Shown piece after piece: positions 1 through 64,000 of a DNA stretch of 64,000 nucleotides. How positions within the stretch are numbered: position 1 is the first letter of the stretch; the number at the start of each line of letters is the position of its first letter. Made by a program: the position numbers and the translations under genes. This DNA comes from Paenibacillus terricola (lineage in GTDB: Bacteria; Bacillota; Bacilli; Paenibacillales; Paenibacillaceae): the NCBI RefSeq assembly GCF_014779765.1, contig NZ_JACXZA010000005.1, positions 248,001 to 312,000 on the forward strand. The letters are read 5' to 3'. A model generated the notes under the pieces. It ran no database searches, was not told the DNA's origin, and saw only the letters and a program-made list of their open reading frames with translations.

Positions 1-131
1 TTACGAACATTAATTCTTGAAAGGGTTTTCAACCTTCGGTAATTGATGGAAAAAGTTCGTTCTGAAGCCCCATATCGGATACATTTCGTAGCTCATTTGG
101 GTGATTATGGTGTATATTTGTAAACCTTAAA

Positions 132-167
132 GAAGCCCTGCACGCCTTAACTGGCTTGCAGGGTTTT
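132..167. terminator. Putative terminator hairpin
   Basis: CCCTGCA (136-142) pairs with TGCAGGG (157-163). A TTTTG run follows on the plus strand and CTTCTTT on the minus strand, so it could end both an upstream plus-strand gene outside the window and the YdeI-like gene. The 131 bases before it hold nothing I can identify. Confidence 0.5.
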
Positions 168-174
168 GTGCTGA

Positions 175-768
175 TCAGTCGTATATTCCTTTGCCAGCTA
201 GTATCTTAGGAATGTATTTCTCAACTCGAGCGGCCCGTGTCTTGGACGTCTTAGGGTCCGAGAAATGCAGGAGATAAGCTCTCTGCCGCCCTGCCGTTAA
301 CGCTTCGAAAGCATCCTTCAAGCCCTCGACCTCATCCAGTTTCGTTCGGAATTCTTCAGCCATTACGAACTCTGTCGGCTTCTTAAACTCTACGGTCATG
401 CCGGATCTTTCCGCTTCAATCGCTTCATAGATATAGGCCTGCACGGTCGACTCCAGCTTCTCGACCTCTTGCACATTCGTAAAGCGGATCTGGCGTGCTG
501 CTTGCACATTCTCCGTCTGCTGAATGAGCACCTTGTCGGGATCGCTCAGCAGAGCGCCTTTATGAAACAACACTGCGCAATATTGTTTGAATCCGTGGAT
601 GAGGACGATGTTCTTCCCCTGCGATGTATAACACGGAACGCCCCACTTCAATTCTTCGGTCAACTGGCAGTTCAGCGCGATCGCCCGCAGCATCTTATAC
701 TCCTCTTTCCACTTGCTCCCTCGCTCTATGAACGCATCAACCTTAGGGTTCGTTCTGCTAGCCGCCAT
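175..768 (-). CDS. YdeI/OmdA family protein with DUF1801-like N-terminal domain
   Basis: A 197-aa cytoplasmic protein of unknown biochemical role. The N-terminal half (about residues 8-110) resembles DUF1801, with the ELKWGVPCY motif and an FHKGALL stretch. The C-terminal 50 residues carry the YdeI/OmdA signature (FEALTAGRQRAYLLHF, then RAARVEKYIPKILAGKG). The open frame continues 24 codons upstream, but the ATG at 768 has a GAGGAG ribosome site 12 bases away and begins MAASRTNPKVDAF, as family members do, so I start there. It lies just downstream of cysK on the same strand with about 90 bases between, possibly co-transcribed. The family assignment is fairly sure; the function is not known. 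Confidence 0.8.
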   Translation of the reverse strand: MAASRTNPKVDAFIERGSKWKEEYKMLRAIALNCQLTEELKWGVPCYTSQGKNIVLIHGFKQYCAVLFHKGALLSDPDKVLIQQTENVQAARQIRFTNVQEVEKLESTVQAYIYEAIEAERSGMTVEFKKPTEFVMAEEFRTKLDEVEGLKDAFEALTAGRQRAYLLHFSDPKTSKTRAARVEKYIPKILAGKGIYD

Positions 769-861
769 TTTCGTTGGACTCCTCTTCACTAACGTAATGA
801 TAACTAGTATACATTGTCGGTTAGGTCGTAGAGGAAACAAACTTGAATGGACAACGACTAG

Positions 862-1914
862 TTAGACAGGAAGCTCCCCTTCGTTAGCGTCAGACGATTC
901 GGCTTCTTGCCTATCCTCGAATAGATCCGTCGATAAATAGCTCAAGCCCGTATCCGGCAAAATCACAACAATCCGCTTCCCTTTATTCTCGTGACGTTGC
1001 GCCAGCTTCGTCGCTGCCCATATGGCGCTGCCGGACGAAGTTCCTACCAGAATACCATCGGTTCTTGCGACTTCGCGCGCAGCCTCATAAGCTTGCTCTG
1101 TTTCAACTTCGAGCACCTCATCGATGATATCGGCATGCACGTTGGCCGGCACACGAGCCTCCTCCTGATCCGAGAATCGGTGAACGCCTGTTATTTCGGC
1201 TATTTCCGGATTCTCGGCAGTAGCGATGGACGCATGTCCCGGTTCTACTCCTACTACCTGGATATTAGGGTTTCTGGACTTCAAATACGCGCCTACCCCG
1301 CTGATCGTTCCGCCTGTACCTACTGCCGCGACAACAATGTCCACTTCGCCATTCGTATCCTCCCATATTTCGGGTCCCGTTGTTGCTGTATGGATAGAAG
1401 GATTAGCGTCATTGTCCAATTGATTCAGGAAAACTGCATTTTCTACATGCTCTGCAAAGTAGGGAGCAATGATTTCTTTGATGACGGCGACGAAATCCCC
1501 CTCTGTTCTTTCGATTGCTTCCTCCACGCCGGGGATTTCTGACATGTTTGAAATCTCCGCCCCATATGCTCGAGCGGCCTTTGTACGTTCTTCGCTTACA
1601 TTATCTTGAATAACGAGCTTAAGTTTATATCCTTTGGCAGCTGCTATCGCTGCAAGCCCGATTCCCGTATTGCCGCTCGTCGTTTCTACAATTGTGCTGC
1701 CAGGCTTTAGAATCCCTTTCTTCTCTGCATCCTCAATCATTGCAGCAGCGATACGATCCTTGACACTGTTAGCTGGATTAAAGTATTCAAGCTTTGCTAC
1801 GATTTCTGCCTCCAGATCATGCTTCTTGTTATAATTCACGAGCTCTAGCAAGGGGGTCTTCCCGATTATTTGCGTGATTGACTTATTAATGTTGTTTGTC
1901 GTAATTGGAGTCAT
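862..1914 (-). CDS. cysK: Cysteine synthase (O-acetylserine sulfhydrylase), CysK-like
   Basis: PLP enzyme of 350 aa that makes cysteine from O-acetylserine and sulfide in the cytoplasm. The PLP lysine is Lys52 in NPANSVKDR. The substrate loop TTSGNTGIGLA and the phosphate-binding GTGGTISGVG are intact, and the C-terminal region has GTSSGSA. The segment after the TSGNTG loop (KLVIQDNVSEERTKAARAYGAEI) is unlike the TMPETMSVERR form of standard CysK, and the C-terminus has an acidic tail of about 20 residues, so this is probably a diverged paralogue rather than the main housekeeping copy. ATG with GGGAGGAAATAGGC just upstream. Divergent from the OsmC-family gene across a 325-bp spacer. Confidence 0.88.
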   Translation of the reverse strand: MTPITTNNINKSITQIIGKTPLLELVNYNKKHDLEAEIVAKLEYFNPANSVKDRIAAAMIEDAEKKGILKPGSTIVETTSGNTGIGLAAIAAAKGYKLKLVIQDNVSEERTKAARAYGAEISNMSEIPGVEEAIERTEGDFVAVIKEIIAPYFAEHVENAVFLNQLDNDANPSIHTATTGPEIWEDTNGEVDIVVAAVGTGGTISGVGAYLKSRNPNIQVVGVEPGHASIATAENPEIAEITGVHRFSDQEEARVPANVHADIIDEVLEVETEQAYEAAREVARTDGILVGTSSGSAIWAATKLAQRHENKGKRIVVILPDTGLSYLSTDLFEDRQEAESSDANEGELPV

Positions 1915-2239
1915 GCCTATTTCCTCCCTTGATAGATGAAGTGAGACAACCCAATTGTGTATAGGAATAATCTGTAATCAGCTGTCTTTGAAGCTTATCA
2001 TTACATGATTTCAATGAAGAAGACCATCAGGGATAGAAACTTTCTGGGCTTCCATAAAAACAATCTATCCTAGGATGAAAGATGAATAGAAGATTGCGAG
2101 CTTGCATCAAGATCTTCTATTGGTCAAAGCATGGTGGTCCGAGATAAAATGAACACAACTATAAATTAAATAATTCCTATAAGAAAACAATGCTTAAATC
2201 AATACAAACACTATTGTATTTAGAAGGGATGTATCGCTA
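1915..2239. promoter_or_regulatory. cysK / osmC divergent control region
   Basis: AT-rich 325-bp spacer without a credible gene. Two things stand out. (1) A perfect inverted repeat AATACAA-N6-TTGTATT at 2201-2220, just before the osmC ribosome site, of the kind bound by MarR/OhrR-type repressors. (2) ATAGGAAT-type half sites at 1961-1968 (plus strand) and 2172-2180 (minus strand, ATAGGAATT), which match the right half of the Bacillus CymR cysteine-regulon consensus. The left half of that consensus is poor, so CymR control is only a suggestion. Confidence 0.4.
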
Positions 2240-2680
2240 ATGGCTAAATCCGTGAAGGTAACGACATCATGGAATGAGGACGGTTACGTAGAAATTGAGT
2301 CGAGAGGACATAAAGTGATTTCTGATGTGCGAGCAGAGCTCGGAGGGACGGACAGGGGCTTGGCTCCAGGTGAACTGCTTATCGGTTCGCTGGGCTCCTG
2401 CCAGTTGCTAGTCGCTCAACTGAATGCTAAGCGATTTGATATTGATATTCAGAACTTGGCGGTGGAATTAGAAGCAGAAAGCGTGAATGACGAACACAAC
2501 GGCAAGTCGCTGTTCCCTACGATCAAATTCAGTATTCGGGTGGAATCCAATTCCCCCGAGGAGAAAGTGAAAGCATTCATCGAATTCGTTGAGAATCATT
2601 GCCCAGTAGGCGCAACCTTATCGAGTGCAGTCCAGCTTATTCAGTCCGAGTTGATTGTGAAGAGACCGGAATATCATTAA
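2240..2680 (+). CDS. OsmC/Ohr family peroxide-reductase-like protein
   Basis: A 146-aa cytoplasmic protein of the OsmC superfamily, thiol-dependent hydroperoxide reductases. The two family cysteine contexts are present: LGSCQLLVAQL (Cys54) and NHCPVGATLSSA near residue 120. The intervening half holds the ELEAESVNDEHN strand region. The length is normal. ATG at 2240 with AGAAGGG upstream. The neighbour transcribed away is a cysteine synthase, which fits a thiol-redox theme. An inverted repeat sits directly before the ribosome site (see the control region). Not clearly Ohr or OsmC in the strict sense, so no symbol is given. Confidence 0.82.
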   Translation: MAKSVKVTTSWNEDGYVEIESRGHKVISDVRAELGGTDRGLAPGELLIGSLGSCQLLVAQLNAKRFDIDIQNLAVELEAESVNDEHNGKSLFPTIKFSIRVESNSPEEKVKAFIEFVENHCPVGATLSSAVQLIQSELIVKRPEYH

Positions 2681-2686
2681 CATAAA

Positions 2687-2727
2687 TGAAGAACGTGCAG
2701 GGTCGCCAAGACTCCACACGTTCTTCT
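2687..2727. terminator. Bidirectional terminator between osmC-like gene and guaA
   Basis: GAAGAACGTG (2688-2697) pairs with CACGTTCTTC (2717-2726). It sits between two convergent genes and is U-rich on the plus-strand side (TTCTTCTTC). Confidence 0.65.
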
Positions 2728-2747
2728 TCACATATATTCAGTTGTTC

Positions 2748-4286
2748 CTATTCCCACTCGATTGTTGCCGGTGGCTTCGACGTTACGTCGTAGACGATAC
2801 GGTTAACGTTGTCCACTTCGTTAACGATACGAACGGAGATTTTCTCGAGAACGTCCCAAGGGATGCGTGCCCAGTCTGCCGTCATGCCGTCGATCGACGT
2901 TACTGCGCGGATGCCTACCGTGTACGAGTACGTCCGAGCATCGCCCATAACGCCTACGCTCTTCATGCCCGGCAGCGCCGTGAAGTACTGCCAGATCTCA
3001 CGATCAAGGCCAGCCTTCGCGATCTCGTCGCGCAGAATCGCATCGGATTCGCGTACGATGTGCAGCTTGTCCTCTGTCACTTCGCCAAGTACGCGGATTG
3101 CAAGACCCGGACCTGGGAATGGCTGACGTTGTACGATTACGTCCGGCAGGCCGCATTCTGCGCCAACTTTACGAACCTCGTCTTTGAACAGCGCCTTCAG
3201 CGGCTCAACGAGCTGGAATTTCATATCTTCAGGCAAACCGCCTACGTTGTGGTGCGACTTGATCGTCTGCGCCGTAGCCGTACCGCTCTCTACGATATCC
3301 GTATAGAGCGTGCCTTGTGCGAGGAAATCGAAATCGCCCAGCTTAGCGGACTCTTCGTCGAATACATAGATGAATTCGTTGCCGATAATTTTACGTTTCT
3401 GCTCTGGATCCGTTACACCCTTCAGCTTGCCAAGGAAACGCTCGCTTGCATCGATCTTAACCACTTTCATATCGAACTTGCCGACGAAAGTCTCCATTAC
3501 TTCCTCAGCCTCGTTCTTACGAAGCATGCCGTGGTCGATGAACATACACGTCAGTTGGTTGCCGATTGCCTTATGAATCAGCATTGCAACAACCGAAGAA
3601 TCTACGCCGCCGGACAGACCGCACAGCACTTTCTTGTCGCCGACTTGCTCGCGGATGTCCCGAACCGTGTCTTCGATGAATGTTTCCATGCTCCATGTGC
3701 CTTCGCAGCCGCATACATTGAACAGGAAGTTGCGGATCATTTCGTTGCCGTATACAGAGTGACGAACCTCTGGGTGGAATTGCACCGCATGGAAGTTGCG
3801 CGATGCATCGCTCATTGCTGCGATTGGCGCATGCTCCGTGCTGCCCGTTACCGTGAAACCGGTCGGCGGTTCAATAACGAGGTCGCTGTGGCTCATCCAT
3901 ACCGTTTGCTTCGCGTCGAGGCCGCTCGTCAGTGCGAATTCAGATACGAAATCAACCTCTGCTTTACCGTACTCGCGCTTACCGGCACGCTCCACTTTAC
4001 CTTCCAATTGGTGCGACATCATCTGCATGCCGTAACAAATGCCGAAGATTGGAACCCCCAGGTTGTACACTTCTGGATCAACTAGCGGTGAATTCTCTTC
4101 ATATACGCTCGCAGGACCGCCAGAGAAAACGATGCCCTTCGGATTAATCGCGCGCAGCTTCTCAGCCGAAGTGTTGTAAGGCAGCAGCTCGCTGTATACG
4201 CCCAAGTCGCGGATACGACGTGCGATCAGCTGGTTGTACTGTCCCCCGAAGTCGAGGACGACGATGATTTCGTTCGGTTTGTTCAT
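2748..4286 (-). CDS. guaA: GMP synthase (glutamine-hydrolysing)
   Basis: Converts XMP to GMP with glutamine and ATP; 512 aa, the usual length. The N-terminal class I amidotransferase domain (1-190) has nucleophile Cys84 in FGICYGMQ and the His171/Glu173 pair in QFHPEV. The ATP pyrophosphatase domain has the P-loop SGGVDS at 225-230. The C-terminal dimerisation domain ends in [13 protein letters not shown], the conserved GuaA end. ATG follows TAGGAGGGTCTC. In Bacillus guaA follows yeaC-yeaD-yebA; here the same three genes lie upstream on the same strand but are separated from it by a plus-strand insert. Confidence 0.98.
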
Positions 4287-4435
4287 GAGACCCTCCTAAT
4301 AGTGTGCAGCAGCAAAAATATATATCAACGCCTAAGCCGTTGAGATCGATATTAGAGAATGCTTTACCCTTCGATGGGTACAAGCCCTCCATCATGATTG
4401 TAGTCATTATATATAACCACGTTCACGGCAGTCAA
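4287..4435 (-). promoter_or_regulatory. guaA promoter and 112-nt leader
   Basis: On the minus strand TTGACT (4435-4430) and TATAAT (4411-4406) are separated by 18 bases, a good sigma-A promoter. The transcript would have a leader of roughly 112 nt. The leader contains TCAACG-N7-CGTTGA (about 4325-4343) followed by a TATATATTTTTG tract, a possible weak attenuator. I looked for the purine-riboswitch core and did not find it. Confidence 0.55.
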
Positions 4436-4500
4436 GGACAGTCCCCGTCAGCTATGATACCCAATTCAGCATCCTGCAGCACCAGCGCCTCTCATTGACA

Positions 4501-4553
4501 TTGAGAATGAGAACACTTATCATTTTAAAGGTAGTAATGATAAGTATTCTCAT
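4501..4553 (+). promoter_or_regulatory. Two overlapping Fur boxes
   Basis: TTGAGAATGAGAACACTTA and AATGATAAGTATTCTCAT are both close to the Fur 19-mer (GATAATGATAATCATTATC) and together form an extended dyad. They lie just upstream of the FhuF-like gene, as expected for iron-repressed genes. The guaA promoter is about 65 bases away on the other strand. Confidence 0.75.
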
Positions 4554-4595
4554 ACACCTATAGACATCATTTGAATAGAAAGGTGCTGAGGCGTC

Positions 4596-5408
4596 GTGTT
4601 CTCAACTGAACAGCGTCAGCTGATGGAATCCCATTTTGGCCTGACGTTCCAGCCGCATCCGTCCCCGATTGCAGCATTCAAGCTGCGCGATTTGTACGAA
4701 GAAGAAGCGATGCAGCGTTTTCTAGACGAATATAATCCTGTCATTAAAGGCTTGGAGCCTGCAGTCGGCGCTATGTATCTGACGAGCAACCTGATTCTGT
4801 TCAGCTCTGCGCTTCATTATATGGTCGCATGCTGCGATCACGCTATCGATTTTGCCCCTGAGCATTTTACAGCTGAGCTTATCTATATTGAAGGAACCTA
4901 CTCGTACTATACCGTTCGTTTCTGCGTAAACGAAGCAGTAGCCATTCCAATCGATCCAAACAATCGCGAGCAGCAGCGCAATGAATTGTTTGCACGTTTG
5001 TATGAGCATACCATCCGTCCGCTTATCGAACTGCTCCACCGTCTGACCGGCACGCCAAAGCTGCAAATGTGGGGTTCGTTCCCTCGGATTACCTATACAT
5101 ACGAGTCGCTCATCGCTCAAGAGAAGGACCCCGCCCGCAAACAGCGGCTAGAAGCTGACTTCCATTACACGACCGAGGAGATGCCGCCCGATGCATTCGG
5201 GATGAAGCGCAATCCTTACAATCATACGTACCGCTACGTGGACAATCCGCTTAATCCGGACGTCCCTTACCGCATGAAGCCGACCTGCTGCATGTATTAT
5301 CGTACGGAGGACGGGGAGTACTGCTACACTTGCCCGCGTCTCAAGCCGAAGGACCGCGAGGAGCGCAAGCAGCAAATGATCAAAGAACTCACAGCGAAGA
5401 AATCTTAA
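4596..5408 (+). CDS. FhuF-like (2Fe-2S) ferric siderophore reductase family protein
   Basis: A 270-aa protein. The C-terminus has the FhuF-type cluster motif: CC (about 240-241), ten residues, then CYTC, giving C-C-x10-C-x2-C, the unusual 2Fe-2S ligand pattern of siderophore reductases. The N-terminal 200 residues have no motif I can name. GTG start at 4596 with AAAGGTG upstream; no good ATG is nearer. It stands alone, ends in a strong terminator and is preceded by Fur boxes, so it is presumably induced by iron starvation and releases iron from imported ferric siderophore in the cytoplasm. No siderophore transporter is nearby. Confidence 0.8.
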   Translation: MFSTEQRQLMESHFGLTFQPHPSPIAAFKLRDLYEEEAMQRFLDEYNPVIKGLEPAVGAMYLTSNLILFSSALHYMVACCDHAIDFAPEHFTAELIYIEGTYSYYTVRFCVNEAVAIPIDPNNREQQRNELFARLYEHTIRPLIELLHRLTGTPKLQMWGSFPRITYTYESLIAQEKDPARKQRLEADFHYTTEEMPPDAFGMKRNPYNHTYRYVDNPLNPDVPYRMKPTCCMYYRTEDGEYCYTCPRLKPKDREERKQQMIKELTAKKS

Positions 5409-5433
5409 TTGCAATCCTTAATGAATCATCTAC

Positions 5434-5468
5434 AGCCTTGTCTGGCTTACGCCGGGCAGGGCTTTTTT
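5434..5468 (+). terminator. Rho-independent terminator after FhuF-like gene
   Basis: AGCCTTGTCTGGC (5434-5446) pairs with GCCGGGCAGGGCT (5451-5463), followed by TTTTTT. Confidence 0.85.
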
Positions 5469-5499
5469 GTTCTACAACAACTCTTCTATAACCCCGCAC

Positions 5500-5528
5500 G
5501 CATAGGAATGGCGATTATATCCATAATA
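5500..5528 (+). promoter_or_regulatory. Sigma-G-like promoter of the ger operon
   Basis: GCATA (5500-5504), 17 bases, then CATAATA (5522-5528) fits the forespore sigma-G pattern (GHATR, about 18 bases, CATNHTA). The germinant-receptor operon begins 45 bases downstream, so forespore expression is the expected biology. Confidence 0.55.
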
Positions 5529-5573
5529 AACATGGTATACCACATCCTAATAAGAGATCGCAGGTGATGCGAA

Positions 5574-6665
5574 ATGGCTATTGTTCAACGCAAAATAACA
5601 TTTCTTCAAGCAGCCATGATCTTCATGCTAGCGAACGGACTCGTCAGTCATGTCATCGTCAACCCGCTGCTGCTCGATGCGTCGGGACGCGATGCGTGGA
5701 TTACCGTCCTTGTGTCCGGCGCATTCTTCATACCATGGTGCATCGTATTGGCCGTCGCCATGCGTCGTTCCGGACAGCAGAAGCTCATCCCATGGCTTTC
5801 AGCCCGCACGCATCCGGTCATTGCATGGCTTTTCGTTCTGCCGGCTCTAGTCTGCCTATACATGATCGGCGGAATGACGGTCTCATACACGACTACTTGG
5901 ACGATCTCCAACTATTTGCCAGGTACGCCGCCGCTTGCCCTCAGCATCCTGCTCACCGTCACCAGCGCGGTATGCGCCTTATGGGGCATTCGCGTCATTG
6001 CGATAACGTCAGGCATTCTGCTGCCGATCGTCGTGGTGCTGGGTTATTTCGTCAGCATCTCCAACATGCCGGAGAAGGATTTCGCTCTGTTGAAACCTTA
6101 TCTTGAGCACGGCTGGGGCAAGGTATGGAAAGGGATGATTTACGCCGGCGGAGGATATATCGAGTTCGCCTTTCTAATGAATTTGCAGCACCACATCCGT
6201 ACCAAAATAAAACCTTGGCATATCGTCACCCTTGCCATGATCATGGTCTACATCTCGCTTGGACCGATTATCGGGTCCATTACCGAATTCGGTCCGAATG
6301 AAGCGGCGAAGCAAATGACCTCGCCCTATGAGCAGTGGCGTCTCGTCAAGCTCGGCGACTACATCGAGCACGTCGATTTCTTCTCGATCTACCAGTGGCA
6401 GGCCGGCGCTGTCACCAGGATGAGTCTCGCTATCTTCCTTATCGTCGACATGCTGCCGATCACAAGGCGAATAACCAAAATGATTGCGATCGGGCTGATC
6501 TCGTTAAGTTACATCATCATTGCGGTCATTCCCGTTAACGAATACATCTACTATTTGTTCCTGTATCGTTACTACTTCCCGATATCGTTCGTCGTTCTGC
6601 TCATCTCATCGGCGATATGGATGCTGATCTCAATAGTCTCGAAGCCTTCAAAGGAGGTGCAATAA
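5574..6665 (+). CDS. Germinant receptor B subunit (GerAB/GerB-family permease)
   Basis: A 363-aa integral membrane protein with about ten hydrophobic segments, of the spore-germination permease family in the APC superfamily. The start MAIVQRKITFLQAAMIFML and the middle motif GGGYIEFAFLMNL are typical of GerB proteins. In the spore inner membrane it would sense germinant together with the A and C subunits. ATG at 5574 with AGGTGATG upstream. First gene of a B-A-C operon; the B-first order differs from the A-B-C order of B. subtilis gerA. Its stop overlaps the next start by one base (TAATG). Confidence 0.92.
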   Translation: MAIVQRKITFLQAAMIFMLANGLVSHVIVNPLLLDASGRDAWITVLVSGAFFIPWCIVLAVAMRRSGQQKLIPWLSARTHPVIAWLFVLPALVCLYMIGGMTVSYTTTWTISNYLPGTPPLALSILLTVTSAVCALWGIRVIAITSGILLPIVVVLGYFVSISNMPEKDFALLKPYLEHGWGKVWKGMIYAGGGYIEFAFLMNLQHHIRTKIKPWHIVTLAMIMVYISLGPIIGSITEFGPNEAAKQMTSPYEQWRLVKLGDYIEHVDFFSIYQWQAGAVTRMSLAIFLIVDMLPITRRITKMIAIGLISLSYIIIAVIPVNEYIYYLFLYRYYFPISFVVLLISSAIWMLISIVSKPSKEVQ

Positions 6666-8323
6666 TGGCAAACTCAAGCGGCAGCAGCGGCAATGTCAGC
6701 TCTTCGAGCGGAGGCAATACGGCCAACATGAGCTCGAGCAATAAAGGCAGTAACACTGGCAACGATAGCAGCAATGCCGGCAACGACCCAAACAACGCTA
6801 ATCCCAACAATGCCAATAACGCCCGCAATGTCGGCAGCTCCCGCAAATCGAACCATGCAAGCAACGAGCCTTGGACAGAGGAGAGGCTGCAAGGCATATT
6901 CAAGCGATACAGCGACGTAAACTTCCAATCCTATCAGCTGGACGAGCAAGGGAATTCGCGAGTATTGCTGTTGATGGCTGAGGGATTGAGCGACAGCTCG
7001 ATGATCGGCAAGTTCGTCCTGCCGGGGCTTGTCGATATGTACCATGAAGGCATATTAAGCGAATCGAACAAGAAAACCCAGTGGACCGGCGATCTGCCAA
7101 TGACGCCGATTCAACGATCCGCTACGCCGGAAGAGGTTGTAGAAACAGTATTTCGCGGCGGCCTTCTCATTCTGATCCCGGCGATTCAACTGCTGTTCGC
7201 GCTCGATCTAGCCGACCCGCCGAAGCGCGTCCCGTCGGAATCGAATACCGAAATATCCATTAAAGGCCCTCGCGACGGCTTCGTCGAGGAAATTACAACG
7301 AATGTCGCGCTCATTCGGAAAAGGGTAAAAAGCGATTCGCTTTGCTACGAAACGTTCATTCTAGGCACGCGGACAAAGACGCGGGTGGGCTTGCTCTATT
7401 TTGACGACCTTCTGAATCCGGCGATATTGAAAGAGGTCCGCAAGAGGCTGCAGCAGATCAATATCGATGGACTGTACAGCGTGGGGCAGCTTGAGGAAAT
7501 GATTTCGGATTACAAATTTTCTGTATTGCCTCTCATGGACTACACCGGGAGGCCGGATTATGCGTTAAGCAGCCTGTTAGCCGGTCGTTTCGTCTTGCTC
7601 ATCGATGGCAATCCGATGGTCCTCATCGGGCCAAGTACGCTATCGCTTCTGTTGAAATCGCCGGAGGACATCCATTTCAATTTCTTCTATGTCTCGTTCA
7701 CACGATCGATTCGACTGATCAGCCTGTTGATCACGCTGCTCTTGCCGGGCATTTGGGTTGCGCTCATGGCGTTCCATCAGGATCAAATCCCGTTCCGGAT
7801 GATGGCCACGATCTCGGTATCGCGGCTCGGATTGCCGCTCTCGCCGCAGATGGAGTTTTTCATTCTTCTTCTGCTGCTCGAAATTTTCCGAGAGGCTGGC
7901 GTACGGCTGCCGAACCCGATCGGACAGACGCTTACCGTCGTAGGGGGACTCGTCATCGGCGACGCTGCCATTCGCGCCGGCCTCGTGTCTCCTTCCGTAG
8001 TCGTCGTCGGCGCTATAACGGCTGTGTCAGGCGCCACGCTGGTCAATCAAACGCTCAGCACCACCGTCAGCATCATTCGGCTGTTCATTTTCGTGCTGGG
8101 CGGCATTCTCGGCATGTATGGCGTCATCCTAGGCATCATTCTGTTCGCTGCCTATACGTCACGATTGCATTCGTTCGGCGTGCCGTTCATGACGCCGTAC
8201 TCGCCGCTTCGCATCAAGGAATTGCTTGCCGCATTCCTAAGGGTGCCTTGGAAATATATTGCGAAGCGTCCCAGCTCGCTGGAACCGACCGACCCCGATC
8301 ATCAGCCGGAGACTTCCTCCTGA
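6665..8323 (+). CDS. Germinant receptor A subunit (GerA family) with Ser/Asn/Gly-rich N-terminus
   Basis: A 552-aa protein. Residues 1-60 are low-complexity Ser, Gly and Asn (NDPNNANPNNANNARN), seen also in some Bacillus cereus-group GerXA proteins. The soluble GerA domain follows to about residue 320, then the membrane region with GLPLSPQMEFFILLLLLEIFREAGVRLP and GPIGQTL-like family motifs (here PNPIGQTLTVVGGLVIGDAAI). An in-frame ATG lies 48 bases earlier inside gerB, but the ATG at 6665 has AAAGGAGGTG at ideal spacing. It forms the germinant receptor with its B and C partners. The stop overlaps the next ATG (TGATG). Confidence 0.93.
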   Translation: MANSSGSSGNVSSSSGGNTANMSSSNKGSNTGNDSSNAGNDPNNANPNNANNARNVGSSRKSNHASNEPWTEERLQGIFKRYSDVNFQSYQLDEQGNSRVLLLMAEGLSDSSMIGKFVLPGLVDMYHEGILSESNKKTQWTGDLPMTPIQRSATPEEVVETVFRGGLLILIPAIQLLFALDLADPPKRVPSESNTEISIKGPRDGFVEEITTNVALIRKRVKSDSLCYETFILGTRTKTRVGLLYFDDLLNPAILKEVRKRLQQINIDGLYSVGQLEEMISDYKFSVLPLMDYTGRPDYALSSLLAGRFVLLIDGNPMVLIGPSTLSLLLKSPEDIHFNFFYVSFTRSIRLISLLITLLLPGIWVALMAFHQDQIPFRMMATISVSRLGLPLSPQMEFFILLLLLEIFREAGVRLPNPIGQTLTVVGGLVIGDAAIRAGLVSPSVVVVGAITAVSGATLVNQTLSTTVSIIRLFIFVLGGILGMYGVILGIILFAAYTSRLHSFGVPFMTPYSPLRIKELLAAFLRVPWKYIAKRPSSLEPTDPDHQPETSS

Positions 8324-9492
8324 TGGCGCTTCGGAGCAAGTCGCTGCGCCGAATGTCCGCAGCCGCGTTATCGCTGTTGTGCACCCTACTGCTTACGGGC
8401 TGCTGGAATTCGAGGGATATTCAGAATCTCGCCTATGTCACGGCTATCGGGATCGATTACAAGGACAACCATTATATCACCTATGTTCAAGTGCTGAACT
8501 TCTCCAATATAGCCCGAACCGAAACAAACACAATCGGCAAGCCTGTGCCGATCTGGATCGGCAAAGGGGAAGGAAATACGGTCGTGGATTCGCTTGACGC
8601 CATGATGGCGACATCCCAGCTTCGCATGTTCTGGGGACATGTCAAGGCGATCGTCTTCACGGAAAACCTAATGCGCATGGGAATAGTCGATACGTTCAAT
8701 GCGCTGAACCGTTATCGGGAAATCCGCTACAGGCTGCTCGTCTACGGAACGAAGGAAAAGCTGGAGAATGTGTTCACCAAGAAATCGCTGCTGAATCTTT
8801 CCCCGCTTGATACGATCATGTATACGCCGGAACAAACCTATTCGCAGCGTTCATTTATTCAGCCTGTATATGGCCATCAAGTGGTCGCTCGGATAAACGA
8901 GCCGGGACAACCCACGATGCTGCCTTCCTTGACGGTTACGAGAGAAATATGGACGGAGGACACGAAGGGCATGCCGCTGCTCAGTATATCAGGCGCCTAC
9001 TTCTTCAACGACAGGGTTCTATCCGGCTGGCTGTCTTCCGAGGATTTGAAAGGTTCGAGGTGGATTCAGAAAGATCTGAAGCAGGCCATTATTCAAGTCC
9101 CGAACAAAGACGAGGTTGCCGCCACTCTAGCTTTGTTAAAGCCAAAATATCGCATTCGACCGATCATCGACAGCGGCAACAAGGTCCGATACGATATCGA
9201 TGTTCGCATCCAAGGAAAGCTGTTTGAGCTGATCAAAGATACGCCGACACGGAAATTAGAGAAGCTCGCCCAAGATGAGGTTATGCAAGAAATTCAGGAA
9301 ACGTATCGCAAAGGGCTGGCGGCCCATTGCGACGTATTCAATCTGGAGGAAGCGCTCTACCGCAAATACCCGAAAATATGGCACAGTCAGCACCGCAAAG
9401 CGCCCTACCAATTATCGGAGGATTCCCTTCGAAAAATAACGGTGAAGGTGTCCCTACGGAACACCGGCAAATATAAGGGACGGGTGGGCTAA
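8323..9492 (+). CDS. Germinant receptor C subunit, Ger(x)C lipoprotein
   Basis: A 389-aa lipoprotein. The signal peptide ends at lipobox LLTG-Cys27, followed by WNSRDIQNLAYVTAIGIDY, the classic Ger(x)C start. The rest is the GerC domain, ending in ITVKVSLRNTGKYKGRVG. The open frame extends far upstream inside gerA, but the signal peptide and the TGATG overlap fix the start at 8323. It is anchored on the outer face of the spore inner membrane and completes the B-A-C receptor encoded here. The germinant cannot be told from the sequence. Confidence 0.94.
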   Translation: MALRSKSLRRMSAAALSLLCTLLLTGCWNSRDIQNLAYVTAIGIDYKDNHYITYVQVLNFSNIARTETNTIGKPVPIWIGKGEGNTVVDSLDAMMATSQLRMFWGHVKAIVFTENLMRMGIVDTFNALNRYREIRYRLLVYGTKEKLENVFTKKSLLNLSPLDTIMYTPEQTYSQRSFIQPVYGHQVVARINEPGQPTMLPSLTVTREIWTEDTKGMPLLSISGAYFFNDRVLSGWLSSEDLKGSRWIQKDLKQAIIQVPNKDEVAATLALLKPKYRIRPIIDSGNKVRYDIDVRIQGKLFELIKDTPTRKLEKLAQDEVMQEIQETYRKGLAAHCDVFNLEEALYRKYPKIWHSQHRKAPYQLSEDSLRKITVKVSLRNTGKYKGRVG

Positions 9493-9576
9493 CGGCGGAA
9501 TCGAGCTGCGCTTGCCGATGAGGCTGTCTGTTGCTTTTCTGTAGGTTTAAGACGGTGAGATGATACAGGTGGACAT

Positions 9577-9630
9577 GAAAGAAGCTGTTGCCAGCGCACC
9601 GGAGGTGTCTATGGCTCAGCTTCTTTCACT
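9577..9630 (-). terminator. Possible terminator between convergent gerC and transglutaminase genes
   Basis: Perfect 11-bp inverted repeat GAAAGAAGCTG (9577-9587) / CAGCTTCTTTC (9620-9630) with a 32-base loop, U-rich on both sides. The loop is longer than usual, hence moderate confidence. Confidence 0.4.
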
Positions 9631-9652
9631 TTCGTTTGCCTATTCAGATGAG

Positions 9653-12400
9653 CTATGGCGTTACTGCCGCCTTGCTGCGGCGTGCGTGAGAAGCGCCGCG
9701 CTGCAGCTGGCGGACAACGTCCGCCAGCTCTTGGACGCTTGGCCCGCGGAATGCGGCGGCTTCGCCGAAGCGCGCGGCTTCGTCCCAGCGCAGGAAGCGG
9801 TCCATCGCCGCCGCATCGCCGCTCGTGAGCGGCAGCTGCGCGCTGTATACGCGCGCGCTCTGCGCCGGCGTGCGGGCGCCGAACCGGCGCTCGACGCGCC
9901 GCCACAGCGCATCCGATGCGGCGAGATAACTCGCCCGCATCGCGAGCGCGCTCGGCGCGTCAGCGCCTGCTGCGCGCGCATAGCCGCGCAGCGCTGCGGC
10001 TACGCCGCGCCGGCGCAGCCGGGCGGCGCCATGCGCCGCCAGCGCGCCGGCCGCGAGCGCGGCTGCGCCAAGCGCCGCGGCCAGCGGCGCTGACGGCGGC
10101 CATGCCGCCGTCCAAGCGGCTTCGCCGCCGGCAGCGACACGGCCGGCGGCGTGCCGCACCGCGTGCGCGAGGGCTTCGCCCGCTCGCGCGAGCGCGTCGG
10201 CGGTCCGCGAAGCGGCCGCCGACAGCCAGGCACCGGCGCCGCCGTCTTGCGCGGCGCTGGTGCCTGGGGCAGCAGCATCGGGCTGGCTGTGGCCGCCCGA
10301 TGCGCTGCTGTGCGCTGCGGCTGCGGAAGGCTGAGCAGCCGATGCGCCGCTGAAGCCCGGCGTTGGGTCGAATGGTACCCAACCAACGCCGGGGAAATAC
10401 ACCTCAACCCATGCATGCGCATCTGAATCGCGCACGACATACGACGCCTTACTCTTCGCGCCTGCGCCCGTTGTCGCATTAGCCAGTGACAAACCCTGCA
10501 CATCGGAAGCCCCGCCAGAGACTCCCGCCGTACCAGCTGCTTCCCCAGCCATTCCAGCAATGATCGCCCCTGCCAACTTATCATCCTCGGTGAAGCTCAT
10601 CAGCTTATTGGCTGCGCCGGGCCAAGCTCCGTTGCCTGCTCCGAGCTTGGCGCTAGCGAACGTTACACTCCCTGCTCCTCCGGTAGAACGCACCGTCTCT
10701 GCAGGCACAGCTCCATCTGTTTCTGAAGCAAGCTCCCCTGGTGCAAAACCTTTCACCCAACGAGCCGGTATCCCCTGCGTACGCAGCATAACGACCATCG
10801 CCGTCGAGAAATGAACGCAGTATCCTTGCTGCTGCTCGAACAGAAAATCATCTACAAAATCCGATCCGACCGGCGGCTGATCCGTTTCATCAAGCGAGTA
10901 CGTGTAATGCGTCTTCAGGAACGATTCCAACGCCTTCACCTTCGCATAGCGAGTCATGCCGCCCCAGCTGTCCTGCCCATCGGCAATGACTTGCGCCGCC
11001 ATCTCCGAGATGCGTGACGGCAAGCTCGAAGGCAGCTGCGTGTACTGCTTCACAATGGCTTCCGGATCATCTTCGGTCGGCCCTTGCAGGGAGTTCAATC
11101 GCTGCAGCAGCTGTTCCTCAGTCAGCGGAGCCTGTGCCTCAACCGTATATGAAGCCACCTTCACGCTGGTGCCTGGCGCAGACAGCGTTCCAGCGTCCTC
11201 ATCCTCCCAATAGCGAAGCTGCTGACGCGATGGCGAATCCGACACCAACCGAGTGACAATCGCATTCGTCCCCCCTGCAAAAAGCGGCAATCCCGCTTCC
11301 GGCGCCGCCAAATGGAACGTTTCTTTCACCGCGCCAATCGAAGTGCCTGGCTCAGCGACAAGCCTGCTCGACCATTCCGTCTCGCTGTTCGCCCATCCCC
11401 GTCCGGTATAGATAGATTTGGACGTGCCGCGCCAATACATCGGTTGATCCGATTCCACAGTGAACATCACCTGATTATTCGAAGCAAGTGATTCGCCTAG
11501 CCTGCTATCATCGAATCCGTAACCCGTCGTCGACTGGCCGCTGCCTCGCGCGTTCGCCGTCTGCGCCGAATAGCGATCCGACAACCGATCGATCGCTCCT
11601 TCCCATCGGTCAGACATTGCCGCTGTCCAAGCGGCAGGCTCCGTAGACCAAGGCTTCTGATAAGCGCCTAGCAGCGCGGCGGCTGCGATCAGCCCGCCCA
11701 CAACAAGCGCTCCACCCGTCCAGCGGCTCTGCCACCCCGCCATCCGACCCGCTCTTGACCCATTATCTGCATCCAGCCCATATACTCGATGCACGCGTGC
11801 CAGCGTAACAGATCCAGCTAACAACAACCATTCAAGCGATGCTCTCGCAACACCCCACTGGGTATCCATGCCAAGCCATTCATGCAGCAGCAGCAGGTAG
11901 AGAAGCGTCGCCAGACCAATTCCATGCGATAGCTGTCTTGCCCATATAATAAGCTGCAATGCAGGAACAAGCAGCGCCCAGCCGAGCAGCAGCACAAGCG
12001 CCCGCACCTCTCCTGACATCAGCCACAAGCCCCCATCGGCCAGATGCATCGCTTCATCCGTCATACGTGATGGAAAACCCATCAGCCAAGACAGCGGAGA
12101 CTGCCCTTCCCCATATAGCCGCCACAGCGTCCATCCGATTACGAGAACATTCCAGAAGAATGCGGCAGCAGCACGCCAGCGAAACAGCTCTCCCGCTGCA
12201 AAACACAACACCGCAATAAGCAGCGGCGCTGCATCCACCTTCAGACTGCCAGTCGGGCGAGTCCACGGCAGAATCCATTCCAGCAGCAAGCCGTACAACA
12301 GAAGACTCGTCCACAGCCGATGGACAAAAGGAACCGCCTCATACAAGCTGCGCTCCTTACGGCGATCATCTTTCACCTTATTACTGGCTTGCCCGCTCAT
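9653..12400 (-). CDS. yebA: Membrane transglutaminase-like protein (TgpA/YebA family)
   Basis: A 915-aa protein. N-terminal transmembrane segments (about 30-240), an extracellular region, then a transglutaminase-like fold with Cys528 (QQGYCVHFSTAMVVMLR), His662 (SDAHAWVEVYFPGVGWV) and Asp678 (PFDPTPGF). Between Cys and His is an extra segment of about 85 Gly/Ala-rich residues, so the Cys-His distance is 134. A further transmembrane helix near 780 precedes a DUF4129-like tail. The C-terminal 220 residues are extremely alanine-rich, matching a local GC peak. The ATG at 12400 has GGAAGGCGGTGAAGG upstream; an in-frame GTG lies 9 bases earlier. It overlaps the DUF58 gene by 20 bases. Last gene of the moxR-DUF58-yebA operon; substrate unknown. 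Confidence 0.9.
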   Translation of the reverse strand: MSGQASNKVKDDRRKERSLYEAVPFVHRLWTSLLLYGLLLEWILPWTRPTGSLKVDAAPLLIAVLCFAAGELFRWRAAAAFFWNVLVIGWTLWRLYGEGQSPLSWLMGFPSRMTDEAMHLADGGLWLMSGEVRALVLLLGWALLVPALQLIIWARQLSHGIGLATLLYLLLLHEWLGMDTQWGVARASLEWLLLAGSVTLARVHRVYGLDADNGSRAGRMAGWQSRWTGGALVVGGLIAAAALLGAYQKPWSTEPAAWTAAMSDRWEGAIDRLSDRYSAQTANARGSGQSTTGYGFDDSRLGESLASNNQVMFTVESDQPMYWRGTSKSIYTGRGWANSETEWSSRLVAEPGTSIGAVKETFHLAAPEAGLPLFAGGTNAIVTRLVSDSPSRQQLRYWEDEDAGTLSAPGTSVKVASYTVEAQAPLTEEQLLQRLNSLQGPTEDDPEAIVKQYTQLPSSLPSRISEMAAQVIADGQDSWGGMTRYAKVKALESFLKTHYTYSLDETDQPPVGSDFVDDFLFEQQQGYCVHFSTAMVVMLRTQGIPARWVKGFAPGELASETDGAVPAETVRSTGGAGSVTFASAKLGAGNGAWPGAANKLMSFTEDDKLAGAIIAGMAGEAAGTAGVSGGASDVQGLSLANATTGAGAKSKASYVVRDSDAHAWVEVYFPGVGWVPFDPTPGFSGASAAQPSAAAAHSSASGGHSQPDAAAPGTSAAQDGGAGAWLSAAASRTADALARAGEALAHAVRHAAGRVAAGGEAAWTAAWPPSAPLAAALGAAALAAGALAAHGAARLRRRGVAAALRGYARAAGADAPSALAMRASYLAASDALWRRVERRFGARTPAQSARVYSAQLPLTSGDAAAMDRFLRWDEAARFGEAAAFRGPSVQELADVVRQLQRGASHARRSKAAVTP

Positions 12401-13907
12401 GGCCTTCACCGCCTTCCGCTATTGCAGTCTGCTGCCCGATATCGCTGCTGTCCGGCATCAGAACCCATACGACGCGAATGCCCGCGCTCTCCCAATCGCG
12501 CTGACGCGCTCGCATCGCAGCCGAAGGCAGTCGATTCGCCGTCAGCACATGCACCTCGATGCGGCAGCCATTCGACGCTGCATAGGCAGCCAGCTGCTCG
12601 CCGATCTCACCGCTTCTCCACTCCGCCGTAATCAACATGAACGTCGCGCCGCTGCTTATTCCTTCGCGTTTCAGCACGGATTCTACGCTTGTTATTCCTT
12701 TCTTGCCCGCAACTGATGCGGCAGTAGATGTCGGCTTCATACGCGCCAACCGTTCTAGCGCCTCCCGCTGAGCCGACAGGCGAGAAGACTGCTGTCCGCT
12801 CCCGTTACTGACGGTTTGCTCGCTGCTATCCAGCAGTCGAAAAGAGAGTCCGCTGCTTACCGCATATCGAACTTGCGCAGCAGCATAACCGGCGGCAGCA
12901 TCAAACCAATAATCGTTGCTGTCATACGCTTCTGCTGCCGTATCAAGCAACAGAAGCAGCGCAGGCGGCTGCGAAGCAGATTCCCGCTTCGTTACCCAGC
13001 TTCCTCCCCGTGAAGCAGCCCGCCAATCGATATGGCGAGCATCGTCTCCCGGGCGATACGGCTGACGCTGCATCCCTGATCGGTCAGCTACCGTCGTCCG
13101 CTGGCGTGGACGCGCACGTTCCGTTCCATGCACATAACCACCGGCCGAAGTCTCGAGTATTCTGCTCTCCGCCGATGTCTTCGACTTGCTGCCTCCAGTC
13201 GGATACTCTAAATGGCCTGACCAATCCGGAAGCACAAGGAAGGACGCCCGCTCCATCCTATCCTTCCCCTCTTGCTTCTCCTGGTTCTCATGTTTGCCTT
13301 TGTCGTCTTGATTTGCCATCCGTACAGGAACAACGCGCTTTATAGCGGTTAAGCCAAAAGCATCACCGATGGTTATCTCTATTGGACGATATCGATAGGC
13401 GCCCCGCGCCAACTCACGAATCGCATATGTGATCTTCCACTCTCGGGCCTGCCATGGCAATCCGACATGACCATAATGAACCGTCCTCTGCTGTCCTCCA
13501 CTCTCATTCCTGCATTCCTCACGAACGTACACCCATAAGAGCGGAAGCGGCATTCGCATTCGAAGCGTCAGCGTGACCTGCAGCTCGCCGCCCGCCGCCG
13601 CCTCCGGCGCCGATAACATACGGAACGCCTCGATGCCAATGACACGTGCGACAAACACAGGAAGCATCCCGACGACGACGATGCCGCTGAGCAGTACGGC
13701 TGCGAATAGCTCTGGCATTTGTCCACGCCATGCAGCAGCCGACACGGCAAACATCCAGCCTGCCGTGAGCACCGTCCACATCCAACGCCGCGTCCGATAG
13801 ATAGGCTGTTGTTGCAACCGTCCTTGCTTCGGCTTGTTCGCTGTTCCATTCAAAGCGCCCTTTACCTTCGTCGTGCTTGCCGCCCGAGGAATACTGCCGC
13901 TATTCAT
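12381..13907 (-). CDS. yeaD: DUF58 domain protein (YeaD-like)
   Basis: A 508-aa membrane-anchored protein. A basic N-terminus and two transmembrane helices (about 40-85) precede a soluble region with the DUF58 signature YRPGDDARHIDWRAASR, then a von Willebrand A-like part (ALLLLLDTAAEAYDS). A charged insert, KGKHENQEKQEGKDRMER, lies near residue 220. Start at 13907: its ATGA overlaps the stop of the MoxR gene, so translation is coupled. The frame is open another 70 codons upstream, but that stretch lies inside moxR and reads as its shadow. Such proteins act with MoxR ATPases and transglutaminase-like partners at the cell envelope; the exact role is unknown. Confidence 0.88.
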   Translation of the reverse strand: MNSGSIPRAASTTKVKGALNGTANKPKQGRLQQQPIYRTRRWMWTVLTAGWMFAVSAAAWRGQMPELFAAVLLSGIVVVGMLPVFVARVIGIEAFRMLSAPEAAAGGELQVTLTLRMRMPLPLLWVYVREECRNESGGQQRTVHYGHVGLPWQAREWKITYAIRELARGAYRYRPIEITIGDAFGLTAIKRVVPVRMANQDDKGKHENQEKQEGKDRMERASFLVLPDWSGHLEYPTGGSKSKTSAESRILETSAGGYVHGTERARPRQRTTVADRSGMQRQPYRPGDDARHIDWRAASRGGSWVTKRESASQPPALLLLLDTAAEAYDSNDYWFDAAAGYAAAQVRYAVSSGLSFRLLDSSEQTVSNGSGQQSSRLSAQREALERLARMKPTSTAASVAGKKGITSVESVLKREGISSGATFMLITAEWRSGEIGEQLAAYAASNGCRIEVHVLTANRLPSAAMRARQRDWESAGIRVVWVLMPDSSDIGQQTAIAEGGEGHERASQ

Positions 13908-14938
13908 CGCCGGCGCCTCCCAGCAACAGAAGCTGGCATCGGCGTACTGCGTATGATGCGCTCCAGTACCGTCGCAGCCGTCTGTCCGGATGCGGCGTAA
14001 GCGGGCTGCACCGTCAACCGATGCGCCAGCACCGGCTCCGCCGTCGCAAGCAGGTCGTCCGGCAGCAGAAACCGCCGGCCTTCCATATAAGCTGTCGCCT
14101 GCGCTGCCCGCAGCCAATCCCGCGATGCACGCGGACTCGCGCCAGCTTCAAGCTCCATCGCCGCACGCGTCTCGCTCACGATCGCAACCGCATATGGCAG
14201 CAGATCAGGATGCACGTGCACCGTTCTGCACTCGCGCTGCATTCTGCGCCATTCTTCTACTGCGATGACCGGCTTCAGAGACGCCGGATCGACCGACCGA
14301 TTGTCGGCCAGCGCAGCGAGCAGACGCACTTCATGCTCAACCGACGGATAGCCGATCGACAGCCGCATCATGAACCGATCTGTCTGCGCCTCCGGCAGCG
14401 CGAAAGTCCCCTCGTAATCCCACGGGTTCTGCGTCGCAATAAGCATGAACGGCTCTGGCAGACGGCGGCTCTCCCCGTCCGTCGTGACGCACCGCTCCTC
14501 CATCGCTTCCAGCAGCGCCGACTGCGTGCGCGGAGGCGTACGGTTTAGCTCGTCGGCCAACACGACATTCGCCATAATCGGCCCCGGCACGAATAGGAAA
14601 GAGCCGCTTCGTCCATCCCATACAGAGCCGCCTATTACATCGGCAGGCTGCATATCAGCCGTCAGCTGAATCCGCTTGAACTGACCGCCTATGACGGCGG
14701 CGAAGGCGCGGGCGAGCATGGTTTTGCCAACGCCCGGCACATCCTCTAGCAGCACATGCCCGCCTGCTAGAAACGCAGCTAGCACCTTCATAATGACTTC
14801 CTCTTTGCCATACAGCACAGACCCGATCTTGCTCTTCATCCGCTCCAGCAGCAGCTCCGGCGGCTCATGCCACTCCCCCGTGCTGCTCCGCACGCCCTCG
14901 TCTTCCGGCCAACGCTCATAATTCGTCACGGTCGTCAT
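13904..14938 (-). CDS. yeaC: MoxR family AAA+ ATPase (YeaC-like)
   Basis: A 344-aa cytoplasmic ATPase. Walker A DVPGVGKT at about 67-73, Walker B VVLADELNR, sensor-1 ATQNPWDYEGTFALPEAQTDRF, all typical of MoxR. The C-terminal lid domain contains SPRASRDWLRAAQATAYMEGR. First gene of an operon with DUF58 and transglutaminase proteins, the arrangement found in Bacillus just before guaA. Such ATPases are thought to act as chaperones or remodelling factors for the membrane partner encoded next. Confidence 0.93.
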   Translation of the reverse strand: MTTVTNYERWPEDEGVRSSTGEWHEPPELLLERMKSKIGSVLYGKEEVIMKVLAAFLAGGHVLLEDVPGVGKTMLARAFAAVIGGQFKRIQLTADMQPADVIGGSVWDGRSGSFLFVPGPIMANVVLADELNRTPPRTQSALLEAMEERCVTTDGESRRLPEPFMLIATQNPWDYEGTFALPEAQTDRFMMRLSIGYPSVEHEVRLLAALADNRSVDPASLKPVIAVEEWRRMQRECRTVHVHPDLLPYAVAIVSETRAAMELEAGASPRASRDWLRAAQATAYMEGRRFLLPDDLLATAEPVLAHRLTVQPAYAASGQTAATVLERIIRSTPMPASVAGRRRR

Positions 14939-15026
14939 TGCGATTCTCCTGCCTCCTGCCCTAATGGAAATCTCTTATCTAGCAGTCTCTCCGAAAATAG
15001 CAATCGTTAGACGCAATAATATGGAT

Positions 15027-15085
15027 TTGATTCTAAACAACAGTTAAAGCTATAATGAATCTATACAATTAGCATCTGGTACTAA
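15027..15085 (+). promoter_or_regulatory. fabI promoter with FapR operator
   Basis: TTGATT (15027-15032), 18 bases, TATAAT (15051-15056). The 17-mer TTAGCATCTGGTACTAA at 15069-15085 closely matches the FapR operator (TTAGTACCTGATACTAA type) and lies just after the expected transcription start. A second half site, TTGGTACTAAT, follows at 15089-15099. fabI should therefore be repressed by FapR and derepressed by malonyl-CoA. Confidence 0.8.
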
Positions 15086-15124
15086 TAGTTGGTACTAATG
15101 AGAAGCAACGTGGAGGGACTATAG

Positions 15125-15901
15125 ATGAACGGATTATTGAACGGGAAGACCGTTGTTGTAATGGGAGTTGCAAACGAAAGAAGCTTGGCATGGGGCATTG
15201 CCAAGTCACTGCACGGCGCAGGGGCTAAACTTATTTTCACTTATCGGAAGGAACGCTCGCTCGCTAAGCTGACGGGATTGCTGCAAGACTCGGCAATTGA
15301 GCCTCTAATGTGCGTATCCTGCGATGTAAACGATGATGCGAGCATCGAAGCCGCATTCGAGGAAATCAAGCAGCAGACGGGCGTCATTCACGGGCTCGTT
15401 CATTCGGTCGCTTTTGCAGAGAAGGATGAATTGAAGGGTGAATACGTCGATACTTCGCGTGAAGGCTTCCTGCTCGCGCAAGACACGAGTGCTTACTCGC
15501 TGGTCGCTGTCGCTAGGGAGGCGAAGAAGCTGATGACAGAGGGTGGAAGCATCGTCACGCAATCGTATATTGGAGCAACCCGCGTCGTTCGTAACTATAA
15601 CGTCATGGGTGTAGCGAAGGCATCGCTCGAAGCAAGCGTTAGATATTTGGCCGAAGACCTCGGCAAATACGGCATTCGCGTCAACGCGGTTTCAGCGGGT
15701 CCGATTCGTACGCTGGCAGCCAAAGGCGTATCGGGCTTCAACGACATCATGACGACGATTGAGGAACGCGCGCCGCTGCGCCGCAACATCGATCAGGACG
15801 AAGTCGGGGACGCAACGCTGTTCCTGCTCAGCAGCCTGTCGCGCGGCGTTACCGGCGATGTGCTGCACGTCGACGCCGGCTATCATATTCTGGGTCTTTA
15901 A
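15125..15901 (+). CDS. fabI: Enoyl-[acyl-carrier-protein] reductase (NADH), FabI
   Basis: A 258-aa short-chain dehydrogenase performing the last step of each fatty-acid elongation cycle. Cofactor motif GVANERSLAWGIA at 14-26. Active site: Tyr148, Tyr158 and Lys165 (RNYNVMGVAKASLEA), the Y-x6-K spacing of FabI. The C-terminus ends with the conserved GDVLHVDAGYHI. ATG at 15125 with GGAGGG. Monocistronic, with a FapR operator before and a terminator after. The AQDTSAYSL segment replaces the usual AQNISAYSL but should not affect activity. Confidence 0.97.
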   Translation: MNGLLNGKTVVVMGVANERSLAWGIAKSLHGAGAKLIFTYRKERSLAKLTGLLQDSAIEPLMCVSCDVNDDASIEAAFEEIKQQTGVIHGLVHSVAFAEKDELKGEYVDTSREGFLLAQDTSAYSLVAVAREAKKLMTEGGSIVTQSYIGATRVVRNYNVMGVAKASLEASVRYLAEDLGKYGIRVNAVSAGPIRTLAAKGVSGFNDIMTTIEERAPLRRNIDQDEVGDATLFLLSSLSRGVTGDVLHVDAGYHILGL

Positions 15902-15910
15902 CAACAACAA

Positions 15911-15940
15911 AACGGCCGCCCTCTCAGGCGGCCGTTCCTT
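15911..15940. terminator. Terminator after fabI
   Basis: AACGGCCGCC (15911-15920) pairs perfectly with GGCGGCCGTT (15927-15936), followed by CCTTCT. It lies between convergent genes and probably serves both. Confidence 0.8.
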
Positions 15941-16012
15941 CTATTAAGTCTATTACTCTATTATTCCATCAGTCTATGAATCTATTATTCCAATAATCCA
16001 ATTTACTCCGAT

Positions 16013-18412
16013 CTACTTCACAGCAACCGCATCTTCCACACGGATTAGACGACCATTCTCAACGATGATGCTGGTGAGGCATTCGCCCTCCGCTGCAAGC
16101 AGCGATTGACCTTTCTCGAAGAAGTAGTAGGCCTTCGGATAAGCAGCGTAACTCGTGACGACTATTCGGCCGTCCTGAACCGTTACATGTCCGTTCACAC
16201 ACTTCAGCTCTTCGCCATCCATGTATAGGAACGTCTTCGTACCGAAGCCCATCAGATAAACCGCGAGCTCCTCACCCATATCCCAGTCGTCGCCGGTTGC
16301 GCCAGCGAACAGATCCGGGTTGTCCTCCATGAAGACGGACTGGCCGAAACGGTTGTGCGAGATTCGCGGCTTGTTCATGTTCGGATTCGGCACGCAATAG
16401 GTCGATGCCGCCTCGCCGCGTGCAATCCGCTTCGCTGTCGACTCAACATTCCAATCATAGCAGAGGAAGATCGGCACAACCGAACGATACGCCGCTTCCA
16501 GGTAAGCCGGGTTCTTCAAATGCTCATAAGCAACCAGCGACGAGTACGAGACCATGCCTCCCCACAACGAGTGTGCCATATACGCGAGCGCTTCCCACCA
16601 GCGGTCTGGGTTCTGTGCGCGGTAATCGTTGCTGTGCCCGATATTCGCAAGAATAAGCTCGCCATAACGCGATGCTTCTTCCGATGCTTCCGCTAGACAA
16701 AGCGCCTCACACGTTGGTCCGAAGCCGGCATTGTCATAGAAGTGCTCCGTGATCGCCCCGCGATATGATGCGCTTTGTTCTCTCAGCTGAAGGAAGAACG
16801 CGTCCCATAATACCGCCAGCTCATCATACAGCGCCTTGAAATCCGAACGACCGCGAAGCACGTCCATCAGATCCTTCATGAAGTGCGTGAACGTACCGGT
16901 AAGCTTCGTTTCCTTCTTCTCACGCGAATCTTCATGCAGCCGATCGTCGAAACGAACGATCATAAGCTCAGCCGCCCATCGCAGATACGTATCTGCCGTA
17001 TTCAACTGCAGTTCGTTATCTTGATAGCGAGAGAGCAGGTAGAATACGTGGCCGATATAGTCGAAGTCGAAGATGCGATAGAACCCGCCGTACAGCTTGA
17101 CCGGGCGACGGAAATCGCCGTCCTCGAACCATTTGTTCCGAACATACAGCGCAGCGCTCCGCTCCACCTTATGCACCTGTGACAGATTACGATCAGCGAT
17201 CAAGTTCTTCAGCAGGACAAAAGAAAGCTTGCCGAGCGACTCGCCTTGGTTCGATTCCGGCAGGAATACATGCGGACGTCCCGATGCCCCTTGCTCGTCA
17301 TACGAATGCGTGCACAAATAGTCTGCCCGCGCCTCGAGAATGTCTGCGATCGGCTCCGATACGTTGAACACGACGAAGTCCGACGTACCATCATCGAGCA
17401 GGATGCGAAGCTTAGCCTCGCCTGGCTCTGTAATCGTCATTCCAATCCGATAACAGGAATCGCCTAGCGATTCCACATGCTCCATCACATTCGAGCGAGA
17501 TGCGGCCCGCTCCAGCTCAACTGCACGGATTCTGCGTCCCACTGGCAGTTGCACCTTCGCTTCGAATGTGCCGCCGGCGATTACCATCGGCTCATAGCTT
17601 ACAATCGGATGCGAGAGCTTCCCGCCATTGGTCTGGAACTGCTCGGCACTGTCGAACGGCAACATCGTATACGACCATTCGCTAGCGCCCCGCGGCTCGA
17701 CCTCCACAACCGACGTATAGATGTCGGGATAAATCCAGCTCTGAGCAGGCTTCTGTTCTTCCGGATACATGCCTTGTCCGGCAAGGATCAACGAATGATA
17801 CAGAATGCCGTCCAGAGACGGCGATACTTGCTCAAGGAACAGATTCTCATAGCGGCAGTAAGCGCCTAGTGAATAGGTGCGTCCTTGCGTGCCGTAGACG
17901 CCAAGATGCGGCCCCATATTGCTGCGACGCATGCCTGCGAATTTCGTATAATCATCGGATATCGAAGGGAACAACGCACATGATTGGCTGATGTTCCGAT
18001 GTACATTCGTATCCTTGAACATGACGTAGGCAAGCGACATCCATACGTAGAACGAATCGACGATCAGAGGTGCATCCCCGCCATTCACCAGCCGGATGCC
18101 CCAAGTAAGGGCATCCTCGCGCTTCGTCGAGAAGGTCTGCTCGACCGCAAAACCTTCGAATGGATAGGTGACAATCAATCGATCCGTTTCCTGCTGAATA
18201 GATGGCGTAACACCCGCACTCGAGTATACATTTCCCGCCGTCTTCAACTCGAACATGCCGAATAGCTTGTCTTTATCTTGGTAGCCAACCGAATCGATAT
18301 AGGTACGATCTACAACCCAGTTCATCTGCTCCGGGTCATCGTTTATGAGAAGCTTATCCACGTAGCCTGCCGCATCAATGGCAATCGAGAACGTTTTGTT
18401 GCGCAGTAACAC
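16013..18412 (-). CDS. Unassigned large glycosidase-like protein of the arabinoside cluster
   Basis: A 799-aa protein with no signal peptide. I do not recognise the family. Residues 1-370 look like a beta-rich domain. From about 380 to 720 it is helical, with Trp/Tyr-rich motifs (YGGFYRIFDFDYIGHVFYLLSRY, PDRWWEALAYMAHSLWGGMVSY) like an alpha/alpha-barrel hydrolase or lyase. A small beta region ends the protein. The frame is open 23 codons earlier, but the GTG at 18412 has GGGGGAG at good spacing and lies 35 bases after the GH51 stop, so I start there. Being last in a binding-protein, permease and arabinofuranosidase operon suggests cytoplasmic processing of an imported L-arabinose-containing oligosaccharide. 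Catalytic residues cannot be named. Confidence 0.75.
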   Translation of the reverse strand: MLLRNKTFSIAIDAAGYVDKLLINDDPEQMNWVVDRTYIDSVGYQDKDKLFGMFELKTAGNVYSSAGVTPSIQQETDRLIVTYPFEGFAVEQTFSTKREDALTWGIRLVNGGDAPLIVDSFYVWMSLAYVMFKDTNVHRNISQSCALFPSISDDYTKFAGMRRSNMGPHLGVYGTQGRTYSLGAYCRYENLFLEQVSPSLDGILYHSLILAGQGMYPEEQKPAQSWIYPDIYTSVVEVEPRGASEWSYTMLPFDSAEQFQTNGGKLSHPIVSYEPMVIAGGTFEAKVQLPVGRRIRAVELERAASRSNVMEHVESLGDSCYRIGMTITEPGEAKLRILLDDGTSDFVVFNVSEPIADILEARADYLCTHSYDEQGASGRPHVFLPESNQGESLGKLSFVLLKNLIADRNLSQVHKVERSAALYVRNKWFEDGDFRRPVKLYGGFYRIFDFDYIGHVFYLLSRYQDNELQLNTADTYLRWAAELMIVRFDDRLHEDSREKKETKLTGTFTHFMKDLMDVLRGRSDFKALYDELAVLWDAFFLQLREQSASYRGAITEHFYDNAGFGPTCEALCLAEASEEASRYGELILANIGHSNDYRAQNPDRWWEALAYMAHSLWGGMVSYSSLVAYEHLKNPAYLEAAYRSVVPIFLCYDWNVESTAKRIARGEAASTYCVPNPNMNKPRISHNRFGQSVFMEDNPDLFAGATGDDWDMGEELAVYLMGFGTKTFLYMDGEELKCVNGHVTVQDGRIVVTSYAAYPKAYYFFEKGQSLLAAEGECLTSIIVENGRLIRVEDAVAVK

Positions 18413-18447
18413 AGTAACTCCCCCAGTCTCTCCAAACGTTGTCTTTG

Positions 18448-19983
<1,536 letters not shown>

Positions 19984-19993
19984 TTACTGTTTT

Positions 19994-20845
19994 TTATTTC
20001 ATACCCGAAACCGAGATGCCCTCTACGAAGTAACGTTGCGCTACAAAGAACAGAACAACACATGGGATGAGCATCAGCATGGCGGCTGCCATCAAATAGT
20101 TCCATTCAATAACGTTGAAGGAGTTTTTGAATTCAAGAATACCAAGCGTAAGCGTCTTAATGCTATCGTCGCTAATGAAGATGAGCGGCTTGAAGAAGTC
20201 GTTCCAGAAGAACATGAACGCTGTGATGGATACCGTTGTAATGACCGGCTTCGACAGCGGCAGCGTAACCTTCCAGAAGATTTTGTACACACTCAGACCG
20301 TCCAGCATCGCTGCTTCATCCAGACTGCGAGGCAGAGCGACGAAGAATTGACGCAGCAAGAAAATATTATAAGGCGATCCGAACCATTCCGGCACGATCA
20401 GCGGTGCAAGCGTGTTGTTCCAGCCCAGTTCACGGAACAGCAAGAACTGTGGAACGATCGTAACTTGCGGCGGGATCATCATCGTTGCAAGAATCAGCAT
20501 GAAGACGATGTTGCTGCCTCTGAAATTAATGCGTGCCAGACCATAAGCAACAAGCGTACTTGATAGAACCGTACCGATAATGCCAAGACCGGTGACAAGC
20601 ACCGTATTCTTCATATAAGTAAAGAACGGGACACGCGTAAGCACTTCATGGAAGTTACCCCACTGCGGCTTGCTTGGAATCCATTCCGGCGGAAGCATAT
20701 AGATGTCGATTCCAGTCTTAAGGCTGGACGACAGCATCCATAGAATTGGAACGATCGCCACGATAGAAGCGATAATGAGAATGGCGTAAATGAGCGTATT
20801 GTTAATGATTCGTTGGTTGCGGATCGAAGCGGTTTTGCTTGCCAT
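19994..20845 (-). CDS. Sugar ABC transporter permease (MalG/AraQ type)
   Basis: A 283-aa inner-membrane protein with six predicted helices and the EAA loop EAAMLDGLSVYKIFWKVTLPLSKP that docks onto the ATPase. It ends in ISVSGMK, common in this CUT1 class. ATG with GAAGGAGGGTAATCGCAG. It pairs with the upstream permease (17-base gap). Predicted to import arabinosides because of the GH51 gene downstream. No ATPase gene is present in the cluster, so a shared MsmX-type ATPase elsewhere is expected. Confidence 0.93.
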   Translation of the reverse strand: MASKTASIRNQRIINNTLIYAILIIASIVAIVPILWMLSSSLKTGIDIYMLPPEWIPSKPQWGNFHEVLTRVPFFTYMKNTVLVTGLGIIGTVLSSTLVAYGLARINFRGSNIVFMLILATMMIPPQVTIVPQFLLFRELGWNNTLAPLIVPEWFGSPYNIFLLRQFFVALPRSLDEAAMLDGLSVYKIFWKVTLPLSKPVITTVSITAFMFFWNDFFKPLIFISDDSIKTLTLGILEFKNSFNVIEWNYLMAAAMLMLIPCVVLFFVAQRYFVEGISVSGMK

Positions 20846-20862
20846 CTGCGATTACCCTCCTT

Positions 20863-21729
20863 CTATTTGTCATACGTGACGAAGCGCTTGGACAACTTGA
20901 GCTGCAGCATCGTTACGATAAAGACGATTACGAACAACACGACCGACAGCGCAGAAGCGTAGCCCATATTGAAGTACTGGAAGCCATTCTGGTAGATGTA
21001 CATAACGAAGAACAGAGTCGAGTTGTTTGGTCCGCCATCCGTCATGACATAAGCCTGCGTGAACACTTGGAAGCTGGTGATGATGCCCATGATCAGATTG
21101 AACAGGATCGATGGCGACAGCATCGGCAGCGTTACGTGGAGGAACTTACCGAAACGTGATGCTCCGTCGAGCTCGGCTGCTTCATACAAATATCCTGGGA
21201 TATCTTGCAGGCCGGCCAAGAAGACGATCATTGCGCCGCCGAAGCTCCACAAGCTCATCAGGATCATCGATGGAAGCGACCAATGCTCGTTATAGATCCA
21301 CTCCGGACCATTAATGTGGAACCAGCCAAGCACTTGGTTGATAACGCCGAATTTCGGGTTGAACATCCAGCTCCAGATCATCGCGACAGCGACACCCGAA
21401 ATAATGGATGGCAGGTAGAGCATGGTGCGGAATACTTTCGCTCCACGAATCTTCTGGTTCACTAGCAAAGCGGCGGTTAGCGCGACTATTAATTGAAGCG
21501 GTACGCTGAATAACGTATAGATCGAGGTTATGGAAAGCGATTTATAAAATAACGAATCGTGGAACATCGTTACGTAGTTGTCGAATCCAATAAATTCAGG
21601 TGAACTGATCAAATTCCAGCGGAATGCACTTATCGCAAACGAATATAGGACTGGAGCGCCCGTGAACAGCAGAAATCCGATAATCCATGGCGATATGAAA
21701 ATAAAACCAGCCAGATTGTTTCGTTTCAT
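20863..21729 (-). CDS. Sugar ABC transporter permease (MalF/AraP type)
   Basis: A 288-aa inner-membrane permease with six predicted helices, beginning MKRNNLAGFIFISPWIIGFLLF. EAA loop: EAAELDGASRFGKFLHVTLPMLSP. The frame extends 14 codons upstream, but ATG 21729 has GAGGGAG at good spacing. It lies between the binding protein and its partner permease in one operon and shares their proposed arabinoside import role. Confidence 0.93.
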   Translation of the reverse strand: MKRNNLAGFIFISPWIIGFLLFTGAPVLYSFAISAFRWNLISSPEFIGFDNYVTMFHDSLFYKSLSITSIYTLFSVPLQLIVALTAALLVNQKIRGAKVFRTMLYLPSIISGVAVAMIWSWMFNPKFGVINQVLGWFHINGPEWIYNEHWSLPSMILMSLWSFGGAMIVFLAGLQDIPGYLYEAAELDGASRFGKFLHVTLPMLSPSILFNLIMGIITSFQVFTQAYVMTDGGPNNSTLFFVMYIYQNGFQYFNMGYASALSVVLFVIVFIVTMLQLKLSKRFVTYDK

Positions 21730-21797
21730 ATTCCCATTCTCCCTCACATTAGACAAGGAGCGGCCGACCATAATGCCGCTCCCTGCACATGCAATTC

Positions 21798-23063
21798 TTA
21801 TTTGTTGTTTAGATCGATGATCGATTGCGCTTTAGTCTGGAATGCCTTCATTGATTCTTCAGCTGTCAATTTGCCTGTGTAGATCTGTTCCAGTTGTTTC
21901 TCGAATTCATCTGTAATTTGTTTCACGCCTGGTGCGTATGGACCGATACGTCCGTAGTTAACAACATCACCTACAAATGCCGTTCCTGCCGGTTGGCCGG
22001 AATCGTAAGGCTTCTGCTCGAGTACCGATTTACGCGTTGGCACATAACCAAGACGCTCGGATACGCCCTTCTGAATTTCAGGACCGCTCAGCCATTTGAT
22101 AAGCTCCCACGTTTCTTGCGGATGCTTCGACTTCTTCGCGATCGTGAAGTACGACGAGTGAAGGATCGTATTCGCATCTTTGTTCTTCGGAAGCGGTGCA
22201 ATGTCCCACTCGAAGTTTTTAATATCTTTGTACGTATCCTTCAGCCAGATGCCGTTGCGCGTCATTGCAACCATACCGCTTGGGAACAGGTCGCCGCCGC
22301 CGGACATTTCGGCAATGGTTGGTGCAATGCCCTTCTTCAGCGTCACATCTGCCCAGAACTGAATCGCGTTAATAACTTCTGGGGAATCGAAGTTTGCTTT
22401 GCCATCCTTGAAGATGTCGCCGCCGTTCTGACGAATCGCTGCTTCTGTCGGCAGCCACCAGCTTGTCATGCCATCCGTGCCGTATTGCGTTACTTTGTTG
22501 CCGTCCTTAACTGTCAGCTTCTCAGCAGCCGCTACATAATCGTCCCATGTCCAAGTGCCGTCCGGATACTTTACGCCAGCTTTATCGAACAGCGTTTTGT
22601 TATAGAACATAACTTCCGGCGCCAACGTATAGTTCAAGCCGTACAGCTTGTTGTCGAGTTTAGCCAGTTCAAGGGTATTATCGTAGAAGTCGTTCAGATC
22701 AAAGGACGTATCCTTCTCAATGAAAGGCGTCAGATCCTGGATAACGCCTTGCTTCGCCAAATCCGGCGTCGTCGTTTCGTACAACGTCATCATGTCTGGT
22801 GCTGTACCGCCAGCAATCATCGTCATCAACTTATCTTCATAAGCGTCTGGAATGTAAACTAGCTTCGTCTTGATGTTAGGGTGGGTAGACTCGAATTCAG
22901 CAAGCGCCTTCTCCCAGATCTCTTTCTCTCCCCAAATCGACATGCTGATTTCAACTTTTCCGCCGCTTCCGCTTGTGCCGTTCGCTTCCTCTTTACCGCT
23001 GCTGCCACAACCAGCAACAACGAGCATCGTCGAAAGTGTTAAGAGTGCTACAACCTTTTTCAT
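21798..23063 (-). CDS. Sugar-binding lipoprotein of ABC transporter (family 1)
   Basis: A 421-aa extracellular solute-binding protein. Signal peptide with lipobox VVAG-Cys19, then a Gly/Ser linker, then the sugar-binding fold (GTAPDMMTLYETTTPDLAKQG, the DYVAAAEKL region). ATG 23063 has GGAGGG 9 bases upstream; a TTG nine bases earlier would sit too close to it. First gene of the SBP-permease-permease-GH51-unknown operon. Upstream are two LacI-type operators and a cre-like site, so sugar induction and glucose repression are likely. Confidence 0.93.
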   Translation of the reverse strand: MKKVVALLTLSTMLVVAGCGSSGKEEANGTSGSGGKVEISMSIWGEKEIWEKALAEFESTHPNIKTKLVYIPDAYEDKLMTMIAGGTAPDMMTLYETTTPDLAKQGVIQDLTPFIEKDTSFDLNDFYDNTLELAKLDNKLYGLNYTLAPEVMFYNKTLFDKAGVKYPDGTWTWDDYVAAAEKLTVKDGNKVTQYGTDGMTSWWLPTEAAIRQNGGDIFKDGKANFDSPEVINAIQFWADVTLKKGIAPTIAEMSGGGDLFPSGMVAMTRNGIWLKDTYKDIKNFEWDIAPLPKNKDANTILHSSYFTIAKKSKHPQETWELIKWLSGPEIQKGVSERLGYVPTRKSVLEQKPYDSGQPAGTAFVGDVVNYGRIGPYAPGVKQITDEFEKQLEQIYTGKLTAEESMKAFQTKAQSIIDLNNK

Positions 23064-23167
23064 GGTGATCAACCCTCCGATTATAGTTGTTCCCTTTGTC
23101 TTGTCTTTACCATGCCTACCTACTTTGTTCTAAGTGCAGCCCGTCCAGCCGGCCCTGCACCACCTCC

Positions 23168-23183
23168 TTTAAAGCGCTTCCAT
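23168..23183. promoter_or_regulatory. cre-like site (CcpA)
   Basis: TTTAAAGCGCTTCCAT matches 14 of 16 positions of WTGWAARCGNTTWCAW. It lies between the binding-protein start and its LacI-type operators, a place where CcpA could block the operon during growth on glucose. Confidence 0.5.
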
Positions 23184-23196
23184 TGCGTTGGCAAAA

Positions 23197-23263
23197 TTAA
23201 ACGTTTAAACCTAATTCATCATAAAAGGAACAAATATTTATCGATATTCGTTTAAACGTTTAA
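23197..23263. promoter_or_regulatory. Paired LacI-family operators upstream of the arabinoside operon
   Basis: The perfect palindrome TTAAACGTTTAA occurs at 23197-23208 and 23252-23263, 55 bp apart centre to centre. A third, near-perfect copy (TTAAACGTTTCA) lies at 24372-24383 upstream of the LacI gene. The central CG and the arms fit LacI/GalR-family binding; the 55-bp spacing (about five turns) would allow looping. Confidence 0.75.
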
Positions 23264-23284
23264 CTTTGTATTCTAAAAAAATGT

Positions 23285-24328
23285 TTACTGCTTATCCGCT
23301 GCTGCCGCAACCGTTTCTCGTTCGATCATTCGGCACTCCAGCTTCGGATTGGATTCCTCTGGCGGGCTGCCATCCAAGATTTCAATCAGCATCGCGATTG
23401 CTCGGCTTCCCATTGCTTGCAGCGGAATATCAACCGTCGTAATCTTAGGTGAATAATAGCCGCTGAACTCGCGATTATCGAAGCCAATGACGGATAGCTG
23501 CTCCGGAATGTTTACGTTTATTTCCCTGCAAGCATCGATGGCGCCGCCTGCCATGAGATCGTTCATTGCCAGTATCGCTGTTGGCGGAGTCGGCAATGCC
23601 ATAAGCTCCTTCGCCATCGAATAGCCCGATGAGTATTCCCAGTCACCCGTCTTGATAAGGCTAGGGTCAAAAGGAAGTTGATTGGCCATAATAGCTTTGT
23701 AATACCCGTTAAATCTGCCATGTGAAGGCATGGAATCGATCAAACCGCTAATAAGTGCAATTCGCTTATGTCCGCGCTCGATCAAGTAATTCGTCGCTTC
23801 GAGCGCTGCGAGTTCATCATCATAATTAACGGAGTAAGCCGACTCCAGCGTAGAGTAGCAGTATACATAGACGACGGGCTTCGCAATATCTATTAGCCCT
23901 TTCACATCACGCGTATGAACGCCGATGTAGATAATGCCGTCTACCTGCTTGCTGAGCAGGTCGTCCACCGCTGCGGTAATGATGTGCTTGTAGCGGTCAA
24001 TATCTTTGAAATGGTTGCCGATTCGCTTATGAATCCGCAGATTCGTAAGGACGATTGTAAAACCGTTCTCCTCGGCATACTCATTAATCCCGTTGATAAT
24101 TTCCGGTGCGCTGAAGACGGTAATATCCTCAACGATGACGCCGATCGTACTCGTCTTGTTCAGCTTCAAACTCTTCGCAATGTTGTTTGGCTTGTAGTTA
24201 TGCGCCTCAACAATTTCTAATACCTTGGCTCGTGTCTTATCGCTAATATTACCCCTGCCATTCAACACGTAGGAGACTGTGGCGGTCGACACGTTCGCCA
24301 GCTTCGCAATATCCTTGAGCGTGATCAA
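23285..24328 (-). CDS. LacI/GalR family transcriptional regulator
   Basis: A 347-aa repressor. N-terminal LacI helix-turn-helix and hinge: ITLKDIAKLANVSTATVSYVL, then NYKPNNIAKSL. The rest is a periplasmic-binding-like effector domain. The frame runs 21 codons further upstream, but the HTH begins immediately after TTG 24328, which has AGGGAGGT at good spacing, so TTG is the likely start. It sits directly upstream of the binding-protein gene and presumably controls the cluster and itself through the TTAAACGTTT palindromes; the inducer is probably an arabinose-containing sugar (inference). Confidence 0.92.
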   Translation of the reverse strand: MITLKDIAKLANVSTATVSYVLNGRGNISDKTRAKVLEIVEAHNYKPNNIAKSLKLNKTSTIGVIVEDITVFSAPEIINGINEYAEENGFTIVLTNLRIHKRIGNHFKDIDRYKHIITAAVDDLLSKQVDGIIYIGVHTRDVKGLIDIAKPVVYVYCYSTLESAYSVNYDDELAALEATNYLIERGHKRIALISGLIDSMPSHGRFNGYYKAIMANQLPFDPSLIKTGDWEYSSGYSMAKELMALPTPPTAILAMNDLMAGGAIDACREINVNIPEQLSVIGFDNREFSGYYSPKITTVDIPLQAMGSRAIAMLIEILDGSPPEESNPKLECRMIERETVAAAADKQ

Positions 24329-24371
24329 ACCCGTCTTACCTCCCTTGCATCTTATGGCGTCACGCCGTAAG

Positions 24372-24383
24372 TTAAACGTTTCA
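24372..24383. promoter_or_regulatory. LacI-type operator upstream of the lacI-like gene
   Basis: TTAAACGTTTCA differs at one base from the two palindromes before the binding-protein gene. It lies 44 bases upstream of the TTG start and suggests autoregulation. Confidence 0.6.
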
Positions 24384-24590
24384 CTTTTCACACTATATCA
24401 TCGTGATTTTGTTTTGTAAAGCGTATTCACTACCGTTTTTCGTGACATAAAACGCCATTTTCGAGTTACCGGCAACATCCCGATAGTCCGAAAATGGCGT
24501 TAACTAGTCGTTAACTAACGTTAACCTTTTCGTTAACTTAGCAGGGTTTTATCGCTCATTGAATTATGCAGCAGCCCTTAGTTAACGTGT

Positions 24591-25724
24591 TTATTCCTCG
24601 TCCCAATTCCGTGAATGATTCACCTTCTGCCGTGGCTTCCCTGCGCTTGCTCCGCTCCGGCGTTCCTTGCTGCGCTGATCGATGCGTTCCTTACGCGCTT
24701 GATGCGCAATCTCCTTGCCTGTCTTCAAGTAGTTGTTATAGCGCCGACGGTCTAGATCGCCAGTCGCTAGAGCCGCAAGCACGGCGCAGCCTTCTTCACG
24801 CTCATGGCGGCAATCGCGGTATCGACAATTCGCAGCCAGCGCTGCAATATCGCTGAACGCTTCCTCGTGCCCTTCGTCGGCATGCCATAGCTGCAGCTCG
24901 CGCATCCCCGGCGTATCCATAAGCAGCGCTCCGCCCGCAATCGGGAACAGCTCACGATGCGTTGTCGTATGTCTTCCCTTGGCATCATCCTCACGGATGT
25001 CCTGTACGCGCATCCGATCCGCTTCGGACAGCCAATTCAGCAGCGTTGATTTGCCTGCTCCGGATGAGCCAGCAACAGCAACCGTCACGCCTTGACCCAA
25101 GTAAGGCGCCAGATGCTCCCGTCCTTCTCCATTCATTGCACTAACGACGACGGCTGGCACACTGGCGGGAATGAATGCACGAGTCTGCTCCGCCATTTCT
25201 TCCGGATTGGGACATAGATCCGCCTTCGTCAGCACAATAACCGGCTGAGCGCAGCTTCCCATTGCAGCTGTCAAATACCGCTCAATTCGCCGCAGATTAA
25301 AATCCTGATTCAGCGCAATGACGAGAAAGAGGAAGTCGATATTCGCACCGATAACCTGCTCCTGCCATTGACTGCCCGCTACTTTGCGGGAAACCGCGGA
25401 TTGGCGCGGCAGCAGCGCGTGTATGACGACTCGCTCGTCGCCAGGCGCAAGTTCCGCCATTACCCAATCGCCGACAGCTGGGTAATCCCCCTTGCCCGAT
25501 GCCTCATATTGATAACGTCCAGCCACAGTGCCGAGACGTTCTCCTTCGTTCGTCATCACCCGATAGACGTGAGAGAACTGTGCGGTAACACGCGCCGGCA
25601 CGAGCGCTCTCGCTTGATGGTGTTCTGCTGCAGCCTCTGCTGCTTTCTTCTCCCATTGCTCATTCCAGCCATACGCTTGCAATACGGAGGTTTTATAACC
25701 CTTAATAGGTGTATTATGGTTCAA
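24591..25724 (-). CDS. rsgA: RsgA-family circularly permuted GTPase (ribosome small-subunit maturation)
   Basis: A 377-aa protein. N-terminal OB fold, then GTPase motifs in permuted order: G4 (TKAD), G1 (GSSGAGKST), G3 (DTPG); a C-terminal zinc knuckle with CRYRDCRHEREEGC. Such GTPases aid late 30S assembly. It is longer than typical RsgA and starts with an N-terminal extension (YGWNEQWEKKAAEAAAEHHQ), like the second RsgA-type paralogue of Bacillales rather than the copy beside prkC, which would be elsewhere. A TTG at 25724 has GAGGAG 8 bases upstream; an ATG nine codons earlier has only a weak site. Confidence 0.88.
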   Translation of the reverse strand: MNHNTPIKGYKTSVLQAYGWNEQWEKKAAEAAAEHHQARALVPARVTAQFSHVYRVMTNEGERLGTVAGRYQYEASGKGDYPAVGDWVMAELAPGDERVVIHALLPRQSAVSRKVAGSQWQEQVIGANIDFLFLVIALNQDFNLRRIERYLTAAMGSCAQPVIVLTKADLCPNPEEMAEQTRAFIPASVPAVVVSAMNGEGREHLAPYLGQGVTVAVAGSSGAGKSTLLNWLSEADRMRVQDIREDDAKGRHTTTHRELFPIAGGALLMDTPGMRELQLWHADEGHEEAFSDIAALAANCRYRDCRHEREEGCAVLAALATGDLDRRRYNNYLKTGKEIAHQARKERIDQRSKERRSGASAGKPRQKVNHSRNWDEE

Positions 25725-25927
25725 ATGTTTAGCTCCTCTAATGAAATTCATAGTCTTTCTTGAAAATATAATCTCTTTGGTGTCACTCGTTATACTGCAA
25801 TTTCAGCTTCGTTATACTGTAAGCATGCTCTCAAGGCATGAATCGCCCCATAGTTGTTAGGGCCGTGATTAGCATTGCTGGCGGATGTTCAGCTGTGCGC
25901 AGGCTGCAGCCACAATTCGCCCAAAAC

Positions 25928-25958
25928 CAAAAAACCTGCGCGGTCTCCCGGCAGGTTT
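25928..25958 (-). terminator. Terminator hairpin H5 (distal)
   Basis: On the minus strand AAACCTGC pairs with GCAGGTTT, followed by a T run (TTTTTTGG). Distal terminator of the structured-RNA unit. Confidence 0.7.
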
Positions 25959-25971
25959 CCATGCTTGCGCT

Positions 25972-26010
25972 GACGTATAGACGCACGAAACTAGAGCGCG
26001 TCTACACGTC
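25972..26010 (-). ncRNA. Structured RNA stem H4
   Basis: GACGTATAGACGC (25972-25984) and GCGTCTACACGTC (25998-26010) form a 13-bp stem. The single non-identical position is G.U in a minus-strand RNA but A.C in a plus-strand RNA, which supports minus-strand transcription. Confidence 0.5.
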
Positions 26011-26020
26011 AAACAGCAAA

Positions 26021-26058
26021 ACAAAAAACCGGGGAGACCCAATCGGTCTCTCCCGGTT
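26021..26058 (-). terminator. Strong terminator H3 after the 25-codon ORF
   Basis: On the minus strand AACCGGGAGAGACC pairs with GGTCTCCCCGGTT (one bulge), immediately followed by TTTTGTTTTG. It is about 60 bases after the small ORF stop. Confidence 0.8.
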
Positions 26059-26065
26059 CAGCTTC

Positions 26066-26094
26066 CATACACCATGCGTAATGCATGGCGTATG
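26066..26094 (-). ncRNA. Structured RNA stem H2
   Basis: A 12-bp stem from CATACACCATGC (26066-26077) and GCATGGCGTATG (26083-26094) with a 5-base loop. The one variable position is a G.U pair only if the minus strand is transcribed. Confidence 0.5.
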
Positions 26095-26104
26095 CGTTCA
26101 TACC

Positions 26105-26128
26105 GATCACTGTCCATTAACAGTGATC
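26105..26128 (-). ncRNA. Structured RNA stem H1 overlapping the small-ORF stop
   Basis: GATCACTGT and ACAGTGATC form a perfect 9-bp stem. The 6-base loop contains the TAA stop of the 25-codon ORF, so a terminating ribosome would open it. Confidence 0.55.
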
Positions 26129-26194
26129 AATATTCGTAAGCGTCCGTAGAGACCGATGGCCATGTAGTTGCTGCGTCGTCATCATTGTTCTCAT
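26117..26194 (-). CDS. Small ORF / possible leader peptide, 25 aa
   Basis: Starts MRTMMTTQQLHGHRSL and ends NIDHC: basic, Thr/His-rich, not hydrophobic. I know no homologue. Support comes from its context: an ideal AAGGAGG ribosome site 10 bases before the ATG, its own sigma-A-like promoter 33 bases upstream, and a series of RNA hairpins beginning at its stop. It could be a leader peptide, a small functional protein or the translated part of a regulatory RNA. Confidence 0.5.
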   Translation of the reverse strand: MRTMMTTQQLHGHRSLRTLTNIDHC

Positions 26195-26226
26195 AGCACA
26201 TCAGCCTCCTTGAAATTAGTATCACC

Positions 26227-26256
26227 AGTATATCCCTTAACCGTCAGTTTGTGCAA
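26227..26256 (-). promoter_or_regulatory. Sigma-A-like promoter of the small structured unit
   Basis: On the minus strand TTGCAC (26256-26251), 18 bases, TATACT (26232-26227). It lies wholly in the 90-bp gap between the deacetylase stop and the small ORF. Confidence 0.6.
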
Positions 26257-26284
26257 CAACACATTTGATGAATTGGAAATTATT

Positions 26285-27772
26285 TTACGCCGCGGCCGAT
26301 GCTGGCGAAACAGCACTTTTATCACCGAGTACGATTTGATCTCCCAGTTGGGACTCAACAACCGTTTTACCTTCGATATGGAGCAGAACTTCGCGCAGGG
26401 ATGCATACACCTTGCTCTGCTGTACGATTCCTGGCTGTCCGTCACCGGTTGCGAGATCAAAGGCCGTGCCGTCAGACAATACGACATGCACATTCCGATC
26501 GGATGCATTCCAGCTTAGCTTGCCGCCCAGTCCGACTATCATATCTCGAAGCGGTATAAGCCAGTCCCCTTCGCCCGTTGCCCAGTACGCACCTGGTTCG
26601 AAGAGAAGCGTCCGATCGGCTACGTAAACGACGAGCTCTTTGCCCCCTTGTGCTGCGCCAGCAGTCGTCCCCTCCGTCGATCCACCGTCTACATGCTTAC
26701 TTATATCTCCTGAGAATACGAATGTACTTGCGCCATTCGCCATTAGCCCTTGACGCACTGCTTTCTCCTCTGCCGACGTTGCTTTCGGACGGCTCCACTT
26801 CAGCTTATCCGCGAGGCGGAACGTTACAGGCTCAACAGCTTCTGTTAGAGGTGCAAAGGTGTAGCCTTGCTCTTTATAGTAACGGATAATATCCGGCAAC
26901 GCCTTCACGGACTCGCCATGGATCGAGCTGTCATGCAGCAGCACGACGGTCTTATCCGACAACTTCGAATTGTGAATGTTCTTAATAATTTCAGCCGCTG
27001 GCACTCCTACTCGCACAGAGTCTCCGCTATCGACATTCCAATCGAACATCGTATAGCCTGCCTGCTTCATTGCGTCAAAATACGATTGGTCAAAATTGCC
27101 GAAAGTCCCGCCTGGCGCACGTACCAGCTTCGTTCGAATGCCAGCTGCTGCCTGCATTGCATCTTCCGTCTTCACGATCTGTGCAGCGAACTCGCCAAAG
27201 CTGTTATACAGCGTTTTATATACATGATCATACGTATGATTGCCAACCGTATGGCCTTCTTCCACAATGCGTTTCAGCATTTCTGGATGCTCATTCACAT
27301 GCTCGCCGAGTACAAAAAATGTCGCTTTGATGCCTTCCTTCTTCAGAATATCGAGCACCTCAGGCGTCAGCTTGCTAGGTCCGTCATCGAAAGTCAGATA
27401 GACGGTACGGCCATTAGGCTTGTCCGGCGCGGTCACTGTATCATTACTGATGGGAGGCTGTTCACCTATCGAACCCGCTTTAATGATGATCGGCTGATTG
27501 CCCGTCGTAATCGTTCCTTGCTTGCCGATAGCTGCATCCGTCTGCACCGTACCCGCTTGTTCTTGTATATCAATAGCCTGCCCCGCAGGAGCGACTGCTT
27601 GTCCCGCAACAACAGCAACCACTGGATCTGGTGATGGCGCAAGCCATACCTGCTCGTTCACGCTTGCTTCCTCCGCTGCTTCCCCTCTGTCAACAAACCA
27701 TCCGCTCCACGCCGCTGCACTGATTGCGAATGCCGCTGCAATTACGGCCCTTACGATTCGACGACGAATCAT
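26285..27772 (-). CDS. Exported polysaccharide deacetylase (NodB domain) with C-terminal stalk domain
   Basis: A 495-aa protein. N-terminal Arg-rich start and hydrophobic segment (about 8-32) for export or anchoring. NodB homology domain, about 140-330: TFDDGPS, metal-site GNHTYDH, RAPGGTFG, DWNVDSGD, VVLLHDS, all catalytic motifs present. The C-terminal 110 residues (WLIPLRDMIVGLGGKLSWNASDRNVHV) resemble the copper-amine-oxidase N-terminal-like stalk domain often found on Paenibacillus wall proteins. Probably deacetylates peptidoglycan N-acetylglucosamine or N-acetylmuramic acid. ATG with GAGGTGGACGGAT. Stands alone on the minus strand. Confidence 0.9.
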   Translation of the reverse strand: MIRRRIVRAVIAAAFAISAAAWSGWFVDRGEAAEEASVNEQVWLAPSPDPVVAVVAGQAVAPAGQAIDIQEQAGTVQTDAAIGKQGTITTGNQPIIIKAGSIGEQPPISNDTVTAPDKPNGRTVYLTFDDGPSKLTPEVLDILKKEGIKATFFVLGEHVNEHPEMLKRIVEEGHTVGNHTYDHVYKTLYNSFGEFAAQIVKTEDAMQAAAGIRTKLVRAPGGTFGNFDQSYFDAMKQAGYTMFDWNVDSGDSVRVGVPAAEIIKNIHNSKLSDKTVVLLHDSSIHGESVKALPDIIRYYKEQGYTFAPLTEAVEPVTFRLADKLKWSRPKATSAEEKAVRQGLMANGASTFVFSGDISKHVDGGSTEGTTAGAAQGGKELVVYVADRTLLFEPGAYWATGEGDWLIPLRDMIVGLGGKLSWNASDRNVHVVLSDGTAFDLATGDGQPGIVQQSKVYASLREVLLHIEGKTVVESQLGDQIVLGDKSAVSPASAAA

Positions 27773-28166
27773 ATCCGTCCACCTCGCTCAACATTTCCGG
27801 CCTTCCCGGCCTGGTTGATAGATTATATGAGACAGAAGTCTATCAAATGACTCGTAAGAGAAAATATAAATACCTCTATTGATGCTCATATTCCCGCAAT
27901 CTCTAAGCAAGAAAGCTGCCAGCCTCCTACAACTCATTCCTATCAATTACCCTTGCCTGACATGGACCAATCATCTATCAGCGCCAGCATTCATGATATA
28001 CTGCCCCCCGCTCTACTTCGTAACAGCCATCCCGTCCAGCAGCGCCTGACCTTCCACTTGCAGCTGGCCACTGTCTCCTCTACCGTCTTCCGCTCATCTG
28101 CAATCGCTTGGAGCTCTACGACAAGCTTCAGCTCGAATGACTACCCTAATCCCTTCCCTAAAGACA
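27773..28166. other. Intergenic stretch with operator-like repeat and possible gene remnant
   Basis: Upstream of the deacetylase, TTGATAGA (27815-27822) and TCTATCAA (27839-27846) flank a TATAAT on the minus strand, so a repressor may bind there. Farther along, minus-strand codons around 28145-28065 read as protein-like (FELKLVVELQAIADERKTVE) and after a frame change end GQALLDGMAVTK-stop near 28017. This may be the decayed tail of a gene. No intact gene is seen. Confidence 0.35.
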
Positions 28167-28206
28167 ACAAAAACCGCCATCCACGGGAATCCCGCAGACG
28201 GCGGCT
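28167..28206 (-). terminator. Terminator after nrdF
   Basis: Minus-strand hairpin GCCGCC...GGCGG with an inner CGGG/CCCG stem, followed by TTTTTGTTGTC. It lies 26 bases after the nrdF stop. Confidence 0.8.
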
Positions 28207-28231
28207 GTTAAGCTGCCAGTCTATCTAGCTA

Positions 28232-29188
28232 TTAAAAATCGAAGTCTTCGTCGCGCAGCGTCTCGACATTAAGCGTACGGACATAGCCGTTGCCCTTCTT
28301 TGAGAAGAAGTCGTGCTGCTTCGTCCGCGTGCTGATGCCATTGAAGACGATCGGGTTGATGTCTTCCTCTGGGAAACGTGGATCGAGTCCGAGATTCATA
28401 AGTGCTTTATTACAGTTGTAGCGCACATAAGCCTGTACTTCGTCCGCAAGGCCTAGTTCCGTGTACAGCTCGCTCGTGTACGCTTCTTCATTCGCATGCA
28501 GCTTATCGATAAGCGCGTTCAGCTCATCGAGCGCTTCTTGACGCTCTTCTGGCGTCAGACCGCGGTATACCTCTTGCGCCAGTACGCCAACGTACAGGCC
28601 GTGGATACTCTCGTCGCGCAGAATAAGGTCGATAATCTCGCCGCTGCTCGTCATCTTGCCTTGGCCGGCAAGGAAGAGCGGATAGAAGAAGCCGCTGTAG
28701 AACAAGTAGCTCTCAAGCAATACCGATGCGGACAGTGCCAGATATAGGCTCTTAGGCGTCTTGATATTGTTGTAATAGACCGAGATCCACTCTGCTTTAT
28801 TCTGAAGCTTCGGATGGCTCTTCACCCATGCGAAAACGCCGTCGATCTCTTCATTCGTTGCCAGTGTCGTGAAGATACTGCTGTACGATTTGGCATGGAT
28901 CTGCTCCATCATGCCCATGAACGACAACACAGCCTTGCGCTGCAGCCCGTCGACATGCTCAACGATCTTCGGAATGCCGACGCCGCCTTGAATCGTGTCG
29001 AGAAGCGTCAGGCCGCCCAGCACCTTCATATACAACTCGCGCTGCTTCTCGTTCAGCTCGATCCACGACATCTTATCATCCGACAACGGGATCTCTTCAT
29101 CCGTCCAAAATTGCATAATGTTCTGGTTCCAGAACGTCAACGTAAAGTCGTCGTCCGGGCGGTTCCAGTTAACAGCTTCCAATGCCAT
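28232..29188 (-). CDS. nrdF: Ribonucleotide reductase class Ib, beta subunit
   Basis: A 318-aa radical-generating subunit for deoxyribonucleotide synthesis. Metal ligands are seen in MEQIHAKSYS (Glu, His) and RDESIHGLYVG (Glu, His). The N-terminal acidic region DDDFTLTFWNQNIMQFW is typical of NrdF. ATG with GAGAGGAACGG. Last gene of nrdI-nrdE-nrdF, 50 bases after nrdE; the presence of NrdI supports a manganese-tyrosyl cofactor (established for class Ib). Confidence 0.96.
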   Translation of the reverse strand: MALEAVNWNRPDDDFTLTFWNQNIMQFWTDEEIPLSDDKMSWIELNEKQRELYMKVLGGLTLLDTIQGGVGIPKIVEHVDGLQRKAVLSFMGMMEQIHAKSYSSIFTTLATNEEIDGVFAWVKSHPKLQNKAEWISVYYNNIKTPKSLYLALSASVLLESYLFYSGFFYPLFLAGQGKMTSSGEIIDLILRDESIHGLYVGVLAQEVYRGLTPEERQEALDELNALIDKLHANEEAYTSELYTELGLADEVQAYVRYNCNKALMNLGLDPRFPEEDINPIVFNGISTRTKQHDFFSKKGNGYVRTLNVETLRDEDFDF

Positions 29189-29238
29189 CGCTCAACCGTT
29201 CCTCTCTATATGGAAGGAGTCGCCATGCCACACCGTCA

Positions 29239-31323
29239 TTAGACGGCGCAGCTAATGCACTCCTCTACGCTCAATCTATTCGTACGCGTGTAGTAGAGCG
29301 ACTTAAGGCCCTTCTTCGCCGCGTAGATATAGTAGCGGGACAGCTCCCGCGTCGTTACGTCACTGTTGACGTGCAGCACTGTCGAAATACCTTGGTCGAT
29401 ATGCTGGGAAATCTCTGCGATCATATCGATGACCTTGAATTGGTCCATCTGATACGCCGACTTGTAGAAGAAGTAGTTATCCTGCGCCAGGTACGGCATC
29501 GGATAATACGTCGTCGAGTTCGCATACGTACGCGTCTCGATATGTTCAACGACCGGCATTACGCTCGACGTCGCATTTTGCACATAGGAGATGCTTTGCG
29601 TTGGTGCAATCGCCAGACGGTAAGCGTGGTAAACGCCATGCTTCATAACGAGTGCTTTCAGCTCAGCCCAATCCTCAGGAGATGGAATATGCATCTCGCC
29701 GAACAGTTGACGCGCGCGCTCAGTCAGCGGACGGAAGTCAGTCGACAAGTAGCGGTCGAAATAATTGCCGTTCGCGTATTCGGATTGCTCGAAGCCGTTG
29801 AAGGTTACGCCGCGGTCGCGGGCAATCATCATGCTCTTCTCAAGCGAGTAGTAGTTCATCATCATGAAGAACGTGCGTGCGAAATCGCGCGCTTCTTCGC
29901 TCTCGTAAGCGATTTTGTTCTTCGCGAGGTAGCCGTTCAGGTTCATAGCGCCAAGACCAACCGAGTGCAGCTCTTCGTTCGCCTTGCGAACACCTGGAGC
30001 ATTCGCGATCTTCGCCATGTCGCTGACCGACGTCAGTCCTTCGATGCCTTCATGGACGGACTCTTTGATTTTGCCAAGATCCATTACGTTCACGATATTA
30101 AGCGATGCAAGGTTGCAGCTAATGTCGCGGCGGATAATGTCTTCTTGACCGTAATCGTTAATTTCGGACGTCTCCTGCAGCTGGAAGATCTCCGTGCACA
30201 GGTTCGACATCTTGATTGCGCCAATTCCTTTAAGAGCATGGTCTTTGTTGGCATTGGTGCGGTTCATAATATATGGATAGCCCGATTCGAGCTGAATCAT
30301 CGCAATCTTCACAAGCATGTCGCGCGCGCTGATTACATTCTTCTTCTTCACGCGGTCGTCTGCGAGCAGCGTATCATACATCACATCAAGGTCCATGTCG
30401 TCCATATGAACGCCATAAGCCTTATGCACCGAGTGTGGTCCAAATACGACAAGCGGCTTGTTCTGTGCAGCCAGCTCGTAGAATTTGTTCGGTACGATCA
30501 GACCGATCGACAACGTCTTCAGGCGGATCTTCTCGTCTGCGTTAATCTTCTTGCTGTCCAGGAACTCCATTACGTCCCAGCCGAAAATGTTGTAATAGCC
30601 AGCTCCCGAACCTTTGCGCTGACCCATCTGGTCCGCATAGGAGAATGCATCCTCCATCAACTTCAGTACCGGCATAATGCCCTTCGCAGCGCCCTCTACG
30701 CCTTTGATCGCTTCACCGCGACCACGAAGCTTGGACAGGTTAACTGCTACGCCGCCGCCGATTTTCGACAGCTGCATGCACGTGCCAAGCACGTAATTGA
30801 TCGAGTTAAGCGAGTCATCCATCTCAAGAAGGAAGCAAGATACCATCTCGCCGCGGCGGCTCTTGCCCGCGTTGAGGAACGTCGGCGTAGCCGGTTGGAA
30901 ACGCTGCTCCATCATTGCTCCAGCCAAACGCATCGCTTTGTCGAAGTCGCCTTCCCCCAAATGAAGCGCTACTGCCGCTACACGGTCCGGATACTGCTCC
31001 ATGTACTTCGAACGGTCATCGCTCTTCATTGCATAGTCCGTGTAGAACTTCGACGCCGCCATATACGAAGCGAATTGGAATTTAACGCCGTGCGTCTTGC
31101 TGAATACTGCCTCAACCTGTTCCTTCGTGTACTGCTTATATACATCTTCATAGAAGTCGTTATCAATCATATATTGGACTTGCTCCGTGAAACTATTGAA
31201 GCGCATGCTCTTGGCATCCACTTCTTCCATGAAGGCTGCAACCGCCTCCTGATCCTTCTCTAGACGGAAGAATCCTTCTTCGTTACGCTGCATCAGCTCG
31301 TTATTAAGCTCAATATGCCGCAA
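29239..31323 (-). CDS. nrdE: Ribonucleotide reductase class Ib, alpha subunit
   Basis: A 694-aa catalytic subunit reducing ribonucleoside diphosphates. Active-site stretch KMSNLCTEI, substrate motif FQPATPTFLNAGKSRRGEMVSCFLLEM, and C-terminal redox pair CISC two residues before the end. The usual N-terminal ATP-cone of class Ia is absent, as expected for NrdE. The start is TTG (31323), 14 bases inside nrdI, with GGGAG upstream; no ATG is better placed. The overlap suggests translational coupling with nrdI. Confidence 0.96.
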   Translation of the reverse strand: MRHIELNNELMQRNEEGFFRLEKDQEAVAAFMEEVDAKSMRFNSFTEQVQYMIDNDFYEDVYKQYTKEQVEAVFSKTHGVKFQFASYMAASKFYTDYAMKSDDRSKYMEQYPDRVAAVALHLGEGDFDKAMRLAGAMMEQRFQPATPTFLNAGKSRRGEMVSCFLLEMDDSLNSINYVLGTCMQLSKIGGGVAVNLSKLRGRGEAIKGVEGAAKGIMPVLKLMEDAFSYADQMGQRKGSGAGYYNIFGWDVMEFLDSKKINADEKIRLKTLSIGLIVPNKFYELAAQNKPLVVFGPHSVHKAYGVHMDDMDLDVMYDTLLADDRVKKKNVISARDMLVKIAMIQLESGYPYIMNRTNANKDHALKGIGAIKMSNLCTEIFQLQETSEINDYGQEDIIRRDISCNLASLNIVNVMDLGKIKESVHEGIEGLTSVSDMAKIANAPGVRKANEELHSVGLGAMNLNGYLAKNKIAYESEEARDFARTFFMMMNYYSLEKSMMIARDRGVTFNGFEQSEYANGNYFDRYLSTDFRPLTERARQLFGEMHIPSPEDWAELKALVMKHGVYHAYRLAIAPTQSISYVQNATSSVMPVVEHIETRTYANSTTYYPMPYLAQDNYFFYKSAYQMDQFKVIDMIAEISQHIDQGISTVLHVNSDVTTRELSRYYIYAAKKGLKSLYYTRTNRLSVEECISCAV

Positions 31324-31681
31324 GTTTATTCACTCCCTGCCGAAATTGATCGACGTCGCGTCCTGTACCCGACAGCTCGAATTTATGAATGACTGGAACA
31401 TTGTATCGATTGGAAATATCATCTGCGCTCTTCGCGAACGACTGTCCCCAGTTACGGTTGCCGCTTGCCGACACACCCTTCAGTTGGGAGCTGTTACGGC
31501 GCAGAAACTTCTCGACACGTTCCGGCACTTGTCCGAATCCGGTCGTGAACGTTACAAGTACGAATGGCTCGTCCACCGTCATCTCTTCTGTATTTCCGTC
31601 GTCCAGCGAGACCGACTTCATATTCAGTTTTTCGACAAAGCGGCGAACGTTCCCCGTCCTCGAATCATACACAACCAGCAT
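31310..31681 (-). CDS. nrdI: NrdI flavodoxin-like protein
   Basis: A 123-aa flavoprotein that supplies oxidant for the NrdF manganese cofactor. Typical NrdI features: VVYDSRTGNVRRFV (phosphate loop of FMN site), VTFTTGFGQVPERV, ASGNRNWG. ATG with GGAGGG. First gene of nrdIEF, preceded by an NrdR-box-like sequence. Confidence 0.94.
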   Translation of the reverse strand: MLVVYDSRTGNVRRFVEKLNMKSVSLDDGNTEEMTVDEPFVLVTFTTGFGQVPERVEKFLRRNSSQLKGVSASGNRNWGQSFAKSADDISNRYNVPVIHKFELSGTGRDVDQFRQGVNKLAAY

Positions 31682-31756
31682 GTTATTATACCCTCCATAT
31701 GTAGCAGCCTCTCCCGGCTACCAACTCTATTAAAATCAATATGTAGGTTGACTGAG

Positions 31757-31784
31757 ACAATAATATATCTATATATTGTGCGTG
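31757..31784 (-). promoter_or_regulatory. NrdR box upstream of nrdIEF
   Basis: On the minus strand GCACAATATATAGATA fits most positions of the NrdR consensus acaCwAtATaTwgtgt. A partly symmetric ATTATTGT follows. It lies about 80 bases before nrdI. Confidence 0.6.
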
Positions 31785-32538
31785 TCAATGGTTCGAAGCC
31801 CGCATTTGGCAACAAAAAGTGCTTGACAATCGGAGAGGCCAATAGGGACAAGGGATTGCGGTTTTGTCTGACTTTTCTGTATCCAAAGTCGGATCGATGA
31901 CGGAGATTGTCGATTGATGGGGAAGGCAATATAAGTGAAAATCGAGGGTGTTTTTCATAAATGTGGAAAAGAAAATCAATGTGAAAAACAGTCTGATTTT
32001 CTGCAAATCCCTGTGCAAAGTGAAGCATTAAAACAGCAAAGCGGCCTCCCGGCAGCAGGAGACCGCTTCTATCCTCGAATCTATTTCTTCTATATAGTAC
32101 GCTTTCATTATTACAGATGCTTGCTGTTTGATGCTGTATGAGTTCATTGTGCAACAGAAGTTGTCCTACAGAAGGATGATTGGACCTGATGATGCTCATC
32201 GAACAGAACAGCCAAGTCCTGCGACCAAGGACCGACAAATTCCTAAGCCGCATATAATCGTCTTCAGCCCAGAACGTCTCACCATCAATATGTTGTGGTA
32301 TTCGCGGAATATTCGAGAAATCGACTCATCATGCTGAATGAGTCAGCAAGCTCTTCTTGCAGCACCTATTGGGGAATTGTCCCTTGAGCAGCCCGCCGGG
32401 ATCGGCGATTACCGATAACAATCCACTATACCGATTCTCTCTCATCTCATATGTACGTCATATGCACGCCTTACGCAAACACCGCATACGAATGCTCCTA
32501 CAGCGAATGCAATGATCCGCTGCAGGCGACGCTATAGA
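31785..32538. other. Gene-free stretch between nrdIEF and the ArsR gene
   Basis: About 750 bp without a credible gene; open frames here lack ribosome sites and protein-like composition. It holds one strong hairpin at 32041-32069 (AGCGGCCTCC / GGAGACCGCT) whose left arm and loop, GCGGCCTCCCGGCAG, resemble hairpin H5 at 25.94 kb. I see no riboswitch or RNA gene that I can name. Confidence 0.4.
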
Positions 32539-32901
32539 TCAGTCGTGCGCAAGATGCTGTCTCGTCAGCAAAAACAGCTGCTCGATATGCGTATCATCTA
32601 AGGAGTAATAAACCATCTTGCCTTCCTTACGGCGTTTAACGATACGAAGATTGCGCAAATAACGCAGTTGGTGCGAGACAGCCGACTGCCCCATGCCGAG
32701 CGCTTCGGTCAGATCGTGTACGCATAGCTCCTGTAAGGATAGCGCATGAATCATTCGAATTCGTGTTGGATCGCCCAGCGCCTTGAACAACTCGGCCATC
32801 GCTGACGCCGCTTCATCGCCCAGCAGTTCGTTTCTGACCCGCTCTGCCGTCTCAGGCCCTGTGCCTTCGCATATAGGCTCGCATTTGTCCATCGTGTCCA
32901 T
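32539..32901 (-). CDS. ArsR/SmtB-family metal-responsive repressor
   Basis: A 120-aa winged-helix repressor. N-terminal CEPIC motif, recognition helix region MGQSAVSHQLRYLRNLRIV, alpha-3 metal-site candidate ELCVHDL, and a C-terminal alpha-5 helix with DTHIEQLFLLTRQHLAHD. The mix of alpha-3 cysteine and alpha-5 His/Asp sites fits a Zn/Cd/Co sensor such as CadC, ZiaR or CzrA. The frame is open 29 codons upstream, but ATG 32901 follows CAGGTGG. Divergent from a CDF exporter with an SmtB-type operator between, so it almost surely represses that exporter. Confidence 0.9.
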   Translation of the reverse strand: MDTMDKCEPICEGTGPETAERVRNELLGDEAASAMAELFKALGDPTRIRMIHALSLQELCVHDLTEALGMGQSAVSHQLRYLRNLRIVKRRKEGKMVYYSLDDTHIEQLFLLTRQHLAHD

Positions 32902-33017
32902 CGTAATGTCACCACCTGCCCCTATTATACATGGAAATACGTATGCGTTGTCATGCAGGTTGTTCATTACATTAAGGCTTGCGAACAACTTCTTCCACTG
33001 GTATGATGGATTTAATT

Positions 33018-33041
33018 AATATATGAGCAATCATTCATATG
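33018..33041 (+). promoter_or_regulatory. ArsR/SmtB-type operator upstream of CDF exporter
   Basis: AATATATGAGCAATCATTCATATG matches the family 12-2-12 operator (ATATGA...TCATAT arms). It lies 24 bases before the exporter start. Confidence 0.75.
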
Positions 33042-33064
33042 TTCTGATTTGGAGGGAGATGCAA

Positions 33065-34222
33065 ATGACCAGCCGCAACAGCGAAGACCAACATAAGTAT
33101 AACGAGCCTACTAAAGATAAACTCGGACAATCTAAGCATGACCATTCCCATGAAGATCATACGCATGAGGGCTGCAGCGATCATGCACATGTTGAGCATA
33201 CACATGCTGACGGCCATATTCATGGCGAGACTTGCAATCACTCAGAGGGGCAGAACCCTAAACCTACCCATTCACATGCTCATCATGGGCATTCCCATCA
33301 ACATCACGGACACAGCCATCACGGACACTCCCATCATGGCCATGTTCATGGCGGCGCTGGCAACCGTCAAGGGCTTGCCGTTGCGCTATGCATTACTGGC
33401 GGCATTATGGTGCTTGAATTCTTCGGCGGTCTCATGACCAACTCGCTCGCGCTGCTCAGCGACTCCGGGCATATGCTGAGCGATACCGCAGCGATTGCGC
33501 TCAGCCTCGTCGCTTTCTGGTTCGCGGCGAAGCCAGCGACCGCTTCGAATACGTACGGCTATCACCGCTTCGAAATATTAGCGGCCTTGTTCAACGCGCT
33601 GACGTTGTTCGTCATCGCTGGCATGATAGCCGTAGAAGCCTATCACCGACTGAATGCGCCGCCAGATGTCGCAGGCTTGCCGATGATGGCTATTGCCGCC
33701 GTCGGCCTGCTGGCTAACCTCCTGAGCGCCTGGGCACTTATGCGCAAGGGTGATATCGAGAACAACCTGAACGTCCGCTCAGCTTACCTGCACATTCTCG
33801 GCGATGCGCTTGGCTCCGTCGGCGCGATTGTCGCAGCACTTCTCGTCACGCTATTCGGATGGAACTGGGCTGACCCCGTCGTCAGCGTTCTTGTTGCCCT
33901 GCTCATTCTGCGCAGCGCATGGGGTATTCTGAAATCAGTGCTCCATATTCTGATGGAAGGTACACCGGAAGGCATCGACTCGGATGAGGTCCGCGAGGCG
34001 CTGCTCAGCATAGCAGGCGTTCGTGATGTCCACGATCTGCATATCTGGACGATCACTTCCGGACTTCCCGCAATCAGCGGTCACCTGCTCGTGCAAGAGA
34101 ATATCGATTGCCAGAACATTCTCCGCGATGCGCTGGCTAAGCTGGAGTCCCAATTCGGCCTGACGCATGCAACCTTGCAGATCGAGAAGTTTGATGGGAT
34201 GCATGAGCCGCTGAGGGTATAG
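33065..34222 (+). CDS. czcD: CDF-family divalent metal cation exporter, histidine-rich
   Basis: A 385-aa membrane exporter, probably of Zn2+, Cd2+ or Co2+ in exchange for protons. The first 110 residues are cytoplasmic and strikingly His-rich, with HSHEDHTHEG and repeated HGHSHHGHSHH units, a metal-binding tail. Six helices follow, with the transport site LLSDSGHMLSDTAAIALS and its partner HILGDALGSVGA. C-terminal cytoplasmic domain with DVHDLHIWTI. The frame opens earlier (33023) but ATG 33065 has GGAGGGAG at good spacing. Controlled by the divergent ArsR-family gene (inference). Confidence 0.94.
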   Translation: MTSRNSEDQHKYNEPTKDKLGQSKHDHSHEDHTHEGCSDHAHVEHTHADGHIHGETCNHSEGQNPKPTHSHAHHGHSHQHHGHSHHGHSHHGHVHGGAGNRQGLAVALCITGGIMVLEFFGGLMTNSLALLSDSGHMLSDTAAIALSLVAFWFAAKPATASNTYGYHRFEILAALFNALTLFVIAGMIAVEAYHRLNAPPDVAGLPMMAIAAVGLLANLLSAWALMRKGDIENNLNVRSAYLHILGDALGSVGAIVAALLVTLFGWNWADPVVSVLVALLILRSAWGILKSVLHILMEGTPEGIDSDEVREALLSIAGVRDVHDLHIWTITSGLPAISGHLLVQENIDCQNILRDALAKLESQFGLTHATLQIEKFDGMHEPLRV

Positions 34223-34239
34223 GGGGACTTCTCCCCTAT
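34217..34239. terminator. Possible terminator after the CDF exporter
   Basis: TATAGGGGGA and TCTCCCCTATA form a near-perfect stem overlapping the CDF stop codon. No T run follows, so it may instead be part of the nearby repeat. Confidence 0.35.
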
Positions 34240-34299
34240 AGACCCCCTTAAAGATTCAATACTATTAATGAATCAACTATTTAATAAGTCAAACCATTA

Positions 34300-34445
34300 A
34301 TTCAAGCGTTCTACCCACCCAAACCCTCCCTGCAAGGGAGGGCCCCCAGGGTTTCCAACCCCGGGACCCCGGAAGGGGATGGTAGCGATACAACGCGTAG
34401 GTGTGTTAATACGTGCTGGGAGTCGTGTGACCCTTTGGGTCACAA
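34300..34445. repeat. Dispersed repeat element, copy 1
   Basis: A 37-base core beginning TTCTACCCACCCAAACCC at 34310 and continuing through the stem CCCTCCC-N5-GGGAGGG is repeated with no mismatch at about 44009-44045. After it come GC-rich CCCGGG sequence and a stem GTGTGACC-N4-GGGTCACA (34424-34443) preceded by ACGTGCTGGGAGTC, related to the 44-kb tandem repeat. Both copies stand just after a gene. Confidence 0.7.
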
Positions 34446-34552
34446 CTTTTGTTCGAGCGTTCCAGAGATTGAGGATATCAATAAATCATATCGAAAGACT
34501 TAAACGAAACGTTCAACGAAACAAATAAGAAAACACTTTAATGAAACAAAAC

Positions 34553-34601
34553 AAAAAACTGCCTCCACCCCACTGTCGCGTACAGAGGTTGGAGGCAGCT
34601 T
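34553..34601 (-). terminator. Terminator after bcp
   Basis: Minus-strand GCTGCCTCCAACC pairs with GGTGGAGGCAGT, followed by TTTTTTGTTTTG. Confidence 0.85.
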
Positions 34602-34619
34602 TCATTTAGCTGACAATTG

Positions 34620-35129
34620 CTATTTCGTTTTTGATTTCGATTTGGGCTTGGATGCAGCTTCGATAGCCGCAAGGACGGTATCGACGTGCCCTTTGACCCG
34701 AATGTTGCGCCATTCTTCTACGAGAACGCCCTTCTCATTAATGAGGAAAGTCGATCGTACGATGCCCATATAGTCGCGGCCGTACAGCTTCTTCATCTGC
34801 CAGACGCCGAACTGCTCGCACACCTGATGCTCGGGATCGGCCAGCAGCACGTATGGCAGCTCGTATTTGGCGATAAAACGTTCATGCCGCGCCACGTCAT
34901 CTGTGCTGATACCAATGATTACGGTGTTGTGCGCACTCAGCTTCTCACTTGCATCACGGAAATCGCAAGCCTCCTGCGTGCATGCGGTCGTCATATCCTT
35001 CGGATAGAAGAAGATGATGACCTTCTTCCCTATATAGTCGCTCAGCGAGATCGACCCGCCGCCAGATCCCTCTAACGTGAAACTAGCGACTTTGCGCCCT
35101 AACTCGACTGGTTTAAGCTTCTTCCCCAT
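34620..35129 (-). CDS. bcp: Thioredoxin-dependent peroxiredoxin (PrxQ/Bcp type)
   Basis: A 169-aa thiol peroxidase. Peroxidatic Cys50 in PKDMTTACTQEAC and resolving Cys55, the five-residue spacing of atypical PrxQ. It ends in a Lys/Ser tail (PKSKSKTK). The frame is open 14 codons upstream, but ATG 35129 has AAGGTGG at good spacing. Near hemL and the COG4586/4587/3694-type ABC genes, a grouping that recalls the gsaB-bcp region of Bacillus; perR, which follows there, is not present here. Confidence 0.92.
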   Translation of the reverse strand: MGKKLKPVELGRKVASFTLEGSGGGSISLSDYIGKKVIIFFYPKDMTTACTQEACDFRDASEKLSAHNTVIIGISTDDVARHERFIAKYELPYVLLADPEHQVCEQFGVWQMKKLYGRDYMGIVRSTFLINEKGVLVEEWRNIRVKGHVDTVLAAIEAASKPKSKSKTK

Positions 35130-35228
35130 TGTCATTCCACCTTGTGTCCATCCTACTGTTGATTCCTTCATTATACAGGATGGAAGACGCAGATACGAAT
35201 CGTCTCAACCAAGCAAGCCGCTTCCGTC

Positions 35229-37460
35229 TTAATGCCGTTCGACTACGGCAGGCTGTTCCTGCACCTCTTCATGCTTGCCAGGCCAGAAAGCAGCACGTCC
35301 CAGCAGCGTCGTAATCGCAGGCACGAGGAACGGTCGGACGATAAACGTATCGAGCAGGACGCCAACTGCTGTCACGATACCGAAGTGTACGAGCACTTGA
35401 ATCGGCAGCGACGCCAGCACCGCGAACGTACCTGCCAGAATAATGCCCGCCGATGTAATGACGGAGCCGGTCTCGCTTACGCCTTCGCTGATTGCCTGCT
35501 TAAGCGGCATCCGTTTTCTTTTGTCCCAAATGCTCGAGATCATGAAGATGTTATAATCCTCGCCGAGCGCAACCAGGAACACGAATGCATACAGCGGGAT
35601 CGATCCCGACATCGCATCGGCACCAAGCACATAGTGAATAATAATCCAACCAAGTCCCAGCGCGGCAAAATAAGACAGAATAACGGTGCCGATCAAATAA
35701 GCCGTCGCCACGACGGAGCGGAGATAGAGCAGCAGCAGCAGCGTGATGAGGCCGATGACGATCGGGATGATGACGCGCGTATCGCGATCGCCCGTTTCCT
35801 TCGTGTCATACTGCTCCGCGGTTTGACCGCCGATCCATACGCGATCGTCTGCAGCCGTGCCGCTGCCCGATGACGACAACGCGGCAGCCGCTTCATCATG
35901 CAGCTGCGGAATAAGCTTCATCGCTTCGAGCGAATAAGGATTCATCGTCAGATTAACGTTCATCGCGGCGATATTGGCATTCGCCTTGCCCTGCTCCGGT
36001 TCAGATACGCTTGCTACGTACGGAAGCTTCGACAGACGCTCCGACACAGCCTTAACATCGCCGCCCTCCGTGTCGACAATGACGCGTACCGGCGCGAGAC
36101 TGCCCTCCGAGAACTGCTCGCCGATGACCTTGAAGCCTTCGCGGGACTCCATATCGGACGGGAACGAGGACAGAATATCGAATGTTACTTTCACTTGAGA
36201 AGAGAAGCCTGCCAATACGCCGAGCAATATGACCGTCGAGAGCACGACAGCCCACGGGCGGCGAACGACGATGCGGCCGATTCGACCGGCGCGAGCGGTT
36301 TTCTTCGCCGGCACTGGCTTGCCTTTCTTGCGTGCGCGCTCCGCAATCATCTCCGGCGTGCGCGGCACGAACGGATAGAACGATGCGCGGCCAATAATCG
36401 CGAGCAGCGCAGGCACAAGCGTCAGGCTGGCGATGGCCATAATGAGAATCGACAAGCTGAATGGCACAGCGAATCGGTGATAAGCGCCATATTGCGCGAA
36501 CAGCAGCGCCGACAGCGACAATACGACCGTCAGGCCGCTCATTGCAATAGCGCCTGCGGAACCGGTCAACGCCTTCATCAGCGCCTCCCGCTTGCTCTTC
36601 ACCTCGCCCAAATGATGACGGAATTGCGAGATGAGGAACAAGCAGTAGTCTGTTCCTGCACCGAACAACAGCACCGTCATAATGGATATGCCTTGGGAGT
36701 CGATCGTGATCCAGCCTTCGTGCGCCATCGCGCCAAGAATCGGACTGACGACCATATAGGCGAATCCGACCGCAATAAGCGGAATGAATGCCAGTACAGG
36801 CGAACGATAGATCAGCAGCAAAATAATTAAGACAAGCAGTACCGTTCCCAAGAGCAGCGAAACGTCTGCGTTCTTGAACAAGCCGGTCGCGTCGACTTGA
36901 ATGCCGACAGGACCTGTGATGCGAGCACTAAGCGCGTCCGCCGCGTCCGTCGACGCGTTGAACGGATCGCCGCCCAGCGTCGCCTTCGCCTCTTCGCGAA
37001 GCTGATCCAAACTTTCTTTCAGCTTCTCAGTGTCTGCGCTGGATGCGAACAGAACAGGCGTTACGATTGTGCTTCCGTCTTCGGACAGCTCTGCCTGCAA
37101 GGCAGGCATCGGCAGCTTGTGAAGGGGCGGCACGCCAACCTGCTCCGGCAGCGGCGCAGCCTCCCACTGAGCGGTCAGCTTCTGCAGCGCAGCCAGGTCT
37201 TCCGCGCTTAATCCGCCTTCGCGGTGAAGCACAAGCAGCGCAGGCGTCCCGCTGTCGCTCGGGAATTCTCTTGCGTCTACTGCTGCTGCTTGCACGGATG
37301 GCTTCGCATCGCTCAAGTTAGCCGCATTATTCACCTCCTCGTCTCCGACAGCCGGCAATGCAACCGTCAGTACTACCGCCAGCACCAGCCAGATCAGAAG
37401 CGTGATCCATCGTCCCCTCTTTCCCGTAACCGTAGAGTAAAGTCGTTCATACATAGCCAT
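35229..37460 (-). CDS. MMPL/RND-family membrane exporter
   Basis: A 743-aa protein with twelve predicted helices in two halves, each with a large extracellular loop after the first helix. The repeated motif ALGEDYNIFMISSIWDKRK in the C half and GAGTDYCLFLISQFRHHL in the N half are MMPL proton-relay segments (GxxxDY). Likely exports lipids, antimicrobials or other hydrophobic compounds. ATG 37460 has GGAGG 7 bases upstream. Divergent from a TetR gene with a palindromic site between, so probably a regulated drug or lipid efflux pump. Confidence 0.9.
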   Translation of the reverse strand: MAMYERLYSTVTGKRGRWITLLIWLVLAVVLTVALPAVGDEEVNNAANLSDAKPSVQAAAVDAREFPSDSGTPALLVLHREGGLSAEDLAALQKLTAQWEAAPLPEQVGVPPLHKLPMPALQAELSEDGSTIVTPVLFASSADTEKLKESLDQLREEAKATLGGDPFNASTDAADALSARITGPVGIQVDATGLFKNADVSLLLGTVLLVLIILLLIYRSPVLAFIPLIAVGFAYMVVSPILGAMAHEGWITIDSQGISIMTVLLFGAGTDYCLFLISQFRHHLGEVKSKREALMKALTGSAGAIAMSGLTVVLSLSALLFAQYGAYHRFAVPFSLSILIMAIASLTLVPALLAIIGRASFYPFVPRTPEMIAERARKKGKPVPAKKTARAGRIGRIVVRRPWAVVLSTVILLGVLAGFSSQVKVTFDILSSFPSDMESREGFKVIGEQFSEGSLAPVRVIVDTEGGDVKAVSERLSKLPYVASVSEPEQGKANANIAAMNVNLTMNPYSLEAMKLIPQLHDEAAAALSSSGSGTAADDRVWIGGQTAEQYDTKETGDRDTRVIIPIVIGLITLLLLLYLRSVVATAYLIGTVILSYFAALGLGWIIIHYVLGADAMSGSIPLYAFVFLVALGEDYNIFMISSIWDKRKRMPLKQAISEGVSETGSVITSAGIILAGTFAVLASLPIQVLVHFGIVTAVGVLLDTFIVRPFLVPAITTLLGRAAFWPGKHEEVQEQPAVVERH

Positions 37461-37514
37461 CTTGCATCCTCCGTTCAAAGTTCATGCTATAATAAGCGTG
37501 TCGAGCTAGTTTTA

Positions 37515-37541
37515 ATTATATATACCGTACGGTTAATTAAT
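37515..37541. promoter_or_regulatory. TetR-type operator between mmpL and tetR genes
   Basis: ACCGTACGGT (37524-37533) is a perfect palindrome flanked by TTAATTA on one side and TTAATTAA on the other, a typical TetR operator for efflux genes. It is placed to control both divergent genes. Confidence 0.65.
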
Positions 37542-37586
37542 CAATGTCTGTATTCGAATTTTTTGTTAAATGAAGGTGTCCAACAT

Positions 37587-38207
37587 ATGAAGAATGAACG
37601 TCCAACAAAATCGCTCGGTCGTCCGAAACGCAATGAGCAGGATGCTCCGACGCGCGATACGATTATTCAGATCGCCTCCCGCCTGTTCTTGGAGAATGGC
37701 TATGAGCCGATTTCCTTGAATCTAATCGCAGAGAAATGCGGCATGACGAAGGCTTCTCTCTATTATCACTTTGCCAACAAAGCGGAGCTTTTCACCGAGT
37801 CGCTGATCTGGATGCTGTCTCGCGCTCGCATGAATACGGAGAAGCTGCTGCACGAGGCAAGAGACTTGAAGAGCGGGCTCGAGACGTTGGCCATCATTAA
37901 GATGTCCACTCAGCATATGGACTTCGAATCCATCATGCGCGAATCGTCAAGCAACCTGACCGAGGATCAGCTGATCCGGATAAGAGCGACGGAACACAAC
38001 CTGCACGACGTGCTTGCGATTCATTTTCAGGCTGCAATGGATAAGGGCCATATGCGACAGGCGAACCCGCTGCTTCTGTCGCATACGCTGAGCGCGATGT
38101 TGATGCTCGGCAATCGGCAGGAGCCTGCCGATCTGTTCGAATCGGTGCCGGAGCTGGCGAAGGCGATCATCGATCTGTTCTGGAACGGCGTCACGCCGGA
38201 GCGTTGA
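37587..38207 (+). CDS. TetR/AcrR family transcriptional regulator
   Basis: A 206-aa repressor. N-terminal HTH at about 25-70: IIQIASRLFLENGYEPISLNLIA then GMTKASLYYHFANKAELF, the classic TetR form. The C-terminal ligand domain is variable. The open frame extends 121 codons upstream but runs into the divergent exporter; ATG 37587 has GAAGGTG at good spacing and begins MKNERPTKS. Likely represses the MMPL exporter and itself. Confidence 0.92.
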   Translation: MKNERPTKSLGRPKRNEQDAPTRDTIIQIASRLFLENGYEPISLNLIAEKCGMTKASLYYHFANKAELFTESLIWMLSRARMNTEKLLHEARDLKSGLETLAIIKMSTQHMDFESIMRESSSNLTEDQLIRIRATEHNLHDVLAIHFQAAMDKGHMRQANPLLLSHTLSAMLMLGNRQEPADLFESVPELAKAIIDLFWNGVTPER

Positions 38208-38224
38208 TGTGTGGAAAGTTGTAC

Positions 38225-38287
38225 AAAAAAAGGAGCTGTCCCAGCGGTTATCGTCGACGATAATCAGCTGTGAACAGCTCCTTTTTC
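38225..38287. terminator. Terminator after tetR
   Basis: AAAAGGAGCTGT pairs with ACAGCTCCTTTT. An internal ATCGTCGACGAT palindrome lies in the loop. A- and T-runs on both sides make it bidirectional, serving also the ABC permease gene on the minus strand. Confidence 0.85.
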
Positions 38288-38324
38288 TACATAAAAGCAC
38301 GTGTTTGAACTTCCTCTTATAAAC

Positions 38325-39116
38325 TTAAGAGCCCGCTCCGCGATACCGCTTCACGCCGGTATTCCACACGGTCAGCCCGATCGCGAACACAATCAAACCT
38401 ACCAGCGGTGTATATAAAGCAAGCGAAGCCATATCGTCATGTTTCTCGCCTAGGAAATACGAGGCTGGAATGATGCCCACGAAAGCAAATGGCAGCAACC
38501 ACGTCAGTACGAACCGGATAATCTTGTTGTAGATGTTAACGGGATAGCGGCCGTAGTTCTGAATGTTGTACATCAGCGGCAGAATGCCCGTTGGCGCGTC
38601 CGAGTAGAACGAAATCGCCGTCAATGCCGTGTACAAGCCCATATAGATAAGCACTGCTCCTAGCGTGAACAGCGCCATTACCGGAATGAACCACCAATAG
38701 AACGTCAGATCAAGCTGCGTCCAGCTGATGATCATAATGATGATGCCGACCAGCGAACCAAATAATGACGGAGGATCGATATTCTCAAGCATGACTTGGA
38801 ACAGGTTATGCGCCGGACGCGTCAGTACGCGGTCCATTTCCCCTTTGGCAATATAGCGATCGGAGAAATTCCACAGGTTGAAGAACGTCCCGAAGATGCC
38901 GAATGGCACCATGAAAAATCCGTATACGAATACAACTTCCGCCTCCGACCAGCCGCCAAGCGACTCGGTTTGCTGGAAGACGATCAGGATGAAGACGAGG
39001 TTAACGCCCTGGAACAACAGATCCGACAGCACCTCGATCCAGAAGTCCGCCCGGTACGTAAGGCGCGTCTTCGCATAGTTCTTCATATATTCCCAGAATA
39101 GCGATAAATAGAACAT
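38325..39116 (-). CDS. ABC-2 family exporter permease (COG3694-like)
   Basis: A 263-aa protein with six helices. It contains FFNLWNFSDRYIAKGEMDRVLTRP, the family's cytoplasmic motif, and LYTALTAISFYSD. The frame is open 38 codons upstream inside the previous gene, but ATG 39116 begins MFYLSLFWEYMKNYAKTRLTYR, the usual N-terminus, 8 bases after the preceding stop with GGGGG upstream. Third gene of an ATPase-permease-permease exporter; substrate unknown. Confidence 0.85.
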   Translation of the reverse strand: MFYLSLFWEYMKNYAKTRLTYRADFWIEVLSDLLFQGVNLVFILIVFQQTESLGGWSEAEVVFVYGFFMVPFGIFGTFFNLWNFSDRYIAKGEMDRVLTRPAHNLFQVMLENIDPPSLFGSLVGIIIMIISWTQLDLTFYWWFIPVMALFTLGAVLIYMGLYTALTAISFYSDAPTGILPLMYNIQNYGRYPVNIYNKIIRFVLTWLLPFAFVGIIPASYFLGEKHDDMASLALYTPLVGLIVFAIGLTVWNTGVKRYRGAGS

Positions 39117-39124
39117 AGCTAACG

Positions 39125-39919
39125 TTAACCCCCTTGCACGAACAGCCGCGTACGCGCAGCCCGCCACATCAACAGAATCGGTATAAGAAGCACAACGAAC
39201 CAGATAACCTGTACGCCGAACACGCCCCAAGCGTCTGACAGCGGCGTTCTGCCCGTGAATACGGCACTAGGCAAATAGGTGATAGCCTGGAACGGCAGCC
39301 ACTTCATCGCAACCGACAGCCAGGCCGGGAAGAACGCGATTGGCACGATAACCCCAGAGAACAGGTCGACAATGACTCTCTTCATGCGCATCATGCCTTC
39401 GTTATTCTCCACGAAGAAAGCGAACAGGCCGGTCAACATATTGATCTGCGTATTAATAAGAAAAGCAAAGAACAGCATCACCAAGTAGATTGCCCATACC
39501 TTTGGGTCGGTAGGCAGCGATACCGGGAACAACAAGCATACGATGATCATGCCAGGAACCATAAACAGGAGCAGGCGGAACAGACCTTCGCCGAAGCCCT
39601 GCATCATTTTCACCGCTAGATATGAATATGGACGGATCAATTGGACTGCGACGCTGCCATCCCGAATTTCATTGGCGATTTCTCGGTCTAGATTGTTGAA
39701 ATAGAACGCGCGCGCCATCCAAGATACAGCCACATAGGTCGTCATCTGCGCGACGGTGAAGCCCGCCAATACTTGCTTGTCCCCATAAATAGCCTGCCAC
39801 AAGAAATAATAAGCACCGATATTGATTGCGTAAATAATGATGCCGCTGTAGTAATTCACCCGGTAGGCAAGCATCATGAGAAAGCGGATGCGGATAAAAT
39901 CAATGTACGCGCTCATCAT
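39125..39919 (-). CDS. ABC-2 family exporter permease (COG4587-like)
   Basis: A 264-aa protein with six helices. Family-typical NNLDREIANEIRDGSVAVQLIRPYSYLAVKM and a C-terminal LPFQAITYLPSAVFTGR. The start ATGATG overlaps the ATPase stop by four bases (ATGA), so the two are translationally coupled. It forms the membrane channel with the COG3694-like permease encoded next. Confidence 0.87.
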   Translation of the reverse strand: MMSAYIDFIRIRFLMMLAYRVNYYSGIIIYAINIGAYYFLWQAIYGDKQVLAGFTVAQMTTYVAVSWMARAFYFNNLDREIANEIRDGSVAVQLIRPYSYLAVKMMQGFGEGLFRLLLFMVPGMIIVCLLFPVSLPTDPKVWAIYLVMLFFAFLINTQINMLTGLFAFFVENNEGMMRMKRVIVDLFSGVIVPIAFFPAWLSVAMKWLPFQAITYLPSAVFTGRTPLSDAWGVFGVQVIWFVVLLIPILLMWRAARTRLFVQGG

Positions 39920-40998
39920 GACCGATTCGCTCCATTGCTCTCCGAATCCGTTGCAATCTCGAGCGCTGCCGCTGCTGCCGCCTTTGTCTCGGCGCTGCCC
40001 GACTGGTAAATTTCACGGACGATCTCGTCGGTATTCGTCTCCATAATTTTGATATCGCGAATATCAGCCGAGGAGCCGACGACGCGCGCCAGCGCATCCG
40101 ATACATTAATGGCATTCGGCAGCCACATGGCTGCTTCTACCCCATTCTCCAGCGTCCACGTTACACCGTCTAGACCTTCCGTTAGCGCACGCAGACGTTC
40201 CATACTTACTGCGGAACCGAATTGGAATTTAATCTCGCGTCCTTTGCTCCAGCGCGACTTCAATTCCTCCAGACCGCCGTCATAAATAATTCGTCCGTCG
40301 TCCAGCATAATAACACGAGAACATAATGCTTCGATATCCTGCAGGTCATGTGTTGTGAGCAAAATAGTCGTTCCGTGCTCTTTGTTCATCCCTTTCAGAA
40401 ACTCGCGGATTTCGGTCTTTACGATGATATCGAGACCAATCGTTGGTTCATCGAGGAACAGGATCGACGGATTGTGCAGCAGCGAAGCTACGAGCTCGCA
40501 GCGCATCCGCTGACCAAGGCTCAGCTTCCGAACCGGACGGTTCAGAAGTTCGCCAAGCTGCAGCCGTTCCACCAGTTCATCAAGCCTGCGACGGAAATCG
40601 GCTTCCGGCACGCGATACACTTTGCGAAGGAGCTGGAACGACTCGATAACGCCGATATCCCACCAGAGCTGCGAGCGCTGACCGAAGACGACGCCGATTT
40701 CTTTCACGAATTTCTCCCGTTCCTTATGGGGAACATAGCCGTTCACCTTCAGCTTGCCGGAGGTTGGGACGAGAATGCCCGTCAACATTTTGATCGTTGT
40801 TGACTTGCCTGCCCCATTCTCGCCGATGTAGCCGCAAATCTCGCCTTGCGGGATTTGGAACGTAATATCTTTCACTGCCGTTATTTCCCGATACTCGCGT
40901 TTGAACAAATCCTTCAGCGCGCCTCCGAGACCGGCACGATTGTTCTGTACTTTAAACTGTTTGCGTAGATCTTGAACGTCGATTGCAAGCCGTGACAA
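39916..40998 (-). CDS. ABC exporter ATPase (COG4586-like)
   Basis: A 360-aa nucleotide-binding subunit. Walker A GENGAGKST, Q-loop FGQRSQLWWD, signature LSLGQRMRCELVASLL (family-specific variant of LSGGQ), Walker B ILFLDEPTIGLD, His switch LTTHDLQD. A long C-terminal domain ends in an Ala-rich tail. TTG at 40998 has AAAGGGG 8 bases upstream, so I prefer it over the more upstream open frame. First gene of a three-gene exporter; two repeated operator-like sites lie upstream. Confidence 0.88.
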   Translation of the reverse strand: MSRLAIDVQDLRKQFKVQNNRAGLGGALKDLFKREYREITAVKDITFQIPQGEICGYIGENGAGKSTTIKMLTGILVPTSGKLKVNGYVPHKEREKFVKEIGVVFGQRSQLWWDIGVIESFQLLRKVYRVPEADFRRRLDELVERLQLGELLNRPVRKLSLGQRMRCELVASLLHNPSILFLDEPTIGLDIIVKTEIREFLKGMNKEHGTTILLTTHDLQDIEALCSRVIMLDDGRIIYDGGLEELKSRWSKGREIKFQFGSAVSMERLRALTEGLDGVTWTLENGVEAAMWLPNAINVSDALARVVGSSADIRDIKIMETNTDEIVREIYQSGSAETKAAAAAALEIATDSESNGANRS

Positions 40999-41026
40999 TG
41001 TGTGAACCCCTTTCTGTCTTTCCAAA

Positions 41027-41084
41027 TTTACCAGTTTATTATCAACCTTACATCATCTGAATTTATAAACTTTACCAGTTTATA
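41027..41084 (-). promoter_or_regulatory. Twin operator-like repeats before the ABC exporter
   Basis: TTTACCAGTTTAT occurs at 41027-41039 and again at 41071-41083. The second copy is part of a perfect palindrome, TATAAACT-N5-AGTTTATA (41064-41084). They flank the likely promoter of the exporter operon. No regulator gene is adjacent. Confidence 0.5.
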
Positions 41085-41392
41085 TGGATGATTATACGCT
41101 GACTGGAAAAGCAATCCTGCCTTCTCTAACCGTTGGTCGTAAGCGCATTTCATCCCGCAGAAATATAAGCTTACATATAAAATAAGCATTTTTACAGTCT
41201 TTTATTTCGCTAAAATCGACCCTCAACGAATGGACTCATTCTCAGAAAAGACTAAAATAAAGGTTTTCTCATAATTGCTAATTCAATATAACTTGATTCC
41301 ATCTACCCCTGAGCTTTATAATTTTATGATGTGTATATCTGTAATTGTTCGAGATGCACAAGAAAGCATACTCCAAAAAGGAGCGACATTCA
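41085..41392. other. AT-rich spacer between divergent ABC exporter and LCP gene
   Basis: About 300 bp without a gene or strong hairpin. It must carry the promoter of the LCP gene; no clear -35/-10 pair could be chosen. Confidence 0.4.
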
Positions 41393-42478
41393 ATGGAAGC
41401 GCGTAAGAAAGGGAAACGCAGACCGTGGTGGATGTGGTCATTGTTCGGTTTGCTGATTGTTGTTGCAGGTCTTTTCGTCTGGGCAGCTGTCTACGGAGTA
41501 GGCGTCTACAACGCTTTGGACGGTTTAAATAAAAGCGACGAAGAGTCCAAGTTTACGCAATTCAACGATCAAAATACGACAACGGCCGAACCGCCGAAGT
41601 GGGAAGGCACTGAGCGCGTCAACATCCTGCTCATGGGCGGCGATGGCCGCGGCTTGGAGAAAAGCCAAGTCGCACGCTCCGATACGATGATGGTCGTATC
41701 CATCGATCCAGCTACGAAGAAAGCGCATGTGTTCTCCGTTCTTCGAGACTCCTTCGTCGATATCGAAGGCCATGGCAAAGGACGGATCAATACAGCCGTA
41801 ACGCTTGGCGGCGAACGCCTGGCGCGCACAACGATCGGGAATCTTCTAGGACTAGATATTCAATATTACATTTATACCGAATTCGAAGGCTTCAAATCAC
41901 TCATTGATGCAATCGGCGGCATCGATTTCTATGTAGAGAAGGATATGAACTATGTCGACAATGCCGACGGCAATCGTTACGATATCCATCTCAAGCAAGG
42001 CCAGCAGCATCTCGATGGCGATCATGCCTTGCAATATGTGCGGTTCCGTCATGACGCGATGAGCGACTTCACGCGGACGGAGCGCCAGCGGGAGTTCATG
42101 CAAGCCGTTGCGAGCAAAATCATGTCCGGCTGGAACATCGTTCACATCACGGATATCATCAAGAGCGTCTCCCCTTACATCGAGACGAATCTGACGGTTG
42201 AAGACATGCTGAAGCTGGGCCAGCTTGGTCTAGGCGTCAGCGTTGCAGGTACCGAGCAAGTGCCTCCGATGGACCTGATCGGCGAAGATAAAGTCGGCGG
42301 CGCAGCGGTTATCGGCATCAAGGACGAGGACAAGCTCCGCGAGTTCGTTCAAGAGGAGTTGGCGAAGGATAAGAATGCGCCAGCTGCAACGGACGGTACG
42401 TCGACCGACGGCACGTCCACGGATGGTTCAACGAGCGGCAGTACGAGCGGCTCAAGCTCAAGCTCGACTAGCAAATAA
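41393..42478 (+). CDS. LytR-CpsA-Psr (LCP) family wall-polymer ligase
   Basis: A 361-aa protein. Basic cytoplasmic tail, one helix (about 13-35), then the extracellular LCP domain: NILLMGGDGRG, SDTMMVVSIDP, FSVLRDSFVDI, GRINTAVTLGG, and QYVRFRHDAMSDFTRTERQREF with the conserved arginines that bind polyprenyl phosphate. It likely transfers teichoic acid or another polymer from its lipid carrier to peptidoglycan. The C-terminus is a low-complexity TDGTSTDGSTSG... tail. ATG 41393 has AAGGAG. Monocistronic with a terminator. Confidence 0.93.
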   Translation: MEARKKGKRRPWWMWSLFGLLIVVAGLFVWAAVYGVGVYNALDGLNKSDEESKFTQFNDQNTTTAEPPKWEGTERVNILLMGGDGRGLEKSQVARSDTMMVVSIDPATKKAHVFSVLRDSFVDIEGHGKGRINTAVTLGGERLARTTIGNLLGLDIQYYIYTEFEGFKSLIDAIGGIDFYVEKDMNYVDNADGNRYDIHLKQGQQHLDGDHALQYVRFRHDAMSDFTRTERQREFMQAVASKIMSGWNIVHITDIIKSVSPYIETNLTVEDMLKLGQLGLGVSVAGTEQVPPMDLIGEDKVGGAAVIGIKDEDKLREFVQEELAKDKNAPAATDGTSTDGTSTDGSTSGSTSGSSSSSTSK

Positions 42479-42486
42479 CACATGTT

Positions 42487-42547
42487 AACCCCTTTCAGAG
42501 CGGATGGAGCCAAGTAAGCTCTCTTCGTTGGAAAGGGGTTTTATTTA
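42487..42547 (+). terminator. Terminator after LCP gene
   Basis: AACCCCTTTC (42487-42496) pairs with GAAAGGGGTT (42531-42540), with a second small stem in the loop (GAGC/GCTC), then TTATTTAT. Confidence 0.75.
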
Positions 42548-42631
42548 TAACCAGGCGGCAGGAGCGAATGCTGGCGGCTAGTGGTATAATAGCGTTTAGG
42601 TTTGTACTGCACTAACGGAGGTTATTCAATC

Positions 42632-43942
42632 ATGGCTATGAATCGTGCGCGATCCGCGCAATTGTATGAAGAAGCACTGCAGCATATTGTCGGCGGCGTG
42701 AACAGCCCGTCCCGCTCGTTCAAAGCGGTTGGCGGCGGCGCCCCTGTATTCATGGAACGCGCGAACGGCGCTTACTTCTGGGATGTTGACGGCAACCGAT
42801 ACATCGATTATTTGGCCGCATACGGCCCTATTATTACAGGTCATGCTCATCCGCATATTACGGAAGCGATTATACGCGCTGCAACGAACGGTACCCTATA
42901 CGGTACGCCGACGGAGCTGGAGATTAAGCTAGCCCGTATGCTCAAGGAAGCGATCCCTTCGATGGACAAGGTCCGCTTCGTCAACTCTGGTACAGAGGCG
43001 GTCATGTCCACGATCCGTGTTGCTCGTGCCTACACCAAACGGAGCAAAATCATCAAGTTCGCCGGCTGTTACCACGGCCACTCGGACCTTGTACTTGTCG
43101 CGGCAGGATCCGGTCCTTCGACGCTCGGCATTCCCGACAGCGCAGGCATTCCGACGAGCATTGCGCATGAGGTTATTACGGTGCCGTTCAACGATATTGA
43201 TGCGCTTCGCGCTGCACTTGAGCGTTGGGGCGATGACACAGCGGCTGTCATGGTCGAGCCGATTGTCGGCAACTTCGGGATGGTTATGCCGAAACCAGGC
43301 TTCCTAGAAGCCCTCTGCAAGGTGACGCGCGAGTTTGGCGCACTCGTTATCTACGACGAAGTTATCAGCGCATTCCGCTTCCACTATGGCAGCACGCAGA
43401 CGTATCATGCGTTCCCGGATCAAGCAGCTGTTGAACCCGACCTGACGGCACTGGGCAAAATTATAGGCGGCGGCCTTCCGATCGGCGCCTATGGCGGACG
43501 CAAAATCATTATGGAGCAGGTCGCGCCGCTCGGCCCTGCTTACCAGGCCGGCACGATGGCCGGTAACCCGGCTTCAATCTCTGCCGGTATCGCATGCCTG
43601 GAGGTGCTAAGCGCACCAGGCGTTTATGAAGAGATGGAGCGCCTTGCGATCCGCCTCGCCGACGGCTTCAACGAAGCCGCCGCTCGCCATGGCGTACCGA
43701 TGACGATCAACCGCATCCGCGGCGCGTTCTCGACTCACTTCTGCGACCATCCGATCACGAACTACGAGGAAGCGCAGCAGACCGACAGCGAGCAATTCGC
43801 TCGTTTCTTCCGCGGCTTGCTCGAGGAAGGCATCTGCATCGCACCGTCGAAGTATGAGGCATGGTTCTTGACGACGGCGCACACCGATGCTGACGTTGAT
43901 GCGACGATTGCGGCGGCAGATCGGGCGCTCAAGGGGATTTGA
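42632..43942 (+). CDS. hemL: Glutamate-1-semialdehyde 2,1-aminomutase (second-copy type)
   Basis: A 436-aa PLP enzyme forming 5-aminolevulinate for heme synthesis. Start [28 protein letters not shown] lysine Lys276 in [19 protein letters not shown], and [16 protein letters not shown] are diagnostic. ATG 42632 has GGAGG ten bases upstream. It is not within a hem operon, so it resembles the stand-alone GsaB paralogue of Bacillales, which in Bacillus also lies near bcp. No terminator directly after; repeated DNA follows. Confidence 0.95.
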
Positions 43943-43989
43943 TCCCCTTGAGAACCCCTAATTTTCATTCATTAAAACATAAATCTTCT

Positions 43990-44100
43990 AAACCATTAAA
44001 ACCAATTTTTCTACCCACCCAAACCCTCCCTGCAAGGGAGGGCCCCAAAGGTCGTGTGACCTCTGGACTCCTCACAAGGACGGTTTCTTGATTATGAGGG
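43990..44100. repeat. Dispersed repeat element, copy 2
   Basis: Repeats without mismatch the 37-base core of the 34.3-kb element (TTCTACCCACCCAAACCC through GGGAGGGCCCC) at 44009-44045, preceded in both by AAACCATTAA. The following sequence differs and leads into the 200-bp tandem repeat. Confidence 0.75.
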
Positions 44101-44640
44101 TACGTGCACCGCTCTTGCCGCCTTGCGGCAAAGCTCCTATTCACTGTATCTAGATACGATCCTCCGTCCGCATACTTCATTCGCACATGTCCACCTGTCA
44201 CCGCCCAATGATGATACTACGGTGGGAGACCACCTGAACCCTGGAACCGGAATGGTGCGGTGTTGGGATTGCGACGGGTGGAAGAAACTGCGTGTCGGGG
44301 ACGTATGCCCGCTCTTGCCGCATCCGCGGCAAAGCTAATGGCTTGCTGTATCTAAGTACGGTCAGTCGACCGCATACTTACTTCGAACGTGTCCACCTGT
44401 CACCGCCCATTGATGGTACTACGGTGGGAGGCCACCTGAACCCTGGAACCGAAATGGAGTGGTGTGGGACTGCAACGGGTGCAAGAAACTACGTGCTGGG
44501 AATGTGCACCGCTCTTGCCGCCTTGCGGCAAAGCTCCTGTTCGCTGTATCTAGATACGATCCTCCGTCCGCATACTTCATTCGCACATGTCCACCTGTCA
44601 CCGCCCATTGATGGTATTTCAGCGGGAGGCTATTGTAACG
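44098..44640. repeat. 200-bp tandem repeat, two full copies and a partial third
   Basis: The sequence GCTCTTGCCGC starts at 44111, 44311 and 44511, an exact 200-base period. Copies 1 and 3 are nearly identical for their first ~105 bases; copy 2 differs mainly in the middle. Every unit has a hairpin TTGCCGC/GCGGCAA with differing loops (CTT or ATCC), the phrase CACCTGTCACCGCCCA and, upstream, TGCGTGT or ACGTGCTGGGA. Short open frames in it on both strands have no ribosome sites. Confidence 0.9.
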
Positions 44641-44913
44641 GACCACAGAGACGCTAATTACAGTTGAAGAGCCTATTTTGAGCGCTAACGGACTTCACAA
44701 GCGCTATTTGATCGAAATGTGAGCTTCATATAAGATAATTCGTCTTATAAGTACATGTGAGTCCTTTAGAATCTGAGTTGTTTATTTTGGTGCGAATAGC
44801 TGCATCTCAGTCCGTTAGAGCTGGACAGAGACGCATGAGGGCTACTGCGTGTTGGGAGTTGCGTGCCCCTGTGGTGCACGGCTTTCTGTTGGTGCTTTGA
44901 TAGTGTGTTTGGG
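44641..44913. other. Gene-free flank of the tandem repeat
   Basis: No gene seen. Around 44850-44885 (GCGTGTTGGGAGTTGCGTGCC...GGTGCACGGC) there is another relative of the ACGTGCTGGGAGTCGTG hairpin found at 34.41 kb and in the tandem units. Confidence 0.5.
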
Positions 44914-44960
44914 AATGAAATAAGCGCTGCTCAGCTTTGCTGAACAGCGCTTATTTCATT
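44914..44960. terminator. Large hairpin before the two-component genes
   Basis: AATGAAATAAGCGCTG-TCAGC and GCTGA-CAGCGCTTATTTCATT pair over 22 positions with one mismatch and a TTT loop, T-rich on the right. Likely a bidirectional terminator isolating the next operon. Confidence 0.7.
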
Positions 44961-45101
44961 TTCAAGACTATATTGTCTACTCCCCTCATAATGGAGACGT
45001 GAATATTAAGAAGTTCTTCATAAATTTGATTAACGAATGTTAAGACTTTTTATTTACAATTGTGTTAGGAAACAGATGAGTCACAGGAGGGATAGAAACC
45101 G

Positions 45102-45794
45102 ATGGAGCAGCGCACGGTGCTGGTCGTCGACGACGATAAAGAAATACGCGACGCCATTGAGATTTACTTGAAGCATGAGGGCATATCCGTGCTGAAAGCA
45201 AAGGATGGATTAGAAGCACTGGAAATGTTGGAGGCAAGTGAAGTACATCTCATCATTTTGGACATCATGATGCCCAGAGTTGACGGTATAACGGCTACCT
45301 TCAGAATTCGGGAAAATCGTAACCTCCCTATCCTCATCCTGAGTGCGAAGAGCGAGGACAGCGATAAAATTCTAGGGCTCCATGTCGGAGCGGATGACTA
45401 TGTCACCAAGCCGTTTAATCCGATGGAGCTTATTGCAAGGGTGAAATCACTGCTAAGAAGATATGTAACATTCGGCTCTTACGAAGGCATCAAGCGAATG
45501 ATCGATATACGCGGACTTACGTTGAATCAAGACGCCAAAGAAGTAAGCGTGAATGGCGAAGCGGTAAAGCTGACGCCTATCGAGTATAAGATCGTGGAGC
45601 TGCTGATGACCAACGCAGGACGAGTCCTCTCCATTCAGGAAATCTATGAACGCGTCTGGAGAGAGCCTGGTTATAATGCGGAGAATACGGTTGCTGTTCA
45701 CATCCGCAAAATACGCGAGAAGATCGAGTTCGATCCTAAAAATCCGAGATATTTGAAGGTGGTATGGGGCATTGGATACAAAATGGAAAAATAG
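45102..45794 (+). CDS. OmpR-family response regulator
   Basis: A 230-aa DNA-binding regulator. Receiver domain with acidic pair Asp10-Asp12, phosphoacceptor Asp54 in IILDIMMPRVDG, and Lys in DYVTKPFNPMEL. C-terminal winged helix with LTPIEYKIVELLMTNAGRVLS and VAVHIRKIREKI. VanR/PhoB-like. ATG follows CAGGAGGGATAGAAACCG. It is paired with the histidine kinase whose start overlaps its end by 23 bases. Confidence 0.95.
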   Translation: MEQRTVLVVDDDKEIRDAIEIYLKHEGISVLKAKDGLEALEMLEASEVHLIILDIMMPRVDGITATFRIRENRNLPILILSAKSEDSDKILGLHVGADDYVTKPFNPMELIARVKSLLRRYVTFGSYEGIKRMIDIRGLTLNQDAKEVSVNGEAVKLTPIEYKIVELLMTNAGRVLSIQEIYERVWREPGYNAENTVAVHIRKIREKIEFDPKNPRYLKVVWGIGYKMEK

Positions 45795-48024
45795 CACCTT
45801 ATTCGCGCTCTGCGCTTTCCTGTTGGTCATTGGTTTGAGCGGCCCCATTGCGTTCTTCGATCAAGGGAGCCGTTACCTGCATCGCGATTACTATCGGACA
45901 CCGGATTTTACTCAGCAGCTTGATCAATTTGCCTCCTACCTGAACTTGTTCGAGCTAAACGCGATCTCCAGGCAGGAAGCCAAATCATCCATCACAATCG
46001 TGGATAACGAAATCATCGAATATCGCAACCACCAAGGCTCTCTTTCGGATCAACTCAATAATCTCCGGGACGAATACGAACCTCTCATTCAAGATGCTAC
46101 CGCCAACAAGAACGATAAAGTTGCTGACTTCTATACGGCTAAACGGGATCAGGAGCAAGAGAATCTGATGAAGCTGTACAAAGATGATGATTATGTCACA
46201 GCACTTATTCGCAAGGAGAAGGAACAACAAATCGACAGCTATTACGAGGAGCGAGAATATTCCCGCACTGAATTTAATAATCTTCGGGATCAGTTCGACT
46301 ATTATTTCCGCAGTGTTCCCACAGGTACTGTACATACGAGTCTAAGCGCTCAGAATGAGTACGCCGCTGTGAATCAATTATTCGGCGACAGCTACAGCTA
46401 TATCACGGATTACAGGACGGATGTCAACAACTCCTTGCATAACTGGATACAAGGACACGAGCTTCTGAACGACTCCATCGTCCCTTATCGTGGCTATATT
46501 GCCGTTCCCAAAACCAGTCCGCTGCTGGATGCTGCCCACAAATACAGACAAGAACAAATCCTCTTGTTCGGCTACTGCCTGTTAGGCACAGCTTTACTCG
46601 TCTTATGCCTTCTCCGAATGAGACAATGGTTGGTCGTTCGAACAGAAAGAGAGCGGTTAAAAACGAACTATCTTCAGATTCCTGTGGATATGCGAATACT
46701 GCTTCTGGCCGCATCATCCCTGCTGACGATCAATTTGATCGCTCGCTTAGCGGATCAGTTTATCTCCTTCATCCATACACCTATGGTTGACGGCGGAAAG
46801 CTTCTATTCATCATCATAATCGCAACGATAGGTATGATGCTGATCCTTCTTCAAGGGCAGCTGTTTACCAATCCGCTAAGCAACCGGAGTGATATCAGAC
46901 AGGAATGGACTCGTTCCTTGTTGATGCGCGGCGTCATCCGTGCGAAAGCCAATTTCGCTTCAGTAAAGAATCAGGTGAAGGACTCTTTTATTTATCAAAA
47001 CACGGGAATACGACTGCTTGCTTTCACTTCAATCGTAATTGGAATAGGCTTTATTGAAGGATGCGCGGCATATTCGTTCGTTCGGAGGGGTGACGCCTCA
47101 TTCTTCTTGTTGTCACCGATTCTCGCCATTGCTGTAATCGCCATGCTGCTGCTATATATTCGGCAGTTTGCCTATCTGAACCGAGTCGCCCAAGCAGCGG
47201 ATGAATTAGTCGCAGGCCGAACACCTAGCGAGCTGCCTCAGTCAGGAAATAGTGTAGTCACATCGCTTGCGATCAATATCAATGCATTAAGACGAGGCGT
47301 TAAGACGCTGCAGAATGAGCAAGCAAAGAGTGAACGGTTAAAGACAGAGCTCATTACTAACGTCAGTCACGATCTGCGTACGCCGCTAACTTCGATTATC
47401 ACCTACGCAGAGCTATTGAAATCCGAGGATGCAACCGATGACGAGCGAGCTGCCTACGTCGAGATTATCGATCAGAAATCAAAGCGATTAAAGACGATGA
47501 TCGACGACTTATTCGAAGTGTCAACCATGGCAAGCGGCAACGCGAAGCTGATCCATGCGAAGACAGACCTCGTTCAACTCATGCATCAGGCACTGGCAGA
47601 ATACAAGGACGTGATGGACAGTTCTGACGTACAATTCCGCATCTCTTTGCCGGAAGAACCGATCTACACGCTTGCAGATGGCCAGAAGCTGTGGCGCGCA
47701 TTCGATAATCTCATCGGGAACATGGTGAAATATTCGATGAACAATACACGCGCTTATATTGCGATACAAGTATCGGAACGACAAGACGTCATGATTTCAT
47801 TCAAAAATATATCTAAGTACGAGATCGGCGATAATCCCGATGAACTGTTCGAAAGGTTCAAGCGCGGGGATACGTCACGCCATACCGAAGGGTCGGGCCT
47901 TGGACTTGCAATTGCTAAGTCCATTGTTGATCTTCACGATGGCCATCTGATATTAGAAACCGATGGCGACCTATTTAAAGCCTCTGTCATCCTTCCGCTG
48001 GAAGTTGCGCAAGCTGCCTCCTGA
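45772..48024 (+). CDS. Membrane sensor histidine kinase with large ectodomain
   Basis: A 750-aa kinase. TM helix at about 9-28, then a roughly 230-residue extracellular domain with charged coiled-coil-like stretches (KNDKVADFYTAKRDQEQENLMKLY), then about five more helices between 263 and 465, an unusual layout. HisKA phosphoacceptor His533 in NVSHDLRTPLTSI; ATPase domain with DNLIGNMVKYS and EGSGLGLAIAKSIV. TTG start at 45772 with AAGGTGG 9 bases away, overlapping the response regulator gene. Stimulus unknown. Confidence 0.92.
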   Translation: MDTKWKNSTLFALCAFLLVIGLSGPIAFFDQGSRYLHRDYYRTPDFTQQLDQFASYLNLFELNAISRQEAKSSITIVDNEIIEYRNHQGSLSDQLNNLRDEYEPLIQDATANKNDKVADFYTAKRDQEQENLMKLYKDDDYVTALIRKEKEQQIDSYYEEREYSRTEFNNLRDQFDYYFRSVPTGTVHTSLSAQNEYAAVNQLFGDSYSYITDYRTDVNNSLHNWIQGHELLNDSIVPYRGYIAVPKTSPLLDAAHKYRQEQILLFGYCLLGTALLVLCLLRMRQWLVVRTERERLKTNYLQIPVDMRILLLAASSLLTINLIARLADQFISFIHTPMVDGGKLLFIIIIATIGMMLILLQGQLFTNPLSNRSDIRQEWTRSLLMRGVIRAKANFASVKNQVKDSFIYQNTGIRLLAFTSIVIGIGFIEGCAAYSFVRRGDASFFLLSPILAIAVIAMLLLYIRQFAYLNRVAQAADELVAGRTPSELPQSGNSVVTSLAININALRRGVKTLQNEQAKSERLKTELITNVSHDLRTPLTSIITYAELLKSEDATDDERAAYVEIIDQKSKRLKTMIDDLFEVSTMASGNAKLIHAKTDLVQLMHQALAEYKDVMDSSDVQFRISLPEEPIYTLADGQKLWRAFDNLIGNMVKYSMNNTRAYIAIQVSERQDVMISFKNISKYEIGDNPDELFERFKRGDTSRHTEGSGLGLAIAKSIVDLHDGHLILETDGDLFKASVILPLEVAQAAS

Positions 48025-48035
48025 CGATAAGACGC

Positions 48036-48077
48036 AAAAGCCCCTAATTCTCGCTGAAGCGAGGATTAGGGGCTTTT
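48036..48077. terminator. Terminator after histidine kinase gene
   Basis: AAAAGCCCCTAAT (48036-48048) pairs with ATTAGGGGCTTTT (48065-48077), with an inner CTCGC/GCGAG stem. Confidence 0.9.
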
Positions 48078-48150
48078 GAATGAATAAGGCCTTACAGATT
48101 AAGATGTGTTTGGGACTATAATCGACTGCTTTATTGTACGGTTTTACAGA

Positions 48151-48795
48151 CTAGTACTTAAGGTTGAATTCTTTGTCTTGGTTATAATTCCGGCTGTAAG
48201 CGTAATAGACAAGCCGATAAACAATCTCAGCGAATGCAATTCCGCCTAATACATCTAAGAGCGAGTGCTGTTTGACAAAAACAGTGGATGCAATAATAAG
48301 CCATAATAAAACCGACCACATCGTTCGCAGCGGAGCCTTAACGTTCATCTGCCGCTGAAGAGTTATAAATAACAAATAACTAGTCAAACAGTGGATGCTC
48401 GGAAAACAATTGTATGGGGCATCCGCTTGATACATAAAATTGACGAGATCATGTATCCTATCATTATTAGGAATATCAGGACGCGGCACATAGGTAGGAA
48501 ATAACCAGAAACAAATGTTTCCGGCCATTACTGCAATGTTATAAATGATAAGCGTTCTCCAGTAGATCTCCCGCATTCTTATGGCCAGATATATAAAACT
48601 TGCATAAAGCACCGGCATCCAGCTCATATAGGGAAAGATGAACCATTCCACAAACGGAATTTTCGTATCTATCCAAGTGTAATCCAACCTACTATTCGCA
48701 CCAAATCGTTCGCTAATCCAAACATATAACATCCCCTGAACGGGGATCGTGAGTATACCAATCATATGTTTCCATCTCAGCACTAGCTCTCTCAT
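48151..48795 (-). CDS. PAP2-superfamily membrane phosphatase
   Basis: A 214-aa integral membrane protein with about six helices. PAP2 motifs: PSIHCLTSYLLF (the SxxH motif) and KQHSLLDVLGGI (catalytic His and Asp). The first PAP2 motif (KxxxxxxRP) appears as PTYVPRPDI. This variant is like the group often annotated as PAP2 or inositol-phosphorylceramide-synthase-like. It could dephosphorylate a phospholipid or polyprenyl diphosphate outside the membrane. ATG 48795 has AGGTG; an ATG seven codons earlier has no ribosome site. Confidence 0.85.
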   Translation of the reverse strand: MRELVLRWKHMIGILTIPVQGMLYVWISERFGANSRLDYTWIDTKIPFVEWFIFPYMSWMPVLYASFIYLAIRMREIYWRTLIIYNIAVMAGNICFWLFPTYVPRPDIPNNDRIHDLVNFMYQADAPYNCFPSIHCLTSYLLFITLQRQMNVKAPLRTMWSVLLWLIIASTVFVKQHSLLDVLGGIAFAEIVYRLVYYAYSRNYNQDKEFNLKY

Positions 48796-48842
48796 TTGTG
48801 CACCTACAGTCTGCATAGAAATGATAAAGCCTGTACGTTCTA

Positions 48843-48888
48843 AAGAAAAATCCTCTTCCCCCGCTCAAAGCGAAGGTTAGAGGATTCT
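48843..48888 (-). terminator. Terminator after inositol phosphatase gene
   Basis: Minus-strand AATCCTCTAACC... pairs with ...GAAGAGGATT, followed by TTTCTTTA. Confidence 0.65.
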
Positions 48889-48952
48889 TCTAGTCATCGT
48901 GCCTGTCTGCACATCAGTCTACGAGGACGTATTCTGGAATTTCATTCGACCA

Positions 48953-49804
48953 TTAACCGTGTATCGCCGACTTCTTCAGCTCGCTAATGAAGCTGTCGTG
49001 CACTTTGCCGTTCGATGCCGCAACATGGCGTACACCAAGATGGTAGGGTTCGCCTACGATGTCGGTAACGATACCGCCCGACTCCTTGATAAGCAGCGAG
49101 CCTGCTGCAATATCCCAAGCATTGAGGCCGTATTCCCAGAAGCCGCTTAAACGTCCCGCTGCTACATACGCCATATGTAGAGCAGCCGATCCGCCGGAAC
49201 GGATGTTGCGTACCTGCGGCGCGATAGCCTGCAAGCTTTGCATATTCAATCGAGCGTTCTCAGGGCTTGCCGGGAAACCTGTCGCAATCAAACCTTCGCG
49301 GAGCGTTCCTTCTTCAGAGACGCTCATTACCTGGCCATGCACATAAGCGCCTTTGCCCTTCTCGGCTACGAACAACTCATCGCGCATCGGATCGTACACA
49401 ACGCCGACGATTACCTCGCCCTTATGCGCCAATGCGATGGATACCGAGAAGAACGGGAAGCCATGAACGAAGTTCGTCGTGCCATCGACGGGATCAACGA
49501 TCCACAAGTATTCCTCATCCTGCATTTCTTGCAGCGCCTGCGCCGACGCTTCCGGCCCAGGCTCAACGCCTTCTTCGCCTAGAAAAGAATGATGGGGAAA
49601 TTGAATCATAATCAGATTACGAATCATTTTCTCTGCGCCCTTGTCCACTTCCGTAACAAGGTCTTGCGCCGAATATTTCAATGAAAGACTCGTATGCTTA
49701 CCGAGCTTCGTCTTAATCCATTCACCTGCTTTGGCCGCGCAGTTGATTGCAACGGCTGTGAAGCTTTTGCCCCCGATTACGGGCGTGTCCTGTTCGCTCA
49801 CCAT
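48953..49804 (-). CDS. Inositol monophosphatase family protein
   Basis: A 283-aa Mg2+-dependent phosphatase. Metal and catalytic motifs: FLGEEGVE, WIVDPVDGTTNFVHGFP, and YGLNAWDIAAGSLLIKESGG, all intact. It could act on inositol-1-phosphate or related sugar phosphates (SuhB/YktC group). The frame is open 38 codons upstream, overlapping the TauE gene, but ATG 49804 has AAGGGGTG at good spacing. Transcribed downstream of the TauE-like gene. Confidence 0.92.
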   Translation of the reverse strand: MVSEQDTPVIGGKSFTAVAINCAAKAGEWIKTKLGKHTSLSLKYSAQDLVTEVDKGAEKMIRNLIMIQFPHHSFLGEEGVEPGPEASAQALQEMQDEEYLWIVDPVDGTTNFVHGFPFFSVSIALAHKGEVIVGVVYDPMRDELFVAEKGKGAYVHGQVMSVSEEGTLREGLIATGFPASPENARLNMQSLQAIAPQVRNIRSGGSAALHMAYVAAGRLSGFWEYGLNAWDIAAGSLLIKESGGIVTDIVGEPYHLGVRHVAASNGKVHDSFISELKKSAIHG

Positions 49805-49895
49805 TACGCACCCCTTCCAACAACACACTGCATGATTTAAATTACAATACGTCCTAAGGCCTTCAAAGTTTCGCCTGTTTCGGCATTCAGACCGC

Positions 49896-50717
49896 CTACA
49901 TTTCTGACAACCCTTCAATAATGAGCTGCGCCGCCATCACAACAAATGTGACTCGAAGCAGCCACAGCAGCGCTTTTCCCGTCATTTTCGAAGCGATATA
50001 TGCACCCAACTTGCCGCCGATCCATGCGCCAGGCACAAGCATCAGTACAATCCACCAATTCGTCTCGCCCAGATAGGCGTGCACGCCTGTTCCTAGTATC
50101 GAAGATAAGAAAATGACGAACATCGAGGTTGCCGTCGCCACATGCGGCGGGAACCGGAACAGCAGCACCATAACCGGCACGAACAGCGAACCGCCGCCAA
50201 TGCCGAACAATCCTGAGATTAGGCCCACTAGCAGCCCGACCAGAAGCGCAGGCAGTACGGCATAACCGTACTCATGCGTAACCCCTTTGTCATCCGTGTA
50301 TGTACGTACGACTGGCCATTGCTTCGCAATTGGCTTCATATAGTCGCGCGCAACCAGTAAACCTGCCATCAGCAGCATGAAAATACCGAATGACAGCTGG
50401 AATGCGCCGCCCTTAATATGCCCGGTCAAGGCAGAACCCACCATTGCGGCGGGTCCGCTGGTAATAAACAGCATCCATCCGCTGCGCCAATCGACGCGAC
50501 GCTTCTTAGCATATGACATCGTTGATGCCAACGCTGTGACAATAAGCACGGCAAGCGAAGTGCCAACCGCCGTTGGATGCTCAACTGTGCTGCCCGTAAG
50601 CTCTGCGCCTAGCAATGTCAAAGCCGGCACGATAATGATGCCGCCGCCAAGCCCGACGATGCTGCCGAACACAGCGGAGATAAGGCCCAGCAAAGCAAGC
50701 ATGATGATCTCCAGCAA
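49896..50717 (-). CDS. TauE/SafE (DUF81) family permease
   Basis: A 273-aa membrane protein with about eight helices in two repeats. GLGGGIIIVPALTLLGA in the first and GIGGGSLFVPVMVLLFRFP in the second are the family glycine motifs. Relatives export sulfite or other organosulfur anions; the true substrate here is unknown. The best start is TTG 50717 (GAAGGAACGAG upstream), which gives the usual MLEIIMLALLGL beginning; an ATG five codons later is an alternative. Confidence 0.87.
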   Translation of the reverse strand: MLEIIMLALLGLISAVFGSIVGLGGGIIIVPALTLLGAELTGSTVEHPTAVGTSLAVLIVTALASTMSYAKKRRVDWRSGWMLFITSGPAAMVGSALTGHIKGGAFQLSFGIFMLLMAGLLVARDYMKPIAKQWPVVRTYTDDKGVTHEYGYAVLPALLVGLLVGLISGLFGIGGGSLFVPVMVLLFRFPPHVATATSMFVIFLSSILGTGVHAYLGETNWWIVLMLVPGAWIGGKLGAYIASKMTGKALLWLLRVTFVVMAAQLIIEGLSEM

Positions 50718-50764
50718 ACTCGTTCCTTCTTCCTTATGTATATGTCTGGATAGACTGTCCCATC

Positions 50765-50812
50765 GATCATGGCTGGAGGCCGCCACCCTAACGTGGTGGC
50801 AGCCTCCTCTTA
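50765..50812 (-). terminator. Hairpin between uvsE and TauE genes
   Basis: Minus-strand GAGGCTGCCACC pairs with GGTGGCGGCCTC (one mismatch). There is no clear T run, so it may be only a partial terminator. Confidence 0.45.
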
Positions 50813-50815
50813 CAG

Positions 50816-51877
50816 TTACAACTCAATCGCCGATGGGCCGACGACTCGAACCCGTTCCCCTTGCGCCTGCATAGTGCGAAAATCATCCATTAAGCGGAAC
50901 ACCGCATCGTCCTTCTGCTTCGCTTCCAGCATGCAGTCGATCATCGGCACAGAATCGGCGACCGACTGCAGAAACCGCAGCAGCGGCTCAGGATCCACAT
51001 AGTCAGCATGACCGCGAGGGTCAGTGACACTCTTCGGACTGGAAGCGTGAATCTTCGGCGGCAGCATCATCGGACCACCGGGCCAATCAGGCGTCGCTGC
51101 ACCAATCGACTCGATAACATCTGAGTCCTTCGCCAACCGCTCATTCTCTCGCTGCCAAGTACCGATGATACGCGGCCATAGCTCGCCGATGAGCGACTCC
51201 TCGGTCTCGCCGCCATCATTGACTGCATGGTGATGAATGTCCAACACCATCGGCACTTCCACTGCCTCAGCAATGCCAAGCGTTTCGCGGACATTAAACG
51301 TTTTGTCGTCGTTCTCCAGCGTTACGCGGCGGCGCAGCCGCTCGTCCAGTCCGCTGAACTGTTCGATGAATCGATCGCCCGACACCAGTTTGTCGCCGTA
51401 GGCGCCGCCGACGTGGATATTATTTTTGGCCGACTCGTTAAGCCCCATCGCCTCCAGCATCCGCACATGGTATTCCATGTCATTACGGGAGCTGGCCAGC
51501 ACTTCAGGCCTAGGGGTACTAAATACACAAAAATGGTCCGGATGAAACGATACGCGCATGCCGTTATCACGCACGAAGGCGCCGATCTCCGCGAACTTGT
51601 CCGCCAACGCCGGGTATGGATTCCAATCCTTCACCGCATCATGCGTAGCAAGCGGAATAAGCTTGGACGAGAAACGGTACACTTGAACGCCGCTGCCTCG
51701 GCAATGACGCAGCAACCGAAGCGTATTGTTCAAGTTCTCCTCAGCCAGCCGCTCCAACTTGCGCAGCGCAGCCTCCCGGTCATCGAGCTTCGAGAAATTC
51801 GCGTAGGTCATCGTCCTTGAAGGAGACGCCTTCTCCAGCAGCATGCTCATCGCTACGAATCCGAACCGTACAATCAT
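50816..51877 (-). CDS. uvsE: UV DNA damage endonuclease
   Basis: A 353-aa TIM-barrel nuclease that nicks 5' to UV photoproducts. Signature start RFGFVAMSM, VYRFSSKLIPL, MRVSFHPDHFCVFSTPR, HVGGAYGDK, LENDDKTF, and DIHHHAVN are all typical of UvsE/UVDE metal ligands. ATG overlaps the stop of the small upstream gene (ATGA), so the two are coupled. Common in spore formers, where it helps repair UV damage during germination. Confidence 0.96.
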   Translation of the reverse strand: MIVRFGFVAMSMLLEKASPSRTMTYANFSKLDDREAALRKLERLAEENLNNTLRLLRHCRGSGVQVYRFSSKLIPLATHDAVKDWNPYPALADKFAEIGAFVRDNGMRVSFHPDHFCVFSTPRPEVLASSRNDMEYHVRMLEAMGLNESAKNNIHVGGAYGDKLVSGDRFIEQFSGLDERLRRRVTLENDDKTFNVRETLGIAEAVEVPMVLDIHHHAVNDGGETEESLIGELWPRIIGTWQRENERLAKDSDVIESIGAATPDWPGGPMMLPPKIHASSPKSVTDPRGHADYVDPEPLLRFLQSVADSVPMIDCMLEAKQKDDAVFRLMDDFRTMQAQGERVRVVGPSAIEL

Positions 51878-52194
51878 GCGCCTTGCTCTCCGAAGAACAT
51901 TTCGTACGCAAGCGCCGTCTGCACGCGCGCTTCTTCCTCCGTCAGCTTCCGAACCAATTCCATCTCAACTTGCGTCACTTCTTCGCCTTGGAAGTTAATC
52001 TCCGCGATCGAAGCGACGATGCGAACGATCGCAATCGCTTGGTTGCTCGGTGAATAAGCAATTACCTTCTGGCCTGTCGGGAATACGCGGAAGTCTTTTT
52101 TGACCATTTTGCCGCGACCATACTCCAGCAGCTCGTACAGCTCCTGCTCCGACTTGAATTTGCATACGGAATTGAACTCAGTCTGAAAACCCAT
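51874..52194 (-). CDS. Conserved hypothetical protein, translationally coupled to uvsE
   Basis: A 106-aa soluble acidic protein. I do not recognise the family. It starts MGFQTEFNSVCKFKSEQELY and has a mixed alpha/beta look, with a beta-strand-rich centre (KVIAYSPSNQAIAIVRIVASI) and a C-terminal helix rich in Glu. ATG 52194 has GGGAGG ten bases upstream; the 47 codons open before it have none. Its stop overlaps the uvsE ATG. It could be an accessory to UV repair, or unrelated but co-expressed. Confidence 0.75.
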   Translation of the reverse strand: MGFQTEFNSVCKFKSEQELYELLEYGRGKMVKKDFRVFPTGQKVIAYSPSNQAIAIVRIVASIAEINFQGEEVTQVEMELVRKLTEEEARVQTALAYEMFFGEQGA

Positions 52195-52267
52195 GATTGT
52201 GCCGCCTCCCTGCTCTTTACGAATATGAAATGCTGATAATAGCTTGTCCGATGTGCAAAGCGGTCCC

Positions 52268-53377
52268 TTAGAGAGGGGAACCGCCGCCGTATTCGATTCG
52301 CTGCTTGTCGGCATGACGCTGCAGCGCCAGTTCAATCAGTGTGTCGAGCAGCTCGCTATAAGGAACGCCCGTCTCTTTCCACATGAGCGGATACATGCTG
52401 AATGGCGTAAAACCAGGCATCGTATTCACTTCATTGATGAGAAGCTCGCCATCGGACTTACGCAGGAAGAAGTCGACGCGGGACAGCCCCGATCCGTCGA
52501 TCGCCTGATAAGCGCGAAGCGCCAGCTCACGAACCGCATCCGACGTCTCTTGCGGGATGTTCGCCGGAATTTCCATTACAGAGGTTCCATCAATATACTT
52601 TGCTTTATAATCGTAAAAATCATTCGAAGCGCGAATCTCGCCCGGTACGGACGCACGCGGCTCATCGTTGCCAAGCACGCTCACTTCGATCTCGCGCGCA
52701 TCAACGAATTCCTCTACGATGACCTTGCGGTCGTAGCGGAATGCGAAATCGATCGCTGCAACCAGCTCTTCGCGGTTTCTTGCCTTGGAGATGCCAACGC
52801 TGGAACCCAAGTTAGCTGGTTTAATGAAGCAAGGGTAGCCAAGCGAGATCTCGATCTCGTTGATGTGGTAGCTCGAATCCTTCTCCCATTGCGTACGGTT
52901 GAAGTAACGGAACATGCACTGCGCGAGCCCTTCGTGCGCGAACACTTTCTTCATTACAATTTTGTCCATGCCAACTGCCGATGCCAGGACGCCAGCGCCT
53001 ACGTATGGGATATTCGCCATCTCCAGCAGGCCTTGAATCGTGCCATCTTCACCAAACGTGCCATGCAGCAGCGGGAAAATAACGTCCAGCGCGCGGCTCT
53101 CGCCGCCTGCTGCGCCCGTCTGCAGACCTTGGAATACAGGTGCCAGCGCAGCGCCTTCTCCGTTATTCCCTTCCAGACGAAGGACAGCAGTGTCCTTCGG
53201 CGGCGCCAACAGCACGTCGCCTGAACGCCACTGACCATCCTGCGTAATGTAGAATGGTTTTACCTCGTAACGGTTATAGTCAAATTCGCCCATCACTGCA
53301 AGCGCAGTGCGAAGCGATACTTCATGCTCTCCTGATTTTCCCCCGTAGATCAAACCTACGCGAACCTTCTCGCCCAT
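52268..53377 (-). CDS. ddl: D-alanine--D-alanine ligase
   Basis: A 369-aa ATP-grasp enzyme making the D-Ala-D-Ala peptidoglycan precursor. It has IYGGKSGEHEVSLRTA, LHGTFGEDGTIQGL, PCFIKPANLGSSVGISK, the FYDYKAKY tyrosine loop typical of D-Ala-D-Ala rather than D-Ala-D-Lac enzymes, and INEVNTMPGFTPFSMYP. ATG with CGGAGGAAAAG. It lies just upstream of the small gene before uvsE. Confidence 0.96.
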   Translation of the reverse strand: MGEKVRVGLIYGGKSGEHEVSLRTALAVMGEFDYNRYEVKPFYITQDGQWRSGDVLLAPPKDTAVLRLEGNNGEGAALAPVFQGLQTGAAGGESRALDVIFPLLHGTFGEDGTIQGLLEMANIPYVGAGVLASAVGMDKIVMKKVFAHEGLAQCMFRYFNRTQWEKDSSYHINEIEISLGYPCFIKPANLGSSVGISKARNREELVAAIDFAFRYDRKVIVEEFVDAREIEVSVLGNDEPRASVPGEIRASNDFYDYKAKYIDGTSVMEIPANIPQETSDAVRELALRAYQAIDGSGLSRVDFFLRKSDGELLINEVNTMPGFTPFSMYPLMWKETGVPYSELLDTLIELALQRHADKQRIEYGGGSPL

Positions 53378-53434
53378 TTCACTTTTCCTCCGCTTGCTCG
53401 TAATTACGGCCTTCTAATGAATTATTGCCTTCAT

Positions 53435-54571
53435 TCAGAATTGATCGGCCAGATGAAATAATCGGTATCTTGTCTTCTCCGTCCATGCATATGAATCTTT
53501 GTAGTCCCAATAACGATGTCGGCTGGCAACCGTATTGGCGTTGACGAGCGGCATGCCGTCGACATCGAACGCCGTTACAATCGTGCTGTGCTGATAACGG
53601 TAATCGCCGTTCCAGTCATAGAGAATCACATCGCCGAGCTGCAGCTGATCTGCGGATTCCACCATCGTCCCCCGCATGCCGCCGTTCTTGCCGGAGGCAA
53701 GAAACGATTGGAGCGCATTGGCAACGGCCCAGCTGTAGCTCCAATTCTCACGGCCGCCGCTGCGCCCTTGATACCACCATCCGCTATCTCTTTTACCAGT
53801 ATAGTGCATCGGCGCATGGCCTGCAAAGATGCACTGGGACACATAGTTCGTGCAATTGACCTCGAACAGCTCATAGGAAGGATTCCCTTCGTTCCACCAT
53901 CTATCGGCGTAGGCGGCAGCAAGGTCCCTTCGATAAATTTGCTTGGCACGCTGTTTGAATTCGGGCAAAATATCATAATTTAAGAACGGTGCCGAAGGCG
54001 GACGAGATCGCCGCTGTTCACCGCCGAACAGAATGTCTCCTTCTTCCGGCAGCAGTAACTGCTCGTTAGCGCCAAATCGGGGACGGCGCTCGGACACGAC
54101 TGGCTCAACGCGCGTAATGACCCACTTCTTACCGTCTAGCGCCAGCCACAATCGTTCGTGCTCGAGTCTCTCCTCTGTATAGGTTCGGCTTTTCTGTTCC
54201 ATAATTCGCTTTATACGGAGCTTTAGCAAGACCGAGGTTTCGGCGGCAGACTCATTCACACGGACGATCTCCGCCTTTGTCTCGCTGCGGGAGGACAACA
54301 CGCCGCGCAGCAGATCGCGTTCCCGCAGCCGCTCAAGACGGCTGCCGAGCCGAAGCAGGTGATCTTGATCAGCGATCAATTCGTCAAAGACAGACGGGTG
54401 CTGATCGACCTCCGCTTGGTTGAACAGCTTAACGTACGCATGTACGCCTGTCTTCCAGGTTTCGGCTGCAGGCGGCGGCTGTGGCGGAGACGGCAGCACT
54501 TGGCGATGCTGAGGTATCCGCGGCGCTATACCGCCGCGTTTGCCGGCTGTACGACTTGCTGAACGCGGCAT
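53435..54571 (-). CDS. Amidase_6-like putative cysteine amidase
   Basis: A 378-aa protein. N-terminal Pro-rich basic tail, then a helical region (about 45-200). The C-terminal domain from about 215 has the putative amidase signature: NCTNYVSQCIFAG (catalytic Cys candidate), WWYQGR, and a His in YRYQHSTIVTAF, as in the Amidase_6 family. No signal peptide is visible, which is odd for a wall amidase. The ATG at 54571 follows AGGAGGG. Function is inferred from family only. Confidence 0.82.
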   Translation of the reverse strand: MPRSASRTAGKRGGIAPRIPQHRQVLPSPPQPPPAAETWKTGVHAYVKLFNQAEVDQHPSVFDELIADQDHLLRLGSRLERLRERDLLRGVLSSRSETKAEIVRVNESAAETSVLLKLRIKRIMEQKSRTYTEERLEHERLWLALDGKKWVITRVEPVVSERRPRFGANEQLLLPEEGDILFGGEQRRSRPPSAPFLNYDILPEFKQRAKQIYRRDLAAAYADRWWNEGNPSYELFEVNCTNYVSQCIFAGHAPMHYTGKRDSGWWYQGRSGGRENWSYSWAVANALQSFLASGKNGGMRGTMVESADQLQLGDVILYDWNGDYRYQHSTIVTAFDVDGMPLVNANTVASRHRYWDYKDSYAWTEKTRYRLFHLADQF

Positions 54572-54745
54572 GTTCATCCCTCCTGACATCAGGAACTTTG
54601 AGACTTAGCTCAAAGTCACTCTGCTTAGCAAATTGCTTGCTTCAGAAGCATCTGCTTATTTACTACCACAAAAGACGCTTCTTCTATCATATGTGGGCAG
54701 CAGCCCATTCATGAGAATTGGCAGTCGAAAACCTTGCAAACAGGC

Positions 54746-54819
54746 TTTACGTAGCCCCATCAATCACGATATACTGTAGTCAGAAGCATTTTGTGAAATC
54801 GTGTTTCATCTAGTGAAAC
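54746..54819 (+). promoter_or_regulatory. acnA promoter with downstream operator-like repeats
   Basis: TTTACG (54746-54751), 18 bases, TATACT (54770-54775). Just after the expected start, TGAAA (54794-54798), TTTCA (54804-54808) and TGAAA (54814-54818) alternate at 10-bp steps, and GTTTCA-N5-TGAAAC is a perfect palindrome. This differs from the CcpC box known for Bacillus citB. Confidence 0.55.
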
Positions 54820-54861
54820 GCGACGACAATAGCATTTATCTTTAAGGAGGCGTTATTGTAC

Positions 54862-57576
54862 ATGGCTAAGCAAGACCAATACGGCGTACGCTCGACGCTG
54901 GAATCCGGCGGCAAGTCGTATGCGTACTACAACCTGCCAGCGCTCGAGAAGCAAGGACTCGGCAGCATTTCCAAGCTCCCATTCTCCATTAAAGTGCTGC
55001 TCGAAGCAGCGATCCGTCAATTCGACGGCCGCGGCATCACGGAAGAGCATGTTAAACAACTCGCTACTTGGGCTGAAGCTCGTTCGGACAAAGAAATTCC
55101 GTTCATCCCAGCTCGTATCGTTCTGCAGGACTTCACTGGCGTACCAGTAGTCGTTGACCTTGCAGCAATGCGCGACACGGTTAAGAAAGCTGGCGGCGAC
55201 CCTAAACGCATCAACCCGCTCGTACCGGTTGACCTCGTAATCGACCACTCCGTCATGGTCGACGCATTTGGTTCCCCAGATGCGCTTGAGACGAACATGA
55301 AATATGAATTCCAACGGAACGCAGAGCGTTACAAGTTCCTCCGTTGGGCGCAAACGGCGTTCGATAACTTCCGTGCGGTTCCACCGGCAACGGGTATCGT
55401 TCACCAAGTTAACCTTGAATATCTCGCATCTGTAGCAGCTACGAAGACGGTTGACGGCGAAACTGTCGTATATCCAGACTCGCTCGTTGGTACGGACTCC
55501 CATACAACGATGATCAACGGTCTTGGCGTAGTAGGCTGGGGCGTTGGCGGCATCGAGGCAGAAGCTGGCATGCTCGGTCAACCACTCTACTTCGTAATGC
55601 CGGAAGTTATCGGCTTCAAGCTGACTGGCAGCCTGCCAGACGGCTCCACGGCAACTGACCTTGCACTGACGGTTACTCAGATGCTCCGTAAGAAGGGCGT
55701 TGTAGGTAAATTCGTTGAGTTCTACGGCTCCGGCCTGTCGAACATCAGCCTTGCTGACCGTGCTACGGTTGCTAACATGGCACCTGAATACGGTGCTACG
55801 ATCGGCTTCTTCCCAGTCGACGACGAGGCGCTTGCGTTCCTTCGTTCGACGGGTCGCGATGAAGATCAAGTGAAGCTCGTTGAAGCTTATTACAAAGAGC
55901 AAGGCATGTTCCGTACGGACGATCTGGCTGATCCAATCTTCACAGACGTTATCGAACTCGACATGTCGACGGTTGTTCCATCGCTCGCAGGTCCTAAGCG
56001 TCCGCAAGACCGCGTAGAACTGACAGCGATGAAAGAAGCGTTCAACAGCATCATCCGCACGCCAATCGACAAAGGCGGCTACGGCCTGTCCGAAGAGAAG
56101 ATTGAGCAGCAGGTTGATGTGAAGCATCCGAACGGCGATGCTAGCAAGATGGGTACGGGCGCTGTCGTTATCGCAGCAATCACGTCCTGCACGAACACAT
56201 CGAACCCAAGCGTAATGGTTGGCGCTGGTCTCGTAGCGAAGAAAGCAGTCGCTCGCGGTCTGACGAAACCAGGTTACGTGAAATCGTCCCTGACGCCAGG
56301 TTCCCTGGTTGTTACGGAATATCTGAAGAATGCTGGCCTGATCGAGCCGCTCGAAGCTATCGGCTTCCACGTTGCTGGTTATGGCTGCGCAACTTGTATC
56401 GGTAACTCCGGTCCACTGCCAGATGAAGTTGGTCAAGCAATTGCTGACAACGACATGACGGTAGCGGCTGTACTGTCCGGTAACCGTAACTTCGAAGGTC
56501 GCGTCCACGCGCAAGTCAAGGCTAACTACCTGGCATCGCCTCCACTCGTTGTTGCGTACGCATTGGCTGGTACGGTTAACATCGACCTGGCGAACGATCC
56601 AATCGGTTACGACCAAGACAACCAACCGGTTTACCTGAAAGACATCTGGCCAACGAAAGCGGAGATCCAAGAAGCAATCAGCACGGCGATGAGCCCGCAA
56701 ATCTTCCGCGACAAGTATGCCAACGTCTTCACGCAAAACGAGCGTTGGAACGCAATCGACGTACCAGAAGGCGAAAGCTACGAGTGGGATGAAAGCTCGA
56801 CGTACATCGCGAACCCACCATTCTTCGCGAACCTGGGCGCTGACGTTGGCGACATCGCTGACATCAACGGCTCGAACGTTCTTGCCCTGCTCGGCGACTC
56901 CGTTACGACGGACCACATCTCGCCAGCTGGTAACATCAAAGCTGACAGCCCTGCCGGCAAATACTTGATCGAGCATGGCGTTAAGCGCGAAGACTTCAAC
57001 TCGTACGGCTCGCGTCGCGGTCACCACGAAGTGATGATGCGCGGTACGTTCGCTAACATCCGTATCCGCAACCAAGTTGCACCAGGTACGGAAGGCGGCG
57101 TAACGAAATACCTGCCTACGGACGAAGTAATGTCGATCTACGATGCTTCGATGAAATATCAAGCAGAAGGCAAAAACCTCGTTGTTATCGCAGGCAAAGA
57201 GTACGGTACGGGCAGTTCCCGCGACTGGGCAGCCAAAGGTACGTTCCTCCTCGGTGTTAAAGCAGTTATCGCAGAGAGCTTCGAGCGTATTCACCGTTCC
57301 AACCTCGTGGGCATGGGCGTTCTTCCGCTCCAATTCCAAGCAGGCCAAAGCTGGTCGTCGCTCGGAATTACGGGCCGCGAAACGTTCGATATCCAAGGTC
57401 TGAGCAACGACGTTCAACCAGGTCAACTGGTTACGGTAACGGCTACGCGCGAAGACGGCTCGAAGTTCGACTTCCAAGCTATCGTGCGCCTCGACTCCCT
57501 CGTGGACGTTGACTACTACCGTAACAGCGGTATCCTGCAAACGGTTCTGCGTCAAATGATCGCAAACATGAAGTAA
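54862..57576 (+). CDS. acnA: Aconitate hydratase A
   Basis: A 904-aa TCA-cycle enzyme converting citrate to isocitrate with a 4Fe-4S cluster. Cluster ligands are in TSCTNTSNP and [12 protein letters not shown]. It also has [26 protein letters not shown] and C-terminal [20 protein letters not shown] 54862 has AAGGAGG; a TTG two codons earlier also has a possible spacing. Codon use is strongly biased (CGT, GGT, AAC, CTG/CTC), consistent with high expression, and leaves a 950-codon antisense open frame that I treat as a shadow. Confidence 0.97.
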
Positions 57577-57627
57577 TCTGTTAGGGCGGCCTGCATCGCA
57601 ACTGCGGTGCAGGCTGTCCGACATTAC

Positions 57628-57682
57628 AATGGCCTGTAAGCCAAGCGGCGAATACCGCTTCGGCTTACAGGCCATTATTTTA
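57628..57682. terminator. Terminator after acnA
   Basis: AATGGCCTGTAAGCC (57628-57642) pairs with GGCTTACAGGCCATT (57662-57676), with an inner AGCGG/CCGCT stem, followed by ATTTTAT. A smaller hairpin GCCTGCATCGC/GCGGTGCAGGC precedes it at 57591-57614. Confidence 0.9.
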
Positions 57683-59440
57683 TCATTCTCCAACTGCAGC
57701 TCCATTCGGAAACTCTATGTCGGAAAGATGGACCAGCCTTGCATATCTGCCATTCTGAAGCATCAGCTGTTCATGTGTACCGTCTTCAATGATCTGGCCT
57801 CTGTCCATGACAACAACGCGAGTGGCCAGTGAGGTAACGAGGTCCATGCGATGGGTAATAATCAACGCTGTTCTGCCTGCAAGCCAAGGCTTCATCTGCT
57901 TCAGAACTCGCTTTTCTGTACTTACATCCAAGGCTGACGTCGGTTCATCCATCACAATTAGATCAGGCTTATTCATATACAATCGCGATAAACCGAGCCG
58001 CTGCCTCTGACCGCCCGATAATTCTTCTCCCTGCTCTCCTACACTTGATTCGTACTTGGATACGAGCCGCTCAATATCCTCGTCTATGCAGGCTTGAACT
58101 GCAGCCGCTGCCACCTCTTGCTCCCCCGCTGATTCTGCGGACAGACTGATATTCTCACTGACTGAACCCGTGAATAGATAAGGTTTCTGTGCCAAATGCA
58201 GCGTATCCGATCGATCATGCAGCTCCAGTGAACGGCTTAACTTGACCGTGCCGGCAGTTGGACGACGCAACCCGCTGCATAGCTCCGCAAAAGTCGATTT
58301 TCCTGCCCCGCTTGCACCGACGACTGCAACAATTTCACCTTGTCGAAGAACAAAATCCACCTTATTAATAATTGGACTCTGTACGGTTGAAGGGTGGTAC
58401 GTCACTTCCTTCATCTCCACAAGCGTTCGCTTATCAGCAGTTTCACCATTCTTCGTAGCCGCTTCCGTAAGTGAGAACAGCTCTTGAATACGTCCGAATG
58501 CCCCTCCGCCCTCATAGAGTCGGTTCCACTGCTCTGATAATCCAATGATCGGCCAAATAACCAATTCAAACAGCAGGCTGAACGTTGCAATCATCCCTGG
58601 TGAGAGTGCGCCCCGAACAGCAGCAAGACTGATAAGAATCAGCGCGCCAATATGAAGTTGATAGAACACAGCTTCCGTCAGATTGGCGCTAAGACTACGA
58701 GTCATATCCAGCTTCCGTCGGACCTGATTCATCCGCTCTCTCTGAGCGGTTATGCGTTGCAGAAGCAGGTCACTCACCCCGTAGATCCGAACGATGTCCA
58801 TCCCCTGCAGAATCTCTTGGGTCATACCTCGGATATCGCCTTCCATCGCTTGTATTGAAGCGGACAGTCTTTCAATCCGGCGGTCAAACATACGACCAAT
58901 CAGCAGCAGCAGCGGTGCCCCAATTAAGGCGAATACGGCTAACGATATGTCAATAGTCAGCAGATAGAGGAACGAGATACCAATAATACTGACCACCGTC
59001 ACGAATTCAATGGAGGCCTCCACGATATCGGAACCGGACACTGTATCCGTTCGAATGCGTGTAATGATATCGCTGCTGGAATAACGCTGCATAGATTCAT
59101 AGGTTCGATTATGGACGGTGCGAAATAAGTCCACGGACAAATCGCGCCGTACAAGGCCTTGCAATAGGCGAAGCGTATACCGTTGCATGACGATAAGACT
59201 TATCGCTGCAACGAGTAGAAACACCGACCACAGGATAGCAGAGGTCAATTCGGCCGCTTTCCCTGCATGTGCCGTATCGATGAATAAGCCTTGCATTCTG
59301 GCAATTCCGATATCGAACGTAATATCAACTGCAATGAGGACTGGAAACCATAGTAGAAGCAGCGGATATCTCCTTACATATCTCGTAATAAATAAAAGCT
59401 GTGTCCCTAATGTACGAACGGATTGCCAATATGAACGCAT
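57683..59440 (-). CDS. ABC exporter with fused permease and ATPase (second of a pair)
   Basis: A 585-aa half-transporter: six helices (about 15-320) then a nucleotide-binding domain. Walker A GASGAGKST, Q-loop LAQKPYLFTGSVSENI, signature LSGGQRQRLG, Walker B LIVMDEPTSALD, His switch ITHRMDL. All are canonical. Its start overlaps the end of the upstream half-transporter gene by 34 bases, so the two probably form a heterodimeric exporter. No peptidase domain and no nearby precursor peptide; substrate unknown. Confidence 0.9.
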   Translation of the reverse strand: MRSYWQSVRTLGTQLLFITRYVRRYPLLLLWFPVLIAVDITFDIGIARMQGLFIDTAHAGKAAELTSAILWSVFLLVAAISLIVMQRYTLRLLQGLVRRDLSVDLFRTVHNRTYESMQRYSSSDIITRIRTDTVSGSDIVEASIEFVTVVSIIGISFLYLLTIDISLAVFALIGAPLLLLIGRMFDRRIERLSASIQAMEGDIRGMTQEILQGMDIVRIYGVSDLLLQRITAQRERMNQVRRKLDMTRSLSANLTEAVFYQLHIGALILISLAAVRGALSPGMIATFSLLFELVIWPIIGLSEQWNRLYEGGGAFGRIQELFSLTEAATKNGETADKRTLVEMKEVTYHPSTVQSPIINKVDFVLRQGEIVAVVGASGAGKSTFAELCSGLRRPTAGTVKLSRSLELHDRSDTLHLAQKPYLFTGSVSENISLSAESAGEQEVAAAAVQACIDEDIERLVSKYESSVGEQGEELSGGQRQRLGLSRLYMNKPDLIVMDEPTSALDVSTEKRVLKQMKPWLAGRTALIITHRMDLVTSLATRVVVMDRGQIIEDGTHEQLMLQNGRYARLVHLSDIEFPNGAAVGE

Positions 59441-61209
59441 GCGAAACTGTTCACCTCTCCTACTTCATTCTCGCTAGTCCAGGCACAATAACGACCTCCT
59501 AAGCTTATTAATTGTGCATGCGAGCCTGATTCTGCTACCATCCCGTCCTCCAGTACAATAATCTGATCTGCCTGCTGTGCAATCGACAGTTTGTGCGTGA
59601 CGAGTACAACCGTCTTCTTGGAGCGGAATTGGTGTAAGGCCGACATCAACTGCGATTCTGTTATTGGATCGAGCGACGCGGTCGGCTCGTCTAGCAGCAA
59701 GAGTGCAGGGTTGCGTACAATCGCTCTGGCAAGCGCCATCCGCTGCAGCTCTCCCCCGGACAGCATATTGTCCTCTTTCTCTCTGATTGTCGTCTCGTAC
59801 GTATTGGGCAGTTGCATAATGCGATCATGAATCTGAGCGATTATTGCGGCTTGTTCAATATCAGCTTGCGTGGCATCAAGCTTCCCGAAGCAAATATTAT
59901 CTCGTATGGTCCCCGTAAAAAGCAGGCTTGCCTGCGGTACGTAACCGATCTTCGCATGCCACGCTTGCGCAGACTGTTCCTCGAGCGAAGATTGGTTAGT
60001 CTCGATCCTCCCAGAAGCCGGCTCGTCCAATTTCGCTAGAAGCCTAAGAAGCGTCGATTTACCGCAGCCGCTTTTACCAAGAATAACGGTCAACTCTCCT
60101 TGATTAATCTTCATATCGATCTCGTTCAACACGGACGGTTTGCCTTCGTAGCCGTAAGAAAGCTGAGATACTTGAATCGTCACTCCGGCTGGATCAAGAG
60201 TCGCAGGTGACGAATATCCGTCCGTTACTTCTTCAGGCCAATCAAGCAATTTCGCAAATCGACTTGTATGCGAGAGGGAAGCAATCAACTCGTTCCACAT
60301 TCCCGCAATAGATCGGAGAGGGCCAGTTAACTTGCCGCTCGCTGCCACGAAGGCTGTCAGTCCTCCAACCGTCAAGCTGCCCCGCAGCACTTGGTAACCC
60401 CCAAAGCCCAGTATGAACAACATCCCGCCGTACATCAGTCCGCGATTAGCAAAATCGAACATCCCATCGTATGCCGCAATGGCTGTATTTCGCTTTCGTA
60501 CCGTCTCGATTTTATTTGTAAATTTATTAAGCAGTAGACCTCTGATTGAGAGCGCACGCACGTTTAGCCCGCCTTGGATAGCATCCTGCAGCAATATATC
60601 GCTATTTGCCATTTCCTCATGCCTTCGAGCATGATGCCGATTAAGGCGACCGGTAAGAGGATATACCAAGAGAGGGAATGCCACGGCGAACCCAACCATG
60701 CCCAGCGCGAGGGGAAGATTCAGCCAACTGAAGTAGGTGAACGATACAAGCAGCTGCACTAGATTGGTGACAAGACGGATTAGTTTATCGTTCAGCCCAC
60801 TTTGAGCTTCAGCTACCGAATCGGTAATTCTCCCGTACAGTTCCGAACTGTGATATTGTTCTATTTTCATTCCATGTTGGGTCGCGACTTTCCTTAGAAG
60901 CTTAAGCTGAAGCCTTGTAGTTGCTCGGTTATCGACAGTCGCCTTCAGCCAAGTAATGACGAGCTGATTTATGAATTGAGCTGCAACTGCAGCTAATCCT
61001 ATGATCAGCCCACTATAGATAGGCGCGAGCGACTGCTCCGCAGCGCCTGTAATGATTCTTCGCGTGGCTTCGACAATTCCAAGACCAAGCACAGTTGAGA
61101 GTAGTGACGTTGCAATAAGAAGACCATAAGCCCCTCTCTCTGAATTAGACTGCCTAAGCAGCCACAGGAAAGAACGGAAGGTCGAATGCATTGTAGTCGA
61201 TGTTTCCAA
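59407..61209 (-). CDS. ABC exporter with fused permease and ATPase (first of a pair)
   Basis: A 600-aa half-transporter. N-terminal six-helix domain, then Walker A GKSGCGKST, signature LSGGELQRMALARA, Walker B LLLLDEPTASLD, His switch VTHKLSI. TTG 61209 has AAAAGGAG at good spacing; an ATG six codons later is an alternative. It sits downstream of a small HTH gene on the same strand. In many heterodimers one ATPase site is degenerate, but both members here look intact. Confidence 0.88.
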   Translation of the reverse strand: METSTTMHSTFRSFLWLLRQSNSERGAYGLLIATSLLSTVLGLGIVEATRRIITGAAEQSLAPIYSGLIIGLAAVAAQFINQLVITWLKATVDNRATTRLQLKLLRKVATQHGMKIEQYHSSELYGRITDSVAEAQSGLNDKLIRLVTNLVQLLVSFTYFSWLNLPLALGMVGFAVAFPLLVYPLTGRLNRHHARRHEEMANSDILLQDAIQGGLNVRALSIRGLLLNKFTNKIETVRKRNTAIAAYDGMFDFANRGLMYGGMLFILGFGGYQVLRGSLTVGGLTAFVAASGKLTGPLRSIAGMWNELIASLSHTSRFAKLLDWPEEVTDGYSSPATLDPAGVTIQVSQLSYGYEGKPSVLNEIDMKINQGELTVILGKSGCGKSTLLRLLAKLDEPASGRIETNQSSLEEQSAQAWHAKIGYVPQASLLFTGTIRDNICFGKLDATQADIEQAAIIAQIHDRIMQLPNTYETTIREKEDNMLSGGELQRMALARAIVRNPALLLLDEPTASLDPITESQLMSALHQFRSKKTVVLVTHKLSIAQQADQIIVLEDGMVAESGSHAQLISLGGRYCAWTSENEVGEVNSFACVHIGNPFVH

Positions 61210-61333
61210 ATCTGATCTCCTTTTATCGTTAATAGACGATCGGTGGTTGAAGTAGTTGCTACTTGATATCGTATTCGAGGCTTCTGCCCTCATATAGAGA
61301 AAAAATAGATTTAAACTGTTTATTCAACACAAA

Positions 61334-61364
61334 GAGCCGCATCGGTTAGACACCGATGCGGCTC
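61334..61364. terminator. Terminator after CD3324-like gene
   Basis: GAGCCGCATCGGT and ACCGATGCGGCTC form a perfect 13-bp stem with a 5-base loop, followed on the minus strand by TTTGTGTT. Confidence 0.8.
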
Positions 61365-61373
61365 AAATATCGT

Positions 61374-61640
61374 TTATTTGGAGACATATACGATCTTCTT
61401 AATGCTGCAGGAGGATAAATAGAAGCAATTCGCTAGCTGCTCGATCGACTCACCCGATTGAAAACGGTGGCGAATCTCGTTGTTGCGATGACGAATCTGC
61501 TGCCGGCTTCCAGACTCTTCGCCCCATTTCTTGCGCAGTTCTTTAAGTTTCGGCACGTACAATAACTCGCCATGCACATACTTCTGTATTTCCTTCAGCA
61601 GTTCTTCGGGTAATACTAGATTTGCATTAACATATTTCAT
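61374..61640 (-). CDS. CD3324-like small helix-turn-helix protein
   Basis: An 88-aa protein starting MKYVNANLVLPEELLKEIQKYVHGELLYVPK, which I recognise as the CD3324-type conserved small family of Firmicutes. A C-terminal HTH-like segment (IEQLANCFYLSSCSIKKIVY) suggests DNA binding. ATG with AAGGAGCGG. It is upstream of the ABC exporter pair on the same strand but separated by a strong terminator. Function unknown. Confidence 0.75.
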   Translation of the reverse strand: MKYVNANLVLPEELLKEIQKYVHGELLYVPKLKELRKKWGEESGSRQQIRHRNNEIRHRFQSGESIEQLANCFYLSSCSIKKIVYVSK

Positions 61641-61743
61641 CGCGGCTTCCGCTCCTTAAAATAGTGGAATCTTTAAGGGAGCAAAGTAAGCCTACGAACA
61701 ACCCGGCTAGACTGGGTATTAAACGCGGTTAATGATAATAGTA

Positions 61744-61795
61744 AGCTCTATACAAATTACCGCTGTTGTCCATAGGACAAACTTTGCATAGAGCT
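61744..61795 (-). other. Nested hairpin between LysR gene and CD3324-like gene
   Basis: AGCTCTATACAAA (61744-61756) pairs with TTTGCATAGAGCT (61783-61795), and an inner TTGTCC/GGACAA stem lies within. The one differing outer position is a G.U pair in minus-strand RNA only. No T run follows, so it is not an ordinary terminator; it could be a leader structure for the small HTH gene. Confidence 0.45.
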
Positions 61796-61910
61796 GCTAG
61801 GTAATACATGCAGATATGAATTCATATGAATGCGTTCCTCCTTTTGTCTCATTTGATAGATTTTCATATAGTACCTATATTACTACTATTTCACATAATA
61901 AACATCCGAC

Positions 61911-62831
61911 TTATTCAACTGCTGCTTTATTGCAGCGCAGCAGCTCGATAAACTCCTGCATTGCACGGGACATCCACTTCTTCGGATGATGCACGAGCAG
62001 CAGCGACAGACTGAGCTCAGGGTGTTCCACCGGCAGCACAGCCAGCTCGCCGCGCCGCAGCTCTTCCTCTGCCGCCATGCGCGGCAGAATGGCAATGCCC
62101 GACCCTGCACGGACGCATCGCTTGATCGCCTCAGGATTGCCGAGCTCTATGCCAATACGGTAAGGGATGACTTTCGACCGCAGCAACTTTTCGAGCAAAA
62201 TCCGATAGTTGCAGCTGCCCTCCGTCATCATCCACTCCTGATCGGCAAGATCGACGAGCGTTAGCGGCTGTTGGCGCTGAGGATCCATATTCGAATTCGC
62301 AAGCGGGTGATCGGGACGAGCGACAATAACGAGCGGCTCTGATCGAAGCGTTATCCATGAAAGCGACGGATCGTTCGCGGTCGGCTGATGATGCTGATCG
62401 AGCAATAGTCCAAAGTCGAGTTCGCCTTCTCTCACTTTGCTTACGATGGCTGGCTCATTCTCCGATTGAAGACGAATCGACAGCTGAGGATGAAGGTTAC
62501 GGATATTTTGGATAAAAGGGGGCAAATAGTACGCAGCGAGAGAGTCAATCGTGCCAATCGTCATCGTCCCTCCGCCTTGCTGCGCAAGCTTCTCCTTCGA
62601 CTGTTGGTACAACTCGAGCATTTGATTAGCGATTGATAACAGCTCCTCACCTGCCGTCGTCAGCCGAAGTCCTTTGCCGAAACGCTCGAACAACTGAACG
62701 TCGTACGCTTTTTCCAGCTTCTGAATTTGAGTCGTAACGCTGGACTGGGCATAGCCGAGCGCATCAGCCGCTTTCGTGATGCTTTGCCGAACAGCCACCT
62801 CGCGAAAGGTGTGCAGATAAGTCAGTTCCAT
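61911..62831 (-). CDS. LysR-family transcriptional regulator
   Basis: A 306-aa regulator. N-terminal winged HTH: YLHTFREVAVRQSITKAADALGYAQSSVTTQIQKLE. Then the LysR effector-binding domain, with SGIAILPRM near the C-terminus. ATG with AAAGGGTGGTGAAGC. Divergent from the DapA-family gene, with the dyad ATTGAT-N7-ATCAAT (62882-62900) in the 139-bp spacer, a LysR-type site. It likely controls that gene. Confidence 0.93.
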   Translation of the reverse strand: MELTYLHTFREVAVRQSITKAADALGYAQSSVTTQIQKLEKAYDVQLFERFGKGLRLTTAGEELLSIANQMLELYQQSKEKLAQQGGGTMTIGTIDSLAAYYLPPFIQNIRNLHPQLSIRLQSENEPAIVSKVREGELDFGLLLDQHHQPTANDPSLSWITLRSEPLVIVARPDHPLANSNMDPQRQQPLTLVDLADQEWMMTEGSCNYRILLEKLLRSKVIPYRIGIELGNPEAIKRCVRAGSGIAILPRMAAEEELRRGELAVLPVEHPELSLSLLLVHHPKKWMSRAMQEFIELLRCNKAAVE

Positions 62832-62881
62832 GCTTCACCACCCTTTCTTGCGACTGTTGAATGGATTGTATTATCGAAATT

Positions 62882-62900
62882 ATTGATGCCAGATATCAAT
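62882..62900. promoter_or_regulatory. LysR-type binding dyad
   Basis: ATTGAT and ATCAAT are separated by 7 bases, giving the T-N11-A core of LysR sites, within the divergent spacer. Confidence 0.5.
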
Positions 62901-62970
62901 TATTATAGATAACAGTGATGGTCCTTGTCATGTTAAAGTTAAACCAATCGATTACGAGGAGGCTGCGGCA

Positions 62971-63903
62971 ATGTTAAGCGAACACCAAATACAAGGTATA
63001 TTCGTTCCTATCGTGACTCCGTTCCTGCCTAGCGGAGAGCTAGATCTTGCATCGTTCGAGCGAATGGTCACCCAACTGCAGACGCATGATATTCAAGGCA
63101 TTGTACTCAATGGTACTACGGGAGAGTCGCCTACGGTTGCTTGGGAAGAAGTAAGTACACTCATGCAATCTATGACTGCGATTACGAAGAATAGACCGGG
63201 ACAGGAGCCTGTAAGAGGATCTGATCAGAACTCGATGCCAATCATTGTTGGCGTTGGCACGAATGACACTAGGGCTTCTGCAAGGCGCGCCGAGATGGCT
63301 GGCAGCATGGGGGCGGATGCCGTTCTTGTCGTCACTCCTTACTACAGCCGACCATCGCAAGAAGGTATTGTCGCACATTACGAACAGATTGCAAAGGTCG
63401 GCGTACCCGTTCTCGCATATGAGATTCCTTCCCGGACCGGTGTACGTGTAGATGTGAGCACGATGCGGCGCATACTGGACATTGATGGCGTAATTGGACT
63501 CAAAGATAGCACGGGCAGCACGGACTTCGTCTCGGCGCTAACTGCCAGCGGAAACAGCAAACCTGTGTTGTGCGGGGAAGACCGGCTGTTTCACGCCATG
63601 TTATGCCAAGGCGCCAGCGGCGGAATGCTAGCTTCCGCTCACGTAGAGACAGATTCATTCCTGGAAGTTTACCGATTGGCTACTGAAGGACGGTACAGCG
63701 AATCGCTTAACACATTCAATCGTTTACTGCCGCTCATCGAGCTGCTGTTCCGCGAATCCAATCCAGCACCAATCAAATGGCTGCTCAAGCAGCAAGGACT
63801 GCTGGCCAGCGATACCTTGCGTCTGCCGATGACGCCGATTACAGCTGGTCTGCAGGCTGATTTGGGTCAGCTGTTGGCGGAAGGACCGTATGTTGGGAAA
63901 TAA
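62971..63903 (+). CDS. DapA-family aldolase/dihydrodipicolinate-synthase-like protein
   Basis: A 310-aa TIM-barrel Schiff-base enzyme. It has GTTGES at 48-53, the Tyr pair in TPYYSRPS, Tyr150 and Arg155 in AYEIPSRTG, and Schiff-base Lys178 in IGLKDSTGS. An extra loop (NRPGQEPVRGSDQNSM, about 74-89) comes before the IIVGVG strand, making it longer than standard DapA (about 290 aa). Catalytic Tyr and Arg fit dihydrodipicolinate synthase, but monocistronic LysR control suggests either a specialised paralogue or another aldolase. ATG with GAGGAGGCTGCGGC. Confidence 0.87.
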   Translation: MLSEHQIQGIFVPIVTPFLPSGELDLASFERMVTQLQTHDIQGIVLNGTTGESPTVAWEEVSTLMQSMTAITKNRPGQEPVRGSDQNSMPIIVGVGTNDTRASARRAEMAGSMGADAVLVVTPYYSRPSQEGIVAHYEQIAKVGVPVLAYEIPSRTGVRVDVSTMRRILDIDGVIGLKDSTGSTDFVSALTASGNSKPVLCGEDRLFHAMLCQGASGGMLASAHVETDSFLEVYRLATEGRYSESLNTFNRLLPLIELLFRESNPAPIKWLLKQQGLLASDTLRLPMTPITAGLQADLGQLLAEGPYVGK

Positions 63904-63915
63904 ACGCGTATTATA

Positions 63916-63960
63916 AAAAGCCTTTATCCCGGCTATCCAGCCAGGATAAAGGCTTGTTTC
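63916..63960 (+). terminator. Terminator after DapA-like gene
   Basis: AAGCCTTTATCC pairs with GGATAAAGGCTT with an inner GGC/GCC stem, followed by GTTTC. The last 40 bases of the window show nothing further. Confidence 0.8.
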
Positions 63961-64000
63961 ACATTAACGTGCCATCGTACCCATACGACTGGCAGCCTCG

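Follow-up and report, generated by a model that had tools for sequence, protein, structure and literature searches.

What is the function of the compact unit of about 330 bases that lies on the minus strand between a deacetylase gene and an RsgA-type gene in Paenibacillus terricola? The unit is part of a 64,000-nucleotide stretch of DNA (the window in what follows, to which coordinates refer unless another region is named), and a first-pass annotation of this stretch had left three possibilities side by side: a leader-peptide attenuator controlling rsgA, a small-protein gene or a regulatory RNA. Comparison with related loci, together with folding of the transcript in several ribosome-occupied states, leads us to conclude that it is very probably a translation-coupled transcription attenuator and that, on comparative sequence evidence, it forms the 5′ leader of a second, non-canonical rsgA gene that follows it.

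Anatomy of the Unit

A check of the window sequence recovers every element of the unit on the minus strand where the first-pass annotation had placed it, including the promoter, the AAGGAGG, the 25-codon ORF (the uORF below) and the five hairpins, the first of which has the uORF stop at its loop. What had been overlooked is the complementarity that runs through the Shine-Dalgarno sequence, the uORF, the 5′ and 3′ arms of T1 and T2, as well as the homologs and the likely TTG start of rsgA at 25724. The elements and the complementary segments S1 to S5 are as follows.

26227 to 26256, minus strand: sigma-A-type promoter TTGCAC-N18-TATACT (TTGCAC 26256-26251, TATACT 26232-26227), found at the same place in P. 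cellulosilyticus
26211-26205, minus strand: uORF Shine-Dalgarno AAGGAGG, from the window sequence
26199 to 26209, minus strand: S1, the uORF Shine-Dalgarno plus extension, GGAGGCTGATG, pairing with S2
26117 to 26194, minus strand: uORF of 25 codons, MRTMMTTQQLHGHRSLRTLTNIDHC, ATG at 26194 and stop ending at 26117; start, stop and frame are kept in relatives, the peptide is not
26148 to 26158, minus strand: S2, CATCGGTCTCT, uORF codons 13-16, the switch strand, pairing with S1 or S3
26100 to 26133, minus strand: hairpin H1, uORF stop at the loop; a similar hairpin of different sequence occurs in two sister species
26066 to 26094, minus strand: hairpin H2, 12 bp including one G·U, from folding
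26042 to 26051, minus strand: S3, AGAGACCGAT, T1 5′ arm and loop, pairing with S2 (antiterminator) or S4 (terminator)
26023 to 26059, minus strand: T1 (H3), intrinsic terminator, −24.8 kcal/mol, followed by a T-run; the stem covaries in 24 leaders
26039-26029, minus strand: S4, GGTCTCCCCGG, T1 3′ arm, pairing with S3 and complementary to S5
25971 to 26011, minus strand: hairpin H4 between both terminators, from folding
25929 to 25959, minus strand: T2 (H5), second intrinsic terminator, a hairpin and then a T-tract
25951-25942, minus strand: S5, CCGGGAGACC, T2 5′ arm and loop, complementary to S4
24591 to 25724, minus strand: rsgA paralog, RBS GAGGAG at 25738-25733, likely start TTG 25724

Among the five hairpins only H3 and H5 are followed by T-tracts, which bears out their earlier reading as terminators. 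In place of H1, H2 and H4, P. cellulosilyticus and P. kobensis have other sequences that fold in a similar way, and H1 is possibly a pause or spacer hairpin. The leader as a whole folds with −146.5 kcal/mol, compared with a mean of −88.4 kcal/mol for shuffled sequences (z = −11.1; 0 of 200 shuffles as good). Scored for sigma-A-like promoters upstream of the Shine-Dalgarno, 59 related leaders have a mean best match of 10.4 out of 12 versus 6.7 in shuffles, and the window promoter scores 9 out of 12. The single G·U pairs of H2 and H4, from which selection for RNA structure on this strand had been argued, do exist, but a case built on two positions is weak, and the conserved signals are a better guide to the strand. 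The unit is present in single copy, a search for a second one in its own genome having found none.

The Downstream Gene

The gene that follows encodes an RsgA GTPase (PF03193, 169 bits against a cut-off of 30, E = 1e-49; TIGR00157, 154.6 bits against a cut-off of 100), and RsgA chains are the best relatives of its product among solved structures. It is one of two RsgA-like genes in the genome; in relatives the canonical RsgA was defined as the weaker match, with about 30-38% identity to the query. Translation most likely starts at TTG 25724, and both the RBS and the TTG are identical in the P. cellulosilyticus paralog. The ATG at 25751 that opens the longest frame sits upstream of the RBS, while the conserved TTG is preceded by GAGGAG.

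Between T2 and rsgA lie about 200 nt in the window and just about 60 nt in P. cellulosilyticus, where transcription of rsgA must therefore pass both terminators. A promoter scan returned no promoter-like site in the T2-rsgA interval of the window. Relative to P. cellulosilyticus the window holds about 140 nt extra between T2 and rsgA (25724-25928).

Distribution of the Leader

In both P. cellulosilyticus and P. kobensis a leader of the same architecture precedes this gene, and a sequence pattern derived from these two species and the window matches 26 of 295 Paenibacillaceae genomes, some of the matches being chance ones inside genes. When 80 regions upstream of rsgA-like genes were compared under one fixed criterion, a uORF with a strong Shine-Dalgarno followed by a terminator, the two elements were found before 63 of 80 rsgA paralogs versus 0 of 15 canonical rsgA genes. 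A covariance search across Paenibacillaceae, suggested with the first-pass annotation, was carried out with a model built from 24 leaders; it matches 79 of 118 genomes in 14 of 19 genera at E ≤ 0.1, a threshold at which the weaker matches are partly due to chance, and nearly all of the strong matches precede an rsgA paralog. Four matches (L177, L179, L180 and L181) were rejected as ordinary terminators. A wider scan, covering 84,980 species, gave 31 matches from Paenibacillus and Cohnella, every one with a uORF. Of these, 28 are followed by rsgA and 3 are cut off by the end of the retrieved sequence. None of the 15 matches from other phyla is accompanied by rsgA.

This rsgA paralog is present in 36 of 101 Bacilli genomes sampled (7 of them Paenibacillaceae). 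Most of 20 upstream regions from other Bacilli contain a uORF with a strong Shine-Dalgarno, some with a terminator, and some hold repeats able to hide the rsgA Shine-Dalgarno. As regions L182-L201 illustrate, uORFs precede the rsgA paralog in many other Bacilli families; in L182-L184 the uORF contains GGAATCCTCC, complementary to its own Shine-Dalgarno, and a GGATTC stretch could mask the rsgA Shine-Dalgarno region, an erm-like layout. In a switch test of possible translational attenuation in terminator-less leaders of other Bacilli families, folding gave no consistent change in how accessible the rsgA Shine-Dalgarno is. A third RsgA group (L105, L107, L108, L110, L112) has a very short uORF, approximately MAATYxVVxS-stop, about 20-530 nt upstream, mostly with one or two terminators after it, and this peptide looks conserved.

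uORF-terminator leaders of a similar kind are also found before rtcB (RNA ligase) in three genera (L014/L015, about 1500-1850; L175 and L176, about 300-560), which suggests shared ribosome-stress regulation. Similar leaders precede a GNAT acetyltransferase gene (L174, about 300-500; covariance-model E = 1.5e-18) and a gene without a Pfam match (L178, about 2500-2700, minus strand) that, judged by eye, resembles the gene after rtcB in L175.

Conserved Segments and Covariation

What is conserved in these leaders is a set of three RNA segments, S1, S2 and S3; the uORF peptides diverge, and the loops and the uORF N-terminus vary freely. S2 is complementary both to S1 and to S3, the latter containing AGAGACC in T1, and in the window 11 of 11 pairs can be drawn for S1:S2 and 10 of 10 for S2:S3. 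Over the 24 leaders 91.7% of the S1:S2 cells are paired, compared with 38-51% when the segments are slid, and, the Shine-Dalgarno being fixed, the main alignment contains no double change for this helix. For S2:S3 the pairing amounts to 79% in the 24-leader alignment and drops to 52% or less upon sliding, with 11 double-change cells versus 4.1 expected (0 of 500 shuffles). Compensatory change in the stems of relatives, on which the first-pass annotation had made its reading depend, is present in these S2:S3 double changes.

Against dinucleotide-shuffled uORFs p ≤ 0.05 is obtained for S1:S2 in 35 of 59 leaders and for S2:S3 in 25 of 59 (window z = −3.7 and −4.0, respectively, p < 0.005 for both), own pairs are stronger than between-genus swaps (p = 7e-5 for S1:S2 and 1.5e-4 for S2:S3), and S4 pairs better with its own T2 5′ arm than with that of another genus (−19.0 versus −13.8 kcal/mol; p = 1e-5), all p-values being optimistic in that the shuffle and swap tests count related leaders as independent. 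In these tests the signal of each helix comes from several genera and not from all, S2:S3 being weak in genera g6 and g18. Of the three functions considered at the outset it is the leader-peptide attenuator for rsgA that is supported, by the presence of rsgA downstream in nearly all homologs, by the short interval after T2 and by the joint variation of S1, S2, S3 and the terminators.

The same comparisons weigh on the remaining readings. A short regulatory RNA that ends at T1 or T2 and acts in trans would be a natural product of a strong promoter and terminators, and terminated leader RNAs such as rli80 do accumulate (PMC6310831); such an RNA would arise here too, but a role in trans is not needed. 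Conservation falls on the segments that exclude one another and on the association with rsgA, with loops and uORF N-terminus variable, and we think it very unlikely that the chief function of the leader is to make such a trans-acting RNA. Still less probable is a gene for a small protein that has terminators of its own and no relation to rsgA. The strong Shine-Dalgarno and the retained start and stop would agree with it, but about 11 uORF codons differ by amino-acid-changing and 2 by silent substitution between the window and its sister species P. cellulosilyticus; the peptide is not conserved, the Shine-Dalgarno and S2 are unchanged between the two, and the conserved CGGTCTC is read in different frames across genera (RSL, SVS, GL). 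Finally, the unit lies directly downstream of the deacetylase gene and could be taken for plain gene-end terminators of that gene plus a chance ORF, a reading that is hardly credible at all in view of the promoter of its own, the conserved uORF and the class-wide link to rsgA, and that the comparison contradicts.

Folding and Ribosome Position

The transcript up to S3 was folded with the ribosome absent, placed on the Shine-Dalgarno and codons 1-7, or placed at the stop. For the window the free RNA gives 8.5 expected pairs in S1:S2 and 2.3 in S2:S3; with codons 1-7 occupied the values become 0 and 9.9, and with the ribosome at the stop 9.6 and 1.2. An early stall yields about 7 or more S2:S3 pairs in all 12 leaders folded, and in 3 of these 12 S2:S3 is already favoured without a ribosome. 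S2 begins at nt 42 (median). Since T1 is thermodynamically very stable, the switching must be kinetic.

Anatomy, conservation, covariation, position before rsgA and predicted switching are computed, and action in cells is what we infer. The full explanation that we propose, and hold to be likely, is that the rsgA paralog has a leader in which a stalled ribosome would set a five-segment attenuator through the pairing chain S1, S2, S3, S4, S5. If the uORF is read undelayed, or is left unread, S1:S2 can form, S3:S4 and T2 would fold and transcription would end before rsgA. A ribosome halted in about the first seven codons would block the pairing of S1 and free S2, which would then capture S3 and prevent T1. 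The freed S4 may in turn capture S5 and weaken T2; as S4, on the 3′ side of T1, fits the 5′ arm of T2, the two terminators could fail together. With both of them off RNA polymerase would enter rsgA. H1 and H2 may aid the timing, and the halt itself would come from a ribosome-targeting antibiotic or comparable ribosome stress.

What the uORF Might Sense

Across 43 distinct uORFs, the residues V, S, N, T, L and I are abundant in the N-terminal part, and 11 of the 43 contain S-I-V, versus 0.9 expected, usually near codon 7-9. The motif fits a nascent-peptide stall as in antibiotic leaders and suggests one in many members; its codons are partly synonymous among uORFs, and it may in part be inherited DNA, TCGATT being common. 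The recurrent I/V-rich stretch near codon 7-9 is presumably reminiscent of ErmCL. In about half of the uORFs with the I/V motif a ribosome stalled at V would overlap S2, mostly by 1-7 nt. The window uORF (MRTMMTTQQ...) contains neither S-I-V nor an RLR-type arrest motif, and that of P. cellulosilyticus has just MIVQ at the S-I-V place. Met-rich uORF starts are seen in the window, L018, L152, L174 and L175 (MRTMM, NPMMML, VMMIS, RMMN and RMMRF). R/K-X-R/K (RLR) is not enriched in the N-terminal part of the uORFs, occurring in 1 of 43 versus 1.6 expected, and with the motif absent an RLR-type macrolide leader was rejected; an amino-acid attenuator was likewise rejected, there being no shared regulatory codon run and the downstream gene not being biosynthetic. 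A drug or ribosome stress is our best guess because of the precedents of HflXr, vmlR and the Streptomyces RsgA/EngC paralog, and we lean slightly toward an antibiotic as the usual cause of the halt, by analogy with these systems.

The same switch might be fed by another input, slow initiation or early elongation brought about, for example, by defective 30S, scarce initiator tRNA or amino-acid shortage, and would then provide feedback for a 30S-maturation GTPase. The ON state needs a ribosome on the first codons only, with the median start of S2 at nt 42; uORF peptides differ widely from genus to genus, several uORFs of the g1 type are rich in Met, and 30S/16S rRNA is the site of action of both RsgA and RtcB (PMC5175333). 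The recurrent S-I-V speaks against such an input by suggesting a nascent-peptide-dependent stall in many members, and a codon run for a single amino acid, typical of the classic amino-acid attenuators, is not found. We regard this other input as rather doubtful and retain antibiotic or comparable ribosome stress as the preferred input.

Relation to Known Systems

The erm leader-peptide attenuators share with the unit a four-segment logic; attenuation of ermC is translational, whereas the unit is predicted to act by transcription termination. The closest systems, together with vmlR, are the hflXr leader rli80 (Listeria lmo0762; PMC6310831) and the Bacillales hflX motif uORFC-6-1 (PMC8632094); HflXr, a duplicated GTPase of the ribosome, is controlled by a uORF attenuator (PMC6310831). 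The hflXr leaders and the unit have in common a uORF, a mutually exclusive terminator and antiterminator and a duplicated ribosome-associated GTPase as target; they differ in that the target is RsgA (30S) and not HflX, no RLR is present, there are two tandem terminators, and the uORF's own Shine-Dalgarno is a switch strand in the unit. The vmlR leader of B. subtilis (PMC9226507) shares the anti-antiterminator (approximately S1:S2), the antiterminator (approximately S2:S3) and the terminator, with the uORF ribosome blocking the first of these, but has a 3-codon uORF and an ABC-F target where the unit has a uORF of 25 codons, a pair of terminators and RsgA as its target. As in uORF attenuators of the hflXr/vmlR type, the unit has its own promoter and uORF, a terminator before the gene and compensated S2:S3 pairing, and, as seen by folding only, a ribosome position that changes the helix.

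In Streptomyces a tetracycline-induced RsgA/EngC paralog is activated by WblC, within the WblC/WhiB7 regulon (PMC7157823); there it is wblC itself that has the uORF attenuator, control of the paralog is by a trans-acting factor and not by a leader before rsgA (PMC7157823). E. coli rtcBA is induced by translation-impairing agents and supports 16S rRNA stability (PMC5175333).

The first-pass annotation knew of no described family of this kind. As regards the RNA family this holds, Rfam giving no match above the gathering score and nothing credible at E ≤ 10, and open papers yielding no such RNA family, rsgA target or five-segment two-terminator chain, although single members may have earlier mention; the main text of two large surveys devoted to novel RNA motifs of bacteria mentions the uORF motif of hflX and not rsgA. 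As regards the kind of mechanism it does not, since hflXr, vmlR, erm and bmrCD leaders are known. What appears to be new, judged by Rfam and the open papers searched, is the RNA family, the target and the five-segment chain, and the underlying logic is shared with uORF attenuators already described.

Implications

A five-segment chain with two matched terminators would suit the design of a natural low-leak switch. Leaders of this kind have earlier marked out resistance and ribosome-rescue genes (hflXr, ABC-F genes, erm). A uORF leader stands before the rsgA paralog in most Paenibacillaceae and many other Bacilli, and is missing before canonical rsgA. This distribution predicts that stalling of ribosomes switches on production of the second RsgA, which bears on why many Firmicutes keep two RsgA proteins. 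If the antibiotic or ribosome-stress input is correct, the second RsgA would resemble HflXr in being a GTPase that is induced to rescue or protect ribosomes. Tentatively, the leaders may belong to an unrecognised, cis-controlled ribosome-damage response of Bacilli in which ribosomes stalled or slowed early in the uORF would induce not only the second RsgA but also, in certain species, RtcB and a GNAT acetyltransferase, with 30S quality or occupancy as the signal and the second RsgA as a ribosome-rescue or antibiotic-protection factor. The second RsgA, on which little work has been done, is a candidate intrinsic-tolerance factor and a candidate component of the bacterial response to ribosome-blocking stress.
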